Positions 1 to 64,000 of a stretch of DNA of 64,000 nucleotides are shown here, piece after piece. The translations under genes and the position numbers were made by a program. The notes under the pieces are model-generated. The model was given only the letters and a program-made list of their open reading frames with translations, made no database searches and was not told where the DNA came from. The first letter of the stretch is position 1. The number at the start of each line of letters is the position of its first letter. The DNA is from Winogradskyella costae. Its GTDB lineage: Bacteria; Bacteroidota; Bacteroidia; Flavobacteriales; Flavobacteriaceae. The stretch is from positions 1,488,001 to 1,552,000 of the forward strand of contig NZ_JABFDK010000001.1 in assembly GCF_013403865.1 (NCBI RefSeq), given 5' to 3'.

Positions 1-166
1 ACATACAACAAAGGAATCTGCTGCTGCCACAACGGCGGGCATACCTATTCAGCGTGCAGGAAATGCAGATGATGTGGCAAGAGCGGTTCTCTATTTGGCA
101 TCAGAATACGACGGATTTATAACTGGTGCTACATTAGATATTAATGGAGGTGTTTACAATATGTAA
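1..166 (+). CDS. Short-chain dehydrogenase/reductase, C-terminal end (gene cut by window edge)
   Basis: The first 166 bases read open from base 2 to a TAA at 164-166 and encode the last 54 residues of a classical SDR. The typical C-terminal elements are visible: a segment like IQRAGNADDVARAVLYLAS, where the helix after the substrate loop packs, and a TGATLDINGG motif, the conserved tail of FabG-like enzymes. The Rossmann fold and catalytic Ser-Tyr-Lys lie outside the window. It sits directly upstream of alginate lyase and kdgF, so a role in reducing the uronate-derived keto-sugar DEH, or another step of the same catabolism, is a reasonable inference but cannot be shown from this fragment. Confidence 0.85.
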   Translation, partial: HTTKESAAATTAGIPIQRAGNADDVARAVLYLASEYDGFITGATLDINGGVYNM

Positions 167-266
167 GTGCTCAATGATATCTACTGTTGATATCTGATAT
201 CAATTCTGAATAGTTTTGTGTTAAATATCCATACTTTTTTTTGGATAAATGTAAAAATCATGTATA

Positions 267-291
267 TTGGTAAACCAATCTGGTTAACCAA
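267..291. promoter_or_regulatory. Tandem GntR/FadR-type operators before the alginate lyase
   Basis: Two 12-bp palindromes lie side by side: TTGGTAAACCAA at 267-278 and CTGGTTAACCAA at 280-291. Their starts are 13 bp apart, and the second ends 17 bases before the lyase ATG. The same motif occurs before susC (3144-3181) and before the gntR gene (8193-8204). The symmetry (TGGT-2-ACCA) suits a winged-helix dimer of the FadR/GntR family, so the regulator at 8221 is the obvious candidate. The position so close to the start codon suggests repression relieved by a pathway intermediate; that part is inference. Confidence 0.75.
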
Positions 292-308
292 TTATTGATT
301 AAAAACAA

Positions 309-2600
309 ATGGAAAAACTACTTCAAAGTAAAATTTTAATATTTGCTTTAGTCGCAAATATGTTCACTGTGTTTTCATATCAAATTGAAAACACAGCGAA
401 CATAAAAAATAACCATAAAACATCTTCAAACTTAGTGCATCCCAAACTTATTTTAACTGCTCAAGGGGTTAAAGATATTAGGGCAGAATTAGGAAGTATT
501 CCAATTTTTGATAAAACTTTAACGAAAGTCAAAGACGAAGTTGACGCCGAAATAGCAGCAGGAATAGAAGTGCCAATCCCAAAAGATTATTCAGGCGGTT
601 ACACACACGTAAGACATAAACAGAACTGGGTAGTTTTGCAAAAAGCAGGTGTTTTATATCAAATTCTAGATGATGATAAATATGCTAAATATGTAAAAGA
701 CATGTTGATGCAATATGAAGAAATTTATAAAACACTTCCTGTGCATCCAAAAACAAGATCTTATGCAAGAGGTAAATTGTTCTGGCAATGTTTAAATGAT
801 TCTAATTGGTTAGTATATGTAAGTCAAGCTTACGATTGCATCTATAATTACTTAACAGCAGCAGAGCGTTCCAAATTAGAAACCAATCTATTTAGACCAT
901 TTGCAGATTTTATTTCAATCGAAAATCCACAATTTTACAACAGAGTGCATAACCATAGTACATGGGGTAATGCTGCTGTTGGTATGATTGGTTTGGTAAT
1001 GGACGACGACGAGTTGATTCAACGTGCTTTATATGGTATTCCTGGAGCTGATTTAGACAGAAATGCTAAAGACGATGACGGTGGATATATTAATAAAGAC
1101 GGGAAAGCTGGATTTTTGGCCAACATAGAAGAACCTTTTTCTCCCGATGGCTATTATAATGAAGGGCCTTATTACCAACGTTACGCTATGTATCCGTTTT
1201 TAATTTTTGCGGAGGGACTGCACAATGTAAAACCAGATTTAAGTATTTTTAATTATAAAGATGGTGTTCTTTTAAAATCCATAAATGCATTATTGAACCT
1301 ATCGGATGCCGATGGAGATTTCTTTCCGCTTAACGATGGTCAAAAAGGGATGTCTTATTATACTAGCGCGTTAGTAACTGCAGTAGATATTTCGTATCAT
1401 TTTGGAGTACAAAACCCCGAATTATTATCAATTGCAAAAGAGCAAGATCGTGTTTTATTAGACGACTCAGGTCTGGCTGTTGCTCTTGGAATCAAAAATG
1501 GAATTCAAAAGCCATTCAATAAAAGATCAATTAATTTGTCTGATGGACCAAATGGCACACAGGGTGGGGTGAGTATATTAAGGACCGAAAATTTAGAACT
1601 TGCCTTTAAATATGCAGCACAAGGATCTAGCCACGGACATTATGATAAATTGTCCTTTTCTTTATATGAAAATGGAGAAGAAATTATTCAAGATTATGGT
1701 TTAGCACGCTTCGTAAATATTGAACAAAAAGGAGGTGGTAATTATTTAAAAGAAAATAAGACTTGGGCAAAGCAAACTATAGCTCATAATACTGTAACTC
1801 AAAATGAAACATCTCATTTTACAGGTAAATATGATATAGGAAGTTTGCACCATTCTGATTTACATTATTTTTCTTCTGAAAATAAAAATGTTCAAGTCGT
1901 CAGTGCTATTGAAGATAATGCCTATCCCGGAACAAGTATGCTTCGAACTATGGCAATCATTAAAGACGCAGATTTTGAAAAACCATATATGCTAGATATT
2001 ATGAAGATTATTTCAAATAAAGCAAATCAATATGATTTTCCATACTACTTTCTAGGACAAGTAATACAAACAAATTTTGAATACAAAACACCAAAAACCT
2101 TAAAGCCTTTAGGTACTGAAAACGGTTATCAGCATTTATTTGTGGAAGGGATAGCTAAAGCAAATAACGAAAACTCTAAACTGTCTTGGTTGAATAATAA
2201 TAAATTCTATACTTTAACCTCTGTAACACGTATTGAAGACGAATTGTTATTCACTAGAATTGGGGCGAATGATCCTGAGTTCAACTTAAGACGTGAACCC
2301 GCAATACTGTTAAGAAGAAAAAATAGTAAGAACACAACGTTTGCATCAACTATTGAGGCTCATGGCAGTTATAGTCCGGTTACGGAATCTGCGTTAAATT
2401 CAAATAGTAGTATTAAAGCGTTAAATATACTCATGGATACAGACGATTATACAGTAATAGCAATTACAAGTGTAAAGGATACTACCAAACTATTTATTAC
2501 AGCAAATAGAGATGCATCACAAAGTACAATACATAAATTAGTAATAGATCAAAAAGAGTTTACTTGGGAAGGCTCTTTTGTATTAATAGAAAACAAATAA
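309..2600 (+). CDS. PL17-type oligoalginate lyase (heparinase II/III-like fold)
   Basis: A 763-residue exported enzyme predicted to cleave alginate oligomers exolytically by beta-elimination into unsaturated monouronate. An N-terminal hydrophobic segment (about residues 8-23) acts as signal peptide. An (alpha/alpha) toroid domain follows (about 40-380), with the family's Asn-His pair in NHSTWG (215-220) and the tyrosine-rich YNEGPYYQRY motif (283-292), both matching active-site positions known from PL17 lyases such as Alg17C. The C-terminal half is the heparinase II/III beta-sheet domain with an SSHGHYD motif and AHNTV, expected for the metal/active-site face. Length fits PL17 (about 700-770). 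It is followed after 10 bases by kdgF, which acts on its product. No lipobox is evident, so it is probably periplasmic. Confidence 0.9.
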   Translation: MEKLLQSKILIFALVANMFTVFSYQIENTANIKNNHKTSSNLVHPKLILTAQGVKDIRAELGSIPIFDKTLTKVKDEVDAEIAAGIEVPIPKDYSGGYTHVRHKQNWVVLQKAGVLYQILDDDKYAKYVKDMLMQYEEIYKTLPVHPKTRSYARGKLFWQCLNDSNWLVYVSQAYDCIYNYLTAAERSKLETNLFRPFADFISIENPQFYNRVHNHSTWGNAAVGMIGLVMDDDELIQRALYGIPGADLDRNAKDDDGGYINKDGKAGFLANIEEPFSPDGYYNEGPYYQRYAMYPFLIFAEGLHNVKPDLSIFNYKDGVLLKSINALLNLSDADGDFFPLNDGQKGMSYYTSALVTAVDISYHFGVQNPELLSIAKEQDRVLLDDSGLAVALGIKNGIQKPFNKRSINLSDGPNGTQGGVSILRTENLELAFKYAAQGSSHGHYDKLSFSLYENGEEIIQDYGLARFVNIEQKGGGNYLKENKTWAKQTIAHNTVTQNETSHFTGKYDIGSLHHSDLHYFSSENKNVQVVSAIEDNAYPGTSMLRTMAIIKDADFEKPYMLDIMKIISNKANQYDFPYYFLGQVIQTNFEYKTPKTLKPLGTENGYQHLFVEGIAKANNENSKLSWLNNNKFYTLTSVTRIEDELLFTRIGANDPEFNLRREPAILLRRKNSKNTTFASTIEAHGSYSPVTESALNSNSSIKALNILMDTDDYTVIAITSVKDTTKLFITANRDASQSTIHKLVIDQKEFTWEGSFVLIENK

Positions 2601-2610
2601 AATAAAAATT

Positions 2611-2982
2611 ATGAAACGATTTAGTGAAAAGTATGTCATCACAAAAGATATGGAATGGGAAGAGCTTGGAGGAGGAGTATCTAGAAAATTCTTAGGTTAT
2701 GATAATCAAATTATGATGGTACAAGTTAAATTTGAAAAAGGAGCCTTAGGATCACCGCATCAACATTTTCATACCCAAGCGACTTACTGTGTTTCAGGTA
2801 AATTTGAATTTGAAATTGATGGTGAAAAGAAAATTGTTGAAGCGGGAGATGGTGTATATATTGAGCCTAACTTATTACATAGTGCCGTTTGTTTAGAAGA
2901 AGGGATGTTAATTGATACATTTAGTCCGGTAAGGGAGGATTTCTTAAGTGGAGGTGCAGTATCTTATTTTGGAGACAAATAG
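2611..2982 (+). CDS. kdgF: KdgF-like cupin, unsaturated uronate to DEH conversion
   Basis: A 123-residue single-domain cupin. Cupin motif 1 is clear: His50, His52 and Gln56 in PHQHFHTQATY, followed by GKFEFEIDGE. Motif 2 supplies the last metal ligand, His90, in PNLLHSAVC. This pattern and length match KdgF, which speeds the ring-opening of the 4,5-unsaturated uronates released by alginate and pectin lyases to the linear keto-sugar. It has no signal peptide, so it acts in the cytoplasm. It lies 10 bases behind the PL17 lyase and so shares its operator-controlled promoter. A generic cupin function is the alternative, but context and ligands fit KdgF well. Confidence 0.87.
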   Translation: MKRFSEKYVITKDMEWEELGGGVSRKFLGYDNQIMMVQVKFEKGALGSPHQHFHTQATYCVSGKFEFEIDGEKKIVEAGDGVYIEPNLLHSAVCLEEGMLIDTFSPVREDFLSGGAVSYFGDK

Positions 2983-3031
2983 TCTTAAAAAATACACAGT
3001 TGCTCAGGTTAACTGTTAAGAACTATTTTAA

Positions 3032-3077
3032 GAGGTAAAATACACAGTCACTACTACATTGTTTGCTATTTTACCTC
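3032..3077. repeat. 11-bp perfect inverted repeat between kdgF and susC
   Basis: GAGGTAAAATA at 3032-3042 is exactly reverse-complemented at 3067-3077, with a 24-base spacer. A second local signal is the direct repeat TTTGCTATTTTA (3062-3073 and 3083-3094). There is no U-run directly after the stem, so it is not a typical intrinsic terminator. It could be an mRNA-end stabiliser for the lyase-kdgF transcript or a protein-binding site upstream of the susC operators. The 299-base gap contains no gene. Confidence 0.45.
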
Positions 3078-3143
3078 AATCATTTGCTATTTTAACATAT
3101 AAAAATTACGAAAACGTTATAATTAACAAATATTTGTATATAT

Positions 3144-3181
3144 TTGGTAAACCAATTTGGTAAACCAATTTGGTTTACCAA
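3144..3181. promoter_or_regulatory. Triple GntR/FadR-type operator array before susC
   Basis: Three 12-bp palindromes follow each other with exactly 13-bp spacing: TTGGTAAACCAA (3144-3155), TTGGTAAACCAA (3157-3168) and TTGGTTTACCAA (3170-3181). They are separated by single T residues and end 100 bases before the susC ATG. The same element appears twice before the lyase and once before gntR, making this the strongest cluster. Spacing a little over one helical turn could allow cooperative binding of adjacent dimers on nearly the same face. The regulator is presumably the GntR protein at 8221. Confidence 0.78.
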
Positions 3182-3281
3182 ACAAATAGCACGAGAAAAG
3201 CTCTAAATTTAATTGTGTTAAACCATGCCTATTTTAAAGTGGCTAATCAATAACTAACAAATTTAATCTAAACAATGAATT

Positions 3282-6200
3282 ATGAATTTAAAAGTTAAAC
3301 TTACTACAATCGTTGCGCTTCTCTTTAGTGTAATGATTTTTGCTCAAGATAGCTACACTATATCAGGTGTAGTAACTTCAGCTGCTGATAATATGCCTAT
3401 TCCTGGCGCTAATATTATCATCGCAGAAACGACTACAGGAGCGACAACAGATTTTGACGGTATTTATCAATTACAAGTTAAAAAGGGGGATATTGTAAAA
3501 TTCTCTTATGTAGGATATGTTACTCAAAGCATAACTATCGATTCTCAAACAACAATTAATGTACAATTAGTTGAAGATACTAGTGCATTAGAAGAGGTTG
3601 TTGTTGTTGGGTACGGTACACGTAAAAAATCACACCTTACAGGATCAGTATCAAGTGTTGGAGGTAAGGATGTTGCAGCTGTTCAGGTTGCTCGTGTAGA
3701 CGAAGCATTAGCAGGTAAGTTATCTGGTGTTTTAATTCAGAACCAAGATGGATCACCTGGTGCTGCCCCAAAAATTCAAATTAGAGCAGCTTCATCTATT
3801 TCAAGTGCATCTAACCCACTAATTGTTGTTGATGGATATCCAATTTCAGGAGGTTTAGAAACTGTAAATCCAAATGATATTGAAAGTTTAGAGGTGTTAA
3901 AAGATGCTGCATCTGCGGCTATTTATGGTTCTAGAGGTGCAAATGGTGTTATTTTGGTTACTACCAAAAAAGGGAAATCAGGTAAAGCGACTTTTAGTTA
4001 TAACGCTTACACTAGTGTTTCTAGTAAGTACCGCGATAATATTCTTAAATCTGCTAATGAATGGGGTTCATTCGCAAGATCAGAAATTGCTGCTGGGAAT
4101 TGGGAAGGTACCGTTAATAGTACTGATCCCGCTTTTTTAGAATACAGATTAAGTGCTTTAGAGAATTCACCTGGAGCGATTAGTCCAGAAGATTGGCTCT
4201 TTAGAAATGGTAGTACTACAAGTCATGATTTTAGCATGAGCGGAGGTACAGAAGATGTCAATTATTTTGCTTCAATCGGTTATCAAGATGCTACCGGTGT
4301 TATAATCACTGAAGGTTTTCAAAGATTGAATGCGCGTTTAAATGTAGATGCAAAATTAGGAGAAAAATTTAAGGCAGGAATTAGCTTTAATGGGTTTTCA
4401 TCTGATAGAGATATTTTAGGTCATGATATGAGAGACTTGTTAAGATCTACTCCAAATAGTCCTATCTATCATACAGCAGAATCTATTGCATTCGTTCAAG
4501 CATTGGATGCTCAAGCTCAGAGTTTAGGATTGGAAGCATTTGATGTTGGATATAGAGGTTCGGGTTATGAAGCCAATAGTATTTATGAACTAGAACCAGG
4601 TATGGCAGCACAAGATTGGCATTATGGTAGAAACAACAATGGTATTGGTGGTTCTGGTGATGCAGGTCCTGCAGCAAAGCTTGATAACACAGAGCGTTGG
4701 GAAAAAACATATTTCGGTAATGTAAGTTCTTATTTACAATATCAGATTATAGATGGTTTAAATATTAAAACTGTTTTAGGTGGTGATCTTAGAGATACGC
4801 AGTATTATGAACACAGATTACTTGGATTTGATTCTAGAGCGAGGACATCTCAAACTTATATGGATCAAACAGATCTTAAAGTATCTTCAGTATTAAGTGA
4901 AACTACTTTGAATTATGCAAAAGAGATTGGTAAACATGATATATCTGCAGTAGCAGGTGTAGAATTTCAAACTACGACATTGATAGGGACTCGTTTAGAT
5001 GGTGCAAATGTTCCAGATAGTAACGTTCTTAATTATAACTTATTTGATCCTGCTGATATTACAGTAACAGAAAGAAAAGAGACGAGAGCAAGAGAGAGTG
5101 TTTTTGGTAGGGTTAACTACGCTTATGATGATCGTTTTTTGCTATCGGTATCTGTGCGTAGAGATGGTGATTCTCGTTTTGGGGCTAATGAGCAGTACGC
5201 AACATTTCCAGCGGTATCTTTAGGATGGAATGTACACAACGAATCTTTCTTAGAAAATAATAATACAATTAGCAGATTAAAATTAAGATTTAGTACAGGG
5301 TCATTAGGAACAACTTCGTTTTTAGGATCGTATGATGCTTTAAGTCTTTTAGATCCCTCTGCAACAATCTATGGAACAGGATTCTTAATACCAGAAAATA
5401 GTGCTAACGATGATTTAACTTGGCAAACAAATACAGAGACCAATTATGGTGTTGATTTTGGGGTATTAAACAACCGCTTTACAATAGGTGTGGATTATTA
5501 TACATCAGATATTGAGGATATTTTAATTAATCAAGCACAGTCTGAAGTATTAGGTAACCCATCTGCAATACTAAATGTAGGTGATGTTAGAAGTTCTGGA
5601 TGGGAATTTGAATTAAGTGCAAGATTAATCAATAACGAAAATTTTTCATGGAGTATGGGTGCCAACTTATCTACAGTTGATACGGAAATTACTAACCTAG
5701 GTGGTTTAGATGAATTACCTCAAGTAATTTATGGTACAAGTGGTAGAGGTCCCGTATTTAGAAATTATGTAGGTGGTGGTATTGGCGAAATGTGGGGATT
5801 AGAAACTACAGGAGAGGTTGAAATGGAATATTTAGCAGACGGTACAAGATATCCAAACGGTCAGTCTGGAGAGTCTTACGTTGTAGATCAAAACGGTGAT
5901 GGTGTTATTGATGCGACCAGAAGTGTTGCTGATGGTGGTGATTTGGTTAAAATTGGACAAAATACACCAGATTTTTATTGGGGAATGTCACATAATTTGA
6001 AATACAAAGATTTCGATATGTCACTTCAATTTCAAGGATCACATGGAGCAGAAGTTTATAATGTAGATCCACTTTACTACGGTTCTCAATGGGGAGGGTT
6101 ATTAGTTGATAGTTTTGATGCTAATGAAGACGGTATAGCAGATCATAACGGACAGTTTTATGTGCCAAATAGAAACCAAACCGACGCTACAGTTCAAGAT

Positions 6201-6464
6201 GCTTCTTTTATTGCTTTAAGAAATATTACGATAGGTTACACATTAAAAAATGATCTTACGAGTAAGGTTGGCTTAAGTTCTGTTAGAGCTTATGTTGCGG
6301 CGTCTAACTTATTATATATATGGGCAGATGATTATACATCATATAATCCAGAGGGTATTGCAACTTCTGGTAGCGATTATTTAGGACCAACGACATATGG
6401 TGCTCAATTTGGAGCTAGTCCAGTTGTAAGAAGTTTTACTTTAGGTTTAAATGTTAATTTTTAA
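3282..6464 (+). CDS. SusC-like TonB-dependent outer-membrane transporter
   Basis: A 1060-residue outer-membrane importer of the SusC family, here inferred to take up alginate oligosaccharides. Visible in order are a signal peptide ending near residue 22 (MIFAQ), a carboxypeptidase-regulatory-like domain (about 26-110, PIPGANIIIAETTTG), a segment just before the plug (LEEVVVVGYGT), the plug with SGVLIQNQDGSPG and the DAASAAIYGSRGANGVILV motif typical of SusC, and a long beta-barrel ending in an aromatic residue (LGLNVNF). SusD follows after 10 bases, forming the usual lidded pair. The upstream triple operator suggests uronate-responsive induction. Substrate is inferred from the neighbours, not from the sequence itself. 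Confidence 0.93.
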   Translation: MNLKVKLTTIVALLFSVMIFAQDSYTISGVVTSAADNMPIPGANIIIAETTTGATTDFDGIYQLQVKKGDIVKFSYVGYVTQSITIDSQTTINVQLVEDTSALEEVVVVGYGTRKKSHLTGSVSSVGGKDVAAVQVARVDEALAGKLSGVLIQNQDGSPGAAPKIQIRAASSISSASNPLIVVDGYPISGGLETVNPNDIESLEVLKDAASAAIYGSRGANGVILVTTKKGKSGKATFSYNAYTSVSSKYRDNILKSANEWGSFARSEIAAGNWEGTVNSTDPAFLEYRLSALENSPGAISPEDWLFRNGSTTSHDFSMSGGTEDVNYFASIGYQDATGVIITEGFQRLNARLNVDAKLGEKFKAGISFNGFSSDRDILGHDMRDLLRSTPNSPIYHTAESIAFVQALDAQAQSLGLEAFDVGYRGSGYEANSIYELEPGMAAQDWHYGRNNNGIGGSGDAGPAAKLDNTERWEKTYFGNVSSYLQYQIIDGLNIKTVLGGDLRDTQYYEHRLLGFDSRARTSQTYMDQTDLKVSSVLSETTLNYAKEIGKHDISAVAGVEFQTTTLIGTRLDGANVPDSNVLNYNLFDPADITVTERKETRARESVFGRVNYAYDDRFLLSVSVRRDGDSRFGANEQYATFPAVSLGWNVHNESFLENNNTISRLKLRFSTGSLGTTSFLGSYDALSLLDPSATIYGTGFLIPENSANDDLTWQTNTETNYGVDFGVLNNRFTIGVDYYTSDIEDILINQAQSEVLGNPSAILNVGDVRSSGWEFELSARLINNENFSWSMGANLSTVDTEITNLGGLDELPQVIYGTSGRGPVFRNYVGGGIGEMWGLETTGEVEMEYLADGTRYPNGQSGESYVVDQNGDGVIDATRSVADGGDLVKIGQNTPDFYWGMSHNLKYKDFDMSLQFQGSHGAEVYNVDPLYYGSQWGGLLVDSFDANEDGIADHNGQFYVPNRNQTDATVQDASFIALRNITIGYTLKNDLTSKVGLSSVRAYVAASNLLYIWADDYTSYNPEGIATSGSDYLGPTTYGAQFGASPVVRSFTLGLNVNF

Positions 6465-6474
6465 ATAAAAAAAA

Positions 6475-7899
6475 ATGAAAAAAATATATATATTATTAGG
6501 ATCGTTACTGTTTATAACAGCATGTTCTACGGATTTAGATCAATCTCCCCCTAATATCGCTAGTTCCGATTCATTAACTGATTACGAAGGTGTTTTAAAT
6601 GCTGCATATTATTACCAATTAGGAAGCGTTACTCCAATGGCAGTTATGGGAGAGTTTAGAGCAGATAATGCTGTAATGGATGAAGCTCCATATACTGAAT
6701 TCGATGAATATGACAATGGTCTAACAGCTATGGAAGATCAATTCTTTGGCCCTTTTTATACGGCTTTATATAAGTCTATCTTAAGTGCAAATTCTGTTAT
6801 TGAGAACTCCACAAATGAAATTCACATAGGGGAAGCAAAATTTTTAAGAGCTTTATCTTATTTTAAATTGGTGCAAGTGTTCGGAGATACTACAGTTAAT
6901 TTATCTCCTTCACCAAGTCTTCAAGATACATCTATTTTAGTAAGAGTACCTGCTAACGATGTCTATAATGATGTTATTATTCCAGACTTAATGGATGCAA
7001 TAGCTGCTTTAGATGCTTCTATTGTAGATGGTAGAGCTTCTAAATATGCTGCTCAAGGGTTATTAGGTAAGGTTTATGTCACTATGGGTGATTTTATCAG
7101 TGCAGAACCACATTTAGCTACTGTTGTAAACGGTGCAGCCGGTGCAGGAATTAGTTTAAAAGCCAATTACAATGAGATTTTTGGTGCTGTAAATGAGATA
7201 GAAAATTCAGAAATTATTTTCGCTACTCAAATTTCAAGTTCTATTATAGATGAATATTCACCAGCTACCGATTTTTGGAACTGGTATGTGGGAGATGATC
7301 CAAAAGCCGACCTTCCTGTTGATCCCGATTTAATTGCTGCTTTTGAAGCTGTTGCAGGAGAGATTACAAATCCTACTTCAGATCCTTTACGACCAGATGG
7401 TGGTGATTTAAGAAGAAGAACTATTATTAAGACTAATGAAGTGTTAGGTATTGACCCTGTTACTGAAGAAGAAATTGTTGTTGCAGAAGAAGAGGTTTTA
7501 ACCATTTCAAAATTTCCGAAAGAAGGTGGCCTAGGAGCTGAACACGATTGGATAGAATTAAGATTAGCAGATATTATATTATTATATGCTGAGACATTAA
7601 ATGAAAATGGTGCGCCTGCTTCAACAGTACTTCCATTATTAGACGATATTAGAACAAGGGCTGGCTTAAATAGTTTAACAGGAACAGTATCTACTCAAGC
7701 AGGTGTAAGGCAAGCTATTTTAGACGAAAGAAGACTGGAGTTAGCTTTTGAAGGACATAGATGGTTTGATTTAGTGAGAACAGGAACGGTAGATGCTGAG
7801 ATGGGACTAACGGTTAACAGTAATTATTACTTGTTTCCTGTGCCTGTTTCAGAAGTATTAGCTACTCGTGGTGTTATTACTCAAAATACAGGATATTAA
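6475..7899 (+). CDS. SusD-like glycan-binding lipoprotein (RagB/SusD family)
   Basis: A 474-residue surface lipoprotein that caps the SusC barrel and binds the glycan. The signal peptide ends in a lipobox (FITAC, Cys near residue 17). The N-terminal TPR-like SusD region and the C-terminal RagB/SusD region are recognisable: LGKVYVTMGDF in the middle, RLADIILLYAETLNENG, and the late signature ILDERRLELAFEGHRWFDLVRTG, almost diagnostic for the family. It lies 10 bases behind susC and is presumably co-transcribed. A hairpin region and a terminator-like stem follow. Alginate oligomers as ligand are inferred from the operon content. Confidence 0.94.
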   Translation: MKKIYILLGSLLFITACSTDLDQSPPNIASSDSLTDYEGVLNAAYYYQLGSVTPMAVMGEFRADNAVMDEAPYTEFDEYDNGLTAMEDQFFGPFYTALYKSILSANSVIENSTNEIHIGEAKFLRALSYFKLVQVFGDTTVNLSPSPSLQDTSILVRVPANDVYNDVIIPDLMDAIAALDASIVDGRASKYAAQGLLGKVYVTMGDFISAEPHLATVVNGAAGAGISLKANYNEIFGAVNEIENSEIIFATQISSSIIDEYSPATDFWNWYVGDDPKADLPVDPDLIAAFEAVAGEITNPTSDPLRPDGGDLRRRTIIKTNEVLGIDPVTEEEIVVAEEEVLTISKFPKEGGLGAEHDWIELRLADIILLYAETLNENGAPASTVLPLLDDIRTRAGLNSLTGTVSTQAGVRQAILDERRLELAFEGHRWFDLVRTGTVDAEMGLTVNSNYYLFPVPVSEVLATRGVITQNTGY

Positions 7900-8001
7900 T
7901 ATGTAATATATTTCTTTCTTTGAAAGTCATTTTATGTAACCTAAAACTTACATGTTGATTTTATAAAGAAAGAAATTATTTTAAGAATTTATTTTTTCTA
8001 A

Positions 8002-8023
8002 AGAAGCGTAGACGCTTTTTTTA
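8002..8023 (+). terminator. Intrinsic terminator after susCD
   Basis: The stem AAGCG (8004-8008) and CGCTT (8013-8017) encloses a four-base TAGA loop and runs directly into a T-run through 8022. It is short, but the layout is that of a Rho-independent terminator and it falls about 105 bases after the susD stop codon. Confidence 0.6.
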
Positions 8024-8192
8024 AAATTTAATTAAGTCAATTATAATTGAGGGATTATGACACATATTTGAGTTAGTCGCTTATTGAATTCTACTGGTGT
8101 TTAGTTGTATAAGTAGAATTCTTTAAGCACTAATATTTGTCTCTTATAAACTAGTATTTGTATATTATTTATATAACTTTAGCGCTTTAAAT

Positions 8193-8204
8193 CTGGTTAA
8201 CCAA
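8193..8204. promoter_or_regulatory. Single GntR/FadR-type operator before the gntR gene
   Basis: CTGGTTAACCAA is identical to the second operator before the lyase (280-291) and differs by two bases from the susC copies. It ends 16 bases before the regulator's ATG, at about the same distance as in front of the lyase. This arrangement predicts that the regulator controls its own operon (gntR, MFS transporter, SDR). Confidence 0.72.
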
Positions 8205-8220
8205 TTTTTAAGTTTAAGAT

Positions 8221-8934
8221 ATGAAATTAGAAGTAGCAACAAAAATAGATAGTCTCGACACGCAAAAAACGATTATTTCTAAAATTGGAGAGCTTATTAA
8301 TTTTAAAAACCTCGAACCTGGTGACAAATTACCTTCAGAGAGAATGTTATCTGAAAAGTTTGAAGTAACCAGAAGTAATGTTAGAGGAGCAATTCAAAAA
8401 TTAGAGTTTTACGGATTATTAGAGTCTATTCCACAAAGTGGAACTTTTGTAGCCAATATTGGTGTTATTGCTATGAATGGAATGATAGAGGATATTCTAA
8501 AATTAGAGGATCCCAATTTTAAATCTTTAGTTGAGACTAGAATATTATTAGAATTAAAAACGGTTAGACTTGCGTCGCTTAGAAGAACAGATGAAGATTT
8601 AGAACGAATAAAGGAAGCCTTAGATGCTTATGAAAAAAAGGTATTAAAAGGTGAAGACGCAGTTCAAGAAGATTTATTATTTCACTTAGCGATAGCTAAA
8701 GCTAGTGGAAATAGTACGTTGAATAATTTTATGTTAATCATTACTCCTGAAATAATTACAAATTTTGAAAAATACCACGTTTGTGATAAAAGTTTATCGA
8801 GACAAGGTATAGAGGAGCATAACGCAATTTTTGATGCCATCAAGAAACAAGATCCTAAGTTGGCAAAACAAAAAATGAAAGACCATTTTAATGTATTGTA
8901 TCAATACTGTTACAATATTAAAAAATCATCTTAA
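8221..8934 (+). CDS. FadR-type GntR family transcriptional regulator
   Basis: A 237-residue regulator. The N-terminal winged helix-turn-helix (about residues 14-80) contains the GntR signature: GDKLPSERMLSEKFEVTRSNVRGAIQ (written here as one helix-turn-helix region) and then GLLESIPQSGTFV for the wing. Residues about 95-228 form an all-helical FCD ligand domain (VETRILLELKTVRLASLRR, FHLAIAKASGN, EHNAIFDAIKKQD), whose histidines usually bind a metal and a small acid ligand. It heads an operon with the MFS transporter (10-base gap) and an SDR. The palindromes at 267-291, 3144-3181 and 8193-8204 are its likely targets. In related systems the effector is a pathway intermediate such as KDG; here this is inference. 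Confidence 0.92.
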   Translation: MKLEVATKIDSLDTQKTIISKIGELINFKNLEPGDKLPSERMLSEKFEVTRSNVRGAIQKLEFYGLLESIPQSGTFVANIGVIAMNGMIEDILKLEDPNFKSLVETRILLELKTVRLASLRRTDEDLERIKEALDAYEKKVLKGEDAVQEDLLFHLAIAKASGNSTLNNFMLIITPEIITNFEKYHVCDKSLSRQGIEEHNAIFDAIKKQDPKLAKQKMKDHFNVLYQYCYNIKKSS

Positions 8935-8944
8935 ATCAATTTAA

Positions 8945-10339
8945 ATGAAAAAAGCAGGACGAAAAATAAAAGGATTAAGATGGTGGGTAGTTACTTTAAT
9001 AGCTATCGCTACAATTATCAATTACATTGATCGTACTTCGCTAAGTGTGCTTTGGCCAGAAATTGCTAATGACTTATATCCAGGACACACCGCTGATGAA
9101 ACAAAAGCCATTTATGCACTAATATCCATTATTTTCGTTTTTTCTTATGCTTTCGGACAAGCAATATTTGGTAAGATTTTCGATTGGGTAGGTACGCGAA
9201 TGGGATTTGTACTTTCAATAGGAGTATGGTCTGTTGCTACGGCATTACATGCTTTTGCTAATGGTATTTTAAGTTTTGGGATATTCCGCGCAATATTAGG
9301 AGTTTCAGAGGCAGGAAATTGGCCTGGTGCAACCAAAGGAAACGCAGAATGGTTTCCTACTAAAGAACGTGCGCTAGCACAAGGGATTTTTAATTCTGGC
9401 GCAGCTATCGGTGGTATTATATCCATTCCATTAATTGCGACCTTGTCAATATATTTTAGTTGGAAGGCTATATTTATTCTTATTGGTTTAGCAGGTTTAC
9501 TTTGGTTAATTCCTTGGTGGATTTTAGTTAAAGCAGCTCCAAAAGATCACCCTTGGATTACTGATGAAGAACGTGAATATATCTTAACAGGACAAAAAAA
9601 CGAAGACTTTGATGGTGATGGAGTAGAGGATCAAGAATACAATCCTAATACGGGTGAATTACTTGGCCATAAACAAAGTTGGGGTGTCATATTAGCTTCG
9701 GCAGCAATAGATCCAATTTGGTGGTTATTTGTTTTCTGGATACCAATTTATTTAAATGAAGTCTTTGCTATGGACGTGAAGTCAATGGCATTATATGGTT
9801 GGGTTCCTTATGCGGGCGCCATGATAGGTGCTTATTATGGGGGTATCTTAGCTCGTAATAAACTTAAAAAAGGATGGAATGTTGATAAAACACGTAAAAT
9901 GGTAATAACCCTTGGTTGTTTTGTGATGTTGCCTGCATTATTAGCAATGTCTAACCCTCTAGGTATTGAAACGGCTGTCATAGACTTTTTAAATGGTCTT
10001 GGAGCTACAACTATGAGCGTTACAGATATGCAGAACCCAGGTGCAACAACAGCTGTAATATTAATGGCAGTAATTTTATTTGGTTTTCAAACTGCAATAG
10101 GGAACGTTCAAACACTTCCTAGTGATCTTTTTAGTGGTAAAACAGTAGGTTCTTTAGCAGGATTTTCTGGTATGGCTGCTAAACTTACTGCTGCAGGATT
10201 AACCTATTTAGTACCGTGGTTAACAAGCGGAGGAAATTATACACCAGCTTTTATTATAGGAGCAACTTTAGCATTATTAACAGTGGCTAGTGTTTGGATA
10301 TTTATTCCAAAAGTAAAACCAGTGACAAAAAAAGTATAA
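8945..10339 (+). CDS. MFS uronate transporter, ExuT/DEH-transporter-like
   Basis: A 464-residue inner-membrane carrier with 12 predicted membrane helices. The ACS-family pattern is visible: NYIDRTSLSVLWPEI in helix 1, GKIFDWVGTRMGF for the loop 2-3 motif, and FRAILGVSEAGNWPGATK, characteristic of hexuronate transporters. It probably brings unsaturated uronate or DEH into the cytoplasm. One odd feature is a hydrophilic central loop with a DxDxDG calcium-binding-like motif (FDGDGVEDQEYNPNTGEL, about residues 222-239); its role is unknown. The gene lies between gntR and an SDR in one operon, which supports the substrate assignment. Confidence 0.88.
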   Translation: MKKAGRKIKGLRWWVVTLIAIATIINYIDRTSLSVLWPEIANDLYPGHTADETKAIYALISIIFVFSYAFGQAIFGKIFDWVGTRMGFVLSIGVWSVATALHAFANGILSFGIFRAILGVSEAGNWPGATKGNAEWFPTKERALAQGIFNSGAAIGGIISIPLIATLSIYFSWKAIFILIGLAGLLWLIPWWILVKAAPKDHPWITDEEREYILTGQKNEDFDGDGVEDQEYNPNTGELLGHKQSWGVILASAAIDPIWWLFVFWIPIYLNEVFAMDVKSMALYGWVPYAGAMIGAYYGGILARNKLKKGWNVDKTRKMVITLGCFVMLPALLAMSNPLGIETAVIDFLNGLGATTMSVTDMQNPGATTAVILMAVILFGFQTAIGNVQTLPSDLFSGKTVGSLAGFSGMAAKLTAAGLTYLVPWLTSGGNYTPAFIIGATLALLTVASVWIFIPKVKPVTKKV

Positions 10340-10365
10340 CATAATTATATATTAAATTAATAAAA

Positions 10366-11130
10366 ATGAGTAATAACAAAGGAAAAGTAGCTATAGTAAC
10401 AGGAGCTACAGGCGGAATAGGTTTTGAAGTAGCAAAGAGATTAGGTACAGATGGATATACAGTTGTTTTAAACGGTATTGATGACAAAACTGGAGTAGAA
10501 AAAGTAAAGGAGCTTACAGAAGCTGGAATCACAGCTGAGTATCTTGGTTTTGATGTTACAAATGAAGAGCAAGTAACCTCAAATATCACTAAAATTGGTG
10601 AGAAATATGGTAGAATTGATGTACTTGTAAACAATGCAGGTGGTTTAGGTGGTAGATCTCGTTTTGAGGAAATGACCACTGAATTTTACAGAAATGTAAT
10701 GGCATTGAACTTAGATTCTGTGTTTTTTGCATCAAGAGCGGCTATACCGTTCTTGAAAAAAGGAGAGCATCCTTCTATTATTAATTATACATCAAATGCA
10801 GGATGGACTGCTGGCGGACCTGGTGCAGGTATCTACGGTACGTCTAAAGCAGGTGTTCACGCAATTACTAGAGCTTTAGCAAAAGATTTGGCTGAATACG
10901 GAATTAGAGTAAATGCAGTATCACCAGGTACTATTGACACACCTTTCCACGCTCAAATTAAAGCGACTAAGCCAGAAGTTTTTGCATCTTGGGCCAATAA
11001 TATTATGTTAGGAAGATTAGGACAGCCAGAAGATGTTTCTGGTGTTATTTCTTTCTTAGCAAGTAAAGATGCTGCTTTTATTACAGCTGAAACTATCCAA
11101 ATTGGTGGTGGACAAGCATTAGGTATTTAA
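10366..11130 (+). CDS. Short-chain dehydrogenase, probable DEH reductase
   Basis: A 254-residue classical SDR. The NAD(P)-binding glycine motif TGATGGIGFEVAKRLG lies near residues 14-29, NNAGG around 89-93, the catalytic Ser in NYTSNAGW, and the YxxxK pair in IYGTSKAG. The C-terminal part contains SPGTIDTPFH and the closing IQIGGGQALGI. It follows the MFS transporter by 26 bases in the gntR operon. Since a transporter, KdgF, KDG kinase and KDPG aldolase are present, the missing step is reduction of DEH to KDG; this enzyme, or the partial SDR at the left edge, is the candidate. Cofactor preference is not clear from the sequence. Confidence 0.88.
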   Translation: MSNNKGKVAIVTGATGGIGFEVAKRLGTDGYTVVLNGIDDKTGVEKVKELTEAGITAEYLGFDVTNEEQVTSNITKIGEKYGRIDVLVNNAGGLGGRSRFEEMTTEFYRNVMALNLDSVFFASRAAIPFLKKGEHPSIINYTSNAGWTAGGPGAGIYGTSKAGVHAITRALAKDLAEYGIRVNAVSPGTIDTPFHAQIKATKPEVFASWANNIMLGRLGQPEDVSGVISFLASKDAAFITAETIQIGGGQALGI

Positions 11131-11198
11131 TAAAAACAGTATTATATCAATGTGAACTCGGTGTTTTTCTAAAGTTTACTTTGATTCTGTAGTATAAT

Positions 11199-11236
11199 AA
11201 AAGGTGGTTGAACTAAAATTTAACCACCTTTTTTTT
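11199..11236. terminator. Bidirectional terminator between the SDR and lacI
   Basis: An 11-bp perfect stem, AAAAGGTGGTT (11199-11209) and AACCACCTTTT (11222-11232), is followed by T residues on the plus strand and flanked by A residues that give a U-run on the minus transcript. It lies between the ends of two convergent genes and serves both. Confidence 0.88.
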
Positions 11237-11252
11237 GTTTTAATGCTTGGGT

Positions 11253-12272
11253 TTATTTTGAAGAATCCCTGACAATCAATTCCGCATCTAAAATGATTTT
11301 ATTTAAGCTTTGTTTTATCTCACCTTTAGAAACATGATTTAAAAAGGTCTCTGCTGCAATACGTCCTATATCCTTACTGTGTTGATCAATACTTGTAATA
11401 GATGGACTTACCAAAGATGTGAAAGGTTCATTACCAAAACCAACTAGTCGTATGTCGTTAGGGACGTGTATGCGATTCTCATTTAAAATCTGTAAGGCTC
11501 CAAGGGCCGCATTATCACTTGCAGCATAAACTGCATCTGGTCTATTTTTTAATTGAAGTAGTTTTTCCATTTCAATTCTACCATCTTCAAGTGTAAGAGA
11601 GCATTCAACAATAAGCGTATCATCAATAGGAAGCTTATTTTTCTTTAAAGCATCAACATAACCTCTAATTCTATTATTGAAAATTCGTGTTCGCCTATAG
11701 CCACCTATATGAGCAATGCGTTTACACCCCTTTTCAACCAAATGCTCAACGATGACATGGCTACTATCATAATCATTAATACCAACGTAATCTACATTAA
11801 GATCGTTTTCCCCGCGATCAAATAGTATTAAAGGAATACCATTAGACTTTATTTTTTCGTAATGCGATACATCAACAGTTTCATTAGCCATTGAAGCTAT
11901 AATACCATCGACTTGAGTGTATAAAAGCGTATCTATATTTTTACATTCTTTTTCAAAAGATTCGTTAGATTGGGTAATGATGATGTTGTAACCGGCTTTG
12001 TTAAGAACAGCCTCCATGTTTTCTAAAACGGAAGAAAAGAAGTTACTATTAGTTCGAGGCACAATAACACCTACCAAATTGGTTTTTCCCTTTCTTAAGG
12101 CACTTGCCAAATGATTAGGCTGGTAATCGAGTTCTTTAGCAACACGCTTAACGGCCCGCTTCGTTTTATCACTAATTCGCGAATCGTTATGCATTGCTTT
12201 GGAAACTGCTGCAGGTGAAATGTTTAGCTTGCTAGCAATGTCTTTTAGAGTTGTTCTTTTTTTATTCGCCAA
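11253..12272 (-). CDS. LacI family transcriptional regulator
   Basis: A 339-residue full-length LacI protein. The N-terminal helix-turn-helix (about residues 7-30, LKDIASKLNISPAAVSKAMHN) and hinge helix (YQPNHLASALRKGKTN) are followed by the periplasmic-binding-like sensor domain (VGVIVPRTNSNFFSSVL, DGIIASMA, LILFDRG, HIGGYRR, AASDNAALGALQILN, SPSITSIDQH). It is divergent from kdgK. Two strong palindromes in the shared 147-base region (12280-12309 and 12364-12383) carry the central CG step typical of LacI operators, so it probably controls itself and kdgK-eda. The ligand is likely a uronate intermediate, by context only. Confidence 0.93.
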   Translation of the reverse strand: MANKKRTTLKDIASKLNISPAAVSKAMHNDSRISDKTKRAVKRVAKELDYQPNHLASALRKGKTNLVGVIVPRTNSNFFSSVLENMEAVLNKAGYNIIITQSNESFEKECKNIDTLLYTQVDGIIASMANETVDVSHYEKIKSNGIPLILFDRGENDLNVDYVGINDYDSSHVIVEHLVEKGCKRIAHIGGYRRTRIFNNRIRGYVDALKKNKLPIDDTLIVECSLTLEDGRIEMEKLLQLKNRPDAVYAASDNAALGALQILNENRIHVPNDIRLVGFGNEPFTSLVSPSITSIDQHSKDIGRIAAETFLNHVSKGEIKQSLNKIILDAELIVRDSSK

Positions 12273-12279
12273 GTTTTTA

Positions 12280-12309
12280 TATATTTGCTTAATCGATTAA
12301 GCAAATATA
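12280..12309. promoter_or_regulatory. LacI operator 1, 30-bp perfect palindrome
   Basis: The stretch is fully self-complementary around the CG at 12294-12295, with core TTGCTTAATCGATTAAGCAA. It begins 8 bases upstream of the lacI start codon, so it overlaps the probable lacI promoter or leader. The same 20-bp core recurs at 12364-12383, with centres 79 bp apart. Confidence 0.85.
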
Positions 12310-12363
12310 GTATTTTAACTATAAGAATCAAAGCTGCTAGGTTTTGATTTATTTTTAACTACG

Positions 12364-12383
12364 TTGCTTAATCGATTAAGCAA
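12364..12383. promoter_or_regulatory. LacI operator 2 before kdgK
   Basis: A perfect 20-bp palindrome, TTGCTTAATCGATTAAGCAA, identical in core to operator 1, ends 37 bases before the kdgK ATG. A pair of identical sites 79 bp apart between divergent genes suggests DNA looping or joint control of lacI and kdgK. Confidence 0.85.
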
Positions 12384-12419
12384 ATAAAGATTTTATAACT
12401 AAATAAACAAATATTCAGA

Positions 12420-13466
12420 ATGAAAAAAGTAGTCACTTTTGGAGAAATTATGCTAAGATTAGCACCTCAAGGTTTTTTAAGATTTTCTCAAGCTAATAAT
12501 TTTGATGCCATCTATGGTGGTGGAGAATCTAATGTTGCAGTTTCTTTAGCAAACTATGGTGTACCTGTTGATTTTGTAACAAGGTTACCAAAGAATGATA
12601 TCGGAGAATGTGCGATGATGGAAATGCGTAAAAGAGGAGTTGGTGTCGATAAAATTATTTATGGTGGAGACCGATTGGGGATTTATTTCTTAGAAACAGG
12701 TGCTGTAAGTAGAGGTTCTAAAGTAGTTTACGATAGAGCACACTCTGCAATTTCTGAAATTACACCAGGAATGGTAGATTGGAAAGCTGTTTTTAAAGAT
12801 GTGGCCTGGTTTCATTGGACAGGTATTACTCCAGCAATTTCTCAAGGTGCAGCAGATGCATGTTTAGAAGCTGTAAAAATAGCTAGCGAAATGGGTGTTA
12901 CGATTTCTACAGATTTAAATTACAGAGCTAAACTTTGGACATTTTGTGATGAAGCTCACAGAGAGAAAATAATGACAGAATTAACATCGTATTGTGATGT
13001 TATTTTAGGAAATGAAGAAGATGCTGAAAAACATTTTAATATAAAGCCAGAAGGTTTAGATATTACAACGCAAGGGCACGATGTAAAAGCAGAAGCATTC
13101 TTATCCGTTTGTAAGCAAATGATGGAAAAATTTCCAAGAGCTAAAAAAGTAATTACGACATTAAGAGGTTCAATTTCTGCATCACACAATACTTGGGCTG
13201 GTGTATTGTACGATGGTAAAAAAATGTACGAAACGCGTCAGTATCAAATTACAGATATTGTGGATCGTGTAGGTGGTGGAGATTCATTTATGGGTGGATT
13301 AATCTATGGTTTGCTAAAATATCCTGAAGATGATCAAAACGCGTTAGACTTTGCTGTTGCGGCATCATGTTTAAAACACACGATAAAAGGTGATGCTAAC
13401 TTAGTTACTGTTTCTGAGGTTGAAAAACTAATGGGAGGTGATGCATCTGGGCGTGTAGCACGTTAA
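12420..13466 (+). CDS. kdgK: 2-keto-3-deoxygluconate (KDG) kinase, PfkB family
   Basis: A 348-residue cytoplasmic sugar kinase that phosphorylates KDG to KDPG with ATP. The PfkB fold is recognised from the N-terminal GEIMLRLAP, the substrate-side GGGESNVAVSLANYG motif, and the C-terminal anion-hole signature DRVGGGDSFMGGLIYGLL that carries the catalytic Asp. An internal KKVITTLRGS segment corresponds to the nucleotide-binding strand. Directly downstream is the aldolase that cleaves its product. Divergence from lacI and the operator at 12364 make induction by uronate metabolites likely. Length fits the family (about 310-350). Confidence 0.92.
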   Translation: MKKVVTFGEIMLRLAPQGFLRFSQANNFDAIYGGGESNVAVSLANYGVPVDFVTRLPKNDIGECAMMEMRKRGVGVDKIIYGGDRLGIYFLETGAVSRGSKVVYDRAHSAISEITPGMVDWKAVFKDVAWFHWTGITPAISQGAADACLEAVKIASEMGVTISTDLNYRAKLWTFCDEAHREKIMTELTSYCDVILGNEEDAEKHFNIKPEGLDITTQGHDVKAEAFLSVCKQMMEKFPRAKKVITTLRGSISASHNTWAGVLYDGKKMYETRQYQITDIVDRVGGGDSFMGGLIYGLLKYPEDDQNALDFAVAASCLKHTIKGDANLVTVSEVEKLMGGDASGRVAR

Positions 13467-13582
13467 TTAAATATTAATCAATAAAAATAAAAATCCTTCT
13501 AAAGCTTGTGTTGAACGTACGTGCATCGCTAAAATGATTTCGTAAGATCAACTGAAGAATAGGGGCGATTTAAGATAAGATT

Positions 13583-14251
13583 ATGGCAAATTATACAAGA
13601 ATAGAAGTCGCAAATGTTATGAAACAAACCGGAATGGTGCCTTTGTTTTATAATCCAGACATAGAAATTAGTAAAAAAGTAATCAAAGCTACTTACGATG
13701 GTGGTGCACGTTTACTAGAGTTTACAGCAAGAGGAGATTTTGCTCACGAAGTTTTTGGTGAGTTAAACAAATGGGTACTTAAAGAATTGCCAGGCATGAT
13801 TATGGGAGTTGGTTCTGTAACTGACGCAGCATCTGCCTCTCGTTTTATGGCACTGGGTGCCAACTTCATTGTAACACCTGTTTTAAGAGAAGATATCGCC
13901 ATTGTTTGTAATAGACGTAAAGTCGCTTGGTCACCAGGTTGTGGAACACTAACTGAAATTTGTAGAGCCGAAGAATTAGGATGTGAGGTTGTAAAATTAT
14001 TTCCGGGAGATATCTATGGTCCAGCATTTGTTAAAGCCATTAAAGGGCCGCAACCTTGGACAAGCGTTATGCCAACAGGTGGAGTATCGCCAACAAAAGA
14101 AAATTTAGAAGGTTGGTTTAAAGCCGGAGTAACATGTGTTGGTATGGGGTCTCAATTGATAGCAAAAGGTGCAGATGGTAGCTACGATTTAGCAAAAATT
14201 GAATCAGATACAAGAAATGCATTAAGTATTATTAGTGCTTTAAAATCATAA
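13583..14251 (+). CDS. eda: KDPG/KHG aldolase
   Basis: A 222-residue class I aldolase of the Entner-Doudoroff type, splitting KDPG into pyruvate and glyceraldehyde-3-phosphate. The Schiff-base lysine sits in EVVKLFPGDIYG. Other family marks are GTVTDAASA-like GSVTDAASASRFMALGANFIV, SPGCGTLTEI and the phosphate-binding PTGGVSP. It follows kdgK after a 116-base gap with no gene or clear terminator, so the two are probably co-transcribed. It completes the alginate monomer pathway encoded in this locus. Confidence 0.93.
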   Translation: MANYTRIEVANVMKQTGMVPLFYNPDIEISKKVIKATYDGGARLLEFTARGDFAHEVFGELNKWVLKELPGMIMGVGSVTDAASASRFMALGANFIVTPVLREDIAIVCNRRKVAWSPGCGTLTEICRAEELGCEVVKLFPGDIYGPAFVKAIKGPQPWTSVMPTGGVSPTKENLEGWFKAGVTCVGMGSQLIAKGADGSYDLAKIESDTRNALSIISALKS

Positions 14252-14254
14252 TTA

Positions 14255-14770
14255 TTGAAATCGTCAGCTGTAACTATCAAAGAACTTTCGTCTTTATCTG
14301 GGTATTCTATATCTACAGTGTCTAAAGCATTAAATAATAAGCTAGATATTAGTAAGGCTACACGAGAAACAATAAAAACTATAGCTAAACAGTATGACTA
14401 TGTACCAAATAGTTATGCTGTTTCTCTTAGAATGCAAAAAACGGGCTCTATTGCGGTAATCGTCCCCGAAGTTACTGAGGCGTGCTTCAGTCAATCGCTA
14501 TGTCAACTACAAAAGTCGGCTGAAAACTTAGGCTATAGAGTTTTGTTTTATCAATCATTCAATTCTGAAACAAAGGAGTTAAATTATATAAAGAGTCTTA
14601 GTGACGGCTCTATTGATGGTATTATCGTTGTTTCGGCACAAGACAAGCAGAAACCAGAATATACTAATCATTCATTTCCTATTGAATTACTTTATATTGA
14701 CTACAATCAATCAGTAGACGAAATTAATCGATTATCTTATAGTTGTCTAATAAATTTATTAGATAGATAA
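14255..14770 (+). pseudogene. Truncated LacI-type regulator
   Basis: An open frame beginning with TTG at 14255 encodes 171 residues: a complete LacI helix-turn-helix (VTIKELSSLSGYSISTVSKA), the hinge (YVPNSYAVSLRMQKTG) and only the first half of the sensor domain (AVIVPEVTEACFSQSL, DGIIVVSAQ), then a stop. LacI proteins are usually about 330-345 residues, so the second sub-domain is missing. The non-ATG start and 3-base spacing behind eda suggest translational coupling or decay. It may be a pseudogene or a DNA-binding remnant able to compete at LacI sites; the latter is speculation. A TTAATCGATTA half-operator lies in its 3' end (14724-14734). Confidence 0.65.
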
Positions 14771-14832
14771 AACTTTATTTTTGTGCATCATAACTTCAAA
14801 ATCCTACTGCTCTGAAAAAAGCAATACAATAT

Positions 14833-15642
14833 ATGGTTATAAGCGCTTTTGCATTTACATTTATGAATGCTTTTGTGAAGTATTTAGACCATTTTAGTGT
14901 TTATCAAATTGTTTTTTTTAGATCTATCGGATCGTTGTTTTTTACGATGCCATTCTTATTGAAGAATAAAATTTCGCTATTAGGAAATAAAAAAGGACTC
15001 TTAATAATGCGAAGTATATTTGGGCTTATTTCAATGACATTATTCTTTTTGTCTATAAAATATATTGCCATGGGAACAGCGGTTTCCATTCGGTATATCG
15101 GTCCAATATTTGCGGCATTTTTTGCCTTGCTATTTCTAAAGGAAAAAATAAAACCTATTCAATGGTTATTTTTCCTAATTGCATTTATAGGTGTCCTTGT
15201 GCTAAAAGGATTTGATACCGAAACAGATATTAAGGGTATTGTGTTTGCTTTAATTTCGGCGGTGTTTGTAGGACTAGTTTACATCACTATACGAAAAATT
15301 GGAAGTGGAGACCACCCAGTAGTTGTAGTCAATTATTTTATGATTATATCAGCTGTTATTGGTGGTGTGTTGGCCATTACCGATTGGGTAAATCCTGTTG
15401 GTAAAGAATGGCTAGTATTATTAAGTTTAGGTGTTTTTGGCTATTTTGCGCAATTGTACATGACCAAAGCCATGCAAGTAGGCGAGACCAATCAAATAGC
15501 ACCACTTAAATATCTAGAGGTTATTTTTACCATGATCATCGGCTTATTCTGGTTTGGCGAAATTTATACCATTTGGACGGTTTTGGGAATTTTACTTATT
15601 GTCTTGGGCTTAACGTTGAACGTTGTGACAAAGAAAAAATAG
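14833..15642 (+). CDS. EamA/DMT family membrane transporter
   Basis: A 269-residue inner-membrane protein with ten hydrophobic helices arranged as two EamA repeats (MNAFVKYLDHFSVYQIVFFRS in the first; FVGLVYITIRKIGSGDHPVV at the start of the second). Substrate cannot be predicted; DMT carriers export amino acids, nucleobases or other metabolites. The first ATG is at 14833, but the reading frame is open upstream to 14794 and a CTG at 14812 would add seven residues that resemble the usual start of this family, so the true start is uncertain. It is convergent with metF, four bases from its end. Confidence 0.85.
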   Translation: MVISAFAFTFMNAFVKYLDHFSVYQIVFFRSIGSLFFTMPFLLKNKISLLGNKKGLLIMRSIFGLISMTLFFLSIKYIAMGTAVSIRYIGPIFAAFFALLFLKEKIKPIQWLFFLIAFIGVLVLKGFDTETDIKGIVFALISAVFVGLVYITIRKIGSGDHPVVVVNYFMIISAVIGGVLAITDWVNPVGKEWLVLLSLGVFGYFAQLYMTKAMQVGETNQIAPLKYLEVIFTMIIGLFWFGEIYTIWTVLGILLIVLGLTLNVVTKKK

Positions 15643-15646
15643 AATA

Positions 15647-16600
15647 CTAAAACAACTCAGACGCAATCGCTTTTATATTGTCACTTTTTCCCATAGAATA
15701 GTAGTGCAAAACAGGAACACCTGCTTGTTGTAATTCCTTAGATTGTTGAATAGCCCATTCTACGCCAACTTGCCGCACTTGTTCATTGCTTTTACAACCA
15801 TCTACAGCTTCTATTAAATCTTCAGGTAAATCAATTTTAAAAACTTGTGGTAATAACTGTAAATGGCGCTTTACGGCAATAGGTTTAATACCAGGAATTA
15901 TAGGTACATTAATCCCTTCTGCCTTAGCAGCTGCGACAAATTCAAAATACTTTTTATTGTCAAAAAACATTTGCGTAACTACGTAATCAGCTCCTGCATC
16001 TACTTTTTCTTTTAGACGTTTTAAATCCGTCTTCAAAGATGGTGATTCAATATGTTTTTCAGGATAACCAGCAACTCCAATGCAAAAATCAGATTTGTCA
16101 TCAGCCTCAAGAACATCATGTAAATACTGCCCTTTATTAAGATTTTGAATCTGACTCACCAAACCTTTTGCAAATTGGTGTCCTCCATCACAAGCCTCAA
16201 AATATTGTTGATGCTTCATCGCATCTCCTCGTAAGGCCATCACATTATTTATACCTAGATAATGACAATCTACAAGCAAATACTCTGTTTCTTCTTTTGT
16301 AAATCCGCCACACAATACATGCGGAACCGTATCAACGTCATATTTGTGTTTAATAGCAGCACAAATACCAACAGTTCCTGGTCGCATACGTGTAATCTTG
16401 CGATCTAGAAGCCCCTCTTTTTCAATATAGAGGTATTCTTCTCTAGAGGTTGTAACATCTATAAAAGGTGGGTTAAATTCCATTAAAGGCTCAATATTAT
16501 TGTACAATTGCTGAATGCTATTTCCTTTTTTAGGTGGAATAATTTCAAAGGAAAATAACGTTTTTCCATTGGCGTTTTTTATGTGATCTGTTACTTTCAT
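15647..16600 (-). CDS. metF: Methylenetetrahydrofolate reductase
   Basis: A 317-residue FAD enzyme that reduces 5,10-methylene-THF to 5-methyl-THF, the methyl donor for methionine synthase. The TIM-barrel signature elements are visible: FSFEIIPPKKG near the N-terminus, VTTSREE, MALRGD for substrate binding, and YVVTQMFFDN. The ATG at 16600 was chosen; an in-frame GTG at 16606 lies at the edge of a hairpin and is less likely. It is the last gene of a minus-strand methionine operon behind metH, and therefore under the SAM riboswitch at about 21718-21837. Confidence 0.94.
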   Translation of the reverse strand: MKVTDHIKNANGKTLFSFEIIPPKKGNSIQQLYNNIEPLMEFNPPFIDVTTSREEYLYIEKEGLLDRKITRMRPGTVGICAAIKHKYDVDTVPHVLCGGFTKEETEYLLVDCHYLGINNVMALRGDAMKHQQYFEACDGGHQFAKGLVSQIQNLNKGQYLHDVLEADDKSDFCIGVAGYPEKHIESPSLKTDLKRLKEKVDAGADYVVTQMFFDNKKYFEFVAAAKAEGINVPIIPGIKPIAVKRHLQLLPQVFKIDLPEDLIEAVDGCKSNEQVRQVGVEWAIQQSKELQQAGVPVLHYYSMGKSDNIKAIASELF

Positions 16601-16606
16601 ACGCAC

Positions 16607-16624
16607 TTCCCACGAAAGTGGGAA
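16607..16624. repeat. Short hairpin between metH and metF
   Basis: TTCCCAC and GTGGGAA form a perfect 7-bp stem around a four-base GAAA. It is in the 81-base gap between metH and metF together with a second hairpin at 16657-16676. It could modulate the metF part of the operon mRNA. On the plus strand it is followed by a T-run, so it may also act as terminator for eamA read-through, although it lies within the met operon. Confidence 0.45.
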
Positions 16625-16656
16625 TCTTTTTAATTACTAATTATATTATAAAATAG

Positions 16657-16676
16657 ATTCCTGCTTGTGCAGGAAT
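16657..16676. repeat. REP-like palindrome, copy 1
   Basis: ATTCCTGC-TTGT-GCAGGAAT is an 8-bp perfect stem. A degenerate copy (ATTCCTGG-TTAT-GCAGAAAT) occurs at 19377-19396 in the other intergenic gap of the same operon. Small dispersed hairpins of this ATTCCTGC...GCAGGAAT type are familiar intergenic repeats in bacterial genomes. Both lie just after the stop codons of their upstream gene, where such elements protect mRNA 3' ends. Confidence 0.55.
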
Positions 16677-16681
16677 TACTG

Positions 16682-19357
16682 TTAATCCGCAATATTAGGA
16701 CTCAACCATTTCGTTGCTTCTTCATTCGAAATATCTCTACGTTTACTATAATCTTCAACCTGATCTTCTTTTATTTTTCCTAATCCAAAATATTTAGCTT
16801 CAGGGTTTGCGAAATAATAACCACTTACACTGGCGGCTGGCCACATGGCTAAACTTTCTGTGAGTTCAACTCCAATATTTTCTTTGACCTTTAAAAGGTT
16901 CCAAATAGTTTTCTTTTCTAAATGGTCAGGACAAGCAGGATAACCAGGTGCTGGTCTAATTCCTTTATAGTTCTCTTTAATTAAATCATCGTTAGTTAGG
17001 TTGTTGTCATTGGTGTAATTCCAGTGGTTAATTCTAACTTCTTTGTGTAAGTATTCTGCAAAAGCTTCAGCTAAACGATCGGCAAGTGCTTTAATCATTA
17101 TAGAATTATAATCATCGTGCTCTGCTTCAAATTGAGCTGCTAGTTCTGCGGTTCCAAAACCTGTTGAGACACAAAAACAACCCATATAATCTTGTTTTCC
17201 TGTTGCTTTTGGTGCTATAAAATCTGATAAGGCAATGTTTGGTTTTCCTTCTGATTTTTTAGATTGTTGACGTAGCGTTAAAAATGTATCTACTATTTTA
17301 CCAGAAGTATCCTTAATCTCAATATCATCATCGTTAATCGTATTGGCTTCAAACAAACCAAAAATGGCTTTTGCCTTTAAAAGCTTTTCATCAAAAATAC
17401 GTTTCAATAATACTTTTGCATCGGCAAATAATTCTGTGGCTTGTTCTCCAACGACATTATCAGTTAAAATCGCTGGATATTTTCCATGTAAATCCCAACT
17501 TCTAAAGAAAGGCGACCAATCAATGAAATCTTCAAGTTTTGTAATATCAAAATTTTCAATAACTTGAATCCCTAATTGTTTTGGTTTTACGATTTCAGAA
17601 GTATTCCAATCAATATTAAATTTGTTTTTTCGCGCGTCTTTTATCGTTAAATATTCTTTTTTTCGGGTTCTTTTTAAGAATTGCTCTCGAAACAAATCGT
17701 ACTCCTCACGAATCTGATTTTTATATATTTTGCTGTCTTTTTTGAGTAAATCTCCAACGACAGTTACTGCTCTCGATGCATCATTGATATGAACAACAGT
17801 ATTTGTGTAATGTGGTGCAATTTTTACCGCCGAATGTGCTCTAGAGGTTGTTGCGCCTCCAATAATAAGAGGGATTTTCACGTTTTGCTTTTCGAGTTCT
17901 TTAGAAACATAAACCATTTCATCAAGTGATGGTGTAATTAATCCGCTCAACCCAATAATATCCACCTTTTCTCTTATTGCGGTTTCTATTATTTTTTCTG
18001 GTGGAACCATAACACCAAGGTCAATAATTTCGTAATTGTTACAGCCTAAAACAACGCTTACAATATTCTTTCCAATATCATGCACATCGCCTTTTACGGT
18101 GGCCATTAAAATACGACCTGCAAATTCTTGTTTTCCATCTTTTTCGGCTTCAATAAAAGGTTGAAGGTAAGCTACCGCTTTTTTCATTACTCGTGCCGAT
18201 TTTACCACTTGAGGTAAAAACATTTTACCGCTTCCAAATAAATCACCAACCACATTCATGCCAATCATTAAATGACCTTCTATAACATGAATTGGTTTGT
18301 CTGAAGCTACACGTGCTTCTTCCACATCTTCAAGAATAAATGCATCAATACCTTTAACTAAGGCATGTGTAATTCGTTCTTGTAAAGGATTACTTCTCCA
18401 TTCTAATACCTTTTCTTCATGTTCTTTTTTCTGTCCTTTTAAGGATTCAGCAAAATCTAATAAACGCTCAGTGGCGTCATCACGTTTGTCAAACAAAACA
18501 TCTTCTACGCGCTCTAATAAATCTTTGTCAATTTCATCATAAATTTCTAACATTGTTGGGTTGACGATTCCCATATTCATACCATTTTTAATCGCATGAT
18601 ATAAAAAGGCAGAATGCATCGCTTCTCGCACAATATTGTTTCCTCTAAAAGAAAAAGAGACATTACTTACCCCTCCAGAAACGTTAGCATATGGTAAATT
18701 TTCACGAATCCATTTGGTCGCTTCAAAAAAGTCGAGTGCATTTCTGCGATGCTCATCCATACCTGTAGCCACCGGGAAAATATTGGGATCAAAGATGATA
18801 TCTTGAGCAGGGAATTTAAGTTCGTTTACCAAAATATGATACGAACGTTTACAAATTTCGATCCGTCTATTGTAATTATCGGCTTGACCATCTTCATCAA
18901 AAGCCATCACGACTACAGCAGCTCCATAACGTTTAATGAGTTTTGCATGGTGTTTAAATTGGGCTTCACCTTCCTTTAAACTGATAGAATTTACTACACA
19001 TTTTCCTTGAGCTACTTGTAAGCCAGCTTCTATGATTTCCCATTTAGAACTGTCTATCATTAAAGGGATTCGAGAAATATCGGGTTCTGAAGCAATCAAA
19101 TTTAAAAAGGTCGTCATGGCATAAACACCATCCAACATCCCTTCATCCATGTTAACGTCCAGAATTTGTGCGCCACCATCAACCTGATCTCTTGCGACTT
19201 CTAAAGCTTCATCGTATTTTTCTTCTTTTATAAGTCGAAGAAATTTTCGAGAACCAGTAACGTTTGTGCGTTCTCCAACGTTAATGAAGTTGCTTTCTGG
19301 TGTTATTACTAAGGGTTCTAAACCAGAAAGGGTAAGGTATTTTTTTGTTTCAGTCAT
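16682..19357 (-). CDS. metH: Cobalamin-dependent methionine synthase, pterin/B12/activation part
   Basis: An 891-residue protein corresponding to the C-terminal three modules of MetH. In order these are a pterin-binding domain (about 15-270, [13 protein letters not shown] and MIDSSKWE), the cobalamin cap and B12-binding domain with the DVHDIGKNI base-on ligand motif (around 425) plus [13 protein letters not shown], and the SAM-dependent reactivation domain with [12 protein letters not shown] near the C-terminus. The homocysteine-binding module is missing here and encoded by the separate upstream gene at 19385-20386. This two-gene arrangement is common in Bacteroidota. It transfers methyl from methyl-THF to homocysteine via cobalamin. 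Confidence 0.95.
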
Positions 19358-19376
19358 GTCAGTCTTTTAAAAGTAG

Positions 19377-19396
19377 ATTCCTGGTTATGCAGAAAT
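19377..19396. repeat. REP-like palindrome, copy 2 (degenerate), overlapping a gene end
   Basis: ATTCCTGG-TTAT-GCAGAAAT matches the hairpin at 16657-16676 with a few changes. The repeat includes the TAA stop of the homocysteine methyltransferase gene (19385-19387), so its last codons are formed by the repeat. Confidence 0.45.
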
Positions 19397-20386
19397 GACA
19401 ATTTTTCTTGGTTCGTAGTTTTTGGCAGCTTCAGCAATTGCTTTTATATGGTCAGGACTCGTACCGCAGCAACCACCAATTATATTTATTAATCCATCTT
19501 TTAAATAGTCTTCAATATATTGTTGCATTTGCTTCGGTGTTTCTTCATATTCTCCAAAGGCATTTGGTAAACCTGCGTTTGGATGTGCCGAAGTGAAAAA
19601 TTCCGTTTCGTTAGAAAGTCTTTGCAAATAAGGTTTTAATTGTTGCGCACCAAGTGCACAATTAAATCCAACACTCAATAATGGAATATGTGAAATTGAA
19701 GTTAAAAATGCTTCGACCGTTTGCCCAGATAATGTTCTACCAGAAGCATCTGTTATGGTTCCTGAAACCATTATTGGAATATCAATATGGCGTTCTTCTT
19801 TTACTTCTTCAATGGCGAATAAAGCTGCTTTTGCATTTAATGTATCAAAAATAGTTTCGACTAAAAGCATGTCAACACCACCGTCAATTAAGGCTTCAAC
19901 TTGTTGTTTGTAGGCGATGCGTAATTCATTAAAAGTTATCGCTCTATATTCTGGTCGATTCACATCTGGTGATAAACTCGCTGTTTTATTTGTAGGGCCA
20001 ATACTTCCTGCAACAAAACGCGGTTTTTCGGGGTTTTCTTTTGTGAATTTGTCAGCGACTTGTTTTGCGATTTTAGCCGATTCATAATTCAGTTCGTATA
20101 CTAAATCTTCCATGTCATAATCTGCCATAGCAATGGTAGTCCCGGAAAAGGTGTTGGTTTCTACGATATCTGCACCAGCTTCGAAATATTTTGCATGAAT
20201 TTCTGCAATGGCTTCAGATTGTGTTAATGATAATAAGTCATTGTTTCCTTGTAAAGGGGATGGGTAATCTTTAAAACGTTCGCCTCTAAAATCTTCTTCT
20301 TGAAAATTGTATTGTTGAAGCATGGTTCCCATAGCTCCGTCGAGAACCAAGATTCGTTTTTGTAATTCGTCTGTTATTGTGCTCAT
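19385..20386 (-). CDS. Homocysteine S-methyltransferase module of split methionine synthase
   Basis: A 333-residue TIM-barrel protein equal to the N-terminal module of MetH. It shows LDGAMGTMLQ, the early VETNTFSGT motif, and zinc-binding cysteines in GFNCALGA and the terminal GGCCGTSPDHIK. It should bind and activate homocysteine for methylation by the neighbouring MetH part. Start: the ATG at 20386 (MSTITDELQKR) places the conserved barrel start correctly; an upstream in-frame ATG at 20410 would add eight residues without family support. It is 27 bases upstream of metH in the same operon. Confidence 0.92.
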   Translation of the reverse strand: MSTITDELQKRILVLDGAMGTMLQQYNFQEEDFRGERFKDYPSPLQGNNDLLSLTQSEAIAEIHAKYFEAGADIVETNTFSGTTIAMADYDMEDLVYELNYESAKIAKQVADKFTKENPEKPRFVAGSIGPTNKTASLSPDVNRPEYRAITFNELRIAYKQQVEALIDGGVDMLLVETIFDTLNAKAALFAIEEVKEERHIDIPIMVSGTITDASGRTLSGQTVEAFLTSISHIPLLSVGFNCALGAQQLKPYLQRLSNETEFFTSAHPNAGLPNAFGEYEETPKQMQQYIEDYLKDGLINIIGGCCGTSPDHIKAIAEAAKNYEPRKIVISA

Positions 20387-20446
20387 AATATGTGTGTGTT
20401 CTCGATGCAACTTTATTCCGATGGCATAAAATCACTCGAACTAACC

Positions 20447-21616
20447 TTAGTTTTCTAAAGCTTGTTTTAAATCGTTAATAATATCTTCTGGATGTTCCAA
20501 GCCAACAGATACTCTTATTAATCCTGAAGTTATACCTGTTTCTAAACGGACATCTTCTGGTATTTTTGCATGTGTTGTAGATGCAGGATGTGTTACAATA
20601 CTTCGTGTATCACCTAAATTTGCTGAAAGTGATAATAACTTAATGGAGTTAAGGAACTTTCTGCCTGCTTCAATGCCTCCTTTTATTTCAAAAGCAACAA
20701 CATTGCCTCCTAGTTTCATTTGTTTTTTTGCTAATTCGTATTGTGGATGCGATTTTAGAAATGGGTATTTTACAAAATTCACATTCTCGTTAGACTCTAA
20801 AAAAGTCGCAACTTTTAATGCATTATCGCAATGTCTATCGACTCTAACAGGTAAGGTTTCTAAACTTTTAGATAAAACCCAGGCATTAAATGGTGATAAA
20901 GCAGGACCTGTATTTCTTGAAAATAAATATATTTTTTGGATTAAATCTGCACTACCAACAGTGACACCTCCTAGAACTCTGCCTTGTCCATCCATTAATT
21001 TAGTAGCCGAATGAATCACTAAATTGGCACCAAATTTTATAGGCTGCTGCAAGTATGGTGTTGCAAAACAATTGTCTATTATAAATATAAGATTGTGCTT
21101 TTTTGCAATGTCGCCTAAACGTTGTAAATCTAAAATGTCTACAGCAGGATTTGTAGGACTCTCAGCATAAATCACTTTAGTATTAGGTTGAATTAGATTT
21201 TCAATTTTATCTAATTCATCAATTTTAAAATAGCTGCTCGAAATATTCCATTTCGGTAGTATGTTGTTAAATAGCGTTTGAGTGGAACCAAAAATACTAC
21301 GACAAGAAACGATATGATCGCCAGCATCGAGTAATGCTGCAAAAGTTGAAAACACGGCGGACATACCAGAAGCAAAAGCGTAACCACGTTCTGCACCTTC
21401 CATTAGACACACCTTTTCTACGAATTCTGATGAGTTAGGGTTAGAATAGCGACTGTAAATATTACGTTGTTTTTCGTCAGCAAACGATGCGCGCATATCT
21501 TCAGCATCTTCAAAAACATAACTCGATGTAAGGTACAAAGGATTAGAATGTTCTAAAAATTGCGAACGCTCTATTTGTGTTCGTATCGCTTGTGTTTCAA
21601 TGTGTTTGGTATTCAT
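20447..21616 (-). CDS. metZ: Cys/Met metabolism PLP enzyme, O-succinylhomoserine sulfhydrylase-like
   Basis: A 389-residue gamma-family PLP enzyme. It shows YSRYSNPN near the N-terminus, the cofactor-stacking region FASGMSAVFS, IIDNCFATPYLQQP, and the PLP lysine in HSATKLMDGQGRVLGG. The GITSGLIRVSVGLEHPEDII end is typical. It most likely forms homocysteine from an activated homoserine and sulfide; cystathionine synthase/lyase activity cannot be excluded by eye. It is the first gene of the methionine operon, about 100 bases after the SAM-I riboswitch, which supports a biosynthetic role. Confidence 0.85.
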   Translation of the reverse strand: MNTKHIETQAIRTQIERSQFLEHSNPLYLTSSYVFEDAEDMRASFADEKQRNIYSRYSNPNSSEFVEKVCLMEGAERGYAFASGMSAVFSTFAALLDAGDHIVSCRSIFGSTQTLFNNILPKWNISSSYFKIDELDKIENLIQPNTKVIYAESPTNPAVDILDLQRLGDIAKKHNLIFIIDNCFATPYLQQPIKFGANLVIHSATKLMDGQGRVLGGVTVGSADLIQKIYLFSRNTGPALSPFNAWVLSKSLETLPVRVDRHCDNALKVATFLESNENVNFVKYPFLKSHPQYELAKKQMKLGGNVVAFEIKGGIEAGRKFLNSIKLLSLSANLGDTRSIVTHPASTTHAKIPEDVRLETGITSGLIRVSVGLEHPEDIINDLKQALEN

Positions 21617-21717
21617 TTTCTAATAATTTAAGCAAATCAATAAACTTAAAAACGCTGCAGACGTATGTATAGAAAATATTATAAAGAATATTAATTACAG
21701 ATGTGTAATTATGTTGG

Positions 21718-21837
21718 GTTATCTATCCAATTGCGCGATAAATGAATCGACAATAACGTAGAAGTTAGCACCTTCTTAATAAGTTTAAGGGTTGCTAAGG
21801 TTTCAAAGGGTCTAATCCCTCCACCTTTCTTGATAAC
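21718..21837 (-). ncRNA. SAM-I (S-box) riboswitch
   Basis: On the minus strand the leader of the methionine operon contains the S-box core in order: ATCAAGAAAGGTGGAGGGA, a short hairpin closing with CCCTTTGAAACC, TTAGCAACC, then AAGGTGCTAA. The closing helix P1 is visible as GTTATC (minus, from 21837) pairing with GATAAC (ending at 21718). These elements are the SAM-binding core of the SAM-I class. The operon start codon is about 100 bases downstream. No GC-rich terminator was seen between aptamer and ATG, so control may be at translation or by a weak AT-rich stem. The 358-base gap 21617-21974 holds no gene. Confidence 0.93.
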
Positions 21838-21974
21838 ATTTCAATAAGTTGTTTGAACTTTGTAAGTTACAATATTCCGAAAGAAAATAGGATTACACAA
21901 ATTTTATTCACTTTATTTTAATTAAGACTTGTTGCATTTTAATTGTAACTTTGATTTACCCAAATAAAATTATT

Positions 21975-22565
21975 ATGTTAGAAAATTTCTGGTTTAATGT
22001 GCAATACGGCATGAACCATGTTTTAGATATTAATGGATATGACCATGTCCTTTTTTTAATGGTATTGGCAGTACCATACGTTTTTAATGAATGGAAACGT
22101 GTGCTTCTTTTAGTGACCACATTTACGTTAGGTCATACGCTTTCATTAGTTTTGGCAGCTTATGGTGTTGTGAGTATTAATGGTCAATTAGTAGAGTTTT
22201 TAATTCCTGTTACTATTTTAATAATGGCACTTTACAACGTCTTTACTGCAGGTAAAAAATCAAAAACGGGTAAGATTGGTTTGTTGTTTTTTACAACTTT
22301 GTTTTTTGGAATTGTACATGGTTTAGGGTTTGCAAGAGAATTTAAAATGTTTTCGGGTCAATCGGAAAATAAACTTGAACTTCTTATAGAATTCGCATTA
22401 GGGATTGAACTTGCTCAAGTCATCATTGTTTTTATTGTCTTATTTTTAGGGTTTTTATGCCAAACAGTCTTTAGGTTTTCGCGTCGCGATTGGGTGATGG
22501 TTATTTCTGCTATTGTAGTAGGGCTTGTAATTCCGATGATTATAGAGAGCGATTTTCTAAAATAA
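21975..22565 (+). CDS. HupE/UreJ-like membrane protein
   Basis: A 196-residue inner-membrane protein with about six hydrophobic segments. Histidine-containing motifs in the membrane are visible: MNHVLDINGYDHVLFLM near the N-terminus, TFTLGHTLSLVLA, and GIVHGLGFARE. These are the family's marks; HupE/UreJ proteins are linked to nickel or other metal supply. The ATG at 21975 (MLENFW) was chosen over an upstream TTG at 21951. The upstream TAACTTTG at 21946-21953 resembles a Bacteroidota -7 element. No hydrogenase or urease is nearby, so the metal and partner are unknown. Confidence 0.82.
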   Translation: MLENFWFNVQYGMNHVLDINGYDHVLFLMVLAVPYVFNEWKRVLLLVTTFTLGHTLSLVLAAYGVVSINGQLVEFLIPVTILIMALYNVFTAGKKSKTGKIGLLFFTTLFFGIVHGLGFAREFKMFSGQSENKLELLIEFALGIELAQVIIVFIVLFLGFLCQTVFRFSRRDWVMVISAIVVGLVIPMIIESDFLK

Positions 22566-22671
22566 GCCAAAAAAAGTTTGGTAAAACTTTAACGAGAAGG
22601 TAATAGCATATAAAATACTATCCGTTTATCTTCGTTACGTACATGGTACGTTTGTATAACACTAATTATTA

Positions 22672-23124
22672 ATGTCAAAGGCAAAACAATTACGCTACGA
22701 TAAAGCTTATTTACGAATTGCAAAAGAATGGGGGAAATTATCTCATTGTAAGCGAAAACAAGTAGGTGCCCTTATTGTTAAAGATAGAATGATTATTTCT
22801 GATGGTTATAATGGTACGCCAACAGGCTTTGAAAACTATTGCGAAGATGATGAAGGCTATACCAAATGGTATGTATTGCATGCAGAAGCTAATGCCATTT
22901 TAAAAGTAGCATCATCCACACAATCTTGCCAAGGAGCAACATTATATATTACACTTTCACCTTGCAAAGAATGTAGTAAATTAATTCATCAAGCAGGAAT
23001 CGTAAGAGTTGTTTACCAACAAGATTATAAGGATTGCTCAGGGATTGATTTTCTTAGAAAAGCAGGTATTGAATTAGAGCTTATAGAAGACTTAAACGCA
23101 GATTTCCATTCTGATGGGAAATAG
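22672..23124 (+). CDS. dCMP deaminase (ComEB family)
   Basis: A 150-residue zinc deaminase. The catalytic HAEANAI motif (His ligand plus Glu proton shuttle) is followed by the cysteine pair in SPCKECSKL, as in deoxycytidylate deaminases. The insertion GYNGTPTGFENYCEDD ahead of the active site is characteristic of the dCMP branch. It supplies dUMP for thymidylate synthesis. It is followed one base later by the S41 protease start codon, so the two are probably co-transcribed; a functional link is not obvious. Confidence 0.9.
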   Translation: MSKAKQLRYDKAYLRIAKEWGKLSHCKRKQVGALIVKDRMIISDGYNGTPTGFENYCEDDEGYTKWYVLHAEANAILKVASSTQSCQGATLYITLSPCKECSKLIHQAGIVRVVYQQDYKDCSGIDFLRKAGIELELIEDLNADFHSDGK

Positions 23125-23125
23125 T

Positions 23126-24736
23126 ATGTCCACAAAAAATAAATACATACCACTTATTATTGGTGTTGCAATAGCGGCTGGCGTTATTATAGGTGGAAAA
23201 TTAAATTTTTCTGACACATCAGATAATCTCTTCACTACAAATAGCAAAAAAGATAAACTCAATCGGTTAATAGATTATATAGATTACGAATACGTAGAGG
23301 AAGTAAATACAGACAGTATTGTCGATGTTACAGTTAATGGTATTTTACACAATTTAGATCCCCACTCAACTTATATACCTAAAGAAGACTTAGAACGTAT
23401 TACTGAAAATATGAAAGGTGATTTTGTAGGTATAGGCATTAATTTTTATGCTTATAAAGATAGTATAGCAGTTATAAGGCCTACGGAATATGGGCCGAGT
23501 GAGCGTGCTGGTGTTATGAGTGGAGATCGTATACTTTTAGCCGATGGGGATACGCTTTATGGTCCTGATATTTCTACCGATTTTATAAGTGAAAAGCTAA
23601 AAGGAGATGAAAATACAAACGTAAAACTTACAATTTATAGAAAAGGAGAGAATGACTTATTAGAGTTTGATGTTAAACGAAAAGCCATTCCTATAAAAAG
23701 TATAGACGCGGCTTATATGCTTACGGATGATTTAGGATATATAAAAATGAATCGTTTTGCAGAGTCTACTTTTAAAGAGTTTAAGTTGGCTCTTAGCGAA
23801 TTGAAGGATCTTGGCGCTACTAAATTAGCCTTAGATCTGCGAGATAATCCTGGAGGTTTCTTAGGTATTGCGGAGCAAATTGCTGATGAGTTTTTAGAAG
23901 ATGATAAGCTTATATTGTTTACAAAAGATAAAAGAGGTAAAGAAGAACGCATCTACGCTACCAAAAGAGGTGATTTTGAAGAGGGGGAACTTTACATCCT
24001 TATCAATGAAAACTCTGCGTCAGCAAGTGAAGTGATTGCAGGTGCATTACAAGATAACGATAAGGGAATTATTGTTGGTAGACGTTCTTACGGAAAAGGC
24101 TTAGTGCAGCGCGAAATGGCTTTAGGCGATGGTAGTGCTGTACGGTTAACGGTGTCTAGATATTATACACCCACAGGGCGCTCAATACAAAAACCTTACA
24201 CGAATGGTGAAAGTGAAAAATATTATAACGATTACTATAAACGTTTAAGAACCGGAGAATTAGTAGATGAAGAAAGCATCATTGTTGATGACTCTTTAAA
24301 ATTTACAACACCAAAAGGTAAAGTGGTTTATGGAGGAGGTGGGATAATTCCGGATGTATTTGTGCCAGTAGATCGCTTGTTTGATAATGAGACCATCAAT
24401 TATTTAAGACGTCGAGGACATTTTGGTTATTTTGTGTTTGAAGAATTGGACAAAGATCGCACGATATACCAAGATATTTCTAAGTATGATTTTATTAATA
24501 ATTTTGAAGTGAGTGATGATATTGTGATAGGTTTTCAAAATTACATTAACATAAGGGAGAGCACTAATATTAGTTTTACTGTTTATAATGCTGAAATAAA
24601 ACGCATAATAAAAGCCACATTGGCACAGCAGTTATATGATGATAATGCCTTTGAAGAAATATTGAATAAAGACGATATTATGGTGCAAGAAGTGATTCTA
24701 TTAAGTACAGAATATCCAAGTTTAAAGCAAGACTAA
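23126..24736 (+). CDS. C-terminal processing peptidase, S41 family with PDZ domain
   Basis: A 536-residue periplasmic protease. An N-terminal membrane anchor (about 8-25) precedes a PDZ domain (about 85-170, VGIGINFYAYKDSIAVIRPTEYGPSERAG) and the S41 catalytic domain with LDLRDNPGG and ENSASASEVIAGALQDN, which carries the nucleophilic serine, then GRRSYGKGLVQ with the lysine. The C-terminal 120 residues are a family-specific extension. The ATG at 23126 fits the signal anchor better than the overlapping ATG at 23114. Likely role: periplasmic protein turnover or processing. Confidence 0.9.
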   Translation: MSTKNKYIPLIIGVAIAAGVIIGGKLNFSDTSDNLFTTNSKKDKLNRLIDYIDYEYVEEVNTDSIVDVTVNGILHNLDPHSTYIPKEDLERITENMKGDFVGIGINFYAYKDSIAVIRPTEYGPSERAGVMSGDRILLADGDTLYGPDISTDFISEKLKGDENTNVKLTIYRKGENDLLEFDVKRKAIPIKSIDAAYMLTDDLGYIKMNRFAESTFKEFKLALSELKDLGATKLALDLRDNPGGFLGIAEQIADEFLEDDKLILFTKDKRGKEERIYATKRGDFEEGELYILINENSASASEVIAGALQDNDKGIIVGRRSYGKGLVQREMALGDGSAVRLTVSRYYTPTGRSIQKPYTNGESEKYYNDYYKRLRTGELVDEESIIVDDSLKFTTPKGKVVYGGGGIIPDVFVPVDRLFDNETINYLRRRGHFGYFVFEELDKDRTIYQDISKYDFINNFEVSDDIVIGFQNYINIRESTNISFTVYNAEIKRIIKATLAQQLYDDNAFEEILNKDDIMVQEVILLSTEYPSLKQD

Positions 24737-24740
24737 ATCT

Positions 24741-25346
24741 TTAGATTTTATCGTGAATCTTGGTTTGTTTACCATCGTTCCACAGGGTTAAAATGTCAGT
24801 AGCCACATGCGATCCACTACCACAAGCCATGGCAAATTGACTACGCCAACCAGCTAAAGTACCAGCAACGTATAGATTTTTTTCAATAAGATGATCAGTG
24901 TTTTTTAGCCAAATTCTATCTTTTTCAATAGCAGCTCTTGGGTGTGGTTCTATATAGCTTTCAAGACCATCTATGGTCATTAAATTAGTATAGCCAACTG
25001 CAATAACAACGATTTTTGAATAATAGCTATTTTTGTTGGTCTTAATTACAAAACCCTCTTCGTTTTTCTTAATTTCATTTACTTTTTCATTTTCAATTTG
25101 AGAAATATGAGGATATAGCGCTGTCAATTGTGTTTTTCCTTCCGTTAAAATATCCGAACCTAACGTGCCAGGTTGCAATCCTAAGACATTATTAAATAAG
25201 GCATCTTGAAGATGTGATGCTTTTTGATGTGCGATAATGCCGATATGTTTGCCTTCGGCAAAAGGTTTGCTTTTAGCAGAGCCTAAAATCAAAGCGCAAG
25301 ACAAGCCAGCTGCTCCACCACCGATAATTAAAGCATCATAATTCAT
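24741..25346 (-). CDS. Small NAD(P)/FAD-dependent oxidoreductase
   Basis: A 201-residue flavoprotein with the FAD-binding GGGAAGLSCALILG motif at the N-terminus and a C-terminal NLYVAGTLAGWRSQFAMACGSG motif as in thioredoxin reductase relatives. The NADPH domain and the redox CxxC of true thioredoxin reductases are absent, and the protein is about 100 residues shorter, so the substrate is unknown. Its start codon overlaps the stop of the upstream 66-residue membrane protein (TAATG), suggesting translational coupling. Confidence 0.78.
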   Translation of the reverse strand: MNYDALIIGGGAAGLSCALILGSAKSKPFAEGKHIGIIAHQKASHLQDALFNNVLGLQPGTLGSDILTEGKTQLTALYPHISQIENEKVNEIKKNEEGFVIKTNKNSYYSKIVVIAVGYTNLMTIDGLESYIEPHPRAAIEKDRIWLKNTDHLIEKNLYVAGTLAGWRSQFAMACGSGSHVATDILTLWNDGKQTKIHDKI

Positions 25347-25546
25347 TAGCGCCCTTTACTTAATTTTTCAATTTTTTTAGAAACTCTTAGAATTTGCAAT
25401 AATATAAGTGCGCAAAGTGCAGCTACAATTGTAATTAGAGCTGTTTGACTTTCGTCTTGCAAAAGAGCATCAAAATTTAATTTTGTCGTGTTGAAAATAA
25501 TAAGCGCCAAGGCAACAACTGATAGGATAAGTGTAACTACTTTCAT
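25346..25546 (-). CDS. Small two-helix membrane protein
   Basis: A 66-residue protein with two hydrophobic segments (about 3-19 and 36-53) and a basic tail (VSKKIEKLSKGR). It lies between marC and the flavoprotein on the same strand, with a TAATG overlap to the latter, so it is probably translated. No family function is recognised. Context suggests a small membrane partner of the flavoprotein, but this is only inference. Confidence 0.7.
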   Translation of the reverse strand: MKVVTLILSVVALALIIFNTTKLNFDALLQDESQTALITIVAALCALILLQILRVSKKIEKLSKGR

Positions 25547-25557
25547 GTTTAAAAAAT

Positions 25558-26139
25558 TTAAGCCAATAAAGCTTTAATGTTATGAGCAAATAACTTTACT
25601 GCGATGGCTAACAAAATTACACCAAATATTTTTCTTATAATGTTAATTCCGTTTGTGCCTATAATACGCTCTATTTTTGATGATGTTTTTAAGACAATAT
25701 AAATAACAACGACATTACTAATTACAGCAACAATAATATTTTCAATAGCAAATTCTGCCCGTAACGATAATAATGTTGTTAATGTTCCTGGTCCTGCCAT
25801 CAATGGAAATGCCAATGGAAAAACGGAAGCCGTAACCGAACTGTGTTCGTCATCTTTGTAGAGGGTAATACCTAAAACCATTTCTAAAGCAATAAAGAAT
25901 ATGACAAAGGCACCAGCAACAGCAAATGAGTTGACGTCTATACCGATGAGACTTAATAAACTTTTTCCTACGAAAAGGAAAATAATCATTATTACACCGG
26001 CAATAATAGAGGCTTTTCCACTTTGTATATGGCCTACCTTTTTACGTAAATCTATAATGATTGGAATGTTTCCGATGATATCAATCACCGCAAAGAGAAT
26101 CATGAAAGCTGTAACTATTTCTTTAAAATTCAGTTGCAT
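25558..26139 (-). CDS. MarC family integral membrane protein
   Basis: A 193-residue protein with six hydrophobic helices. The MarC family pattern is present: FAVIDIIGNIPIIIDL in the first helix, FPLAFPLMAGPGTLTTLLSL in the middle and GTNGINIIRKIFGVILLAIAVKLF at the end. The family's transport role is not established. It heads a three-gene minus-strand group with the small membrane protein and the flavoprotein. Confidence 0.9.
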   Translation of the reverse strand: MQLNFKEIVTAFMILFAVIDIIGNIPIIIDLRKKVGHIQSGKASIIAGVIMIIFLFVGKSLLSLIGIDVNSFAVAGAFVIFFIALEMVLGITLYKDDEHSSVTASVFPLAFPLMAGPGTLTTLLSLRAEFAIENIIVAVISNVVVIYIVLKTSSKIERIIGTNGINIIRKIFGVILLAIAVKLFAHNIKALLA

Positions 26140-26310
26140 TTTTTTAGTATTTTAAATATTTTATAATTTCTAAAAATGGACTATAAGATATTGGATTTTA
26201 AATACTTAATAGTCTGTTTTTAGTATCGATTTTGAAATTTTTTGCAAAGGTGCGATATTATTAAAGATTTTCAATGGAAAATTACCGTTAAGTTTAAGTA
26301 TTTTTGCGGC

Positions 26311-26880
26311 ATGTTTCAACTCGGAAAAACCATAGTCTCAGAAGACATTATAGAAAAGGATTTTGTTTGTAATCTTTCGGCATGCAAAGGTGCCTGTTGT
26401 ATCGACGGTGATGCAGGTGCTCCTTTAGAAAAAGATGAGGTCAAAATTTTAGAAAATATTTATCCATTAGTAAAGCCATTTCTTCGTAAAGAAGGTATTG
26501 ACGCTATAGAGTCTCAAGGGACTTCAATAACTAATGATTTTGGAGATTTTGAAACACCACTAATCAATGGTGCAGATTGTGCGTATGTTATTTTTGATGA
26601 GAAAAAAACAGCACTTTGTGCCATAGAAGAAGCCTATAATCAAGGAGAGATTAAATGGAAAAAACCGGTGTCTTGTCACTTGTATCCAATACGAGTGCGG
26701 GATTATACAGAGTTTTCTGGTGTTAATTATGATAAGTGGGAAATTTGCGACGATGCCTGTTCTTTGGGTAAAGAATTGCAAGTGCCTGTTTATAAATTTG
26801 TAAAGGAAGCATTGATTAGAAAGTTTGGAGAAGATTGGTATGCTGAGTTGGAGAAGGTGGCCGAAAAAATGAAGAAGTAA
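26311..26880 (+). CDS. DUF3109 cysteine-rich protein
   Basis: A 189-residue cytoplasmic protein of the DUF3109 family, conserved in Bacteroidota. Cysteine clusters are visible: CNLSACKGACC near residues 22-32, a CAYVIF...ALCAIEE pair, KPVSCHLYPIRV, and CDDACSLG near the C-terminus. The spacing resembles YkgJ-type metal-binding proteins, so a metal or Fe-S site is likely. The ATG at 26311 (MFQLGKTIV) matches the usual start; an upstream non-ATG start at 26242 lacks support. Function is unknown. Confidence 0.85.
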   Translation: MFQLGKTIVSEDIIEKDFVCNLSACKGACCIDGDAGAPLEKDEVKILENIYPLVKPFLRKEGIDAIESQGTSITNDFGDFETPLINGADCAYVIFDEKKTALCAIEEAYNQGEIKWKKPVSCHLYPIRVRDYTEFSGVNYDKWEICDDACSLGKELQVPVYKFVKEALIRKFGEDWYAELEKVAEKMKK

Positions 26881-27166
26881 TAATTAAGTTGCTTAAATAA
26901 ATGTATAAGTTATATTAGCTTCAGTTAAAGGAATGCTTAATTCATCCGTGTTAAGTTCTGCATAAGCCAAACCTTTCCTGTGATTTTTTAAATAATATAG
27001 TGATTGGGTAGAATTTCAAAAGTAGGCCTATTCACTTATAAAAGAAGTCAAAAAAACAAGTAAATTCCTTATAAGTAGTATATTAGACTTTTAAAACTCT
27101 AATATGAACCTACAGATCTAATTTTTGTTGGGTTCTTTAGTAGCATTTTAAAAAGTGACTATAGCT

Positions 27167-30100
27167 ATGAAACACATCTACCTTATTTTAAGTTCACTTG
27201 TCTTTTTTATTACTTTGCCAGCCCAAACTACTTGGCAAGAGTATACAAAAATAGCAGATTCTCTGCAGGTACAATTTCAATTTGATGTTGTAATAGCGCC
27301 AAGAGAGAAAGCAATTGAATTAGCTGCGGTAACTCAAAAAGATACCATTCCGTTTTTAAATTTATTGTTAGCAACGAGTAAAAATGAACGTTATGTAGAC
27401 AATCCTGAAATTAATAAACCGCTTTATAAAGCGCTTCAATCTCAAATTTTAGAACTCGAAGCACGCAACGCAAAACCAGAACGACTTTACCAAGCATATA
27501 GGCGCATGTATATTATTGCGCATAATTTTATTCGCAACATGGAGGATACAGAAGTCTATGTCGGTAAATCTATAGCATATCATTATAAATGTGAGACTAT
27601 TGATTCTTTAGTTTTATTTAAAGGTTTACACACTTCTGGCGTTATATCTCGAGAAGTTGGTAAACTTAATAAATCGGTAGAGGTATTTAAGGAAGCAGAG
27701 CGTTTTTATGGTTTTATGACGGCAAAAGACACCAATGTAATGGCCAGTGTTTATAAAGATTTGGCCATGGTTTATCACTACAATTTTTTAAATATTCCTT
27801 CTGAACGATTAAAATATGTAAAAAAAGCAGAAGCCTTATTTAATAGTGTTAGTAGACCTAACTTAGATTATTTATTAGGTGTATATAATGATCTTTCAGA
27901 ATATGAAAAGCGTCAAGGTAATTACAAAATTGCAGCAGGTTATTTAAATAAAGGTCTAGACATCTATTTAAATAATAGAGAAGAGGCTCAACGCTATAGA
28001 ATGGGTAAAATAGGAGTGAAAAAAGAACTGCAATTTCATTCTGCCTTAATGGAAATTTACAGAGAAACAGGACAAGAAGATTTTGTGCTTTATCATTTTG
28101 AGGAAATGAAGAAAATAAATTCTAAACACACATTAGATGATATTGAGTCGGACTTTTATGCAACAGCGCACATTATACTTGCAAAATATTACGGTTTTAG
28201 GGATAATGATAAAGCTTTAGAATATCTGAATGAAGGTTTGAAGATTCATAAAAACTTAAGGTTTGATAAATTTGAAGAAGAGTTTACAATAGCAAGAATT
28301 AATATTTATATCGATCAACAGCGATTTCTTGAAGCAGAAGAACTTTTAAAAGCGTTAGAGGCTGTAGAAGATTTACCCCAGTTTATTAAAAAAGATATAC
28401 TAATCCTTAATGCATCATTAAATTTAAAAAACAATAATAGCGATGTAGCGTACAGTTATATTAATAAATTGATTCATGGTTTTTCTGATGCCAATAACGC
28501 GTTAGATATTAAAACAATTACATATAATGAGTTTACACCAAGTCTTGTTTTAAACGATACAGAACTTATTTTAGAAGTTGTAAATGATCTTAATGACGCG
28601 CCTTTTAAAGATGATAAGATAAACCATAATTTACATGTGTTAGCTTTAAAACAATTTGAATCTAATTTTAACCAAGAATTTTTAAATGATAAACTTAAAA
28701 AAAGCTATGATCAAATAGGATTATATTTTTACAATAAAGCTTCTGAAGGACTTCTTAGAGAGGAAGATAAAATTCGTTTCTTGAATTTTACGGAAGCTAT
28801 TGAAGCTAAATTTTTATTAAACACCTTTCTCGCAAATAGAATAACATCAGGAAAAACTGAGGCAGATTTAACAGTTGAAAAAGAGCAACAAATACGATCA
28901 AATATTACGTATTTAAAAAAGAAAAATATAACGACGAAATCAGATAGCTTAAGCCAGCTTATTTTTGAAGAAAATGTAAAACTCAAGTCTATTGAAGAAC
29001 AATTGCAGAAAGATGGTTTTAATATTTCTAAGCTAGTTAATATAGCACATCCGCTTCAAAATCTTGAAACCTTTAAAGATCGTTATATTATTAAGTTTAA
29101 AGTTGTAGACAACCAATTATTTAGAGTCCTCTGTTACGATAATAAAATAGCAATTAAAAAAATAGGGGATTACAAGAGTTTAAGCTCTAAAGTTGAAGGT
29201 CTTGTTTCTGAATTAAAGGACATCAATGTTCCAGTTGCAACTATAAAGCAACATTCTGAAAGTCTATATAACACTTTACTCAAAGATGTAGATATTTTGG
29301 CTATTGATAATGTTCATATTATACCAGATGGTATTTTACATTATTTACCATTTGAGCTTTTAGTGACTAATAACGACTACATTCTTAATGAAACGAAAGT
29401 GAGTTATGCATCTTCTTTAAGCTTTATAAATTCTCCCATACATAACAATGAAAAAAACGGAAAAATTGCTTTATTTGCTCCTTCATATGCATTGTTTGCT
29501 CCATCAGATAAGCAACTAGCAGTAAGAGGTGAGCCTTATCATTTAGAAGGAGCTTTAAAGGAAGTTTCTTCCATCTCTAAGCTATTTGAAAATAGTGATG
29601 TTTATGTAAATGATAAAGCGTCAAAAGGATCATTTAAATCATTGTCTCCTGATTATTCTATTTTGCATTTGTCAATGCATTCCTTTTTAAACGATGACGA
29701 CTCTGAGTTGAGTAGTTTAGTGTTTTCGGACGATGATGAGGATCATGAACTTTACATTTCAGAATTATATGGCTTAAATCTCAATGCAGACATGGTGGTT
29801 TTAAGTGCTTGTAATACAGGAGTTGGAGAGTTGAAAACAGGAAAAGGTATTGTGTCTATGAATACCGCTTTTACAGCTGCAGGAGTACCTTCCGTATTAT
29901 CAAGTTTGTGGAGCGCACCAGATGATGCTACACAAGAAATTATGATTGCATTTTATAAGCATCTTAAAGAGGGTTCTGATAAATCTGAAGCATTACAATT
30001 GGCAAAACAAGATTATCTAAATACTACGGAAAATGAATTATTAAAGCATCCTTATTATTGGGCTGGTTTTGTTGTTTCTGGTGATATTTCATATATTGCA

Positions 30101-30199
30101 ACTAAAGAATCGGATGATATTTGGTATTTTTTAGGAGGCTTTGGATTAGTGCTATTAGCTTTTGTATTTTTTAAAAGTAAGAAGAAGCAAGCGGCATAA
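27167..30199 (+). CDS. Secreted TPR-CHAT (caspase-like) protein with C-terminal membrane anchor
   Basis: A 1010-residue protein. A signal peptide (about 1-20, ending LPAQ) is followed by many TPR-like helical pairs (about 30-560), a helical linker and a CHAT domain (about 680-970). The caspase-like dyad is intact: the His838 region in HLSMHSF and Cys882 in LSACNTGVGELKTGKG, followed by GVPSVLSSLWSAPDDAT. A final membrane helix with a basic tail (FLGGFGLVLLAFVFFKSKKKQ) anchors it. With signal peptide and basic end in this order, the protease domain should face the periplasm. It is convergent with, and three bases from, the TPR anti-sigma-like gene. Substrates are unknown; regulated cleavage of neighbouring envelope proteins is speculative. 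Confidence 0.87.
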   Translation: MKHIYLILSSLVFFITLPAQTTWQEYTKIADSLQVQFQFDVVIAPREKAIELAAVTQKDTIPFLNLLLATSKNERYVDNPEINKPLYKALQSQILELEARNAKPERLYQAYRRMYIIAHNFIRNMEDTEVYVGKSIAYHYKCETIDSLVLFKGLHTSGVISREVGKLNKSVEVFKEAERFYGFMTAKDTNVMASVYKDLAMVYHYNFLNIPSERLKYVKKAEALFNSVSRPNLDYLLGVYNDLSEYEKRQGNYKIAAGYLNKGLDIYLNNREEAQRYRMGKIGVKKELQFHSALMEIYRETGQEDFVLYHFEEMKKINSKHTLDDIESDFYATAHIILAKYYGFRDNDKALEYLNEGLKIHKNLRFDKFEEEFTIARINIYIDQQRFLEAEELLKALEAVEDLPQFIKKDILILNASLNLKNNNSDVAYSYINKLIHGFSDANNALDIKTITYNEFTPSLVLNDTELILEVVNDLNDAPFKDDKINHNLHVLALKQFESNFNQEFLNDKLKKSYDQIGLYFYNKASEGLLREEDKIRFLNFTEAIEAKFLLNTFLANRITSGKTEADLTVEKEQQIRSNITYLKKKNITTKSDSLSQLIFEENVKLKSIEEQLQKDGFNISKLVNIAHPLQNLETFKDRYIIKFKVVDNQLFRVLCYDNKIAIKKIGDYKSLSSKVEGLVSELKDINVPVATIKQHSESLYNTLLKDVDILAIDNVHIIPDGILHYLPFELLVTNNDYILNETKVSYASSLSFINSPIHNNEKNGKIALFAPSYALFAPSDKQLAVRGEPYHLEGALKEVSSISKLFENSDVYVNDKASKGSFKSLSPDYSILHLSMHSFLNDDDSELSSLVFSDDDEDHELYISELYGLNLNADMVVLSACNTGVGELKTGKGIVSMNTAFTAAGVPSVLSSLWSAPDDATQEIMIAFYKHLKEGSDKSEALQLAKQDYLNTTENELLKHPYYWAGFVVSGDISYIATKESDDIWYFLGGFGLVLLAFVFFKSKKKQAA

Positions 30200-30202
30200 C
30201 TT

Positions 30203-30919
30203 CTAATCCAATTGTTCTAATAGTTGCTCAGCGGCATTTTTCTTATAAGTACCATTTTCTATCACTGTGTTCAAACTCACTCTAGCTTTTTTAGTGTTAT
30301 TAGTTTTAATATAAGCTAGTGCTAAGTACCATTGCTGTTGGACTTTTAGTTTTTGTGGTAGCTCATTATTCTGTTCCAATATTTTTATAGCTTCGTTATT
30401 CTTATTCAATTGTAATAAAACATTGGCTTTGTAAAACGAAATAGTAGCATTGTCACTTTCCTTTAAAATAGCATCAAAATAATTGAGTGCTTCTTTATAG
30501 TCTTTAGCTTCATAAGAAATAAAAGCTTTTGATTTTAAATCATCAGAGGCTTCTCCACGTACTATTGGGTGCACTACATTCTCAAAAGGTGTAAAATTGT
30601 TAGCGAAAAGAGCGTCGTTATCTAAACTTGATGATCCAAAGTACCAAAAACTAGGCAGTGCCAATAGTATAATAATGGAAGCGGCAACAAGCCATTTTAT
30701 ATATGTTTTTGACGATGTTTTTGTAGAATTTTCAAAAGACTGTAGTTCTTCTTTTAGTTGTGTTTGTGTATCTTTTTTGATAACCGTTTTAAGATTCTCT
30801 TGGAATTTAAACGTTTTTTTAAATTCAGGATCTGTGGCCAATAAATGGTCAAATTCCTTTTGCGCTTCAGGGGAAAGCGTTTTAGAAAAATAGTGCGCTA
30901 TGAGTTTGTCTTTAGTCAT
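30203..30919 (-). CDS. Anti-sigma-like membrane protein with periplasmic TPR domain
   Basis: A 238-residue protein lying two bases downstream of the sigma factor gene on the same strand. Residues 1-70 are a cytoplasmic helical domain (SPEAQKEFDHLLATDPEFKKTF) like the N-terminus of anti-sigma proteins. One membrane helix follows (about 74-92, WLVAASIIILLALPSFWYFG), then a periplasmic part with TPR repeats (YEAKDYKEALNYFDAILKES, NNEAIKILEQN). No HxxxCxxC zinc motif is present, so assignment rests on topology and operon position. The TPRs could sense the secreted CHAT-TPR protein; that is inference. Confidence 0.75.
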   Translation of the reverse strand: MTKDKLIAHYFSKTLSPEAQKEFDHLLATDPEFKKTFKFQENLKTVIKKDTQTQLKEELQSFENSTKTSSKTYIKWLVAASIIILLALPSFWYFGSSSLDNDALFANNFTPFENVVHPIVRGEASDDLKSKAFISYEAKDYKEALNYFDAILKESDNATISFYKANVLLQLNKNNEAIKILEQNNELPQKLKVQQQWYLALAYIKTNNTKKARVSLNTVIENGTYKKNAAEQLLEQLD

Positions 30920-30921
30920 AA

Positions 30922-31473
30922 TTAGGGTTTAAAAATCAGGTCTTTAAGGGATTTTATACAACGCGATTTTTGGCTTTTTGCTACATCTTTATTAGAATAG
31001 TTTAATTCATTTGTAATTTCATCAATAGTAAAACCTCTGTAATAGAATAGCGTTAATATGGCTTTACATTTTTCACCTAAACTTTTAAAGGCCATTTGTA
31101 ATTTTTGCTGATCTTCAGACAGATCTTCTATTAAATCTATAGTGTAATCAGTATCTATTTTTAAGCTGTCTAAAGTTGTATCCTCATCAATTGAATACAT
31201 ACTTTTTTGTTGCTTCAACCTTTTGTAAATCATGTATTTTCCAATACTAAAGAGATAGGTTTTTAATTCACTTTTTAAATGGTCTAATTTTCCATCAACA
31301 GCGTTATCATGCAACGCAATAATGGCATCTTGATAAATATCAATAATCGTTGCTTCATCTAAAGGATATTTTTTTGCAAATCCAATAAAAGCTGCCTTGT
31401 AATCTAAATAAACGGATTTCAGTGCTTCTGAATTTCGTTTTTTTAAAGCTTCAACAAGAACCTTATCTACCAT
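30922..31473 (-). CDS. ECF-like sigma-70 family RNA polymerase sigma factor
   Basis: A 183-residue sigma factor with region 2 (about 10-85, ATIIDIYQDAIIALHDN and the promoter-melting part LKTYLFSIGKYMIYKRLKQQ) and region 4 (about 125-180, LGEKCKAILTLFYYRGFTIDEIT, then a helix-turn-helix). It lacks regions 1.1 and 3, as ECF types do. The anti-sigma-like gene follows. On its own upstream side (minus strand, 31503 to 31475) lies GTTTACT-N15-ACACTAA, a motif shared with three neighbouring genes, suggesting autoregulation. The annotated ATG at 31473 lies directly at that motif, so either the message is leaderless or another promoter exists. Confidence 0.88.
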   Translation of the reverse strand: MVDKVLVEALKKRNSEALKSVYLDYKAAFIGFAKKYPLDEATIIDIYQDAIIALHDNAVDGKLDHLKSELKTYLFSIGKYMIYKRLKQQKSMYSIDEDTTLDSLKIDTDYTIDLIEDLSEDQQKLQMAFKSLGEKCKAILTLFYYRGFTIDEITNELNYSNKDVAKSQKSRCIKSLKDLIFKP

Positions 31474-31474
31474 A

Positions 31475-31503
31475 TTAGTGTCATTAAGTTTTCAAAAGTA
31501 AAC
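31475..31503 (-). promoter_or_regulatory. Putative ECF promoter motif, copy D, upstream of the sigma gene
   Basis: Read on the minus strand: GTTTACT (31503-31497), 15 bases, then ACACTAA (31481-31475). The same two blocks occur at 31540-31568, 32313-32340 and 36229-36256 in front of plus-strand genes of the cluster. A 7-mer plus 14-15 spacer plus 7-mer matches the geometry of ECF -35/-10 elements. Confidence 0.55.
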
Positions 31504-31539
31504 AACATAAATTAAAAATATAAAAAAGAACCAAGACAT

Positions 31540-31569
31540 GTTTACCTTTTTGATAATAAGGACACTAAA
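31540..31569 (+). promoter_or_regulatory. Putative ECF promoter motif, copy A
   Basis: GTTTACC (31540-31546), 15 bases starting with a T-run, then ACACTAAAG from 31562. It faces away from copy D in the shared 185-base region between the sigma gene and the lipoprotein at 31659. The downstream sequence AGAGAAATGAA is almost identical to that after copy B. The leader to the lipoprotein ATG would be about 85 bases. Confidence 0.6.
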
Positions 31570-31658
31570 GAGAAATGAATATAATGGCTTTGAAACTTAC
31601 TAGAATGGTAGTCAATTTTAAAAGTCATATTAATCGTCACTATTGAAAACATATAATT

Positions 31659-32222
31659 ATGAAATTTTTTAAAAAGGCAGTGGTTCTCAGTTTGGTTTTA
31701 GGGTTTACTTCATGTAATCAATCGGTTTCTGATAAAGAGAACGAAGAAATAAAAAACACTACAACTGAAATAATAGAAGAAGCGCCTAAAACAAACTCTA
31801 AGTTAGTAGGCAAAAGTTATGAGCAATATGGGGCACCATTTTGTGAGATACTAAATATAGATATTATAAAATCCGTTTTCCCTGATGCCACTGAAATAAA
31901 AACGAAAGAGGCAACAGATCGTTTAACACCAGAATGCGAAATTACATTTACGTCTAGTGAAGATCGTATGGGATTAATTTTGAAAGGCCAGCCTAGAAAA
32001 CATAACAACTTTAGTTTAGATTGGAAATTAGAGAATGAAAAAGGATGGTCTAAAATAGAAGGCTTAGGAGATGAAGCTTATTTCTTTCCATGGTTTAATG
32101 GAGCAAGTGTACTGGTGATGAAAAATGATGTTAGATACAGCTTGCTAATGAATAGCCAAAAGGAATCTGCAAAGGAAGATGCCATTGCAATAATGGAAGC
32201 TCTAGTTAAAACTATAGAGTAA
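31659..32222 (+). CDS. Lipoprotein of unknown function
   Basis: A 187-residue protein with a lipoprotein signal (LGFTSC, Cys near residue 19), a Glu/Thr-rich tether, and a compact domain of about 135 residues with two cysteines (APFCEILNIDIIKSVFPDATEI and PECEITFTSS) that may form a disulfide. It ends with KIEGLGDEAYFFPW and a helical tail. The overall look (cysteine, GLGDEAYF) recalls DUF3558-like envelope lipoproteins, but no function is assigned. It is the first gene behind motif copy A, divergent from the sigma gene. Confidence 0.78.
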   Translation: MKFFKKAVVLSLVLGFTSCNQSVSDKENEEIKNTTTEIIEEAPKTNSKLVGKSYEQYGAPFCEILNIDIIKSVFPDATEIKTKEATDRLTPECEITFTSSEDRMGLILKGQPRKHNNFSLDWKLENEKGWSKIEGLGDEAYFFPWFNGASVLVMKNDVRYSLLMNSQKESAKEDAIAIMEALVKTIE

Positions 32223-32312
32223 GAGTTGTTTTTTTAACCATTTATTGGTTAGTGTTTTTTTGAAATGATAATACAAGATGAGGTTGCTTTTAAAAAAAAA
32301 TGCAATTTCTAT

Positions 32313-32342
32313 GTTTACCTAGATCTAATTAGAACACTAAAG
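32313..32342 (+). promoter_or_regulatory. Putative ECF promoter motif, copy B
   Basis: GTTTACC (32313-32319), 14 bases, then ACACTAAAG (32334-32342) and again AGAAATGAA. It resembles copy A closely over the second block and the bases after it. If transcription starts just after the second block, the ATG at 32368 is a better translational start for the downstream gene than the ATG at 32347. Confidence 0.6.
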
Positions 32343-32367
32343 AGAAATGAACACAAACTCAATTCTC

Positions 32368-32850
32368 ATGAAAACACGTTTTACAATGATTTTTTCTATT
32401 GGCTTTATGCTATTAGCTTCTGCACAAAGTATAGATAAGCAAGTGGTTGCAACTGCAGGAAATACCTCTAGTAATGCATCGCACAAATTAACAACAACAA
32501 TTGGAGAGCCTATAGTTGGTTTAAAAAGTACAACCGTTAGTATTAGTCAAGGTTTTTTAGCCGGAGCTGTAACTAATGAAACACTCTCTATTGAAACATT
32601 AATTGATAGTCCTGCCGTAAAAATATTTCCTAATCCTGTTACAGACAGTGTGCATATAAGTATGCCAAATAACACAGAACAGGTTACAACAACAATTTAT
32701 GATATTACAGGGAAATTAATAACAGAACAGACTACAAATTCTGAATTACAAACTCTAAATGTTAGTGCTTTTAATAATGGAGTATACATGATACAGCTTC
32801 AGTTTAAGGACTCAAATAAAATAAAAACTTTTAAAATTATTAAAAAATAA
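32368..32850 (+). CDS. Small secreted protein with T9SS type A sorting domain
   Basis: A 160-residue protein with a signal peptide (ending about FMLLASAQ), a short passenger of about 65 residues (ATAGNTSSNASHKLTTTIGEP, LKSTTVSISQGF) and a T9SS type A C-terminal domain (KIFPNPVTDSVHISMPNNTE to MIQLQFKDSNKIKTFKIIKK). It should be exported across the outer membrane and attached or released. An alternative ATG at 32347 would add seven residues; the position of the putative promoter favours 32368. The gene is followed within five bases by a lipoprotein gene. Confidence 0.85.
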   Translation: MKTRFTMIFSIGFMLLASAQSIDKQVVATAGNTSSNASHKLTTTIGEPIVGLKSTTVSISQGFLAGAVTNETLSIETLIDSPAVKIFPNPVTDSVHISMPNNTEQVTTTIYDITGKLITEQTTNSELQTLNVSAFNNGVYMIQLQFKDSNKIKTFKIIKK

Positions 32851-32854
32851 AATT

Positions 32855-33370
32855 ATGAAAACACAATTTTTAAACATCACAAAAACAATTTTAGTAGCTC
32901 TTTTTATCTCAATGACATTTGTATCCTGTTCTTCTGATGATTCAGATGCACCAGATGATGACGGAGGAAGCGATGTAGAATTTTTCGCCAGAGTTAATGA
33001 TGGGCAATTTACCCCAGACGATGTTATAGCAATAGGCTCAGTAGGAGTTAATTTTTTTAGTATAACGGCTACAAAAGATAATGGCGAAAATGTAGACATT
33101 ACGATACCAAGTGTAGAGTTAGGTACTTATACGGCAACAGGAGATACCGATACTCAGGTTATTTCTACATATAGACTCAATGATACAAATCCAGCTTTAA
33201 GTACGTACACTGCAATGCAAGGCAGTGTAACCATTACAAGTAGCGAGCAAATTAGCTCTGTTTTGCGTAATGTAAAAGGAACTTTTTTCTTTACATATAC
33301 AAGAGACGATGAGCCACAGGTTTACGAGTTTACCGAAGGCGAATTTAATATTGATGTTCTCTACTTTTAA
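32855..33370 (+). CDS. Lipoprotein, DUF6252-like
   Basis: A 171-residue protein. A lipoprotein signal (FVSC, Cys near residue 25) precedes an acidic Asp/Ser-rich tether (SSDDSDAPDDDGGSD) typical of surface-exposed Bacteroidota lipoproteins. A beta-rich domain follows (FFARVNDGQFTPDD, ITIPSVELGTYTATG, VKGTFFFTY and a final FTEGEFNIDVLYF). The pattern resembles DUF6252 proteins, of unknown function. It is embedded between T9SS cargo and the fibre protein in one likely operon. Confidence 0.78.
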   Translation: MKTQFLNITKTILVALFISMTFVSCSSDDSDAPDDDGGSDVEFFARVNDGQFTPDDVIAIGSVGVNFFSITATKDNGENVDITIPSVELGTYTATGDTDTQVISTYRLNDTNPALSTYTAMQGSVTITSSEQISSVLRNVKGTFFFTYTRDDEPQVYEFTEGEFNIDVLYF

Positions 33371-33406
33371 TTCAAATCAATTATAAAACATCTAAATCAT
33401 TAACAA

Positions 33407-35479
33407 ATGAAAAAAATATTACAAACTATAGCATTTGCGTTATGCATTTGCTTAACCAGTTATGCTCAAAATAGACAATCAAACTTTATTAACTATCAAG
33501 GTGTGGCAAGTGATGCCTCTGGAGAGGTTATCTCAGAAACAGCTATAGCATTACAAATAGCCTTAAAATTTGGTAGCGAAACAGCAACAGCTAGCTATAT
33601 AGAAACACACAACCCAACTACCGATGCCAATGGTGTTTTTAGTCTTGAAATTGGTAATGGTACCTTAGTTTCTGGAGTTTATAATCCTAATGATTTTGGA
33701 TTTAATGCTAGTTATATAACCGTTTCTTTAAATGGATTAGAAATTGGAACTACTGAGTTAAAAGCTGTTCCATTTGCGTTAAGTTCACTAAAATCTGGAG
33801 ATAATTTATGGTATGGTGGTGGTGATTCTACTAATGGTTTCATTCAAAATGGAGTAACTAATGTTGTTATACAAGGAAGTCTAGGAGTTACACCAAATGG
33901 AGGCACAGCACCACAAGGAGCATATATAAACGAGTTTTCAACTGACGCTACTTTGGCAGGTAATAGTGATACAGCTCTACCAACAGAAAAAGCAGTAAAA
34001 ACTTATGTAGATAATGCGACAAGTGGTTCTGTTTCTAGGATAAATGATTTAATTGATGGGAAAACATCTAGTGAGTCTATATTTTTAGGTAATTCTTCTG
34101 GAAATGCAGAGACTTCTGGTTCTCAGAATACTGCAATTGGTAATGAAGCTTTACCATTATTAACCGATGGAAATCAGGTGACAGCAATTGGTCATTTTGC
34201 TCTTAATCAAAATACTACAGGTTCTAATAACATAGCTGTAGGTAGTTTTGCACTTCGATCTAATACTACAGGTTATTTAAATACTGCAGTTGGAACTTCT
34301 ACCATGTCGCTTAATGAAACAGGTTCTCACAATACAACATTAGGCTCTGATGCCCTTGACAATAATATAATCGGTTCTGGTAACGTAGCTTTGGGCTATC
34401 AAGCTGGAAAATTTGAAACAGGAAACAGCAAACTTTATATTTCTAATAACGGTACGTCTAACCCATTAATCTACGGTGAATTTGATAATAATATTTTAAG
34501 ATTCAATGGAACTACGGAAGCTAGAAGTTATTTCAATAGCCCAACCACAACAGATTTAATTCTAGGTGGTACTGCAAACACCACAGCAGGAGATGACGGT
34601 ATTATTTCTTCAGACCCTAAATATGCAGGTAGTGATATTTTTATTAGAAGTAACGATGCTGTAGTTATAGAGTTAGATATTGATGATAATGAAACTGGCC
34701 AGTTTCAGATATTAGCTGGTGATGGAGATCTTCTCTTTGAGGTTAATGAAGAGGACTATATTTTATTAAACGGAACGCCTGTTAGAGGTGCGGCAAATGC
34801 AGATCCAGATCTTATTTTGGGAGGTACGTCTAATAGTGCGTCGGGTGATAACGGGATAATTTCTTCAGATCCAAATTATGCTGGTAGCGATGTATTCATT
34901 AGAAGTAATGATGCTGTAGTTATTGAACTAGATAGTGATAACAATGAAGACGGAGAATTTGAAATAAAATCAGGTGCTGGAGAGGTTATTTTTTCGATTT
35001 TAGAGGACGGATTTACTATATGTAAACAAATTACTGTAGATGAAAAAATTTATACAGAAGATCTTACTGTTTTTGGTGATTTTAATAATTACTCAGATAG
35101 ACGCCTTAAAAAAGATATCGAAAGTTTATCTTATGGTTTAGATGAGGTTTTGCAATTACAACCAAAAGCTTATAATTGGAAACACAAAACACAAGAGTAT
35201 AAATCTTTAGGGTTAATTGCTCAAGACGTACAAGGAATCATTAAAGAGATTGTAACTGAGCAGGATGATGAACAAAAAACGTTATCAGTAAGTTATTTGG
35301 AATTAATCCCAGTACTCATAAACGCCATAAAAGAGCAACAAACACAGATAGAAACTTTAAAAACAACAAACACTACCAAAGATGTTGCGTTAGCTGAGAT
35401 TTTAAAACGTGTAAAAACTTTAGAGTATACAGCAGAATTAAATAAAAACAAAGGGAATAGTTTAAGTAGTGCCAACTAA
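33407..35479 (+). CDS. Secreted trimeric-fibre-like protein with S74 intramolecular chaperone
   Basis: A 690-residue protein with a signal peptide (ending near residue 21, SYAQ). Residues about 220-330 hold YadA-head-like repeats (NTAIGNEAL, TAIGHFALNQNTTGSNNIAVGSFALRS in outline, NTTLGSDALD, NVALGYQAG). Residues about 385-550 contain two copies of a module of about 80 residues beginning DLILGGT and including FIRSNDAVVIELD. The C-terminal 120 residues are a peptidase S74/tail-fibre chaperone domain (YSDRRLKKDIESL with the Ser/Asp pair, LGLIAQDVQ, YLELIPVLINAIKEQQ) ending in a coiled coil. By analogy, the protein trimerises and cuts off its own chaperone. Confidence 0.87.
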   Translation: MKKILQTIAFALCICLTSYAQNRQSNFINYQGVASDASGEVISETAIALQIALKFGSETATASYIETHNPTTDANGVFSLEIGNGTLVSGVYNPNDFGFNASYITVSLNGLEIGTTELKAVPFALSSLKSGDNLWYGGGDSTNGFIQNGVTNVVIQGSLGVTPNGGTAPQGAYINEFSTDATLAGNSDTALPTEKAVKTYVDNATSGSVSRINDLIDGKTSSESIFLGNSSGNAETSGSQNTAIGNEALPLLTDGNQVTAIGHFALNQNTTGSNNIAVGSFALRSNTTGYLNTAVGTSTMSLNETGSHNTTLGSDALDNNIIGSGNVALGYQAGKFETGNSKLYISNNGTSNPLIYGEFDNNILRFNGTTEARSYFNSPTTTDLILGGTANTTAGDDGIISSDPKYAGSDIFIRSNDAVVIELDIDDNETGQFQILAGDGDLLFEVNEEDYILLNGTPVRGAANADPDLILGGTSNSASGDNGIISSDPNYAGSDVFIRSNDAVVIELDSDNNEDGEFEIKSGAGEVIFSILEDGFTICKQITVDEKIYTEDLTVFGDFNNYSDRRLKKDIESLSYGLDEVLQLQPKAYNWKHKTQEYKSLGLIAQDVQGIIKEIVTEQDDEQKTLSVSYLELIPVLINAIKEQQTQIETLKTTNTTKDVALAEILKRVKTLEYTAELNKNKGNSLSSAN

Positions 35480-35567
35480 ATAATTAAACAACAAATTGCA
35501 TTTTTTATAGAAATAAAAAGCGTAATCATCATTAAAAACAGCAATAAAACAAACAAAATTTTAAACC

Positions 35568-36083
35568 ATGAAAAACTTTAAATTAATAACAGTATTTGTA
35601 TTCATTAGTGTCTTAGGTGTATTTACCGTTAACGCACAAACAGAGACTAAAATAGGTGGCTTTTTAGCCTATGGTACAGAAATAGAAAATATAGGGATTG
35701 GTGTCAATGCAGAATTTCCAATTATGGATAAACTTACTATTGCGCCTTCCTTTATTTACTATTTACCAAAAGAAGAGAGCTTTATTAAAGTGAATTGGTT
35801 TGAGTTTAATGCCAATGCCAATTACTATTTTATGGATGAAGAAAACATTTCTGTTTATGGTATTGGAGGTTTAAATTACTCTAGTGTCAAAGTCTCTTAT
35901 GATGGTAATAATTCGTTTTTAGGAGAAAATTACTCATCAAGTGATGGCAGAATAGGTCTAAACTTAGGTGCAGGTGCTAACTTTAATATTGGTAGTAAAA
36001 TTGAACCTTTTGCAGAATTAAAATATGTCATCATTGATGGTGGACAGTTAGTTATAGCAGCTGGTGTAAAATATAAATTATAA
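35568..36083 (+). CDS. Small outer-membrane beta-barrel protein
   Basis: A 171-residue protein with a signal peptide (ending VNAQ) and alternating amphipathic strands (IGGFLAYGTEIENIGIGVNAEF, FNANANYYFM, YGIGGLNYSSVKVS, LNLGAGANFNIGSKIEPFAELKYV) ending AAGVKYKL. This looks like an eight-stranded OmpX/OmpW-type barrel. It follows the fibre gene by 88 bases and is closed by a strong terminator at 36123-36160. It might serve as surface docking partner, but nothing in the sequence proves that. Confidence 0.82.
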   Translation: MKNFKLITVFVFISVLGVFTVNAQTETKIGGFLAYGTEIENIGIGVNAEFPIMDKLTIAPSFIYYLPKEESFIKVNWFEFNANANYYFMDEENISVYGIGGLNYSSVKVSYDGNNSFLGENYSSSDGRIGLNLGAGANFNIGSKIEPFAELKYVIIDGGQLVIAAGVKYKL

Positions 36084-36122
36084 GCAATCAGCTTTTTTAG
36101 CCCTTTAAGACTATTTAAATTT

Positions 36123-36160
36123 TAAAAAACTCAGGATAATATAAAGTCCTGAGTTTTTTT
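36123..36160 (+). terminator. Intrinsic terminator after the OMP gene
   Basis: AAAAAACTCAGGA and TCCTGAGTTTTTTT form a long stem around a loop of about 10 bases and end in seven T residues. It closes the 31659-36083 plus-strand gene series before the next promoter motif. Confidence 0.9.
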
Positions 36161-36228
36161 ATGCCCTAGTATTTAGACGTACTAAAAAGTAAGATTTCAA
36201 ATTATTAATAAAAAAAATAAAGAATTGT

Positions 36229-36257
36229 GTTTACCTTTTTTTAAAACAGACACTAAA
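36229..36257 (+). promoter_or_regulatory. Putative ECF promoter motif, copy C
   Basis: GTTTACC (36229-36235), 14 bases beginning with a T-run, then ACACTAAA (36250-36257). It follows a terminator and precedes the DUF4412 gene at 36297, so it marks a new transcription unit with the same promoter type as the earlier genes of the cluster. Confidence 0.6.
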
Positions 36258-36296
36258 TAGAAAATACCGAGTTGTTAAAACGTTAATGCAATGCAT

Positions 36297-37130
36297 ATGA
36301 AAGCACTAAAACCACTATTTCTTACACTTGTTTTTCTATTAATGAGTAATGCTGTTCAAGCGCAGTTTTGGAAGAAATTAGCAAAAAAAGCAGAGAAAAA
36401 AATTGAAAGAGAAGCCGAAAATCGCGCAGAAAAACGCGTTAATAAAAATATAGACAAAGTATTTGACGAAGCAGAAGACGGCATAGATAATATAGATCTA
36501 AAAACGGAAAAAGTAGATGTAAAACTTCCGGATAGCTATCATTTTGAATGGAAATATAGCATGAAAACGGAAACTCAAGATAAAGAGATTAACATGTATT
36601 ATATGTTAAAGAAAGAAGCAGCATACATTGGTATAATTGTGATTTTAGATGAGTTTAATACTTCAAAAAATAGCAAAACTATAATGGATAGTGACAGAGG
36701 CGCGTTTATCACTTTTATGGATGTAAATGGTCAAAAAATATACAGAGCGATGGAGCTTCCTGAAGCAGATCCTTTAGAAGAAAACACCAATAATTTCACA
36801 TTAGAAAAAACAGATACTAAAGAGATTTTAGGATATAGTTGTCAAGGTTATAAAACCCAAATAAACGACGGAACCATGCATTTTTATATGGCAAATAATG
36901 CACCAATTAGTTTGCATTCTGCATTTGGTAAAAATCAAAGCATGCCTAAAGGCTTTAATAAAGAACTTCTAACAAATTTAAAAGATGGTCTTATGTTAGA
37001 AGCCGAATTTACTAGTGATAAAAACAGCAATAACAATTTTAAAACCACATGTACCGAGCTTAAGAAAGTAGATTATACCTTAGACGTAAGTCAGTATGGT
37101 TCTTTAAGTGAATTAGGTAGTAAAAATTAA
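36297..37130 (+). CDS. DUF4412 exported protein with basic coiled-coil segment
   Basis: A 277-residue protein with a signal peptide (ending AVQAQ) followed by a highly charged helix (KKLAKKAEKKIEREAENR, then EKRVNKNIDKVFDEAEDGIDN) and a DUF4412 domain (LPDSYHFEWKYSMKTETQD, TKEILGYSCQGYKT, MHFYMANNAPIS, PKGFNKELLTNLKDGLMLEAEF). ATGs at 36291 and 36297 are both possible. A paralogue without the charged helix is at 41064. Function is not known; both flank the giant T9SS protein at 37153. Confidence 0.8.
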   Translation: MKALKPLFLTLVFLLMSNAVQAQFWKKLAKKAEKKIEREAENRAEKRVNKNIDKVFDEAEDGIDNIDLKTEKVDVKLPDSYHFEWKYSMKTETQDKEINMYYMLKKEAAYIGIIVILDEFNTSKNSKTIMDSDRGAFITFMDVNGQKIYRAMELPEADPLEENTNNFTLEKTDTKEILGYSCQGYKTQINDGTMHFYMANNAPISLHSAFGKNQSMPKGFNKELLTNLKDGLMLEAEFTSDKNSNNNFKTTCTELKKVDYTLDVSQYGSLSELGSKN

Positions 37131-37152
37131 TTATAGACGTAAAAAACCAATC

Positions 37153-40100
37153 ATGAAAACAAAATTACTCATTTTAGCATTGTTATTTTCAATAGCGATT
37201 AGTGCTCAAATTACAAAATCTGAAGCTTATATTCCAGGAACTAAATTAGTGTTTTATGCTAATGAATGTGGAAACACCATACCAGAAGCGGCTGGTAAAT
37301 TAACCTTTTGCGATGGCAACGGAAATTTAGGAGTTGTAGAAGAAAGTTATGGGCTTAATAACAGAAATATAAGGTATATGGTAGAGAATAGAGCGAATGC
37401 AGATGAAGCATTTGTAACTAATGATGGCTTATCTATTAAACTAGCAGATGGTACATATGAAAATGTACCAAACATTGCCATTCCAGATTTTACCACAGCT
37501 GGAGATTGGCAAAATGATAATATTTTTAGAGGTGCTTTAATTATGCCTAATAACAATGTTATTTTTTCTGGTGGTGACTATTATTTATATACCTACAACC
37601 GTACTCAAAAGACGATATCTACAATAGAATTTTCTGATTTTCGTAGTCCTGTAACTATGACATACGATGAAGATCGTGATGTAGCTTGGATTATTGCACG
37701 TGATGGCAGTGGTCCTCATCTGTACAGTTACAATGAGACTATTGGGTTAGTACATATTAGTGCATTGTCTTTGTCTATCAATGTTGCGCAATTATCAGCT
37801 GGTGCACTGATTTCGCCAACGTTCACCTATCGAGATAATCATTTGTATTTTGGTATTCAATCAGGTTTATTTAAAGTAAGTGTACTAGATTATACAACTA
37901 CAAGTTACAATACTACTTCAACACCAAGTATACCAAGCGACAATGTAAGTGATATTAAGTTTGATGATAATGGTGACTTATGGTTAGCTTTAAATGAAAC
38001 TAACGATGGTAGTATTCTTAAATTTAATATCGCAAATGAAACCTTTGAGCAATATGAATTACCAAGAGCTACTAATCCTGCCTATACGTATAAGTTTAGT
38101 AATATAGCTCTAGATAATGCTGGCACAATTTGGTGTACAGCACTTAACTATAATGGTTTAATAAAGTTAGAATTTGATCAAGGTGTGCCGCAATGGGAAC
38201 AAATACCATTAGCAGATTTACCACAATTAGGTTTAGAATCACCATATGTGCCAGATAATATCTTTTATAAAAACGATAAATTTTATTTCACAACGTTTTC
38301 AGCTTCTTCGGGTTCTAGTAGTGTTGATCAAATTTTAATAAATGATAACGGTAATTGGTCTTCCATAACAGATAATGAAACAGGAAATATTTCTTACTTA
38401 TCTAGCAAGCGGTTTAATTATAATTTACCAGATGATAATGGTGGTATGTGGTGGTTTAATTGGTATGACGATGTTATTGTACATCGTATGGCTAATGACG
38501 AGCAGTTTGTATTTACAGATGTATCCAATCTCGGTAGTTATGCAGCCATCGATATAGATGATAAGCCTATTATACCATTAAGTATAAGTGGTACTAAAAT
38601 CACCAAAATAGATACACCTCTTTTTTATGGTTTATTAAACGATACAAATCAAAACGCAAATGGATTAGTACGTCATAAAGATGAGGTTTGGTGGTATAAC
38701 GAAAGTACCTTACAGGTTAAGATTTTAAAATATAATCAAGTTATAGCGACGTTCGATTTAGATGCTAGCTATGAAAATATTTATAATTTTCAGGTAGACT
38801 CTAATGGTGATGCCTGGTTTTCTAAAAATGCAAGTAATGGTTCTATCATTAAAAAGTTTGAAACCAGTACTGCAACGACAACGGATTATACATTTACTGA
38901 AAATTTAGGAACATTAAAACGAACTGTTGCAGCACCAAATGGTGCGATGTGGTTTGTGAGATCCAATGGGCTTATTTATTACGATGGCAGCACATTTACA
39001 ACTTACCCAGGGGCTAATTATCCTGAGCTTTCTAAAATAGTATCATTAATAGTAGATACTAATAATGTTGCTCATGTATTATTAAATGATAATACTGCCA
39101 TTGTAAAAATTGAAAATGCAGGAACCTCTAACGTGTCATTTAGTACCACGTTTTTAGAAGGTATCAATTCTATTTTGCCAGCTTTGGGTCACTATAGACC
39201 AGATGATTTGTCTATTGATGGTCAGGGTGCCATGTGGACACATGCTTCTCTAAACACATTTAAGCTTACAGATGCAGATATGGCTACGGAATACAGAACT
39301 GAAGGTGAAACTTATAATGTTTCTGGTTTAATATATAACGATCTTAATGAAAACGATGTTTTTGATGCAGGTGAAGAGTATGCAGGTCAATTAGTAGCTT
39401 TAAAACTAAATGGGAATGTATATTCTACATTTACCAATGCCAATGGAGTTTATGCATTCTATATGTATGATGAAAATTCAACTTATGAAATTACATTGCC
39501 AACTATTGGACAATTTGTTACAGCTTCAAATAGACAGTTAGAAGTTGTTGTTGGTAGCAGTGATCAAAATTACGATGGAAATGATTTTCAGCTAAAACCT
39601 AAGTTTGTGAATTCTTTACTTGTAAAAAGCAGTTCTAAATTAGGAGCTTGGGGATTTGTAAGAGCTAATTTTGAAAACACCTATACTACTGCAATCGGTA
39701 ATTTATCACCAACAAAAACGTTTAACAATCTCGAAGTTACTTATACGTTTAAAAATCAAGATGAAAATAGTAACAATATTTTACCGTCAATAGATGATGT
39801 AAAAGTGTATGAGTTAGATCCTAATGGAGGCTTTCAACTTATAGAAAAAGTAACTATTGATCAAAGAAATAACAAGTGGAGCGTAGATTTACTACCAGGT
39901 GCTTATACGCAAAATGAATTAACGATTACGCCAGACATCATAGAAACTGGAGCACAAACCGATATTAAAATTACCATACCAGCGGTAAGTCCACTTAATA
40001 CGTACATAATAGAAATAGATACAGGTCTGTTTGATCCTTCTGAATCAGGTGTAATTATAAATCATGGTGTTTCAAAGATGGGCTCTGATAATTTTGAAGA

Positions 40101-40968
40101 CGCTAATAGTAATCCGCTTATAGATCCTATAATTTTATTTCCTCTTGAAGATCGTGATGAAAACAATAGTGGTTTTGATGTAGACGATTCGCCCTATTTA
40201 AATCCAAACGATGTTTATATAGATCCACCATACTTAGAACCTAAACAAGTGTATGGACCAGGACCTTATAGTGCTAAAATTTATAGTTCATACGATCCCA
40301 ATGATAAATTGGTAGATGAAGGGGTTCCTGGAGTAGTTAACGATAGACATATTGAACGCAAATGGTTAACCTATACCATTCGTTTTGAAAACTCAGGAAA
40401 TTTCTCAGCAAAAGATGTGGTTGTCACTGATGTGTTGGATGCTAATTTAGATCCTAACTCAGTAAAAGTGATAGAAGCAAGTCATAATTATAATGTAGAT
40501 ATTCTTAAAAATGGAGCAGGGGAAAATGTTTTAAAATTTAGCTTCAATGATATCTTTTTACCATTTGATGATGCCAATAATGATGGTTATATAAAGTTTA
40601 TGGTAAAAGCAGATGAAGGTATTGCAGAAGATACCATTGTAAATAATAGCGCTAACATCTATTTTGATCAAAACCCTGCGATTATTACCAATATAATTCA
40701 GGTGCGTTTCTTAACTATAGAAACATTAGGTATTGAAGATGAGGACTTGGTGTCTCAGTTTAGAATGTATCCGAATCCTACACATTCAATAGTTAATATA
40801 GAGACAAAATTACAAATTAAAAATGTTGAGGTCTATACTATTTTGGGAAACAAAGTATTAGAAACCACAAGCAAGCATATTGATGTTTCTCAATTAGCAG
40901 AAGGTACTTATATCTTAAAAGTTAGTTCAGAACGTGGTACCTTAAATAAGAAGCTAATTATAAATTAA
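37153..40968 (+). CDS. Giant T9SS-exported surface protein (beta-propeller-like region, DUF7619-like repeat, sorting domain)
   Basis: A 1271-residue protein with a signal peptide (ending ISAQ). Residues about 40-700 consist of repeated units such as FDDNGDLWLALNE, LDNAGTIWCTALN, VDSNGDAWFSKNA and APNGAMWFVRSNG, the pattern of a two-component-regulator-type beta-propeller. Then come an SdrD-B-like segment (YNDLNENDVFDAGEEYAGQLV), a conserved surface repeat domain (SSYDPNDKLVDEG to NNSANIYFDQNPAI) and a T9SS type A domain (FRMYPNPTHSIVNIET to NKKLIIN). It is probably displayed on the cell surface. Ligand unknown. It belongs to the unit behind motif copy C. Confidence 0.87.
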   Translation: MKTKLLILALLFSIAISAQITKSEAYIPGTKLVFYANECGNTIPEAAGKLTFCDGNGNLGVVEESYGLNNRNIRYMVENRANADEAFVTNDGLSIKLADGTYENVPNIAIPDFTTAGDWQNDNIFRGALIMPNNNVIFSGGDYYLYTYNRTQKTISTIEFSDFRSPVTMTYDEDRDVAWIIARDGSGPHLYSYNETIGLVHISALSLSINVAQLSAGALISPTFTYRDNHLYFGIQSGLFKVSVLDYTTTSYNTTSTPSIPSDNVSDIKFDDNGDLWLALNETNDGSILKFNIANETFEQYELPRATNPAYTYKFSNIALDNAGTIWCTALNYNGLIKLEFDQGVPQWEQIPLADLPQLGLESPYVPDNIFYKNDKFYFTTFSASSGSSSVDQILINDNGNWSSITDNETGNISYLSSKRFNYNLPDDNGGMWWFNWYDDVIVHRMANDEQFVFTDVSNLGSYAAIDIDDKPIIPLSISGTKITKIDTPLFYGLLNDTNQNANGLVRHKDEVWWYNESTLQVKILKYNQVIATFDLDASYENIYNFQVDSNGDAWFSKNASNGSIIKKFETSTATTTDYTFTENLGTLKRTVAAPNGAMWFVRSNGLIYYDGSTFTTYPGANYPELSKIVSLIVDTNNVAHVLLNDNTAIVKIENAGTSNVSFSTTFLEGINSILPALGHYRPDDLSIDGQGAMWTHASLNTFKLTDADMATEYRTEGETYNVSGLIYNDLNENDVFDAGEEYAGQLVALKLNGNVYSTFTNANGVYAFYMYDENSTYEITLPTIGQFVTASNRQLEVVVGSSDQNYDGNDFQLKPKFVNSLLVKSSSKLGAWGFVRANFENTYTTAIGNLSPTKTFNNLEVTYTFKNQDENSNNILPSIDDVKVYELDPNGGFQLIEKVTIDQRNNKWSVDLLPGAYTQNELTITPDIIETGAQTDIKITIPAVSPLNTYIIEIDTGLFDPSESGVIINHGVSKMGSDNFEDANSNPLIDPIILFPLEDRDENNSGFDVDDSPYLNPNDVYIDPPYLEPKQVYGPGPYSAKIYSSYDPNDKLVDEGVPGVVNDRHIERKWLTYTIRFENSGNFSAKDVVVTDVLDANLDPNSVKVIEASHNYNVDILKNGAGENVLKFSFNDIFLPFDDANNDGYIKFMVKADEGIAEDTIVNNSANIYFDQNPAIITNIIQVRFLTIETLGIEDEDLVSQFRMYPNPTHSIVNIETKLQIKNVEVYTILGNKVLETTSKHIDVSQLAEGTYILKVSSERGTLNKKLIIN

Positions 40969-41063
40969 CTCTAAGGTTACTAATTACACCATATAATTCT
41001 CTAAGTATACATAATCATTTAGTTATTAATTGATTATGTATGCTTTAATAAAAAACATAAAAT

Positions 41064-41780
41064 ATGAAAACTCTAAATTTTTTAAAAAGCAGTCTATTTG
41101 TAGTTTGTTTCTTTATGCTACAAACTGTTTTTGCGCAATTCGGAAAAGCAAATAAAGTTAAGCTTCCAGAGTCTTATAACTTTGAGTACATCTATAAACT
41201 TAAATTAACCCATAAAAAAGGAGATGTAAACCTGGATTACTATCTAAAGGAAGATGCTAACTACTTTGGTTTTGATACTGCTGAAATGACAAAAGGAAGT
41301 GCGGATACTAACATATTTATGGTCATGGATGCTGAGCTCGAAATTACAGCCATGTTTATGGAAATGATGGGTAAAAAAGTGGTTCAGAAAACAAAATTAA
41401 AAACCTCAGATTTTACTTCTAAGCAAGAGGATATGTCAGATTATGATTTTAAACAAATCGATTCAAAAACTATTAATGGTTATGACTGCGAAGGCTATTT
41501 GAGTGAAAATGATAAAGTAAAAATTATCTATTATATTACGGATGATGTGCCTGTGAGTTTCAATCAAATGTTTGGAGATAATGTTAAGAATCTTCCAAAA
41601 GGATTTAATGCAGATATGATGAAAAAATACGCTGAGAAAGGCTTAATGATGGAAATGATTTATGAAGATAAAAAGAAATCCAAAAATAATATCACCATGG
41701 AATGCACCAGTTTGGAGAAAACAGATTTTTCAATTGATACCACAAAATATGGTTCTATGATGGGAGTATTTGGAGGTTAA
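41064..41780 (+). CDS. DUF4412 exported protein
   Basis: A 238-residue protein with a signal peptide (ending TVFAQ) and a DUF4412 domain (LPESYNFEYIYKLKLTHKKGD, DFKQIDSKTINGYDCEGY, YYITDDVPVSFNQMFGDNVK, LPKGFNADMMKKYAEKGLMMEMIYED). It is clearly paralogous to the protein at 36297. Its end overlaps the end of the convergent histidine kinase gene by four bases. Function unknown. Confidence 0.83.
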   Translation: MKTLNFLKSSLFVVCFFMLQTVFAQFGKANKVKLPESYNFEYIYKLKLTHKKGDVNLDYYLKEDANYFGFDTAEMTKGSADTNIFMVMDAELEITAMFMEMMGKKVVQKTKLKTSDFTSKQEDMSDYDFKQIDSKTINGYDCEGYLSENDKVKIIYYITDDVPVSFNQMFGDNVKNLPKGFNADMMKKYAEKGLMMEMIYEDKKKSKNNITMECTSLEKTDFSIDTTKYGSMMGVFGG

Positions 41781-43729
41781 GTAATAATTTGATTCTTCAA
41801 TTTTACGGGAATTTGTAAAATTATTTTAGTGCCAGAAGGGTTTTCGTTTTCGTATAAATCTTCAATCTCTAAAGTATATGAATTTTGAAATGATTCCGAA
41901 AAATTAGCCAATCGTGCTTTGGTAATATCGATGCCTACTGAGTTCCGTTCAAGTCGCTTTCTGTCATTTAGTTTTTTGGAAGCTAGCCTGCCGATACCAT
42001 TATCTGTAATTTCAACGGTGATAAAGTTGGCTAAGTTCTTTTTAACATTCAAGGTTATTGTTTTGTTGTTAGATTTTGAAGATAGGCCATGCCATAACGA
42101 GTTTTCTAAAAAAGGTTGAAGTACCAACGACGGTAATTTTATAATCTCGGTATTTATTGACGGATCTACCGTAATCGTAAAATCTATTTCATTTGAAAAC
42201 CGAATGTTTTCAATATTCATATACAATTTCATGGTTTCTAACTCGTCATTTAGAGAGGTTTCTTTTTCTTTAGAAGCCATTAAAATTTTTCGGATGAGTT
42301 TTGAGAACTTATTGAGATAATAAACCGCATTAGTTTTATCATTATTAATGATATAGAGCTTTATGGAATTTAGTGAGTTAAAAATAAAATGAGGATTCAT
42401 TTGACTTCGTAACATATCTTGCTCTAAAGTTAAAATATGTTTGTCTCGTTTTAAGGCTTTTGTTCTGTGAACGATAAAAAGGGCGATGCCAATAATTCCT
42501 AAGAGTAGAGAGGTATAAAGTAAGATTTGTTTATTGTGCTCTAGGCGTAAGCGAACAGATTCATTTTCTAACGCTAAAGCTCTTATTTGGTTGTTTTTAT
42601 TTTCGTTTTCATATTCAACAGCAATGTCATTAACATACTGTAGGTTTTGTTCCGTTAATATGGTGTTTTCTATTTCAACAGCCTCTTGGTAATATTTTAA
42701 TGCTGTTTTAAAGTCGTTATTCTTTTGGTTAAGTTTAGATAGTAATTTGCTAGATTCTACAACAGTGGACTTTAAGTTATAAGAATTTGCAATGTTAAGT
42801 GCTTTCTTTAAATGCTTTTCTGCAGAAATGAGTTGGTTGGTTTCTATTTCTAATTGCCCAAGGTTGACATACGAAGCAGAAATATAGTATTGATCGTCAA
42901 TATCTAAAGCCTTACTTAGTGCTTCTTTAAGAATCGGTTCCGCTTTTTTGTAATTCTGTTGTTTCAGATAAATGCCACCGATGCTATTGAAACAGATAAC
43001 ACGTCCGATTTCAGAATTAATCATATTATTGTAATCCAATGATTGTTGAAAACTAGACAAGGCTGAGCCTAAATTTCCTTTAGCTTCTTGTGCATAACCT
43101 ATGTTATGATAATTAATAGCTAAGCCTAATTTATTATCAATACTTTTTTCAATTTTAAGAGATTTATTAAATTGATTAATGGCCAAGTCATACTGTTTTA
43201 ATGCCAAATAAATATTACCAATACTATTTTGGGAAACAGCGATATTCTCTGTTATAGTTTGTGAGGGTTGATGCACAGAATAGGCGATTTTTAAAGCTTC
43301 TGTGTGGTAATCCAAAGCCAATTTAACCACGTCCATCCGTCTATAAACAACGCCTATCATATTTAGGCTAATGATTTTAAATTCTGTGCTCTCTGTTTTA
43401 TCTGCATAGACTTTTGCCTCTTCATGTAAAGCAATAGCTTGGTCGTATTTAGAAATATTTCTTTGAATGACCCCTAGGGCGTTAAGAGCATAGCTGCAAC
43501 TTTCAAAAGAAGCGATGTCTTTAGAAACCGTAAACAAGCGTTTCATTTTTAGGCTATCTTGTTCAAATGGTTCAAACAAAGAATCAATTTCGGTGTATAG
43601 CGTTGGTGTATTGTTTTTTATGTAAATTAATGAGTTCTCAAAATTTAGTTGTTGTGCAGAACTATAGGAACTAAAAAAGAAAAAAACCAGACATAAGTTT
43701 AATAGTTGAAACTTAAACGAATAATTCAT
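41777..43729 (-). CDS. TPR-containing LytS-type sensor histidine kinase
   Basis: A 650-residue sensor. A signal peptide (about 1-25) precedes periplasmic TPR repeats (about 60-370, e.g. NQFNKSLKIEKSIDNKLGLAINYHNIG in outline), one membrane helix (about 399-418, LLYTSLLLGIIGIALFIVH), a short coiled coil and a His_kinase domain whose H-box is QMNPHFIFNSLNSIKLY, with an ATPase region (QPFLENSLWHGL, ITDNGIGR). It should phosphorylate the LytTR regulator encoded nine bases upstream. The stimulus sensed by the TPRs is unknown; the neighbouring surface cluster is a candidate source. Confidence 0.9.
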   Translation of the reverse strand: MNYSFKFQLLNLCLVFFFFSSYSSAQQLNFENSLIYIKNNTPTLYTEIDSLFEPFEQDSLKMKRLFTVSKDIASFESCSYALNALGVIQRNISKYDQAIALHEEAKVYADKTESTEFKIISLNMIGVVYRRMDVVKLALDYHTEALKIAYSVHQPSQTITENIAVSQNSIGNIYLALKQYDLAINQFNKSLKIEKSIDNKLGLAINYHNIGYAQEAKGNLGSALSSFQQSLDYNNMINSEIGRVICFNSIGGIYLKQQNYKKAEPILKEALSKALDIDDQYYISASYVNLGQLEIETNQLISAEKHLKKALNIANSYNLKSTVVESSKLLSKLNQKNNDFKTALKYYQEAVEIENTILTEQNLQYVNDIAVEYENENKNNQIRALALENESVRLRLEHNKQILLYTSLLLGIIGIALFIVHRTKALKRDKHILTLEQDMLRSQMNPHFIFNSLNSIKLYIINNDKTNAVYYLNKFSKLIRKILMASKEKETSLNDELETMKLYMNIENIRFSNEIDFTITVDPSINTEIIKLPSLVLQPFLENSLWHGLSSKSNNKTITLNVKKNLANFITVEITDNGIGRLASKKLNDRKRLERNSVGIDITKARLANFSESFQNSYTLEIEDLYENENPSGTKIILQIPVKLKNQIIT

Positions 43730-43738
43730 GATTTTGAT

Positions 43739-44473
43739 TTATAGTTTTTCAAGAAAATCTGATTTGCGCTGTCTCGCTACAGGAATTTTATGATCACTGT
43801 CCATAATTACATAACCCTCGTTTTTAATGAATGCTTTAATCTTGTTTAAGTTAATAATGTAAGAGTTGTGTATTCTGAAAAAATAATGCTCTGGTAAGAT
43901 GGCGTCAACTTCTTTTAATTTTTTGGTTAGCACTATTTTTTTTTGGTCTTGTAAAAATAACGTGCTGTAATTGCCGTCGGATTCTATATATATAATATCA
44001 TCGACATCTAAGAAAAGGAGCTTGCCATCCGTGTTAATGGTAATCTTTTTTTTATCGAATTGCGAATTAAAGTTAGTGAGCATTCGCTCTAATTTTTGTG
44101 AATTAATAGTGCGCTCACTATGTTTTTTAATTTTTGCGATGCAGTGTTTTAAATCGTCCGAATCAATAGGTTTAAGTAAGTAATCTATAGCATCGTGCTT
44201 TAAAGCTTTTATGGCGTATTCGTCGTAAGCAGTAGTAATAATTACTGCAAAATTGGGATCGTTAAGTTGTTCTAAAAATTGAAAACCACCAATAGTTGGC
44301 ATTTGTACATCTAAGAATAGGCAATCTGGAGTATGCGAATTTAAATACGTTAAGGCTTCATCTGGATCAGTAAAGGAGGCCATGACTTCTATTTCATCAC
44401 TAAAATTATTGATTTCCCAAATTAAACTTTGTACGGCTTTTGGTTCATCGTCTACGATTACTGCTTTTAACAT
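43739..44473 (-). CDS. LytTR family response regulator
   Basis: A 244-residue regulator. A receiver domain (about 1-120) shows the acidic pair VDDEP, the phospho-acceptor Asp in DCLFLDVQMP, and the Lys in YLLKPID. A LytTR DNA-binding domain (about 140-240, IYIESDGNYSTLFL, LPEHYFFRIHNSYIINLNKI) follows. It is the first gene of a two-gene operon with the TPR sensor kinase. Its binding site is not identifiable by eye. The start at 44473 gives a correct receiver N-terminus (MLKAVIVDDEP). Confidence 0.93.
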   Translation of the reverse strand: MLKAVIVDDEPKAVQSLIWEINNFSDEIEVMASFTDPDEALTYLNSHTPDCLFLDVQMPTIGGFQFLEQLNDPNFAVIITTAYDEYAIKALKHDAIDYLLKPIDSDDLKHCIAKIKKHSERTINSQKLERMLTNFNSQFDKKKITINTDGKLLFLDVDDIIYIESDGNYSTLFLQDQKKIVLTKKLKEVDAILPEHYFFRIHNSYIINLNKIKAFIKNEGYVIMDSDHKIPVARQRKSDFLEKL

Positions 44474-44631
44474 AGGTATAAATTATGAAATCTAAATATA
44501 ACAATATATTGAGTGTTAGGAATATAAATATGTGTGTAATGCATAGTTTTGTGTATAGCGTGCTAAAATGTTTTGATGAAAAATAGCACAGCCAGATACA
44601 CACGTTTTTTTACCATTTATACATTACACTA

Positions 44632-44865
44632 TTGAATTATAGATAATTATAAGCATATTTGTGTAATGAAATTAACCAAAAAAATTATAGCGAATTAGGG
44701 GTTTGCTTTTTGGTTAGTACGCTATTAATTAGTAGAATTTAGGATTTTAAAAATTCTAATCTTTCATTACTGTGTTAATTTGTAATAAGTGATTTTTTAA
44801 TTGCTTATTATTAATTTTAGTTAGTTATTAGGGAAAAAGAGCGTTATGTCAGCGCTCTTTTTTGT
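44632..44865 (+). ncRNA. Candidate small RNA gene with its own promoter and terminator
   Basis: TTG at 44632-44634 and CATATTTG at 44654-44661 are 19 bases apart, as in the Bacteroidota TTTG-N19-TAnnTTTG promoter, predicting a start near 44667. A 10-bp stem TAACCAAAAA (44673-44682) / TTTTTGGTTA (44707-44716) follows. ATAGCG inside its loop (44687-44692) can pair with CGCTAT (44720-44725), giving a pseudoknot or an alternative fold. More small hairpins and an intrinsic terminator (44834-44863) follow. No protein longer than ten codons fits. Either an independent sRNA of about 200 bases or an attenuated leader of nrdBA. Confidence 0.5.
44834..44863 (+). terminator. Strong intrinsic terminator without an upstream protein gene
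   Basis: AAAAAGAGCG and CGCTCTTTTT form a 10-bp stem with a nine-base loop, then T residues. The nearest protein gene upstream on this strand ends 3 kb away, and the neighbouring gene is divergent, so it must end a non-coding transcript or act as attenuator ahead of nrdB. Confidence 0.85.
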
Positions 44866-45302
44866 GGCTTAATTTTAACCAAATATTTATGTCTTAACCG
44901 TCAATAAACTCGCTTGTTAACCTTTATTTTAACACGATAAAACTTACATTTTTATATGTATTTGCTCAGTTTTAAATTACTATAAAACAGGTGTTTAGTA
45001 TGTGTTTTTGTAATCTTCCGTTTTTCTCTGTGATAAACTGATTTGTTAAGAACTTGTTGACAATGTTTATAAAATTAGCTTTCATTTTTACTGACAATTG
45101 TCAATCTTTGTGGCGAGCAAAATAGAATAGATTTTTCTAGTTTTTTGGATTTGAAAATCGAGAAGAAAAATCATTTTTTATAAAATTCAGCCCTTTATTT
45201 CTATAAAGGAAAAATATAAAACGTTTAACGGATTTACCCAACTGGTTTAGAATGGTTTCATGCCATTCTGATGACGAGATAGGCTTTAAAATTAAAAGAA
45301 TT

Positions 45303-46577
45303 ATGGAGATTACCCAGATTATTAAAAGAGATTATGAAACAAGTCCGTTTGTTTTAAATAAAATTACAAACGCTATTGAGAAAGCGATGCTTTCTGTAGG
45401 AAATGGTGGTAAGGAAGATGCCAATGCAATCTCCGTTAGTGTGTTGCAAACCTTATTAGAGAGAAAAGGAAAAGATTACAATTATTTACCTACTGTAGAA
45501 GAGGTTCAAGATCTTGTTGAAGAAAAATTAATGACAAGCTCATTTCCAAGTGTTGCAAAAGCATACATCTTATATAGAGACGAGCAGGCGAGAAGTAGAA
45601 AAACGAACATTTTTGAAAAGCGTATTAACTTAAAGCCTTATGAGTATCCAGAACTTAACGAATATGTAGATGCGATTAGACACTCATACTGGATTCATTC
45701 TGAATTTAACTTTACAAGTGATATACAGGATTTTAAAACAAGATTGACCGTTGTAGAGCAAAATGCTATTAAAAATACAATGCTTGCTATTTCTCAAATT
45801 GAAGTCGCTGTGAAATCGTTTTGGGGTGAGATTTATAATAAAATGCCTAAGCCAGAAATCGGATCTGTAGGAGCAACATTTGCAGAAAGTGAAGTACGTC
45901 ATCATGATGCTTACTCACATTTATTAGAAATATTAGGTCTTAATAACGAATTTAAAAACCTGAAGAAAAAGCCGGTAATAATGAGACGAGTTCATTATTT
46001 AGAAACCGCTTTAAAGAATGCGAAAAGTGAAGATAATAAAGAATATGCAGAGTCAATTTTATTGTTCTCTCTATTTATTGAGCATGTATCTTTATTTTCT
46101 CAGTTTTTAATCATCATGGCGTTTAACAAACATAAAAACATGCTTAAAGGGGTGTCTAATGTGGTTGAAGCAACATCTAAGGAAGAACAAATTCATGGTG
46201 ATTTCGGAATTGATATTATTAAAATTATCAAAAATGAAAACCCAACTTGGTTTGATGCAGAACATAGTTCTTTAGTAAGAGACTTATGTGTAGAAGCATT
46301 TGATTCTGAAAGTAAACTTGTGGATTGGATCTTTGAAGCCGGTGAGTTAGATTTCTTACCTAAAGATGTAATTAATGAGTTCATTAAAAACAGATTTAAT
46401 AATTCATTAGAAAGCATTGGCATTGACAAAGTATTCGATGTAGATGAAAAATTATTAGTGCAAACCGAATGGTTTGATGACGAAATTATTGGAACAAAGC
46501 ATGGAGATTTCTTCGTGAAGCGTTCTATAAATTATGCAAAGAGACAAAAAAGTGTAACCGGAGACGACTTATTTTAA
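45303..46577 (+). CDS. nrdB: Class I ribonucleotide reductase beta subunit with N-terminal ATP-cone
   Basis: A 424-residue NrdB. Unusually, the first ~100 residues are an ATP-cone (ITQIIKRDYETSPFVLNKIT and PTVEEVQDLVEEKLM, FPSVAKAYILYRDEQAR), the allosteric dATP/ATP sensor normally found on NrdA. The ferritin-like radical domain follows, with ligand motifs in QIEVAVKSFWGE, FAESEVRHHDAY, LFSLFIEHVSLF and KEEQIHGDFGIDI. Flavobacterial enzymes of this layout (Leeuwenhoekiella, F. johnsoniae) are described as class Id with a dimanganese centre. The ATG at 45303 begins the cone exactly; an upstream ATG at 45252 adds 17 residues of leader-like sequence. nrdA follows after 21 bases. Confidence 0.93.
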   Translation: MEITQIIKRDYETSPFVLNKITNAIEKAMLSVGNGGKEDANAISVSVLQTLLERKGKDYNYLPTVEEVQDLVEEKLMTSSFPSVAKAYILYRDEQARSRKTNIFEKRINLKPYEYPELNEYVDAIRHSYWIHSEFNFTSDIQDFKTRLTVVEQNAIKNTMLAISQIEVAVKSFWGEIYNKMPKPEIGSVGATFAESEVRHHDAYSHLLEILGLNNEFKNLKKKPVIMRRVHYLETALKNAKSEDNKEYAESILLFSLFIEHVSLFSQFLIIMAFNKHKNMLKGVSNVVEATSKEEQIHGDFGIDIIKIIKNENPTWFDAEHSSLVRDLCVEAFDSESKLVDWIFEAGELDFLPKDVINEFIKNRFNNSLESIGIDKVFDVDEKLLVQTEWFDDEIIGTKHGDFFVKRSINYAKRQKSVTGDDLF

Positions 46578-46598
46578 ACCATAAACAACAACGACCAT

Positions 46599-48383
46599 AT
46601 GAACCAAGACATCAAAAACACAGTGATTCACGAAACAACACAAACATCTAGCCACGATGAATTAATTAAAGCTAGAAAGGAAGCCATAAAAGAAGCTAAA
46701 GCAGAACCAGAAATAAAATGGTTAACAGAACATAGTCGTCAATTTTTAGCCTCTGGTTACCTTACAGGAGATACAACTCCAGAAGAGCGTATTAGAGAAG
46801 TTGCTAATAATGCAGAGAAAATATTAGGCATCGATGGTTTTGCAGATAAGTTCTACGGTTATATGGCTGAAGGCTACTATTCATTAGCATCTCCAGTATG
46901 GTCTAACTTCGGAAAAAAACGTGGCTTACCAATTAGTTGTTTTGGTTCGCATATTTCTGATGATATGGGAGATATCCTTTATACACAGTCAGAAGTAGGT
47001 ATGATGTCTAAATTAGGAGGTGGTACTTCTGGTTATTTTGGAAAATTGCGTCATAGAGGTGCTCCTGTAAAAAATAACGGTGAGTCTTCTGGTGCAGTTC
47101 ACATTATGCAGTTGTTTGAAAAAATGGTTGATGTTGTAAGTCAAGGGTCAGTGAGAAGAGGTCGTTTTTCTCCATACTTACCAATTGAGCATCAAGATAT
47201 ACACGAGTTTTTAGAAATAGGAACAGAAGGAAATCCAATACAAGAGTTAACACATGGTGTTACTGTAGGTGATGAGTGGATGCAAGAAATGATTGATGGC
47301 GATGCGGATAAAAGAGCTATTTGGGCAAAAGTATTACAACGTAGAGGAGAGATAGGCTATCCTTATATTTTCTTTAGAGACAATGCTAATAACAATGCAC
47401 CGGATGCTTATAAAGATCAAAAACATGAGATTTATGCCAGTAACTTATGTTCAGAAATTATGTTACCTACAAACGATCGTTGGTCTTTTGTTTGTGTATT
47501 ATCTTCTATAAACTTATTACATTATGATAAGTGGAAAGATACAGATGCTGTTGAAACAATGGTATATTTCTTAGACGCTGTTTTAGAAGAGTTTATTACA
47601 AAATTAGAAGTGTATAGAGATTCTGATAGCCGTGATGATAGACATACATTTATGTTTATGGAAAAAGCATACACGTTTGCTAAAGAAAACAGAGCTTTAG
47701 GTTTAGGAGCTTTAGGATGGCACTCATTATTACAATCTAAAATGGTAGGTTTTGATAGTAAAGAGGCATTTGACTTAAACAGTGAAATCTTTAAAACAAT
47801 TAAAGATAAATCGGTTAAAGCCTCAGAAGAGCTAGCTAAGTTATTTGGTGAGCCAGAAGTATTAAAAGGTTACGGAAGACGTAATACTACCTTAAATGCT
47901 GTAGCGCCAACCACATCTTCAGCGTTTATTTTAGGGCAAGTATCGCAAGGTATTGAGCCAATTTGGTCTAATAGTTATGTAAAGGATATCGCAAAAATCA
48001 AAACAACGATTAAGAATCCTTATTTGTTAGAGCTTTTAAAAGAAAAAGGAATGAATACGAGCGATGTTTGGAAAAGCATCCGTGATTATGATGGTTCTGT
48101 ACAACATTTAGAAGGTCTTACAGAAGAAGAGAAGAATGTGTTTAAAACCTATTCTGAAATTGATCAAATGACAATTATCTACCAGGCAGCAAACAGACAA
48201 AATCATATCGATCAATCACAGTCGTTGAACATTATGGTGCATCCAGATATGCCTGTAAAAGATATTAATAAGATCTATGTTACGGCTTGGCAATTAGGTG
48301 TGAAGTCATTGTACTACCAACACAGTATGAATGCTGCACAGAAGTTTAAGCAAAAGAAAGATTGTACGAGTTGTGAAGGGTAA
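46599..48383 (+). CDS. nrdA: Class I ribonucleotide reductase alpha subunit lacking an ATP-cone
   Basis: A 594-residue catalytic subunit, about 150 residues shorter than E. coli NrdA because the ATP-cone is absent; that module is on NrdB instead. Active-site residues are present: Cys114 (LPISCFGSH), the catalytic NLCSE motif (Asn282, Cys284, Glu286), Cys299 (FVCVLSSINL), the Tyr572-Tyr573 radical relay (SLYYQHS), and the C-terminal redox pair Cys589/Cys592 (DCTSCEG). It reduces ribonucleoside diphosphates for DNA synthesis. It is in an operon with nrdB and ended by a hairpin terminator at 48424-48452. Confidence 0.95.
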   Translation: MNQDIKNTVIHETTQTSSHDELIKARKEAIKEAKAEPEIKWLTEHSRQFLASGYLTGDTTPEERIREVANNAEKILGIDGFADKFYGYMAEGYYSLASPVWSNFGKKRGLPISCFGSHISDDMGDILYTQSEVGMMSKLGGGTSGYFGKLRHRGAPVKNNGESSGAVHIMQLFEKMVDVVSQGSVRRGRFSPYLPIEHQDIHEFLEIGTEGNPIQELTHGVTVGDEWMQEMIDGDADKRAIWAKVLQRRGEIGYPYIFFRDNANNNAPDAYKDQKHEIYASNLCSEIMLPTNDRWSFVCVLSSINLLHYDKWKDTDAVETMVYFLDAVLEEFITKLEVYRDSDSRDDRHTFMFMEKAYTFAKENRALGLGALGWHSLLQSKMVGFDSKEAFDLNSEIFKTIKDKSVKASEELAKLFGEPEVLKGYGRRNTTLNAVAPTTSSAFILGQVSQGIEPIWSNSYVKDIAKIKTTIKNPYLLELLKEKGMNTSDVWKSIRDYDGSVQHLEGLTEEEKNVFKTYSEIDQMTIIYQAANRQNHIDQSQSLNIMVHPDMPVKDINKIYVTAWQLGVKSLYYQHSMNAAQKFKQKKDCTSCEG

Positions 48384-48423
48384 TAAATTGCTGCGAAGGC
48401 AGTAATCTCTCATAATAAAATTT

Positions 48424-48452
48424 AAAACCACTCTACTGTAGGGTGGTTTTTT
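48424..48452 (+). terminator. Intrinsic terminator after nrdA
   Basis: AAAACCAC (48424-48431) and GTGGTTTT (48443-48450) form the main stem, extended inward by CTA/TAG pairs, and are followed by T residues. It lies 41 bases after the nrdA stop codon. Confidence 0.9.
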
Positions 48453-48691
48453 AAGGCGGAATTTTAAACTGTTAAATTGTTAGTAAAATATTGTAAATCA
48501 GAATTTTATAAAATTTTTTTTGTATAAAGTGTTAAAGCTATAGATTAAAAGGTATTGCCTAGAAAAAGATATTAAAAATAAAGAGTAGAAAATAATAATA
48601 ACCTAAACTATATTGAAAATGAAATAAGTTAAAATAGGTTAGAGCCCTTAGACCTTAAATTAAGGGAGTATAATTTTAACCTTTAGAAATA

Positions 48692-48799
48692 TTGAGTAAA
48701 AATAAACGGAACAACCCACAATGGTGGATGGTGTTCAAAAAAGAGATTAGACTTGTAGTTCGTACTGCAGTAAGTCTTATCAAAATGTGGCTACTTTAA
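48692..48799 (+). CDS. Possible 35-residue small protein (TTG start)
   Basis: A TTG-initiated frame reads as 35 residues beginning SKNKRNNPQWWMVFKKE and ending SLIKMWLL: a basic, polar start followed by an amphipathic hydrophobic helix. The composition looks protein-like, and a terminator follows 47 bases later. Against it, the frame coincides with the structured stretch 48745-48781, the start is not ATG, and a frame this short can be open by chance. It is listed as an alternative, or addition, to the RNA candidate. Confidence 0.3.
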   Translation: MSKNKRNNPQWWMVFKKEIRLVVRTAVSLIKMWLL

Positions 48800-48845
48800 A
48801 TTCCACGACTCCTGACCAAAGCGGCAGGTGTAATTAGTAAAAAAT

Positions 48846-48880
48846 AAGTCTGTTGCGCCAACAACAGGCTTTTCGCTTTT
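48846..48880 (+). terminator. Intrinsic terminator ending the RNA candidate
   Basis: AAGTCTGTTG (48846-48855) pairs with CAACAGGCTT (48862-48871), one T-G wobble, six-base loop, then a T-rich tail TTCGCTTTT. No annotated protein gene on this strand lies between this terminator and the previous one at 48424-48452. Confidence 0.78.
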
Positions 48881-49023
48881 AAAAGCATTACAAAAGTACT
48901 ATATATTTATCGTACTCATATAGTAATAATAATTTTTTTTATTATTACTATAGTTAATGGGCTTAGTATCATTAATAATGATAAATCCTAATTCTGTTAA
49001 AATCATCTTTATCCTAAAAAACT

Positions 49024-49740
49024 CTAATCCTCAACCAAAGTATCCGTCCCCAAATACTTATCCGCTTTATTATAATACCAAGCTCTTACTTTAGGTATTT
49101 TAATACCGTTTAGAAGTGTTTCTTCAGAAAGTAATATATATTCACCACTATCTGTTTTCTCTTTACCATTCTCATCTGTTTTAAAGAACTGATAGATTTC
49201 CATAGCATACGTCTTCGGGTTAAAGTAAAAATACCAAACATCACTACCTACGGCTTCATCGTACGTTACTTTTAAAACCAAATAATCTTTGCCTTTAAAG
49301 ATTTTCTTTTCAACCTTACCAAGATTAGTGCCTTCATCTTTCAACTTCATTGGCAAACCATACAAATACGAATAGTAGTTTTTGTAAAGTGTCGCTCTAT
49401 CGCAAGTCATGTTTTTGTCTTTGGCCTTAAGACTGTCTAAAACTTTACCGTTATAAGTCAACGTGCATTTATCCTTGTTTAAGGCATACGTCGTTGTTAC
49501 GGTATCTTTTGTGGCGGTGACACTAAAATATTCAGCAGGTAAATTAATTGAAATAGTACTAGTACGCTTTGCAGACTTAGGCATAGTCATTACCACGGTA
49601 AACGTATCATTAAAGTGTTCCCAATTACCATTAGGATCGTGATAATTAATAGCGTTGTCTAATAATTCTTGTGAGGATGGGTTTTGGCTAAAACTAGAAA
49701 AAGACCATAAGAATAGGGCTAAGGCAAGGAAAGATTTCAT
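49024..49740 (-). CDS. DUF6503 family exported protein
   Basis: A 238-residue protein with a signal peptide (ending SSFSQ) and a beta-rich domain including AINYHDPNGNWEHFNDTF, DKCTLTYNGK, YGLPMKLKDEGT, DVWYFYFNPKTYAMEIYQFF and a closing IPKVRAWYYNKADKYLGTD. The layout resembles DUF6503 proteins, lipocalin/LolA-like envelope proteins without known role. It is monocistronic, about 110 bases downstream of ompA on the same strand. Confidence 0.8.
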   Translation of the reverse strand: MKSFLALALFLWSFSSFSQNPSSQELLDNAINYHDPNGNWEHFNDTFTVVMTMPKSAKRTSTISINLPAEYFSVTATKDTVTTTYALNKDKCTLTYNGKVLDSLKAKDKNMTCDRATLYKNYYSYLYGLPMKLKDEGTNLGKVEKKIFKGKDYLVLKVTYDEAVGSDVWYFYFNPKTYAMEIYQFFKTDENGKEKTDSGEYILLSEETLLNGIKIPKVRAWYYNKADKYLGTDTLVED

Positions 49741-49782
49741 GTCAGTTATTTTTTTACAAATTACAATATATCAAACAAAAAA

Positions 49783-49825
49783 AAAGCACCCAATGCCGAT
49801 ATGTTCGGGAGGGTGCTTTTGAGTT
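49783..49825 (-). terminator. Intrinsic terminator after the OmpA gene
   Basis: On the minus strand AAAAGCACCC pairs with GGGTGCTTTT around an inner loop with a further CCG/CGG pairing, followed by a run of nine T residues. It lies about 25 bases after the OmpA stop codon. Confidence 0.9.
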
Positions 49826-49847
49826 AAAATCTAAATAGATTTATGAC

Positions 49848-50699
49848 TTATTTTTCTTCCATCATGGCGAAGAACTTATCAATGTTTGGCATTAATATAA
49901 TACGCGTTCTTCTGTTTTTTGCTCTGTTAGCATTGTTGTCATTTTCAACTAAAGGTTGGTAGCTACTACGACCAGAAGCAATTAATTGCTCAGGTGCTAC
50001 TTTAAACTGCTTTTGTAATTTTCTAACAACAGATGTTGCACGTAGTACGCTTAAATCCCAGTTGTCTGCAATTTTATCGGTGTTTATGCTTCTTGCATCT
50101 GTATGACCTTCAACCATAACATCTAAACTAGGCTCAGAGTTAATGACATCAGCTAATTTTTGTAAAATTTTGTCAGCTTTGTTACCTACTCTGTAACTCG
50201 CTGTGTTAAATAACATGTTATCAGCAATAGAAATCATAACTACAGTTTCGTTGATATCAACAACGATATCTTCATCTTCGTCAAGATCACTAGTGTTCAT
50301 AGCTTTACTTAAGTTGTACTGTATTGCTACATTCATAGAATCTTTTAACGTTTTAGCACCTGCTAATTTCTCTGGGCTAACGTTTTTAAGCGTTTCGCGC
50401 ATTTTTTCTTTGCTTGCTCCAGAAGCTACAGTACCATCTTCAGATACCTGAAATTTTGCTTTGTTCTCAATAGTTAAGCCTTCAACATCTTCGTTTAAAG
50501 ATTGTATCTTAGTATTGTATTGATTCACTCTGGCTTCAATAACGGCAAACTTATTTTCTAAATCTTCTTTTTCTACTCTAGTCTTAGTTAACTCACTTAA
50601 AGTTTCTCCTTGTTGTTGCTCTAGGGCTAGGTATTTTTTCTTAGACACACATGAACTTAATATTACAGCGGTTACTAATAGGATTGAAATTTTCTTCAT
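49848..50699 (-). CDS. OmpA/MotB-type peptidoglycan-binding lipoprotein
   Basis: A 283-residue envelope protein. A lipoprotein signal (AVILSSC, Cys near residue 17) is followed by a coiled coil (about 25-75, EQQQGETLSELTKTRVEKED in outline) and an OmpA C-terminal domain (about 155-275). The latter shows VEGHTDARSI for diaminopimelate binding, NWDLSVLRATSVVRKL and AKNRRTRIILMP. It tethers the outer membrane to peptidoglycan. The upstream leader contains an inverted repeat ATACGAC/GTCGTAT (50737-50755) of unknown use. Confidence 0.92.
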   Translation of the reverse strand: MKKISILLVTAVILSSCVSKKKYLALEQQQGETLSELTKTRVEKEDLENKFAVIEARVNQYNTKIQSLNEDVEGLTIENKAKFQVSEDGTVASGASKEKMRETLKNVSPEKLAGAKTLKDSMNVAIQYNLSKAMNTSDLDEDEDIVVDINETVVMISIADNMLFNTASYRVGNKADKILQKLADVINSEPSLDVMVEGHTDARSINTDKIADNWDLSVLRATSVVRKLQKQFKVAPEQLIASGRSSYQPLVENDNNANRAKNRRTRIILMPNIDKFFAMMEEK

Positions 50700-50736
50700 T
50701 TTATAATTTTTAGTTATTATAGTTTTAAAGTTATAT

Positions 50737-50755
50737 ATACGACAAAAGGTCGTAT
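50737..50755. repeat. Inverted repeat in the OmpA leader
   Basis: ATACGAC (50737-50743) and GTCGTAT (50749-50755) are exact reverse complements with a five-base spacer, 38 bases upstream of the ompA start. It could be an mRNA hairpin or an operator; no matching site was seen elsewhere in the window. Confidence 0.4.
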
Positions 50756-50885
50756 TTGGATGTTGAACGTTAAAGATAATTAACTTTTATCCGGTTTAGT
50801 CTAAATTAACTTAGGTTTTTAGTTTGATCTATATGTTTAAAGATGAAAGTCTAAGGGTGAGAATACAGTCTGTAAGTTTCTTGCA

Positions 50886-50922
50886 AAAAAAAGCTTCAAA
50901 TCATATGAAGACTTGAAGCTTT
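50886..50922 (-). terminator. Intrinsic terminator after the PiT transporter gene
   Basis: On the minus strand AAAGCTTCAA pairs with TTGAAGCTTT around a 13-base loop and is followed by a T-run. It is 24 bases after the transporter stop codon. Confidence 0.88.
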
Positions 50923-50945
50923 AAATTAAATATTTTAGATGTGAT

Positions 50946-53216
50946 CTACTCTTCTTCTGTTTGAATTGTAGCAGGCTCAACAGAACTATCATGTGAGTTG
51001 TAATACTCTTCTAATAAATTCATCATTGCGGTCAGTAAATCTTTAGTCTCTAGTAATAAACTAAAATATAATGTTGTGTTTTTAGGACTAGATTCTTCAT
51101 TACGAGTTCGTTCTACTTGCTTCTGAATTTTATCTCGGACTAAGTTGTAAACTTCTGTTTTTTCAGTTAGTACAGCTCCAATTTGTTCAAAAGAACGAGA
51201 TTCGAAGGCTGCTTGAGTCGCAGAAAATAAAGCTTCCATACGTATGTCTAAGTCTTTAAGCTCCTTAATCTGGCTAAACTTTAATTTCTTATGATTGTTG
51301 TTTACGTGTTTATGACTTACTTTAGAAATGTAGTCTAAAGATTGTGCCATATCTTGTAAGTAACCCAAGATATTAATGTAGAAATTACTAGCTTCTAAAC
51401 TTGGTTCTTCTAAGTTTTTAATAAAATAGAAAATGTTATCTCTTAAATCATCTATTTCACTAGATAGCTTTTCAATCTGCTTTCTGTTCTTTTTAAGCAA
51501 TTTTAAATCTTGAACAGCTAAACCGTTAATAGCTGATGTATAGACTCTGTTACCACGTTTTATAACACTAGCAATATTAGAAGCACTCTCATGGATAACA
51601 CCTTGAGTAGAACTACTTTCAGCTTTCTCTAATTGGTCTTCCTCTTGTAACATTTTAGAACTCTTACGATGCGATAAAAAGCTTCTTAACAAAAGAAGAA
51701 TTGCTAAAACCAATAAGCCAACCAATGCATAACCTTGACCATAATATAAGATATAAGCCATAATTGCAGCGGCAACAAAAGCACTAAACGCTGTAAAAAA
51801 CCAGCCCCCAATAACATTAAGTACACCGGCAACTCTATACACAGCACTCTCGCTTCCCCAAGCTCTATCTGCTAAAGAAGTTCCCATAGCTACCATAAAG
51901 GTAACATAAGTTGTAGACAGCGGTAATTTCATAGAGGTTGCAATAGATATTAATACACTTGCCACCATTAAATTTACGGCTGCTCTCACCAAATCAAATG
52001 CCGGCATATCTTGTGCCTTAGCTACAACTTTTGGTTTTACAAATTGTAGATCAGCCCAATTTTTATAAGAATTTGGTAAGATTTTGTTTAAACTATCTGA
52101 CAAACCAATTGTGCCTCTTACTATAGACCGCGATAAAAAATTAGGCTCAAAACGTTCCTTAACTTCATCTTGTCTCGATAAATCTACAGAAGTTTTAACT
52201 ACAGATTTAGCTTTGCTAGAAAACCATAGTGTTAAAACCATAATAAGACCAGCTGCTAATAATAATATAGGTTGTGTTTTTACTGGCGCATTAAGCGCTG
52301 TCATTACATATTCTGTTGGTAAATCACCACTTGCAGACCAGGCTTCGTAAGAATTGTATGCTGCAATAGGTACACCTATAAAGTTGACCAAGTCATTTCC
52401 TGCAAAAGCGACTGCTAAGGCAAACGTACCAATGACTATAATTACAGTATAAATGTTAGTTTTAAATAGATGAATAACTAAATAAGATAGTAATGTTAAC
52501 ACTACAAAACTAATGCCGATAAGCGCTAGGGGGTTAGATGCTATTACTGAAGAAACATCAGCACTCATAAAACTAGCGTTTTTTACACCTTTAATTAGGA
52601 TGAAGTATAAGATAGACGTGTTAGCAACACCACTAAAAATAGCGCCATACCATGACGGTTTTTCTTGAAACTTAAATGATAATAATAATCTTGAAACATA
52701 TTGTATTAATGCTCCAATTGTAAATGCAACAGCGACGGAGAGTAATATACCTAGGATAATTTCAATAGCTTTAGAATTATTGATGTAAATCGCTAAGTCT
52801 ATTATAGATTGCTCACTATTACTGTATATTTTTATCAATGCCACAGCGACCGACGCACCCAAGAGCTCAAAAACAATTGATACTGTTGTAGAGGTTGGCA
52901 TTCCGAGTGTGTTAAAGAAGTCGAGAAGTAGAATATCCGTGAGCATCACCGCCATAAAAATGACCATAATTTCATCGAACATAAATTCACCAGGATTAAA
53001 GATGCCTTTACGGGCAACTTCCATCATTCCACTAGAGGTTAAAGCACCAACGGCCACCCCAAGGCTGGCAACTATCATTATGGTTTTAAATGAAACCGCT
53101 TTAGATCCTATAGCAGAATTTAAAAAATTAACAGCATCATTACTTACACCAACAACTAAATCTGCTACAGCTAAAAAAGCTAAGGCAGCAAGCATATAGA
53201 TATAAAGGTTTTCCAT
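50946..53216 (-). CDS. PiT family inorganic phosphate transporter with C-terminal PhoU-like domain
   Basis: A 756-residue membrane protein. The N-terminal ~510 residues contain the two PiT half-repeats: VVGVSNDAVNFLNSAIGSKAVS and the matching LGMPTSTTVSIVFELLGASV, then FAGNDLVNFIGVPIAAYNS and MKLPLSTTYVTFMVAMGTSLA. Residues about 530-756 form a helical cytoplasmic domain (RGNRVYTSAINGLAVQDLK, LEEPSLEASNFYINILGYLQD) like PhoU. It imports phosphate with a cation. The upstream region has paired AATGTTA 7-mers in 11-bp phase (53268-53285), resembling a Pho box, so phosphate-limited induction is plausible. Confidence 0.92.
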   Translation of the reverse strand: MENLYIYMLAALAFLAVADLVVGVSNDAVNFLNSAIGSKAVSFKTIMIVASLGVAVGALTSSGMMEVARKGIFNPGEFMFDEIMVIFMAVMLTDILLLDFFNTLGMPTSTTVSIVFELLGASVAVALIKIYSNSEQSIIDLAIYINNSKAIEIILGILLSVAVAFTIGALIQYVSRLLLSFKFQEKPSWYGAIFSGVANTSILYFILIKGVKNASFMSADVSSVIASNPLALIGISFVVLTLLSYLVIHLFKTNIYTVIIVIGTFALAVAFAGNDLVNFIGVPIAAYNSYEAWSASGDLPTEYVMTALNAPVKTQPILLLAAGLIMVLTLWFSSKAKSVVKTSVDLSRQDEVKERFEPNFLSRSIVRGTIGLSDSLNKILPNSYKNWADLQFVKPKVVAKAQDMPAFDLVRAAVNLMVASVLISIATSMKLPLSTTYVTFMVAMGTSLADRAWGSESAVYRVAGVLNVIGGWFFTAFSAFVAAAIMAYILYYGQGYALVGLLVLAILLLLRSFLSHRKSSKMLQEEDQLEKAESSSTQGVIHESASNIASVIKRGNRVYTSAINGLAVQDLKLLKKNRKQIEKLSSEIDDLRDNIFYFIKNLEEPSLEASNFYINILGYLQDMAQSLDYISKVSHKHVNNNHKKLKFSQIKELKDLDIRMEALFSATQAAFESRSFEQIGAVLTEKTEVYNLVRDKIQKQVERTRNEESSPKNTTLYFSLLLETKDLLTAMMNLLEEYYNSHDSSVEPATIQTEEE

Positions 53217-53267
53217 TAAAAAGTATTAATAAAATTGACTGCAAAGTACCTTTTTTATTTCCAAGAG

Positions 53268-53285
53268 AATGTTACCTAAATGTTA
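53268..53285. promoter_or_regulatory. Pho-box-like direct repeat before the PiT gene
   Basis: AATGTTA occurs at 53268-53274 and 53279-53285, exactly 11 bp apart (on the gene's strand, TAACATT-N4-TAACATT). This spacing and the TTAACA-like sequence resemble PhoP/PhoB boxes. A looser GAGGTTA follows at 53292. The downstream gene is a phosphate transporter. Confidence 0.65.
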
Positions 53286-53561
53286 TTATTAGAGGTTACA
53301 AATGCATCAAATAGTTAGTGTTGTTTAGTTTTTGGTCCTTTATTAATTTTAATAAAAATGTAGGTAAACTCTTGTTTTAAACATACTAAAATTGATAACA
53401 TCAAAACGGTATGCTTATTTAAACTTAAGTTTTAGATTTTATGATGTTCTCGAGGTAATTAACGTTAGGCGCCATGATCATATTAGGTTTTAACGTGTAA
53501 ATTTTAAAAGACAAGGGCTTTGTAATTGTTAAACGACTTAAGATTAAGTCTTTAAGTGTCT

Positions 53562-53612
53562 AATGTTAACTTAATGTTATGTAAATATTGCTTAAATGTA
53601 AAATTAATGTTA
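53562..53612. promoter_or_regulatory. Five-unit 11-bp-phased 7-mer array before the MORN-type gene
   Basis: Units start at 53562 (AATGTTA), 53573 (AATGTTA), 53584 (AATATTG), 53595 (AATGTAA) and 53606 (AATGTTA), each exactly 11 bp after the last. The array ends 39 bases before the ATG. It matches the repeats before the PiT gene and the beta-helix lipoprotein gene and is best read as binding sites for an OmpR/PhoB-type regulator. Confidence 0.68.
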
Positions 53613-53651
53613 TATTCGTAAAGTAATTATTAATTAAATACCCAAATAGAG

Positions 53652-54008
53652 ATGAAAAAGATAGTCATAATATTAGTAATGTTGAGTGTAGGGTTCACAT
53701 ATGCTCAAAATAAAAATACTCCTAAATTAGAAAAGAAAGGTGATTTAACAATTGCTACTTATTTCTATGATAATGGAGAAGTGCAACAAACTGGTGCTTT
53801 TGATGCCAATGGTAAACTGCAAGGTAAATGGACGAGTTTTGATGTTGAAGGTAATAAATTAGCCGTAGCCACATATGATGCTGGTAAAAAAGTTGGTAAA
53901 TGGTTTTTCTGGGAAAGTGATTCACTAAAAGAAGTAGATTATAGCAACAATACTGTTGTAAGTGTTGTGGAATGGTCTAATGATAGAACATTAGTGTCTT
54001 TAGATTAA
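53652..54008 (+). CDS. Small exported MORN-repeat protein
   Basis: A 118-residue protein with a signal peptide (ending FTYAQ) and about four MORN-like beta-hairpins (YFYDNGEVQQTGAFDANGK, LQGKWTSFDVEGNKL, YDAGKKVGKWFFWE). Such proteins in Flavobacteria are sometimes labelled adenylyltransferases or antitoxins without basis. The repeat fold suggests protein or lipid contact at the envelope. It is preceded by the five-unit Pho-like array, so it may belong to a phosphate-starvation response together with the neighbouring transporter genes. Confidence 0.85.
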   Translation: MKKIVIILVMLSVGFTYAQNKNTPKLEKKGDLTIATYFYDNGEVQQTGAFDANGKLQGKWTSFDVEGNKLAVATYDAGKKVGKWFFWESDSLKEVDYSNNTVVSVVEWSNDRTLVSLD

Positions 54009-54027
54009 CTATTTTATAAATAAAATT

Positions 54028-54066
54028 AAAAAAACCGTCTCATAAGCTTATGAGACGGTTTTTTAA
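54028..54066. terminator. Bidirectional terminator between the MORN-type gene and TonB receptor
   Basis: A perfect palindrome centred on the AAGCTT at 54044-54049, with arms AAAACCGTCTCATAAG and its complement flanked by A- and T-runs, lies between two convergent genes. It works on both strands. Confidence 0.93.
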
Positions 54067-54110
54067 TTTAATGAACTTTTGTTTTTTGCTTAGAATCGTT
54101 TTGATCTAAA

Positions 54111-56912
54111 CTAGAATTTTATAGCATAGCTTAAAGATAATTCTACACCAGGACTATAATTGCTAAAAATTTGATCTTCGGCATTATATGATTGGTAATT
54201 AGATCTTACTTCATCATTTAAAATGTTATCCACCTTAAAACTAACAGTCTTATTTTCCTTCTCTCCAAATGACTTAGAGAAATTGAAGTTTAAACTATGG
54301 AAAGGGTCAGAAAAGACATCTGATACCTGACCAATACCAACAATCTGAAGGGTTTCTCCTTGTACGTTATAATAAATACCAGATTGAATACCATTTTTTG
54401 CGTAGCTTAATCCTGCATTAATTAAATAAGGTGACTGACCTTGAAGCTGTCTTTTGTTATCAACCTCTTCTCCGTCACGTGCCGCAGAAAGTCTACCTTG
54501 ATATTCAGCATCATTCATGGTCTGTTCAGATTCTATTACAGAAATATTTGTGTTAAATGATAGGCTATTAAGATTTTCATAGATAAAACCAAGGTTTCTT
54601 CTAAATTCTAATTCTACTCCATAAACTTTAGCATCTCCAATATTTCTTGGGATAATATCATTAATCGCTTCTAGCCCAAAAATGGTTAACTCAATAGGAT
54701 TATCGAAGGACTTGTAGAATGCGCTTAAAGCAAGTAGACCAGCATCCTCACTAAAGATTTCATAACGTAAATCAAAATTATCGACGTAAGTCGTTTTAAG
54801 GTCAATATTACCATTAAATGTAATGTTAGTAATAGGATCAAAAATTTGCGCTACAGAAGCTTCTTTGAAAGAAGGTCTTGCCGTAGATTTAGCATAAGAC
54901 AATCTTAAATTGGTATTATCATTAAGACTATAAATTAAGTTTAAAGATGGGAATATATCCGCTTCGTCAATAATACGTTCGTCATTAAAGTTAATGTCTC
55001 CTATGGTGTTACTTCCTGTATAATAACTATCGTATTTCTCAAATCTTAAACCTAAAACACTTTTTAACTTATCTGTTATTTTAAATTCTTCTGAAGCATA
55101 TGCTGCGTAAGTAGTAGCATAAGCGTTGAATGTGTTTGCAGGTTCAAAATTACTTACGACGTATGTACCACCTGAATTGTCGGTGGTCCAGATATTCTCA
55201 TCAATTAATAAATTATCTGGATTACCACTAAATGCAGCTGCAGGTGTACCAGAAATTCTTAAACTGTATTGATTAATGTCAAAATCACGTTCTTTATATA
55301 CTTGAGCTAGACCTGCTTTAAATTTAGCATCTTTACCAAATAATTCATGTTTTTTAGTAAAGTTCAATTTAGATGACAGATTGTTTTCTTCTAAGTTTCT
55401 CCATATTCTTCGAGGTTCTCCAATACTTGGTCTAATAATATATTGACCATCGTCAAATTCAAATAATGTAGAACGCACATCCTTGTCGTTTACTTTTACG
55501 TTGGTCCCAGAAATACTCCAATCGATTTCATTTGTGCTTTCTGCGTTAAAGGCGTGCGTACCAGATAACAAAAGGTTGTTAACTGCTTTCTCAGTATATT
55601 CTAAGTTGTCGCTATAGAAAAGTGCTGCATTAGTTATAAAGCTTTCTTGTTCAAACTTACCGGTTTTAGCTGTACCATTTTGAACTTTGGTAAAAACAAC
55701 CTTGTATTTAGAAAAATCACGTTTATAAGTTATACCCGCTAAACCACTAATAAGAACATTTTGCTCAGATAAAATACCTTTCTGTAATCTATTAGGTACC
55801 AATTCTGTTTCGCTTAAACTCTGTGGTTTAAATAAAAAGTTTTGTTTGTAATCATCATATAAACTAGTTTCAGAATTGTAACTAATAGCAGCGATATATC
55901 CTAATTTATTATCTCCAATATCAATTTGGTTAGATGTGCTGAATCCAAAGTTGTAATTCATAAAACTGGTTCCAGTCTGTGCTGCCATTTCAGGTTCAAA
56001 TCTTCGAGTTAATCCTGTTAAAGTTGGATTATTTTCAGCTAATGAAGGTATATCCGTACCTGCAGCAATTGGGTCACCTCGTAAGCCATTGTCAAAACCT
56101 AAGAAATCAGTACCACTTTTACTTTGCGTAATAAAGTCTGAATTAAAATGCATACTAGGATTATAACCGACACCAAAGCTTAAATTGTACTCTTCACGAC
56201 TAGAAAAATCTTTTGTAACAATATCGACAACACCTCCAGTAAAATCAGCAGGTAAATCGGCAGTTAAAGTTTTGTAAACTATGATATTTTCAATAAGGTT
56301 AGATGGAAAGATGTCTAACTGAACTGTGTTTCTATCAGGATCTAAGCCAGGAATATCCATTCCATTTAGAATAGATTTAGTATAGCGATCTCCCAAACCT
56401 CTTACATATACAAACTTACCGTCCTGCAATGAAACTCCAGGTACGGATTTTACGGCACTCGCAACGTTTGAAGCACCAGATTTTTTCATTGTTTCAATAG
56501 ATAGTCCATCAAAAAGATTAACAGATTTACGCTGTAAATTTAAAACGGCTGCTTCAGAGTTTCTTCTAACCGATGTAGAAATCACAACCTCATCTAAACT
56601 TTCTGATGATGGGTTTAGTGTTACGTTAATAGTAACTTCTTTATTGCTTTCAATAACAATATCAGTTATTTCTTTTGGTTGGTAACCAACAAATGAGTAC
56701 ACTAAAACATAAGTGCCGGGATCAAGCTCTAATTCATAATTTCCGTCGAAATCAGAAGTGGTACCAGTAGTGGTATTCTTTACCACAATATTGGCAAAGG
56801 GTAGAAGATCATTAAATTCTGCGTCATAAACCTTACCAGTTACAACACCAGTTTGAGAGAATCCAACTAAACAAAATAGACTAAAAACTAATAACGTAAA
56901 TAAATGTTTCAT
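54111..56912 (-). CDS. TonB-dependent outer-membrane receptor
   Basis: A 933-residue receptor. Signal peptide (ending GFSQ), carboxypeptidase-regulatory-like domain (about 22-110, LPFANIVVKNTTTGTTSDFDG), plug (about 120-235, NVASAVKSVPGVSLQDGKFV, VRGLGDRYTKSILNG, LPADFTGGVVDI), then a barrel ending in an aromatic residue (LSYAIKF). It is not of the SusC subtype (no SusC plug signature, no SusD partner). It follows the beta-helix lipoprotein gene by 110 bases on the same strand. The Pho-like array before that gene suggests uptake of a phosphorus compound, but the substrate is unproven. Confidence 0.92.
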   Translation of the reverse strand: MKHLFTLLVFSLFCLVGFSQTGVVTGKVYDAEFNDLLPFANIVVKNTTTGTTSDFDGNYELELDPGTYVLVYSFVGYQPKEITDIVIESNKEVTINVTLNPSSESLDEVVISTSVRRNSEAAVLNLQRKSVNLFDGLSIETMKKSGASNVASAVKSVPGVSLQDGKFVYVRGLGDRYTKSILNGMDIPGLDPDRNTVQLDIFPSNLIENIIVYKTLTADLPADFTGGVVDIVTKDFSSREEYNLSFGVGYNPSMHFNSDFITQSKSGTDFLGFDNGLRGDPIAAGTDIPSLAENNPTLTGLTRRFEPEMAAQTGTSFMNYNFGFSTSNQIDIGDNKLGYIAAISYNSETSLYDDYKQNFLFKPQSLSETELVPNRLQKGILSEQNVLISGLAGITYKRDFSKYKVVFTKVQNGTAKTGKFEQESFITNAALFYSDNLEYTEKAVNNLLLSGTHAFNAESTNEIDWSISGTNVKVNDKDVRSTLFEFDDGQYIIRPSIGEPRRIWRNLEENNLSSKLNFTKKHELFGKDAKFKAGLAQVYKERDFDINQYSLRISGTPAAAFSGNPDNLLIDENIWTTDNSGGTYVVSNFEPANTFNAYATTYAAYASEEFKITDKLKSVLGLRFEKYDSYYTGSNTIGDINFNDERIIDEADIFPSLNLIYSLNDNTNLRLSYAKSTARPSFKEASVAQIFDPITNITFNGNIDLKTTYVDNFDLRYEIFSEDAGLLALSAFYKSFDNPIELTIFGLEAINDIIPRNIGDAKVYGVELEFRRNLGFIYENLNSLSFNTNISVIESEQTMNDAEYQGRLSAARDGEEVDNKRQLQGQSPYLINAGLSYAKNGIQSGIYYNVQGETLQIVGIGQVSDVFSDPFHSLNFNFSKSFGEKENKTVSFKVDNILNDEVRSNYQSYNAEDQIFSNYSPGVELSLSYAIKF

Positions 56913-57022
56913 CTTAATATTTTAAAGTATAGAAAAACTCATCTCTTTGAAAGAGATGAGTTTGAAATTATTTTAATATTACACAAGTTGTGTATTCAAA
57001 TAATATTTAATTTCTTAGTGAA

Positions 57023-58327
57023 TTATTCAACTGTTGTATCATTCCACATTACAGAGTTGTCATCACCTGTAGGATAAACAACTTGCCAGTTAGAGAAAGT
57101 GATATTTCCATCAACATAATTTTCAACCGAAGTAGCGTCATCTAATTCAACATCAGAACCAGCTCTAAATCCGTATGCATAAACGTTGTTGATTGTGCAT
57201 AAAGCACCATCTCTTAAATCAGAATATTCTCTGTTTCCACTTACACCATCAATTGTAGCAGAAGTATCACCAATCATTGTTAATCCGTTGATTGTAAAAC
57301 CAGCTTGAAAAGATCCTGCAGGACCATCAATTTCCATAGCGTGATCTGTTACATTTGTAGATATTGTTAAAGCATTGGTAACAGTACCAGAATAAGCTTC
57401 ATCAAAGTCTAATAAGTCATCAGCACAACCCCAAACAACAGCGTTTGATACATTTACAGCACCTGCAAACCATTCGATACCGTCATCCAAATTTGCTACT
57501 ACTTCTATATTAGAAATTGTAGTGCCATTACCAACACCACCAAGTGTTAAGCCATTGATTTCGTTGTCAGACCCAATTACTGCTCCACCATGTCTGATAG
57601 AGATGTAGTTTAATACACCAGAGTTGTCTGCATCATTAGTTCCACCATAAGAACCAGGCTCAGTTGCAGGCAAACCTTCTATTTGTATTGATACTGCATC
57701 ACCAGAAAAAGAACCTTGTGCTTTACCTAAAACTAAAACTCCACCCCATAAAGCTCTATCATCGATAGAAAGGCTTGTTCCTGCGTTAGTTCCTAAAGCG
57801 ATATTATCACTTTCTGCAGTAAAGATAATAGGAGCACTAGCTGTTCCGTTTGCGATAAGCTTACCACCTTGAGCAACAATTAATGCAGATGCATTAGAAC
57901 CTGTAGATTCAGCACCTTTAATAATTGTACCTGGCTCAATGGTTAAAGTAACACCATCTTGTACGTAAACTTTACCTGCTAAAATGTGAAATCTATCATT
58001 TGTCCAAGTTTCATCAGCTGTAATAAATCCAGTATGAGTTGCATCAGCTTGTGGGCTAGCAATAGTCCAAGTAGGATTGTTATAAGATAAACCATCAATT
58101 TCATCAGCGATTTGACTAGCTGTATAGGTCCATCCAAATACATTTAAATTAGCACCTGTTGTTTGGGCGCCTTGTGCAACTGTAGAAGACCAGTCATTTG
58201 AATCGTCAGAGAAATTAAGAGTTGGAACCACATCATCGTCACCACCAGTGTTATCATCATCACTACTACAGTTAAATGCGATAAGAGAAAATGCAAGTAA
58301 GAAAAATAAGTTTTTAGTTGTTTTCAT
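57023..58327 (-). CDS. Surface lipoprotein with parallel beta-helix
   Basis: A 434-residue lipoprotein. The signal (about 1-20) ends in FNC, followed by an acidic tether (SSDDDNTGGDDD). The mature part has beta-helix-like rungs: VQDGVTLTIEPGTIIKGAE, ALIVAQGGKLIANGTASAP, LNYISIRHGGAVIGSDNEIN, LTLGGVGNGTTISNIEVV, VVWGCADDLLDFDEAYSG. It is the first gene of a pair with the TonB receptor and is likely its surface partner. ATG at 58327 gives the usual signal-peptide start; an ATG at 58342 is also possible. Upstream are three 7-mers in 11-bp phase. Confidence 0.82.
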   Translation of the reverse strand: MKTTKNLFFLLAFSLIAFNCSSDDDNTGGDDDVVPTLNFSDDSNDWSSTVAQGAQTTGANLNVFGWTYTASQIADEIDGLSYNNPTWTIASPQADATHTGFITADETWTNDRFHILAGKVYVQDGVTLTIEPGTIIKGAESTGSNASALIVAQGGKLIANGTASAPIIFTAESDNIALGTNAGTSLSIDDRALWGGVLVLGKAQGSFSGDAVSIQIEGLPATEPGSYGGTNDADNSGVLNYISIRHGGAVIGSDNEINGLTLGGVGNGTTISNIEVVANLDDGIEWFAGAVNVSNAVVWGCADDLLDFDEAYSGTVTNALTISTNVTDHAMEIDGPAGSFQAGFTINGLTMIGDTSATIDGVSGNREYSDLRDGALCTINNVYAYGFRAGSDVELDDATSVENYVDGNITFSNWQVVYPTGDDNSVMWNDTTVE

Positions 58328-58404
58328 TTTGTTTTTGTTCATTAAATGTTATGCCGCAAAGAAAACATGATTAACTAACTTGTAGGTTAATTGAAAATTA
58401 AAGG

Positions 58405-58433
58405 TTTGTAATGAAAAGGTTAGTGAAGTGTTA
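58405..58433. promoter_or_regulatory. Three-unit Pho-box-like array before the beta-helix lipoprotein
   Basis: TTTGTAA (58405), AAGGTTA (58416) and AGTGTTA (58427) are spaced exactly 11 bp. On the gene's strand they read TAACACT, TAACCTT, TTACAAA. They lie 78-106 bases upstream of the 58327 start codon and match the arrays at 53268 and 53562 in spacing and, more loosely, sequence. Confidence 0.6.
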
Positions 58434-58561
58434 GCTTAATATTAAGGCAATTGTTATTGAGGAAACAATTAGTTAACATTGAAATTTGTTTCATCTATCT
58501 ACGCATTATATAATCGATTGTATGCCAATTTATTTATCTTGCATCCTATAAGAATGTAACT

Positions 58562-59902
58562 ATGAATTGGGAACAATTACTCTCCTTAAGGCGCTTTGGC
58601 GATACCAATAAAAGATTAAGAAAAGAACAAGACGAAACCCGTTTAGGGTTTGAGGTTGATTATGACCGCATTATATTTTCTTCAGAATTTAGAGGCCTAC
58701 AAGATAAAACACAAGTGGTGCCTTTATCTAAAACGGATTTTGTCCATACGCGCTTAACACATAGCTTAGAGGTGAGTGTCGTAGGACGCTCATTAGGGCG
58801 AAAAGTAGGGCAGTTATTATTAAAGAAGCATCCGCAATTAGAAAATGTTCACGGTTATAAAATGAATGATTTTGGTGCCATTGTTGCTGCGGCTGCCTTA
58901 GCTCACGATATCGGAAATCCTCCATTTGGACATTCTGGTGAAAAAGCGATTGGTGCTTACTTTAAAGAAGGACAAGGGTCTGAATTTAAAAAGCACCTAA
59001 CCGAAAAAGAATATCAAGATTTATGTGATTTTGAAGGTAATGCCAATGGTTTTAAGATTCTTACAGAAAGTAGAGAAGGTAGAGAAGGAGGTTTAAGGTT
59101 AAGTTACGCCACCCTTGGTGCGTTTACAAAGTACCCAAAAGAATCGCTACCTAAAAAACCAACCAACCATATTGTAGATAAAAAATATGGATTCTTTCAA
59201 AGTGAAAAAGTAATGTTTGAAACCATAGCTTCCGAGTTAGGTTTAGCAAAACGAAGTGATACGTATGTTAGTTATCAAAGACATCCATTAGCGTTTTTGG
59301 TAGAAGCTGCTGATGATATTTGTTATACCATTATTGATTTCGAGGATGGGATAAACTTAGGATTAATCGATGAGGACTATGCTTTAGAGTATTTAATCAA
59401 CTTGGTTAGAGGTAGCATTAAAACGGAAAATTACCATGCTTTAAAAACCACTGAAGATCGCGTAAGTTATTTGCGAGCATTAGCAATTGGACGATTAATT
59501 GATGAAGCGGCTACACTATTCATGAAACATGAAGAAGCTATTTTAGCTGGTAATTTTGAAACTGCTTTGTTAGACGTCAGTCAGTATAAAGCACAAATAA
59601 AGGACATTATTAATATTAGTATCAAAAATGTGTACCGTTCTAAAGAGGTTATCAATAAAGAAATAGCAGGGTATAAAATATTGAATCAATTATTAGAGTC
59701 TTTTGGCAAAATGGCGGAGCATTGTTTTGAAGAGAACATGTCTAATTATGATGAGTTATTACTTAGTACATTGCCTGAAACCGTAAAGCTAAATAATAAA
59801 TCATTGTATGAAAATCTATTAGCGGTATGTCTTTATGTATCTAAATTGTCAGACACTAATGCAATGTTATTACACAAGAAAATTCAAGGTCAAATATTAT
59901 AA
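58562..59902 (+). CDS. dgt: Deoxyguanosinetriphosphate triphosphohydrolase-like protein
   Basis: A 446-residue HD-domain enzyme that hydrolyses dNTPs, typically dGTP, to nucleoside and triphosphate. The metal-binding HD motif is ALAHDIGNPPFGHSGE, preceded by TRLTHSLEVSVVGRSLGR; later EAADDICYTIIDFEDG supplies the final Asp. The N-terminus (RDEIFSSEFR-like IIFSSEFRGLQDKTQV) is typical of the dGTPase family. It is divergent from the beta-helix lipoprotein gene and probably monocistronic. Confidence 0.92.
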   Translation: MNWEQLLSLRRFGDTNKRLRKEQDETRLGFEVDYDRIIFSSEFRGLQDKTQVVPLSKTDFVHTRLTHSLEVSVVGRSLGRKVGQLLLKKHPQLENVHGYKMNDFGAIVAAAALAHDIGNPPFGHSGEKAIGAYFKEGQGSEFKKHLTEKEYQDLCDFEGNANGFKILTESREGREGGLRLSYATLGAFTKYPKESLPKKPTNHIVDKKYGFFQSEKVMFETIASELGLAKRSDTYVSYQRHPLAFLVEAADDICYTIIDFEDGINLGLIDEDYALEYLINLVRGSIKTENYHALKTTEDRVSYLRALAIGRLIDEAATLFMKHEEAILAGNFETALLDVSQYKAQIKDIINISIKNVYRSKEVINKEIAGYKILNQLLESFGKMAEHCFEENMSNYDELLLSTLPETVKLNNKSLYENLLAVCLYVSKLSDTNAMLLHKKIQGQIL

Positions 59903-59986
59903 AAATGCATTTCATCGAATAAATTTGTTTTTTAACGATGTATTGTTTTAATTTACTTCATAATCAACCCATTAACCAACCTGTTT

Positions 59987-60157
59987 ATGAAAAATAATAT
60001 ACTCGGAGGGCTTGTCATTTTTTTAGTTGTAGTAACGTGTTTATTGATGTTAGACGATATTTCAAGCGATCGTATAGAGCAATCAACTTATGACGCTGTT
60101 AATACTGAGCAGATTGACAATATATCGGACTTAGCTATTATTGACACTGAGAACTAA
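59987..60157 (+). CDS. Small membrane-anchored protein, 56 residues
   Basis: An ATG-started frame encodes 56 residues: a short basic start (MKNN), a membrane segment (about 5-22, ILGGLVIFLVVVTCLLML) and an acidic C-terminal tail (DDISSDRIEQSTYDAVNTEQ). A cysteine at 18 is not in a good lipobox. Its end overlaps the end of the convergent dxs gene by 27 bases. No family is recognised. The charge pattern and clear membrane segment make it a plausible real gene. Confidence 0.55.
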   Translation: MKNNILGGLVIFLVVVTCLLMLDDISSDRIEQSTYDAVNTEQIDNISDLAIIDTEN

Positions 60158-61915
60158 ATCCACAATTACATTCTTAATAGATGTTACATCCAATTTCTGT
60201 AACTGTAGCAGTTGGTTTGTGGTGCCATGTTCAATAAATTGATCTTCAATACCTAAGGTGGTGATTTTTTGTTGGTAATTGTTTGTGCTAGCAAATGCTA
60301 ATATAGTACTTCCAAATCCACCAACGATAGTGCTATCTTCTATGGTAATTATAGCTTTATATTTTTTAAAGATCTCATGTAATAAGCTTTCATCTAAAGG
60401 TTTTACAAATTGCATATCATAATGACCAATAGCTTCTTTTTCTTCTAAAGAATAAATAGCATCTGCAATTGTTTTAGCAATAGTACCAATAGATAGTATG
60501 GCGATTAGCGAACCAGTTTTTAGACAAAGTCCTTTTCCGATTTCAATAGCTCTAAAAGGTTTTTTCCAATCTAATAAATGGCCTCGTCCTCTTGGATAGC
60601 GAATAGCAATTGGGAAATCAATACCTAATTGAACGGTATACATTATGTTTCTTAAGGCTATGGCATCTCTTGGTGAGAAAATCACAAGATTAGGAATACA
60701 ATTTAGATAGGCTAAATCAAAAACACCATGATGTGTAGCTCCGTCTTCACCTACCAAGCCAGCACGATCCAAACAAAAAACAACAGGTAAATTCTGTAAA
60801 GCCACATCGTGAATTATTTGGTCATACGCACGTTGTAAAAATGTAGAATAAATATTACAAAAAGGAATAAGTCCTTGTGTTGCCATTCCGGCGGCAAGGG
60901 TCACTGCGTGTTGTTCTGCTATACCAACATCAAAAGCACGATCAGGAATCATTTCCATCATATACTTTAAAGAACTACCTGTTGGCATGGCTGGCGTAAT
61001 ACCTATAATTTTATTGTTTTTTAAAGCCAGTTCTACAATAGTCTCACCAAATACATCTTGAAACTTAGGCGGCAGCTTCAACTCGGATTTTATAGGAAGT
61101 TCACCTGTTTTTGCATCAAATTTTCCTGGTGCGTGGTATTTTACTTGGTCCAATTCGGCTTGTTTTAAACCTTTGCCTTTTGTGGTGATAATATGTAAAA
61201 ACTTAGGGCCTTTTACAGTCTTTAATCGTTTTAATTCTGATAGTAATAAAGGAAAATCATGACCATCAATTGGACCAGAATAATTAAAGTTTAAAGCTTC
61301 AAAAATATTGTCTTGCTTCTCAGTGCCTTTTTTTACGTTGGTTAAATATTGTTTTAAAGCACCAACACTTGGATCGATACCAATGGCATTATCGTTTAAA
61401 ATGACAAGTAAATTAGCATTGGTAACACCTGCATGATTTAGACCTTCAAAAGCCATACCGCTTGCAATAGATGCATCACCTATCACAGCAATATGGTGTT
61501 TGTCTTCGCCTTTTAGTTGCGAGGCAATTGCCATTCCTAAAGCGGCTGAAATTGAGGTAGATGAATGTCCAACACCAAAAGCATCATAGATACTTTCGCT
61601 ACGCTTTGGAAAACCACTAATGCCTCCCAGTTGTCTATTGGTCTCAAAAATATCTTTACGTCCTGTTAAGATTTTGTGCCCATAAGCTTGGTGGCCAACA
61701 TCCCAAATTAATAAATCTTTTGGTGTATTGAACACATAATGAAGTGCAATAGTTAATTCTACAACACCTAAACTTGCACCTAAATGCCCTTCTTTCGTTG
61801 CGACTATATTAATAATGAAATTACGTAACTCGTGGGCAAGTTGAGGTAAATCATCTGGTTTAAGATTACGTAAATCTTCAGGAAGGTTAATATGGTCTAA
61901 AAATGTCTTATTCAC
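60131..61915 (-). CDS. dxs: 1-deoxy-D-xylulose-5-phosphate synthase
   Basis: A 594-residue thiamine-diphosphate enzyme making DXP from pyruvate and glyceraldehyde-3-phosphate, the first step of the MEP isoprenoid pathway. The N-terminal domain shows WDVGHQAYGHKILTGR and the cofactor-binding GDASIASGMAFEGLNHAG; the usual GDG is GDA here, a substitution I believe is common in this lineage. The pyrimidine domain has VGIAEQHAVTLAAGMA with the catalytic Glu, and the C-terminal transketolase domain follows. It is slightly shorter than the usual 620-640 residues. Confidence 0.93.
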   Translation of the reverse strand: MNKTFLDHINLPEDLRNLKPDDLPQLAHELRNFIINIVATKEGHLGASLGVVELTIALHYVFNTPKDLLIWDVGHQAYGHKILTGRKDIFETNRQLGGISGFPKRSESIYDAFGVGHSSTSISAALGMAIASQLKGEDKHHIAVIGDASIASGMAFEGLNHAGVTNANLLVILNDNAIGIDPSVGALKQYLTNVKKGTEKQDNIFEALNFNYSGPIDGHDFPLLLSELKRLKTVKGPKFLHIITTKGKGLKQAELDQVKYHAPGKFDAKTGELPIKSELKLPPKFQDVFGETIVELALKNNKIIGITPAMPTGSSLKYMMEMIPDRAFDVGIAEQHAVTLAAGMATQGLIPFCNIYSTFLQRAYDQIIHDVALQNLPVVFCLDRAGLVGEDGATHHGVFDLAYLNCIPNLVIFSPRDAIALRNIMYTVQLGIDFPIAIRYPRGRGHLLDWKKPFRAIEIGKGLCLKTGSLIAILSIGTIAKTIADAIYSLEEKEAIGHYDMQFVKPLDESLLHEIFKKYKAIITIEDSTIVGGFGSTILAFASTNNYQQKITTLGIEDQFIEHGTTNQLLQLQKLDVTSIKNVIVDLVLSVNNS

Positions 61916-62042
61916 GGTGTAAAAATACGAGATTTAGAATCTCTTATGCATGCTTTGTGTTTTCTCTTTTTGTTAAAAAAAAAGTATAATTGTAAGTAAG
62001 CTTATATATTAAAGACTTAAATTTAAATATTAACCGCTACTT

Positions 62043-64000
62043 ATGATAAAAAAATACATTTACTTAGTTCTTTTACTACTGTTATCAGTTTCTTATTCAT
62101 TTGGTCAAAGTGACTTAAAATCTTCAGAATACGGAATCTTGATAATTGATTATTTAAAAGCTAACAAATCAGAATTCGATTTTAAAGATAAAGACTTAGA
62201 AAACCCTGTAATAAACAATGCATATTATTCTGAAAATACTGCAGTAACACATGTTTATTTAAATCAAACTTATCAAGATATCAGACTTTTTAATGCTATA
62301 TCTAGCCTCGCTATTAAAGATGGTGAGGTATCTTATTTCGCTAATAGGTTTCTAAATAATATAGCTTCTAAAGTTAATTCTGTAGTGCCAGTCTACTCTC
62401 CTAATGCTACTATTCTTAAAGTTGCACAACAATTTCAATTAGGGAAAGTGAAAAATATGCAGGAGTTAGAACATAACGGTAATCAGTATGTGTTTTCTAA
62501 TTCAGGAATTTCAACACAAAATATAAAAGTTGAATTGGTTTTTGTAGCACAAAAAGATAACTTAATATTGGCATGGGATTTTATTATATACACGAATGAT
62601 ACTAAGCATTGGTGGAGTGTTAGGGTAGATGCAATGACCAATGAGATCATCGAGTTTAATGATTTAATTTTAACCTGTACTTTTAATAAAGAACACGACC
62701 ATTTCAAGCACACCAAACAACAAGATTTTACGAATCTAATGTTTACTTCTAATTCTGTTTTAGTTGATGGTTCTAATTATAATGTTTTTCCGCTTCCATT
62801 AGAGAGCCCAAATCATGGTTCTAGACAAATTATTACAGAGCCTGCTAATTCTAACGCTTCACCATTTGGATGGCACGATAATAATGGATTTCCTGGTGCA
62901 GATTATACTATTGCAAGAGGTAATAATGTTTGGGCAAAGGACGATATTAGAGGTAATGATGCTATTAATAGTTTTTCTCCAGAAGGTACTGCATCATTAA
63001 ACTTTGATTTTCCATTGGATTTCGATTTGTCACCATTAGATTACCAGGAAGCCGCTATCACCAATTTATTTTATATGAATAATATGATGCATGATATTTG
63101 GTTTAATCATGGTTTCGATGAGAGTTCGGGGAATTTTCAAACAACTAATTACAGTAATCAAGGAAATGGTAACGATTTTGTTTTCGCCGATGCCCAAGAT
63201 GGAAGCAGTTTTAATAATGCTAATTTTGGTACACCTCCAGATGGTATTAACCCACGCATGCAAATGTTTTTATGGTCGCCACCAGGCGTTGCTACAAATG
63301 AACGTGTTGCAATAGAGAATGGAAGTTTAACAGGAGAGTATGATGCTATTGGTGCTTCTTTTGGAGCCCTATTAACGGCAGTGCCTGTAACCTCTAATTT
63401 AATAAGAGCTATTGATACTTCTGCAGATATTTTAAATGCTTGTGAAACCATTATTAATCCTGCTCAGCTTAATGGAAATATAGCAATATTAAGACGTGGG
63501 ATATGTGAGTTTGGAGCAAAAGTTTTAGCAGTAGAGAATGCTGGTGCGATTGGTGTCATCGTTGTCAACAATGTGACTGGTGCTGCCATTGAAATGGGAC
63601 CAGGAACGGATGGAGATTTAGTATCTATACCTTCAGTAATGGTTACACAAGATGTTGGAGAAGCACTCATTACAGCATTAACTAATGGCGAAAACATTAC
63701 AGCGAGTTTAGTAGGGCCAGATTTAACTGATTTTATTGATGGTGGATTTGATAATGGAATTATAGCTCACGAATATGGTCATGGTATTTCTAATAGATTA
63801 GCAGGAGGTCCGTCTGCTGCTGGTTGTCTACAAAACAATGAGCAGATGGGAGAAGGTTGGTCAGATTGGTTTGCATTGATGGTTACTCTGAAAGCATCAG
63901 ACCTTCCTACAGATGGAAGAGGAATAGGAACATTTGCCATTAGTGAACCAATTACAGGTGGTGGTATTAGACCTGCACGTTATAATACTGATTTTGCAGA
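62043..64000 (+). CDS. M36 (fungalysin-like) secreted metallopeptidase, 5' part
   Basis: The frame opens at ATG 62043 and runs past the window end (at least 652 residues). A signal peptide (YLVLLLLLSVSYSFGQ) is followed by a FTP-like propeptide (about 30-210), then the peptidase domain, interrupted by a PA domain (about 455-560, GNIAILRRGICEFGAKVL, GAIGVIVVNN). The zinc motif HEYGHGISNRL starts at His576, and GEGWSDWFAL supplies the third ligand region. M36 proteins with a PA insert in this phylum usually end in a T9SS sorting domain, which would lie beyond the window. Role: extracellular protein degradation. Confidence 0.92.
   Translation, partial: MIKKYIYLVLLLLLSVSYSFGQSDLKSSEYGILIIDYLKANKSEFDFKDKDLENPVINNAYYSENTAVTHVYLNQTYQDIRLFNAISSLAIKDGEVSYFANRFLNNIASKVNSVVPVYSPNATILKVAQQFQLGKVKNMQELEHNGNQYVFSNSGISTQNIKVELVFVAQKDNLILAWDFIIYTNDTKHWWSVRVDAMTNEIIEFNDLILTCTFNKEHDHFKHTKQQDFTNLMFTSNSVLVDGSNYNVFPLPLESPNHGSRQIITEPANSNASPFGWHDNNGFPGADYTIARGNNVWAKDDIRGNDAINSFSPEGTASLNFDFPLDFDLSPLDYQEAAITNLFYMNNMMHDIWFNHGFDESSGNFQTTNYSNQGNGNDFVFADAQDGSSFNNANFGTPPDGINPRMQMFLWSPPGVATNERVAIENGSLTGEYDAIGASFGALLTAVPVTSNLIRAIDTSADILNACETIINPAQLNGNIAILRRGICEFGAKVLAVENAGAIGVIVVNNVTGAAIEMGPGTDGDLVSIPSVMVTQDVGEALITALTNGENITASLVGPDLTDFIDGGFDNGIIAHEYGHGISNRLAGGPSAAGCLQNNEQMGEGWSDWFALMVTLKASDLPTDGRGIGTFAISEPITGGGIRPARYNTDFA

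Follow-up and report, generated by a model that had tools for sequence, protein, structure and literature searches.

The window, that is, the whole 64,000-nt stretch of Winogradskyella costae DNA that was analysed, contains a cluster in which the genes of an ECF sigma factor, a membrane anti-sigma-like TPR protein, and a TPR-CHAT caspase-like protein lie next to genes for surface and secreted proteins, with four copies of a two-block motif, referred to below as A to D, between them. The features are listed here in window coordinates, with the basis of each assignment in parentheses.

27167..30199, plus strand: TPR-CHAT caspase-like protein, 1010 aa from the ATG at 27167 (PF12770, dyad, termini)
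30203..30919, minus strand: membrane anti-sigma-like protein (helical N-terminal part, hydrophobic helix 75–94, conserved stalk with N114 and R121, TPR domain)
30922..31473, minus strand: ECF sigma factor, 183 aa (TIGR02937)
31475..31503, minus strand: motif copy D, promoter-like, N16, one base before the sigma start codon (sequence, matrix)
31515..31522, minus strand: TATATTTT, TAnnTTTG-like (5/6), 11 nt before the GTTTAC of copy D
31540..31568, plus strand: motif copy A, N16 (sequence, matrix)
31659..32222, plus strand: lipoprotein-like gene, 90 nt downstream of copy A (ORF; lipobox-like N-terminus by eye)
32313..32340, plus strand: motif copy B, N15, lowest score (sequence, matrix)
32368..32850, plus strand: small T9SS-sorted protein (Por_Secre_tail)
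32855..33370, plus strand: DUF6252 protein (PF19765)
33407..35479, plus strand: fibre-like protein with an S74 chaperone end (PF13884)
35568..36083, plus strand: outer-membrane beta-barrel (PF13505)
36122..36165, plus strand: terminator-like hairpin with a T-run, between the B and C units (folding)
36229..36256, plus strand: motif copy C, N15 (sequence, matrix)
36297..37130, plus strand: DUF4412 protein, start as in relatives L066–L068 (Pfam, relatives)
37153..40968, plus strand: large T9SS-sorted protein of the C unit (Por_Secre_tail, DUF7619)
41064..41780, plus strand: second DUF4412-target-like gene (BLAST matches from relatives' targets)

The lipoprotein-like gene (31659..32222) had no match in a Pfam search, and gene 41064..41780, possibly the end of the C unit, had none in an NCBIfam search. 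A PADLOC search with five proteins of the cluster also returned no match. The N-terminus of the fibre-like protein has a weak likeness, below the cut-off, to Bdellovibrio MAT fibres. Based on the usual spacing between the motif and its targets, the start of the small T9SS protein is more likely the ATG at 32368, 27 nt after copy B, than the one at 32347, 6 nt after it. The limits of the operons are inferred. An earlier note on this DNA had one of the copies following right after a terminator. Folding shows that the hairpin ahead of copy C is real (14 pairs, −17.5 kcal/mol, z −7.3); a simple scan of the region for terminators gave no match.

The same note had described the motif as GTTTAC-N14/15-ACACTAA and predicted that it defines a dedicated ECF sigma regulon of surface and secreted proteins. 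All four copies were recovered by sequence check at the positions and on the strands reported, and the two blocks were as described; the gap was not, being 15 nt in B and C and 16 nt in A and D. The pattern as first written recovers only two of the four copies. Copies A and B do have AGAGAAATGAA in common after ACACTAA. The proposed full-genome search was carried out with the corrected spacing, and GTTTAC-N15-16-ACACTAA gave exactly four matches in 4.13 Mb, all of them in the cluster and within less than 4.8 kb of each other. Widening the spacing to N14-17 gave six matches genome-wide (four in the reversed control), and in the dinucleotide-shuffled window the N14-15 pattern had a mean of 0.01 matches. 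A relaxed pattern, TGTTWAC-N16-17-YAYTAA, matched the genome 17 times versus six times in reverse; 13 of these matches were outside the four cluster sites, 11 of them within ORFs of at least 100 aa; of the remaining two, one falls outside any such ORF and the other lies 13 nt ahead of an ORF. Scattering inside genes, which would have spoken against the regulon, is absent for the strict form, which is confined to the cluster, and present for the relaxed form. Since the relaxed matches outside the cluster are mostly within ORFs, the regulon looks local to the cluster in the W. costae genome, as far as sequence alone can tell.

A matrix constructed from 20 sites of relatives, with the window excluded, gave the four copies the top four scores of the window (C, 24.4; A, 23.4; D, 20.8; B, 13.1; next best window score, 12.2). 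Chance scores in the reversed window reached 16.8. Copy B, which falls below this value, is thus the weakest copy, and its case depends on the exact core and on its presence in two of the four closest relatives, L066 and L069. A σ70 consensus scan of positions 31400–36400 revealed no excess of sites (16, with a shuffle mean of 21.8).

The sigma factor scores 61.5 bits against TIGR02937 (cut-off 42.9) and so meets the sigma70-ECF model. Searches of 149 genomes of the family gave some match to it in 124 at E ≤ 0.001 and, counting that of the window, 27 loci with close sigmas (E ≤ 1e-25) spread over 22 genomes. The orthologue set (L037–L062) consisted of ca. 20 kb, in one case less, around each of the 26 close sigmas other than that of the window. 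In 20 of these 26 loci, the sigma start codon is preceded by GTTWAC at a distance of 26–30 nt; none of 560 other ORFs of at least 100 aa has it at that spacing. (The 560 ORFs were called mechanically, include chance ORFs, and were drawn from 29 loci; the orthologue counts omit L063 and L065, and the sigma starts of L038, L050, and L062 were shifted to a later in-frame ATG.) When aligned, the 20 sites read GTTWAC, mostly followed by YTTTT, and then NYAYTAA, at a spacing of 15 nt in 17 sites, 16 nt in two, and 17 nt in one; the fit of the −10 block was poorer in L042, L050, L058, and L060. Scanning the 26 loci with the matrix at a score of 14 (L063–L065 omitted) produced 80 matches, the training sites among them, versus 14 in reversed sequence. 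At the level of whole genomes, GTTWACCTTTN12-13YAYWAA matched 50 times in the 22 close-sigma genomes and 34 times in the other 127 genomes of the family, with 13 and 86 matches, respectively, for the reversed pattern (hand tallies). The forward pattern is commoner than its reversal where the sigma is present and scarcer where it is absent, the reversal being a rough control; seven of the 22 close-sigma genomes lack any match to this strict pattern.

A second set was made up of the best 80 of 520 relatives, of which Winogradskyella bathintestinalis and W. ludwigii are the closest. The motif is present upstream of the sigma start, again at 26–30 nt, in 54 of these 80 named loci. Five loci (L071, L108, L123, L130, and L140) were dropped as training duplicates, and the remaining 75 were scanned with the same matrix at a score of 16, which gave 185 matches versus 15 in reversed sequence. 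Forty-one of the 185 sit at the sigma gene and 144 elsewhere. Among the latter, 93 are located 15–60 nt before an ORF of at least 80 aa (one of 15 in the reversed control), 84 of them at 15–35 nt, and 26 are within ORFs of at least 150 aa, versus 13 of the 15 control matches. Thirteen matches inside the sigma gene of several relatives were rejected as a coding coincidence, the DNA there encoding LTLFYYRG-like residues; they are counted in the 185 and the 144 and excluded from the 93.

The proteins behind these 93 sites are mostly of the exported kind. By a simple rule, a signal-peptide-like start was present in 83 of the 93, versus 383 of 850 other genes (p 3e-17). Their Pfam matches, among the 25 of 42 families listed, include DUF4412 (15), OmpA (12), DUF748 (8), the S74 chaperone (6), the T9SS tail (6), and the YadA head (5), as well as Mur ligases and methyltransferases (two each). 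The prediction of a dedicated ECF sigma regulon of surface and secreted proteins is supported by the conserved position of the motif at the sigma gene and its recurrence before genes for exported proteins, along with the scarcity of reversed matches, the enrichment in close-sigma genomes, and the association between recognition helix and −35 element described below.

In the four closest relatives (L066–L069), the motif copies persist although the gene content between them varies. Copy D is kept in all four, copy C in L066–L068, copy B in L066 and L069, and copy A in L067 and L069, being degenerate in L068 and not found in L066. L069 has an additional site upstream of the large T9SS gene. Thirteen extra loci, picked by the anti-sigma profile, were scored at 15. 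The motif was at the sigma gene in L181, L184, L186, L189, L190, and L191 (for L186 and L190, this reading takes the sigma start to be later than the ORF start), was 54 nt before it in L192, and at this score was not at the sigma in L180, L182, L183, L185, L187, or L188. The paralogue in L180, from the window's own genome, has a different upstream sequence. Of the five loci from other families (L183–L186 and L188), two have the motif at the sigma. No GTTWAC was found at the expected place for 29 of 102 distinct sigmas. The motif is missing at the sigma in 14 of 16 Aquimarina loci, and autoregulation is thus not universal; 12 of these 14 loci carry the motif elsewhere, before targets or before the unit leading to CHAT.

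The form of the promoter varies with the sigma. Lysine is present at position 162 in 51 of 53 sigmas with a GTTTAC-type site and in six of 20 with a GTTAAC-type site (Fisher p 1e-8, with shared descent uncorrected), and glutamate at this position was seen only with GTTAAC or no motif. The −35 sequence is thereby associated, by sequence comparison, with a residue of the recognition helix. In an alignment to E. coli RpoE a gap falls in this helix; without the gap, K162 would, by eye, lie opposite G168 of RpoE. The stretch around position 162 presumably contacts DNA.

The second gene of the sigma operon was identified in the earlier note as an anti-sigma-like TPR protein. Conserved gene order and a hydrophobic helix (residues 75–94, hydrophobicity by eye) agree with this, while no anti-sigma profile was matched above cut-off. 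A TPR membrane gene follows the sigma gene within 100 nt and in the same direction in 78 of the 80 named loci (best 80 of 520); at the two exceptions, L111 and L129, a shorter ORF without a match takes its place. No recognised anti-sigma domain was detected (the best NCBIfam match, NF047528, scored 20 bits with a cut-off of 200, and no Pfam anti-sigma family was matched), and a fold search with the predicted model returned TPR proteins as best matches. An anti-sigma role is therefore inferred from gene order and topology, the topology itself being inferred. A profile of the protein run against PDB sequences (E up to 0.1) matched 49 distinct entries, by name mostly TPR, PPR, and similar repeats; there was no Csx30 by name among these 49, though the presence of a Csx30 chain in the set was not verified. 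All 99 of 99 aligned proteins have N114 and R121 in the stalk between the membrane helix and the TPR domain. (This alignment, like that of 94 CHAT proteins, omits L062–L065 and the five duplicate loci.) The predicted model shows the stalk without helix, at a confidence of 72–78 (mean of 83 overall). Full conservation also extends to Y136, W197, and Y198 within the TPR part, so a cleavage site cannot be recognised by invariance alone. Of 395 genomes sampled from the phylum, Bacteroidota, 53 have a relative of the anti-sigma-like protein.

The CHAT protein was mentioned in the earlier note merely as the location of the cluster. Gene linkage shows it to be a third, conserved component of the sigma/anti-sigma module. 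Its gene is located within 5.5 kb of the sigma gene in 76 of the 80 named loci (best 80 of 520) and, by BLAST with the window protein, is convergent and within 300 nt in 62 of the 80. L076 and L138 have no CHAT gene but are short contig pieces, in L142 the gene is more distant and on the other side, and in L145 none was found in 20.5 kb. The protein (searched from a start at 27164, one residue longer than from the ATG at 27167) matches PF12770 at 196 bits (cut-off 24, residues 698–974 of the searched protein) and has a signal-peptide-like start, TPR, a CHAT domain with a His-Cys dyad, and a C-terminal TM-like stretch. The dyad is observed in 93 of 94 aligned copies, the exception being a 335-aa fragment in L116; the C-terminal TM-like stretch is present in 83 of 94, and a hydrophobic N-terminus in 79 of 94. 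The two closest relatives have a replacement CHAT in inverted orientation, of which BLAST aligns only the C-terminal part, at 40–41% identity; the sigma and anti-sigma-like proteins of these relatives are 96–97% and 87–91% identical, respectively, to those of the window.

We are highly confident that the motif is a conserved ECF promoter that drives a local regulon, with the reservation that, in the absence of transcript data, promoter function and sigma dependence remain a strong inference from sequence. The four copies would be promoters of the ECF sigma encoded at 30922–31473, with a −35 element T-GTTWAC-YTTTT and a −10 element NYAYTAA 15–16 bases apart. Copy A would serve the lipoprotein gene; copy B, the genes of the T9SS protein, the DUF6252 protein, the fibre, and the outer-membrane protein; copy C, those of the DUF4412 and large T9SS proteins; and copy D, the sigma/anti-sigma operon itself (autoregulation). 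The TPR protein probably holds the sigma at the inner membrane. CHAT, which by prediction is anchored at its C-terminal end and exposed to the periplasm, probably senses an envelope cue through its variable N-terminal part and probably clips the anti-sigma stalk around N114–R121, freeing the sigma so that the cell alters its surface fibres and adhesins. Taken as a whole, the explanation by an autoregulated ECF regulon released by an envelope CHAT protease appears likely to us, cleavage being inferred with no assay behind it. For CHAT as the activating protease, we put the chances at about even; this inference draws on linkage, the kept dyad, the topology as predicted, and the invariance of stalk residues.

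CHAT may instead be an output or an unrelated effector that is merely nearby, the sigma being freed by the usual site-1 and site-2 proteases; we consider this a real possibility, if a less than even one. It fits with the position of CHAT itself behind a motif: of 69 loci that could be tested, 23 have a motif within 1.2 kb upstream of CHAT (reversed control, 0), and in 20 of the 23 the motif precedes a lipoprotein-like gene; these sites also count in favour of the main explanation. It also fits with L145, where CHAT was not found, and L116, where it is broken, both of which retain the anti-sigma-like protein with R121, and these two loci call for caution about CHAT as the releaser. Mere proximity accounts poorly for the linkage in 76 of the best 80 of 520 relatives, for the kept dyad, and for a membrane anchor predicted on the side of a stalk with invariant residues; moreover, activators may well belong to their own regulon. 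There are no data showing CHAT acting on the anti-sigma-like protein.

That copy D abuts the sigma start codon, raised as a caveat in the earlier note, is true, and the position is conserved in the orthologues: the end of the −10 element is within two bases of the start codon in 20 of 20 aligned sites. Distances from motif to ORF at the targets, mostly 15–35 nt, are unlike those at the sigma sites. A −10 element that touches or overlaps a start codon is odd for an ordinary promoter. For F. psychrophilum, the available part of PMC9723704 gives 5.5% leaderless mRNAs and a median leader of 24 nt. In the 45 nt preceding the motif, a TAnnTTTG-like −7 element (at least 5/6) occurs at 59 of 70 sigma sites versus 38 of 93 target sites. 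Based on this element, which is commoner at sigma sites, the sigma may have a basal promoter; in the window, TATATTTT may be this basal housekeeping promoter, with the motif inside its leader. Carried further, the same facts, i.e., the upstream element, in the window as elsewhere, and a motif ending at the sigma start codon, would suit an operator for another DNA-binding protein, with a housekeeping promoter driving the sigma and the motif lying in the leader of the sigma gene. We regard an operator as improbable. Two-block sites with a spacer of 15–16 nt are an ECF-like promoter form, and a site of this form with a spacer of ~16 nt does precede the sigma's own operon in the window; the motif is associated with the recognition helix of this very sigma; pattern matches are commoner in close-sigma genomes; and 15–35 nt to the target ORFs is a normal leader. 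If copy D is an ECF promoter, as we prefer to read it, the sigma-driven mRNA would be leaderless, or would start within the sigma ORF and favour the anti-sigma-like protein. Chance or repeat-derived likeness of the copies, for which an AT-rich genome and the relaxed matches inside genes could be cited, can practically be set aside, given the reversed-sequence controls, the count of 0 in 560 ORFs, the matrix ranking, the persistence of copies in close relatives despite changed gene content, and the occurrence of the motif at two of the five loci that come from other families.

The closest known logic is that of DiCASP/Craspase (type III-E CRISPR; Csx29 TPR-CHAT, Csx30, CASP-sigma), which, according to the available part of PMC10028731, likewise combines a TPR-CHAT protease, an ECF sigma inhibitor, and sigma motifs in promoters of its own locus. 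There, CHAT is partnered by Cas7-11 and triggered by target RNA, with Csx30 as its substrate (same part of PMC10028731). In contrast, both CHAT and the inhibitor of the window have predicted membrane segments, and the targets are surface proteins. No CRISPR effector was noticed on inspection of the ORFs between 22 and 46 kb, without a dedicated search, and the window system is apparently not CRISPR. The site-1 protease of RpoE-RseA-DegS, the canonical case of regulated ECF/anti-sigma proteolysis, is a PDZ serine protease, unlike the candidate here, a CHAT cysteine protease; the membrane anti-sigma, the expected proteolytic release, and autoregulation are shared. That system is also mentioned in the available part of PMC10028731. 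ECF54, with CHAT/subtilase neighbours, is likewise an ECF sigma in a CHAT context; in the portion of PMC8999054 at hand, it is treated under ECFs without an anti-sigma factor, with a Geodermatophilus example, whereas the window has a conserved membrane anti-sigma-like gene. The caspase/EACC2 neighbourhoods in the accessible text of PMC8195603 bring together an ECF sigma, TPR DUF1822, and a caspase-type enzyme, as in the window; the other domains differ, and that text describes no membrane anti-sigma or promoter motif. The flavobacterial ECF motif SM6 (PMC9723704) and P. gingivalis SigP (PMC4800418) likewise represent ECF sigmas of Bacteroidota acting on T9SS genes. Unlike the window motif, SM6 carries a CGT box within its −10 region, and SigP has a different motif; no link to CHAT is described for either in the available parts of these sources.

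Literature searches returned DiCASP only for CHAT with ECF sigma and anti-sigma; CRISPR papers only, by title, for CHAT protease with sigma factor; and nothing for CHAT with sigma factor in Flavobacteri-, for Flavobacterium ECF sigma/anti-sigma promoter motifs, or for DUF4412. Related ideas are known (DiCASP, ECF54/CHAT, and caspase/ECF/TPR), and it cannot be excluded that the group has already been defined in the ECF reclassification.

Tentatively, the system may be a stand-alone envelope relay of Bacteroidota, in which a periplasmic, caspase-like CHAT receptor, its sensor half being exchangeable, cuts an invariant juxtamembrane stalk of the anti-sigma to induce local, fast-changing fibres, adhesins, and lipoproteins, and in which a sigma promoter ending at the start codon yields leaderless or sigma-start-less mRNA, mainly for the anti-sigma, as a built-in brake; we would give this fuller picture less than even chances. 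The repeated signal itself is very probably the on-switch of one gene set, common to many marine bacteria. If the proposed switch is real, the caspase-to-sigma logic known from one CRISPR subtype would also be a widespread envelope switch, whose targets can be predicted by reading its promoter code. The system also opens a way into DUF4412 and further surface proteins that lack a known function, and it provides a conserved promoter ending at a start codon as a case that can be put to the test.

In the two closest relatives (L066 and L067), the CHAT gene found in the window at 27167-30199 is replaced by a different CHAT gene, whose orientation is reversed. BLAST alignment of the two kinds of CHAT protein was confined to the C-terminal part, with 40-41% identity. 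Despite the exchanged CHAT gene, identity to the window proteins was 96-97% for sigma and 87-91% for the anti-sigma. In a Polaribacter locus (L116, 12158-13979), the CHAT gene is split into at least two pieces, and the reading frames of sigma and anti-sigma are intact.

The anti-sigma (window 30919-30206) contains a juxtamembrane stalk, residues 104-122, in which two residues are invariant in all 99 of the 99 sequences. As judged from sequence, these residues are a candidate cleavage or docking site. A further sigma/anti-sigma pair of the same kind is present in the same genome, ~39 kb beyond the window end (L180, C11:1582000-1601900); a CHAT gene lies ~5 kb from it, and its upstream sequence is unlike that of the window pair.

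The window also encodes a fibre-like protein:

33407-35479, fibre-like protein with an S74 chaperone end

With a score of 26.5 bits, below the cut-off of 60, its N-terminus weakly resembles the mosaic adhesive trimer fibres of Bdellovibrio.

Away from the module, three motif copies occur within 4 kb at L146 (G107 C17:120162-124164), in a genome whose module sits on a different contig; they perhaps mark a distant target cluster. In L082, L086, L120, L125, and other loci, a motif-bearing gene located upstream of CHAT, at locus positions of ~14.1-15.0 kb, codes for a lipoprotein-like product of roughly 210-260 amino acids. Pfam searches with four examples of this protein returned no match above cut-off. 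It is possible that the protein serves as a ligand or regulator of CHAT.
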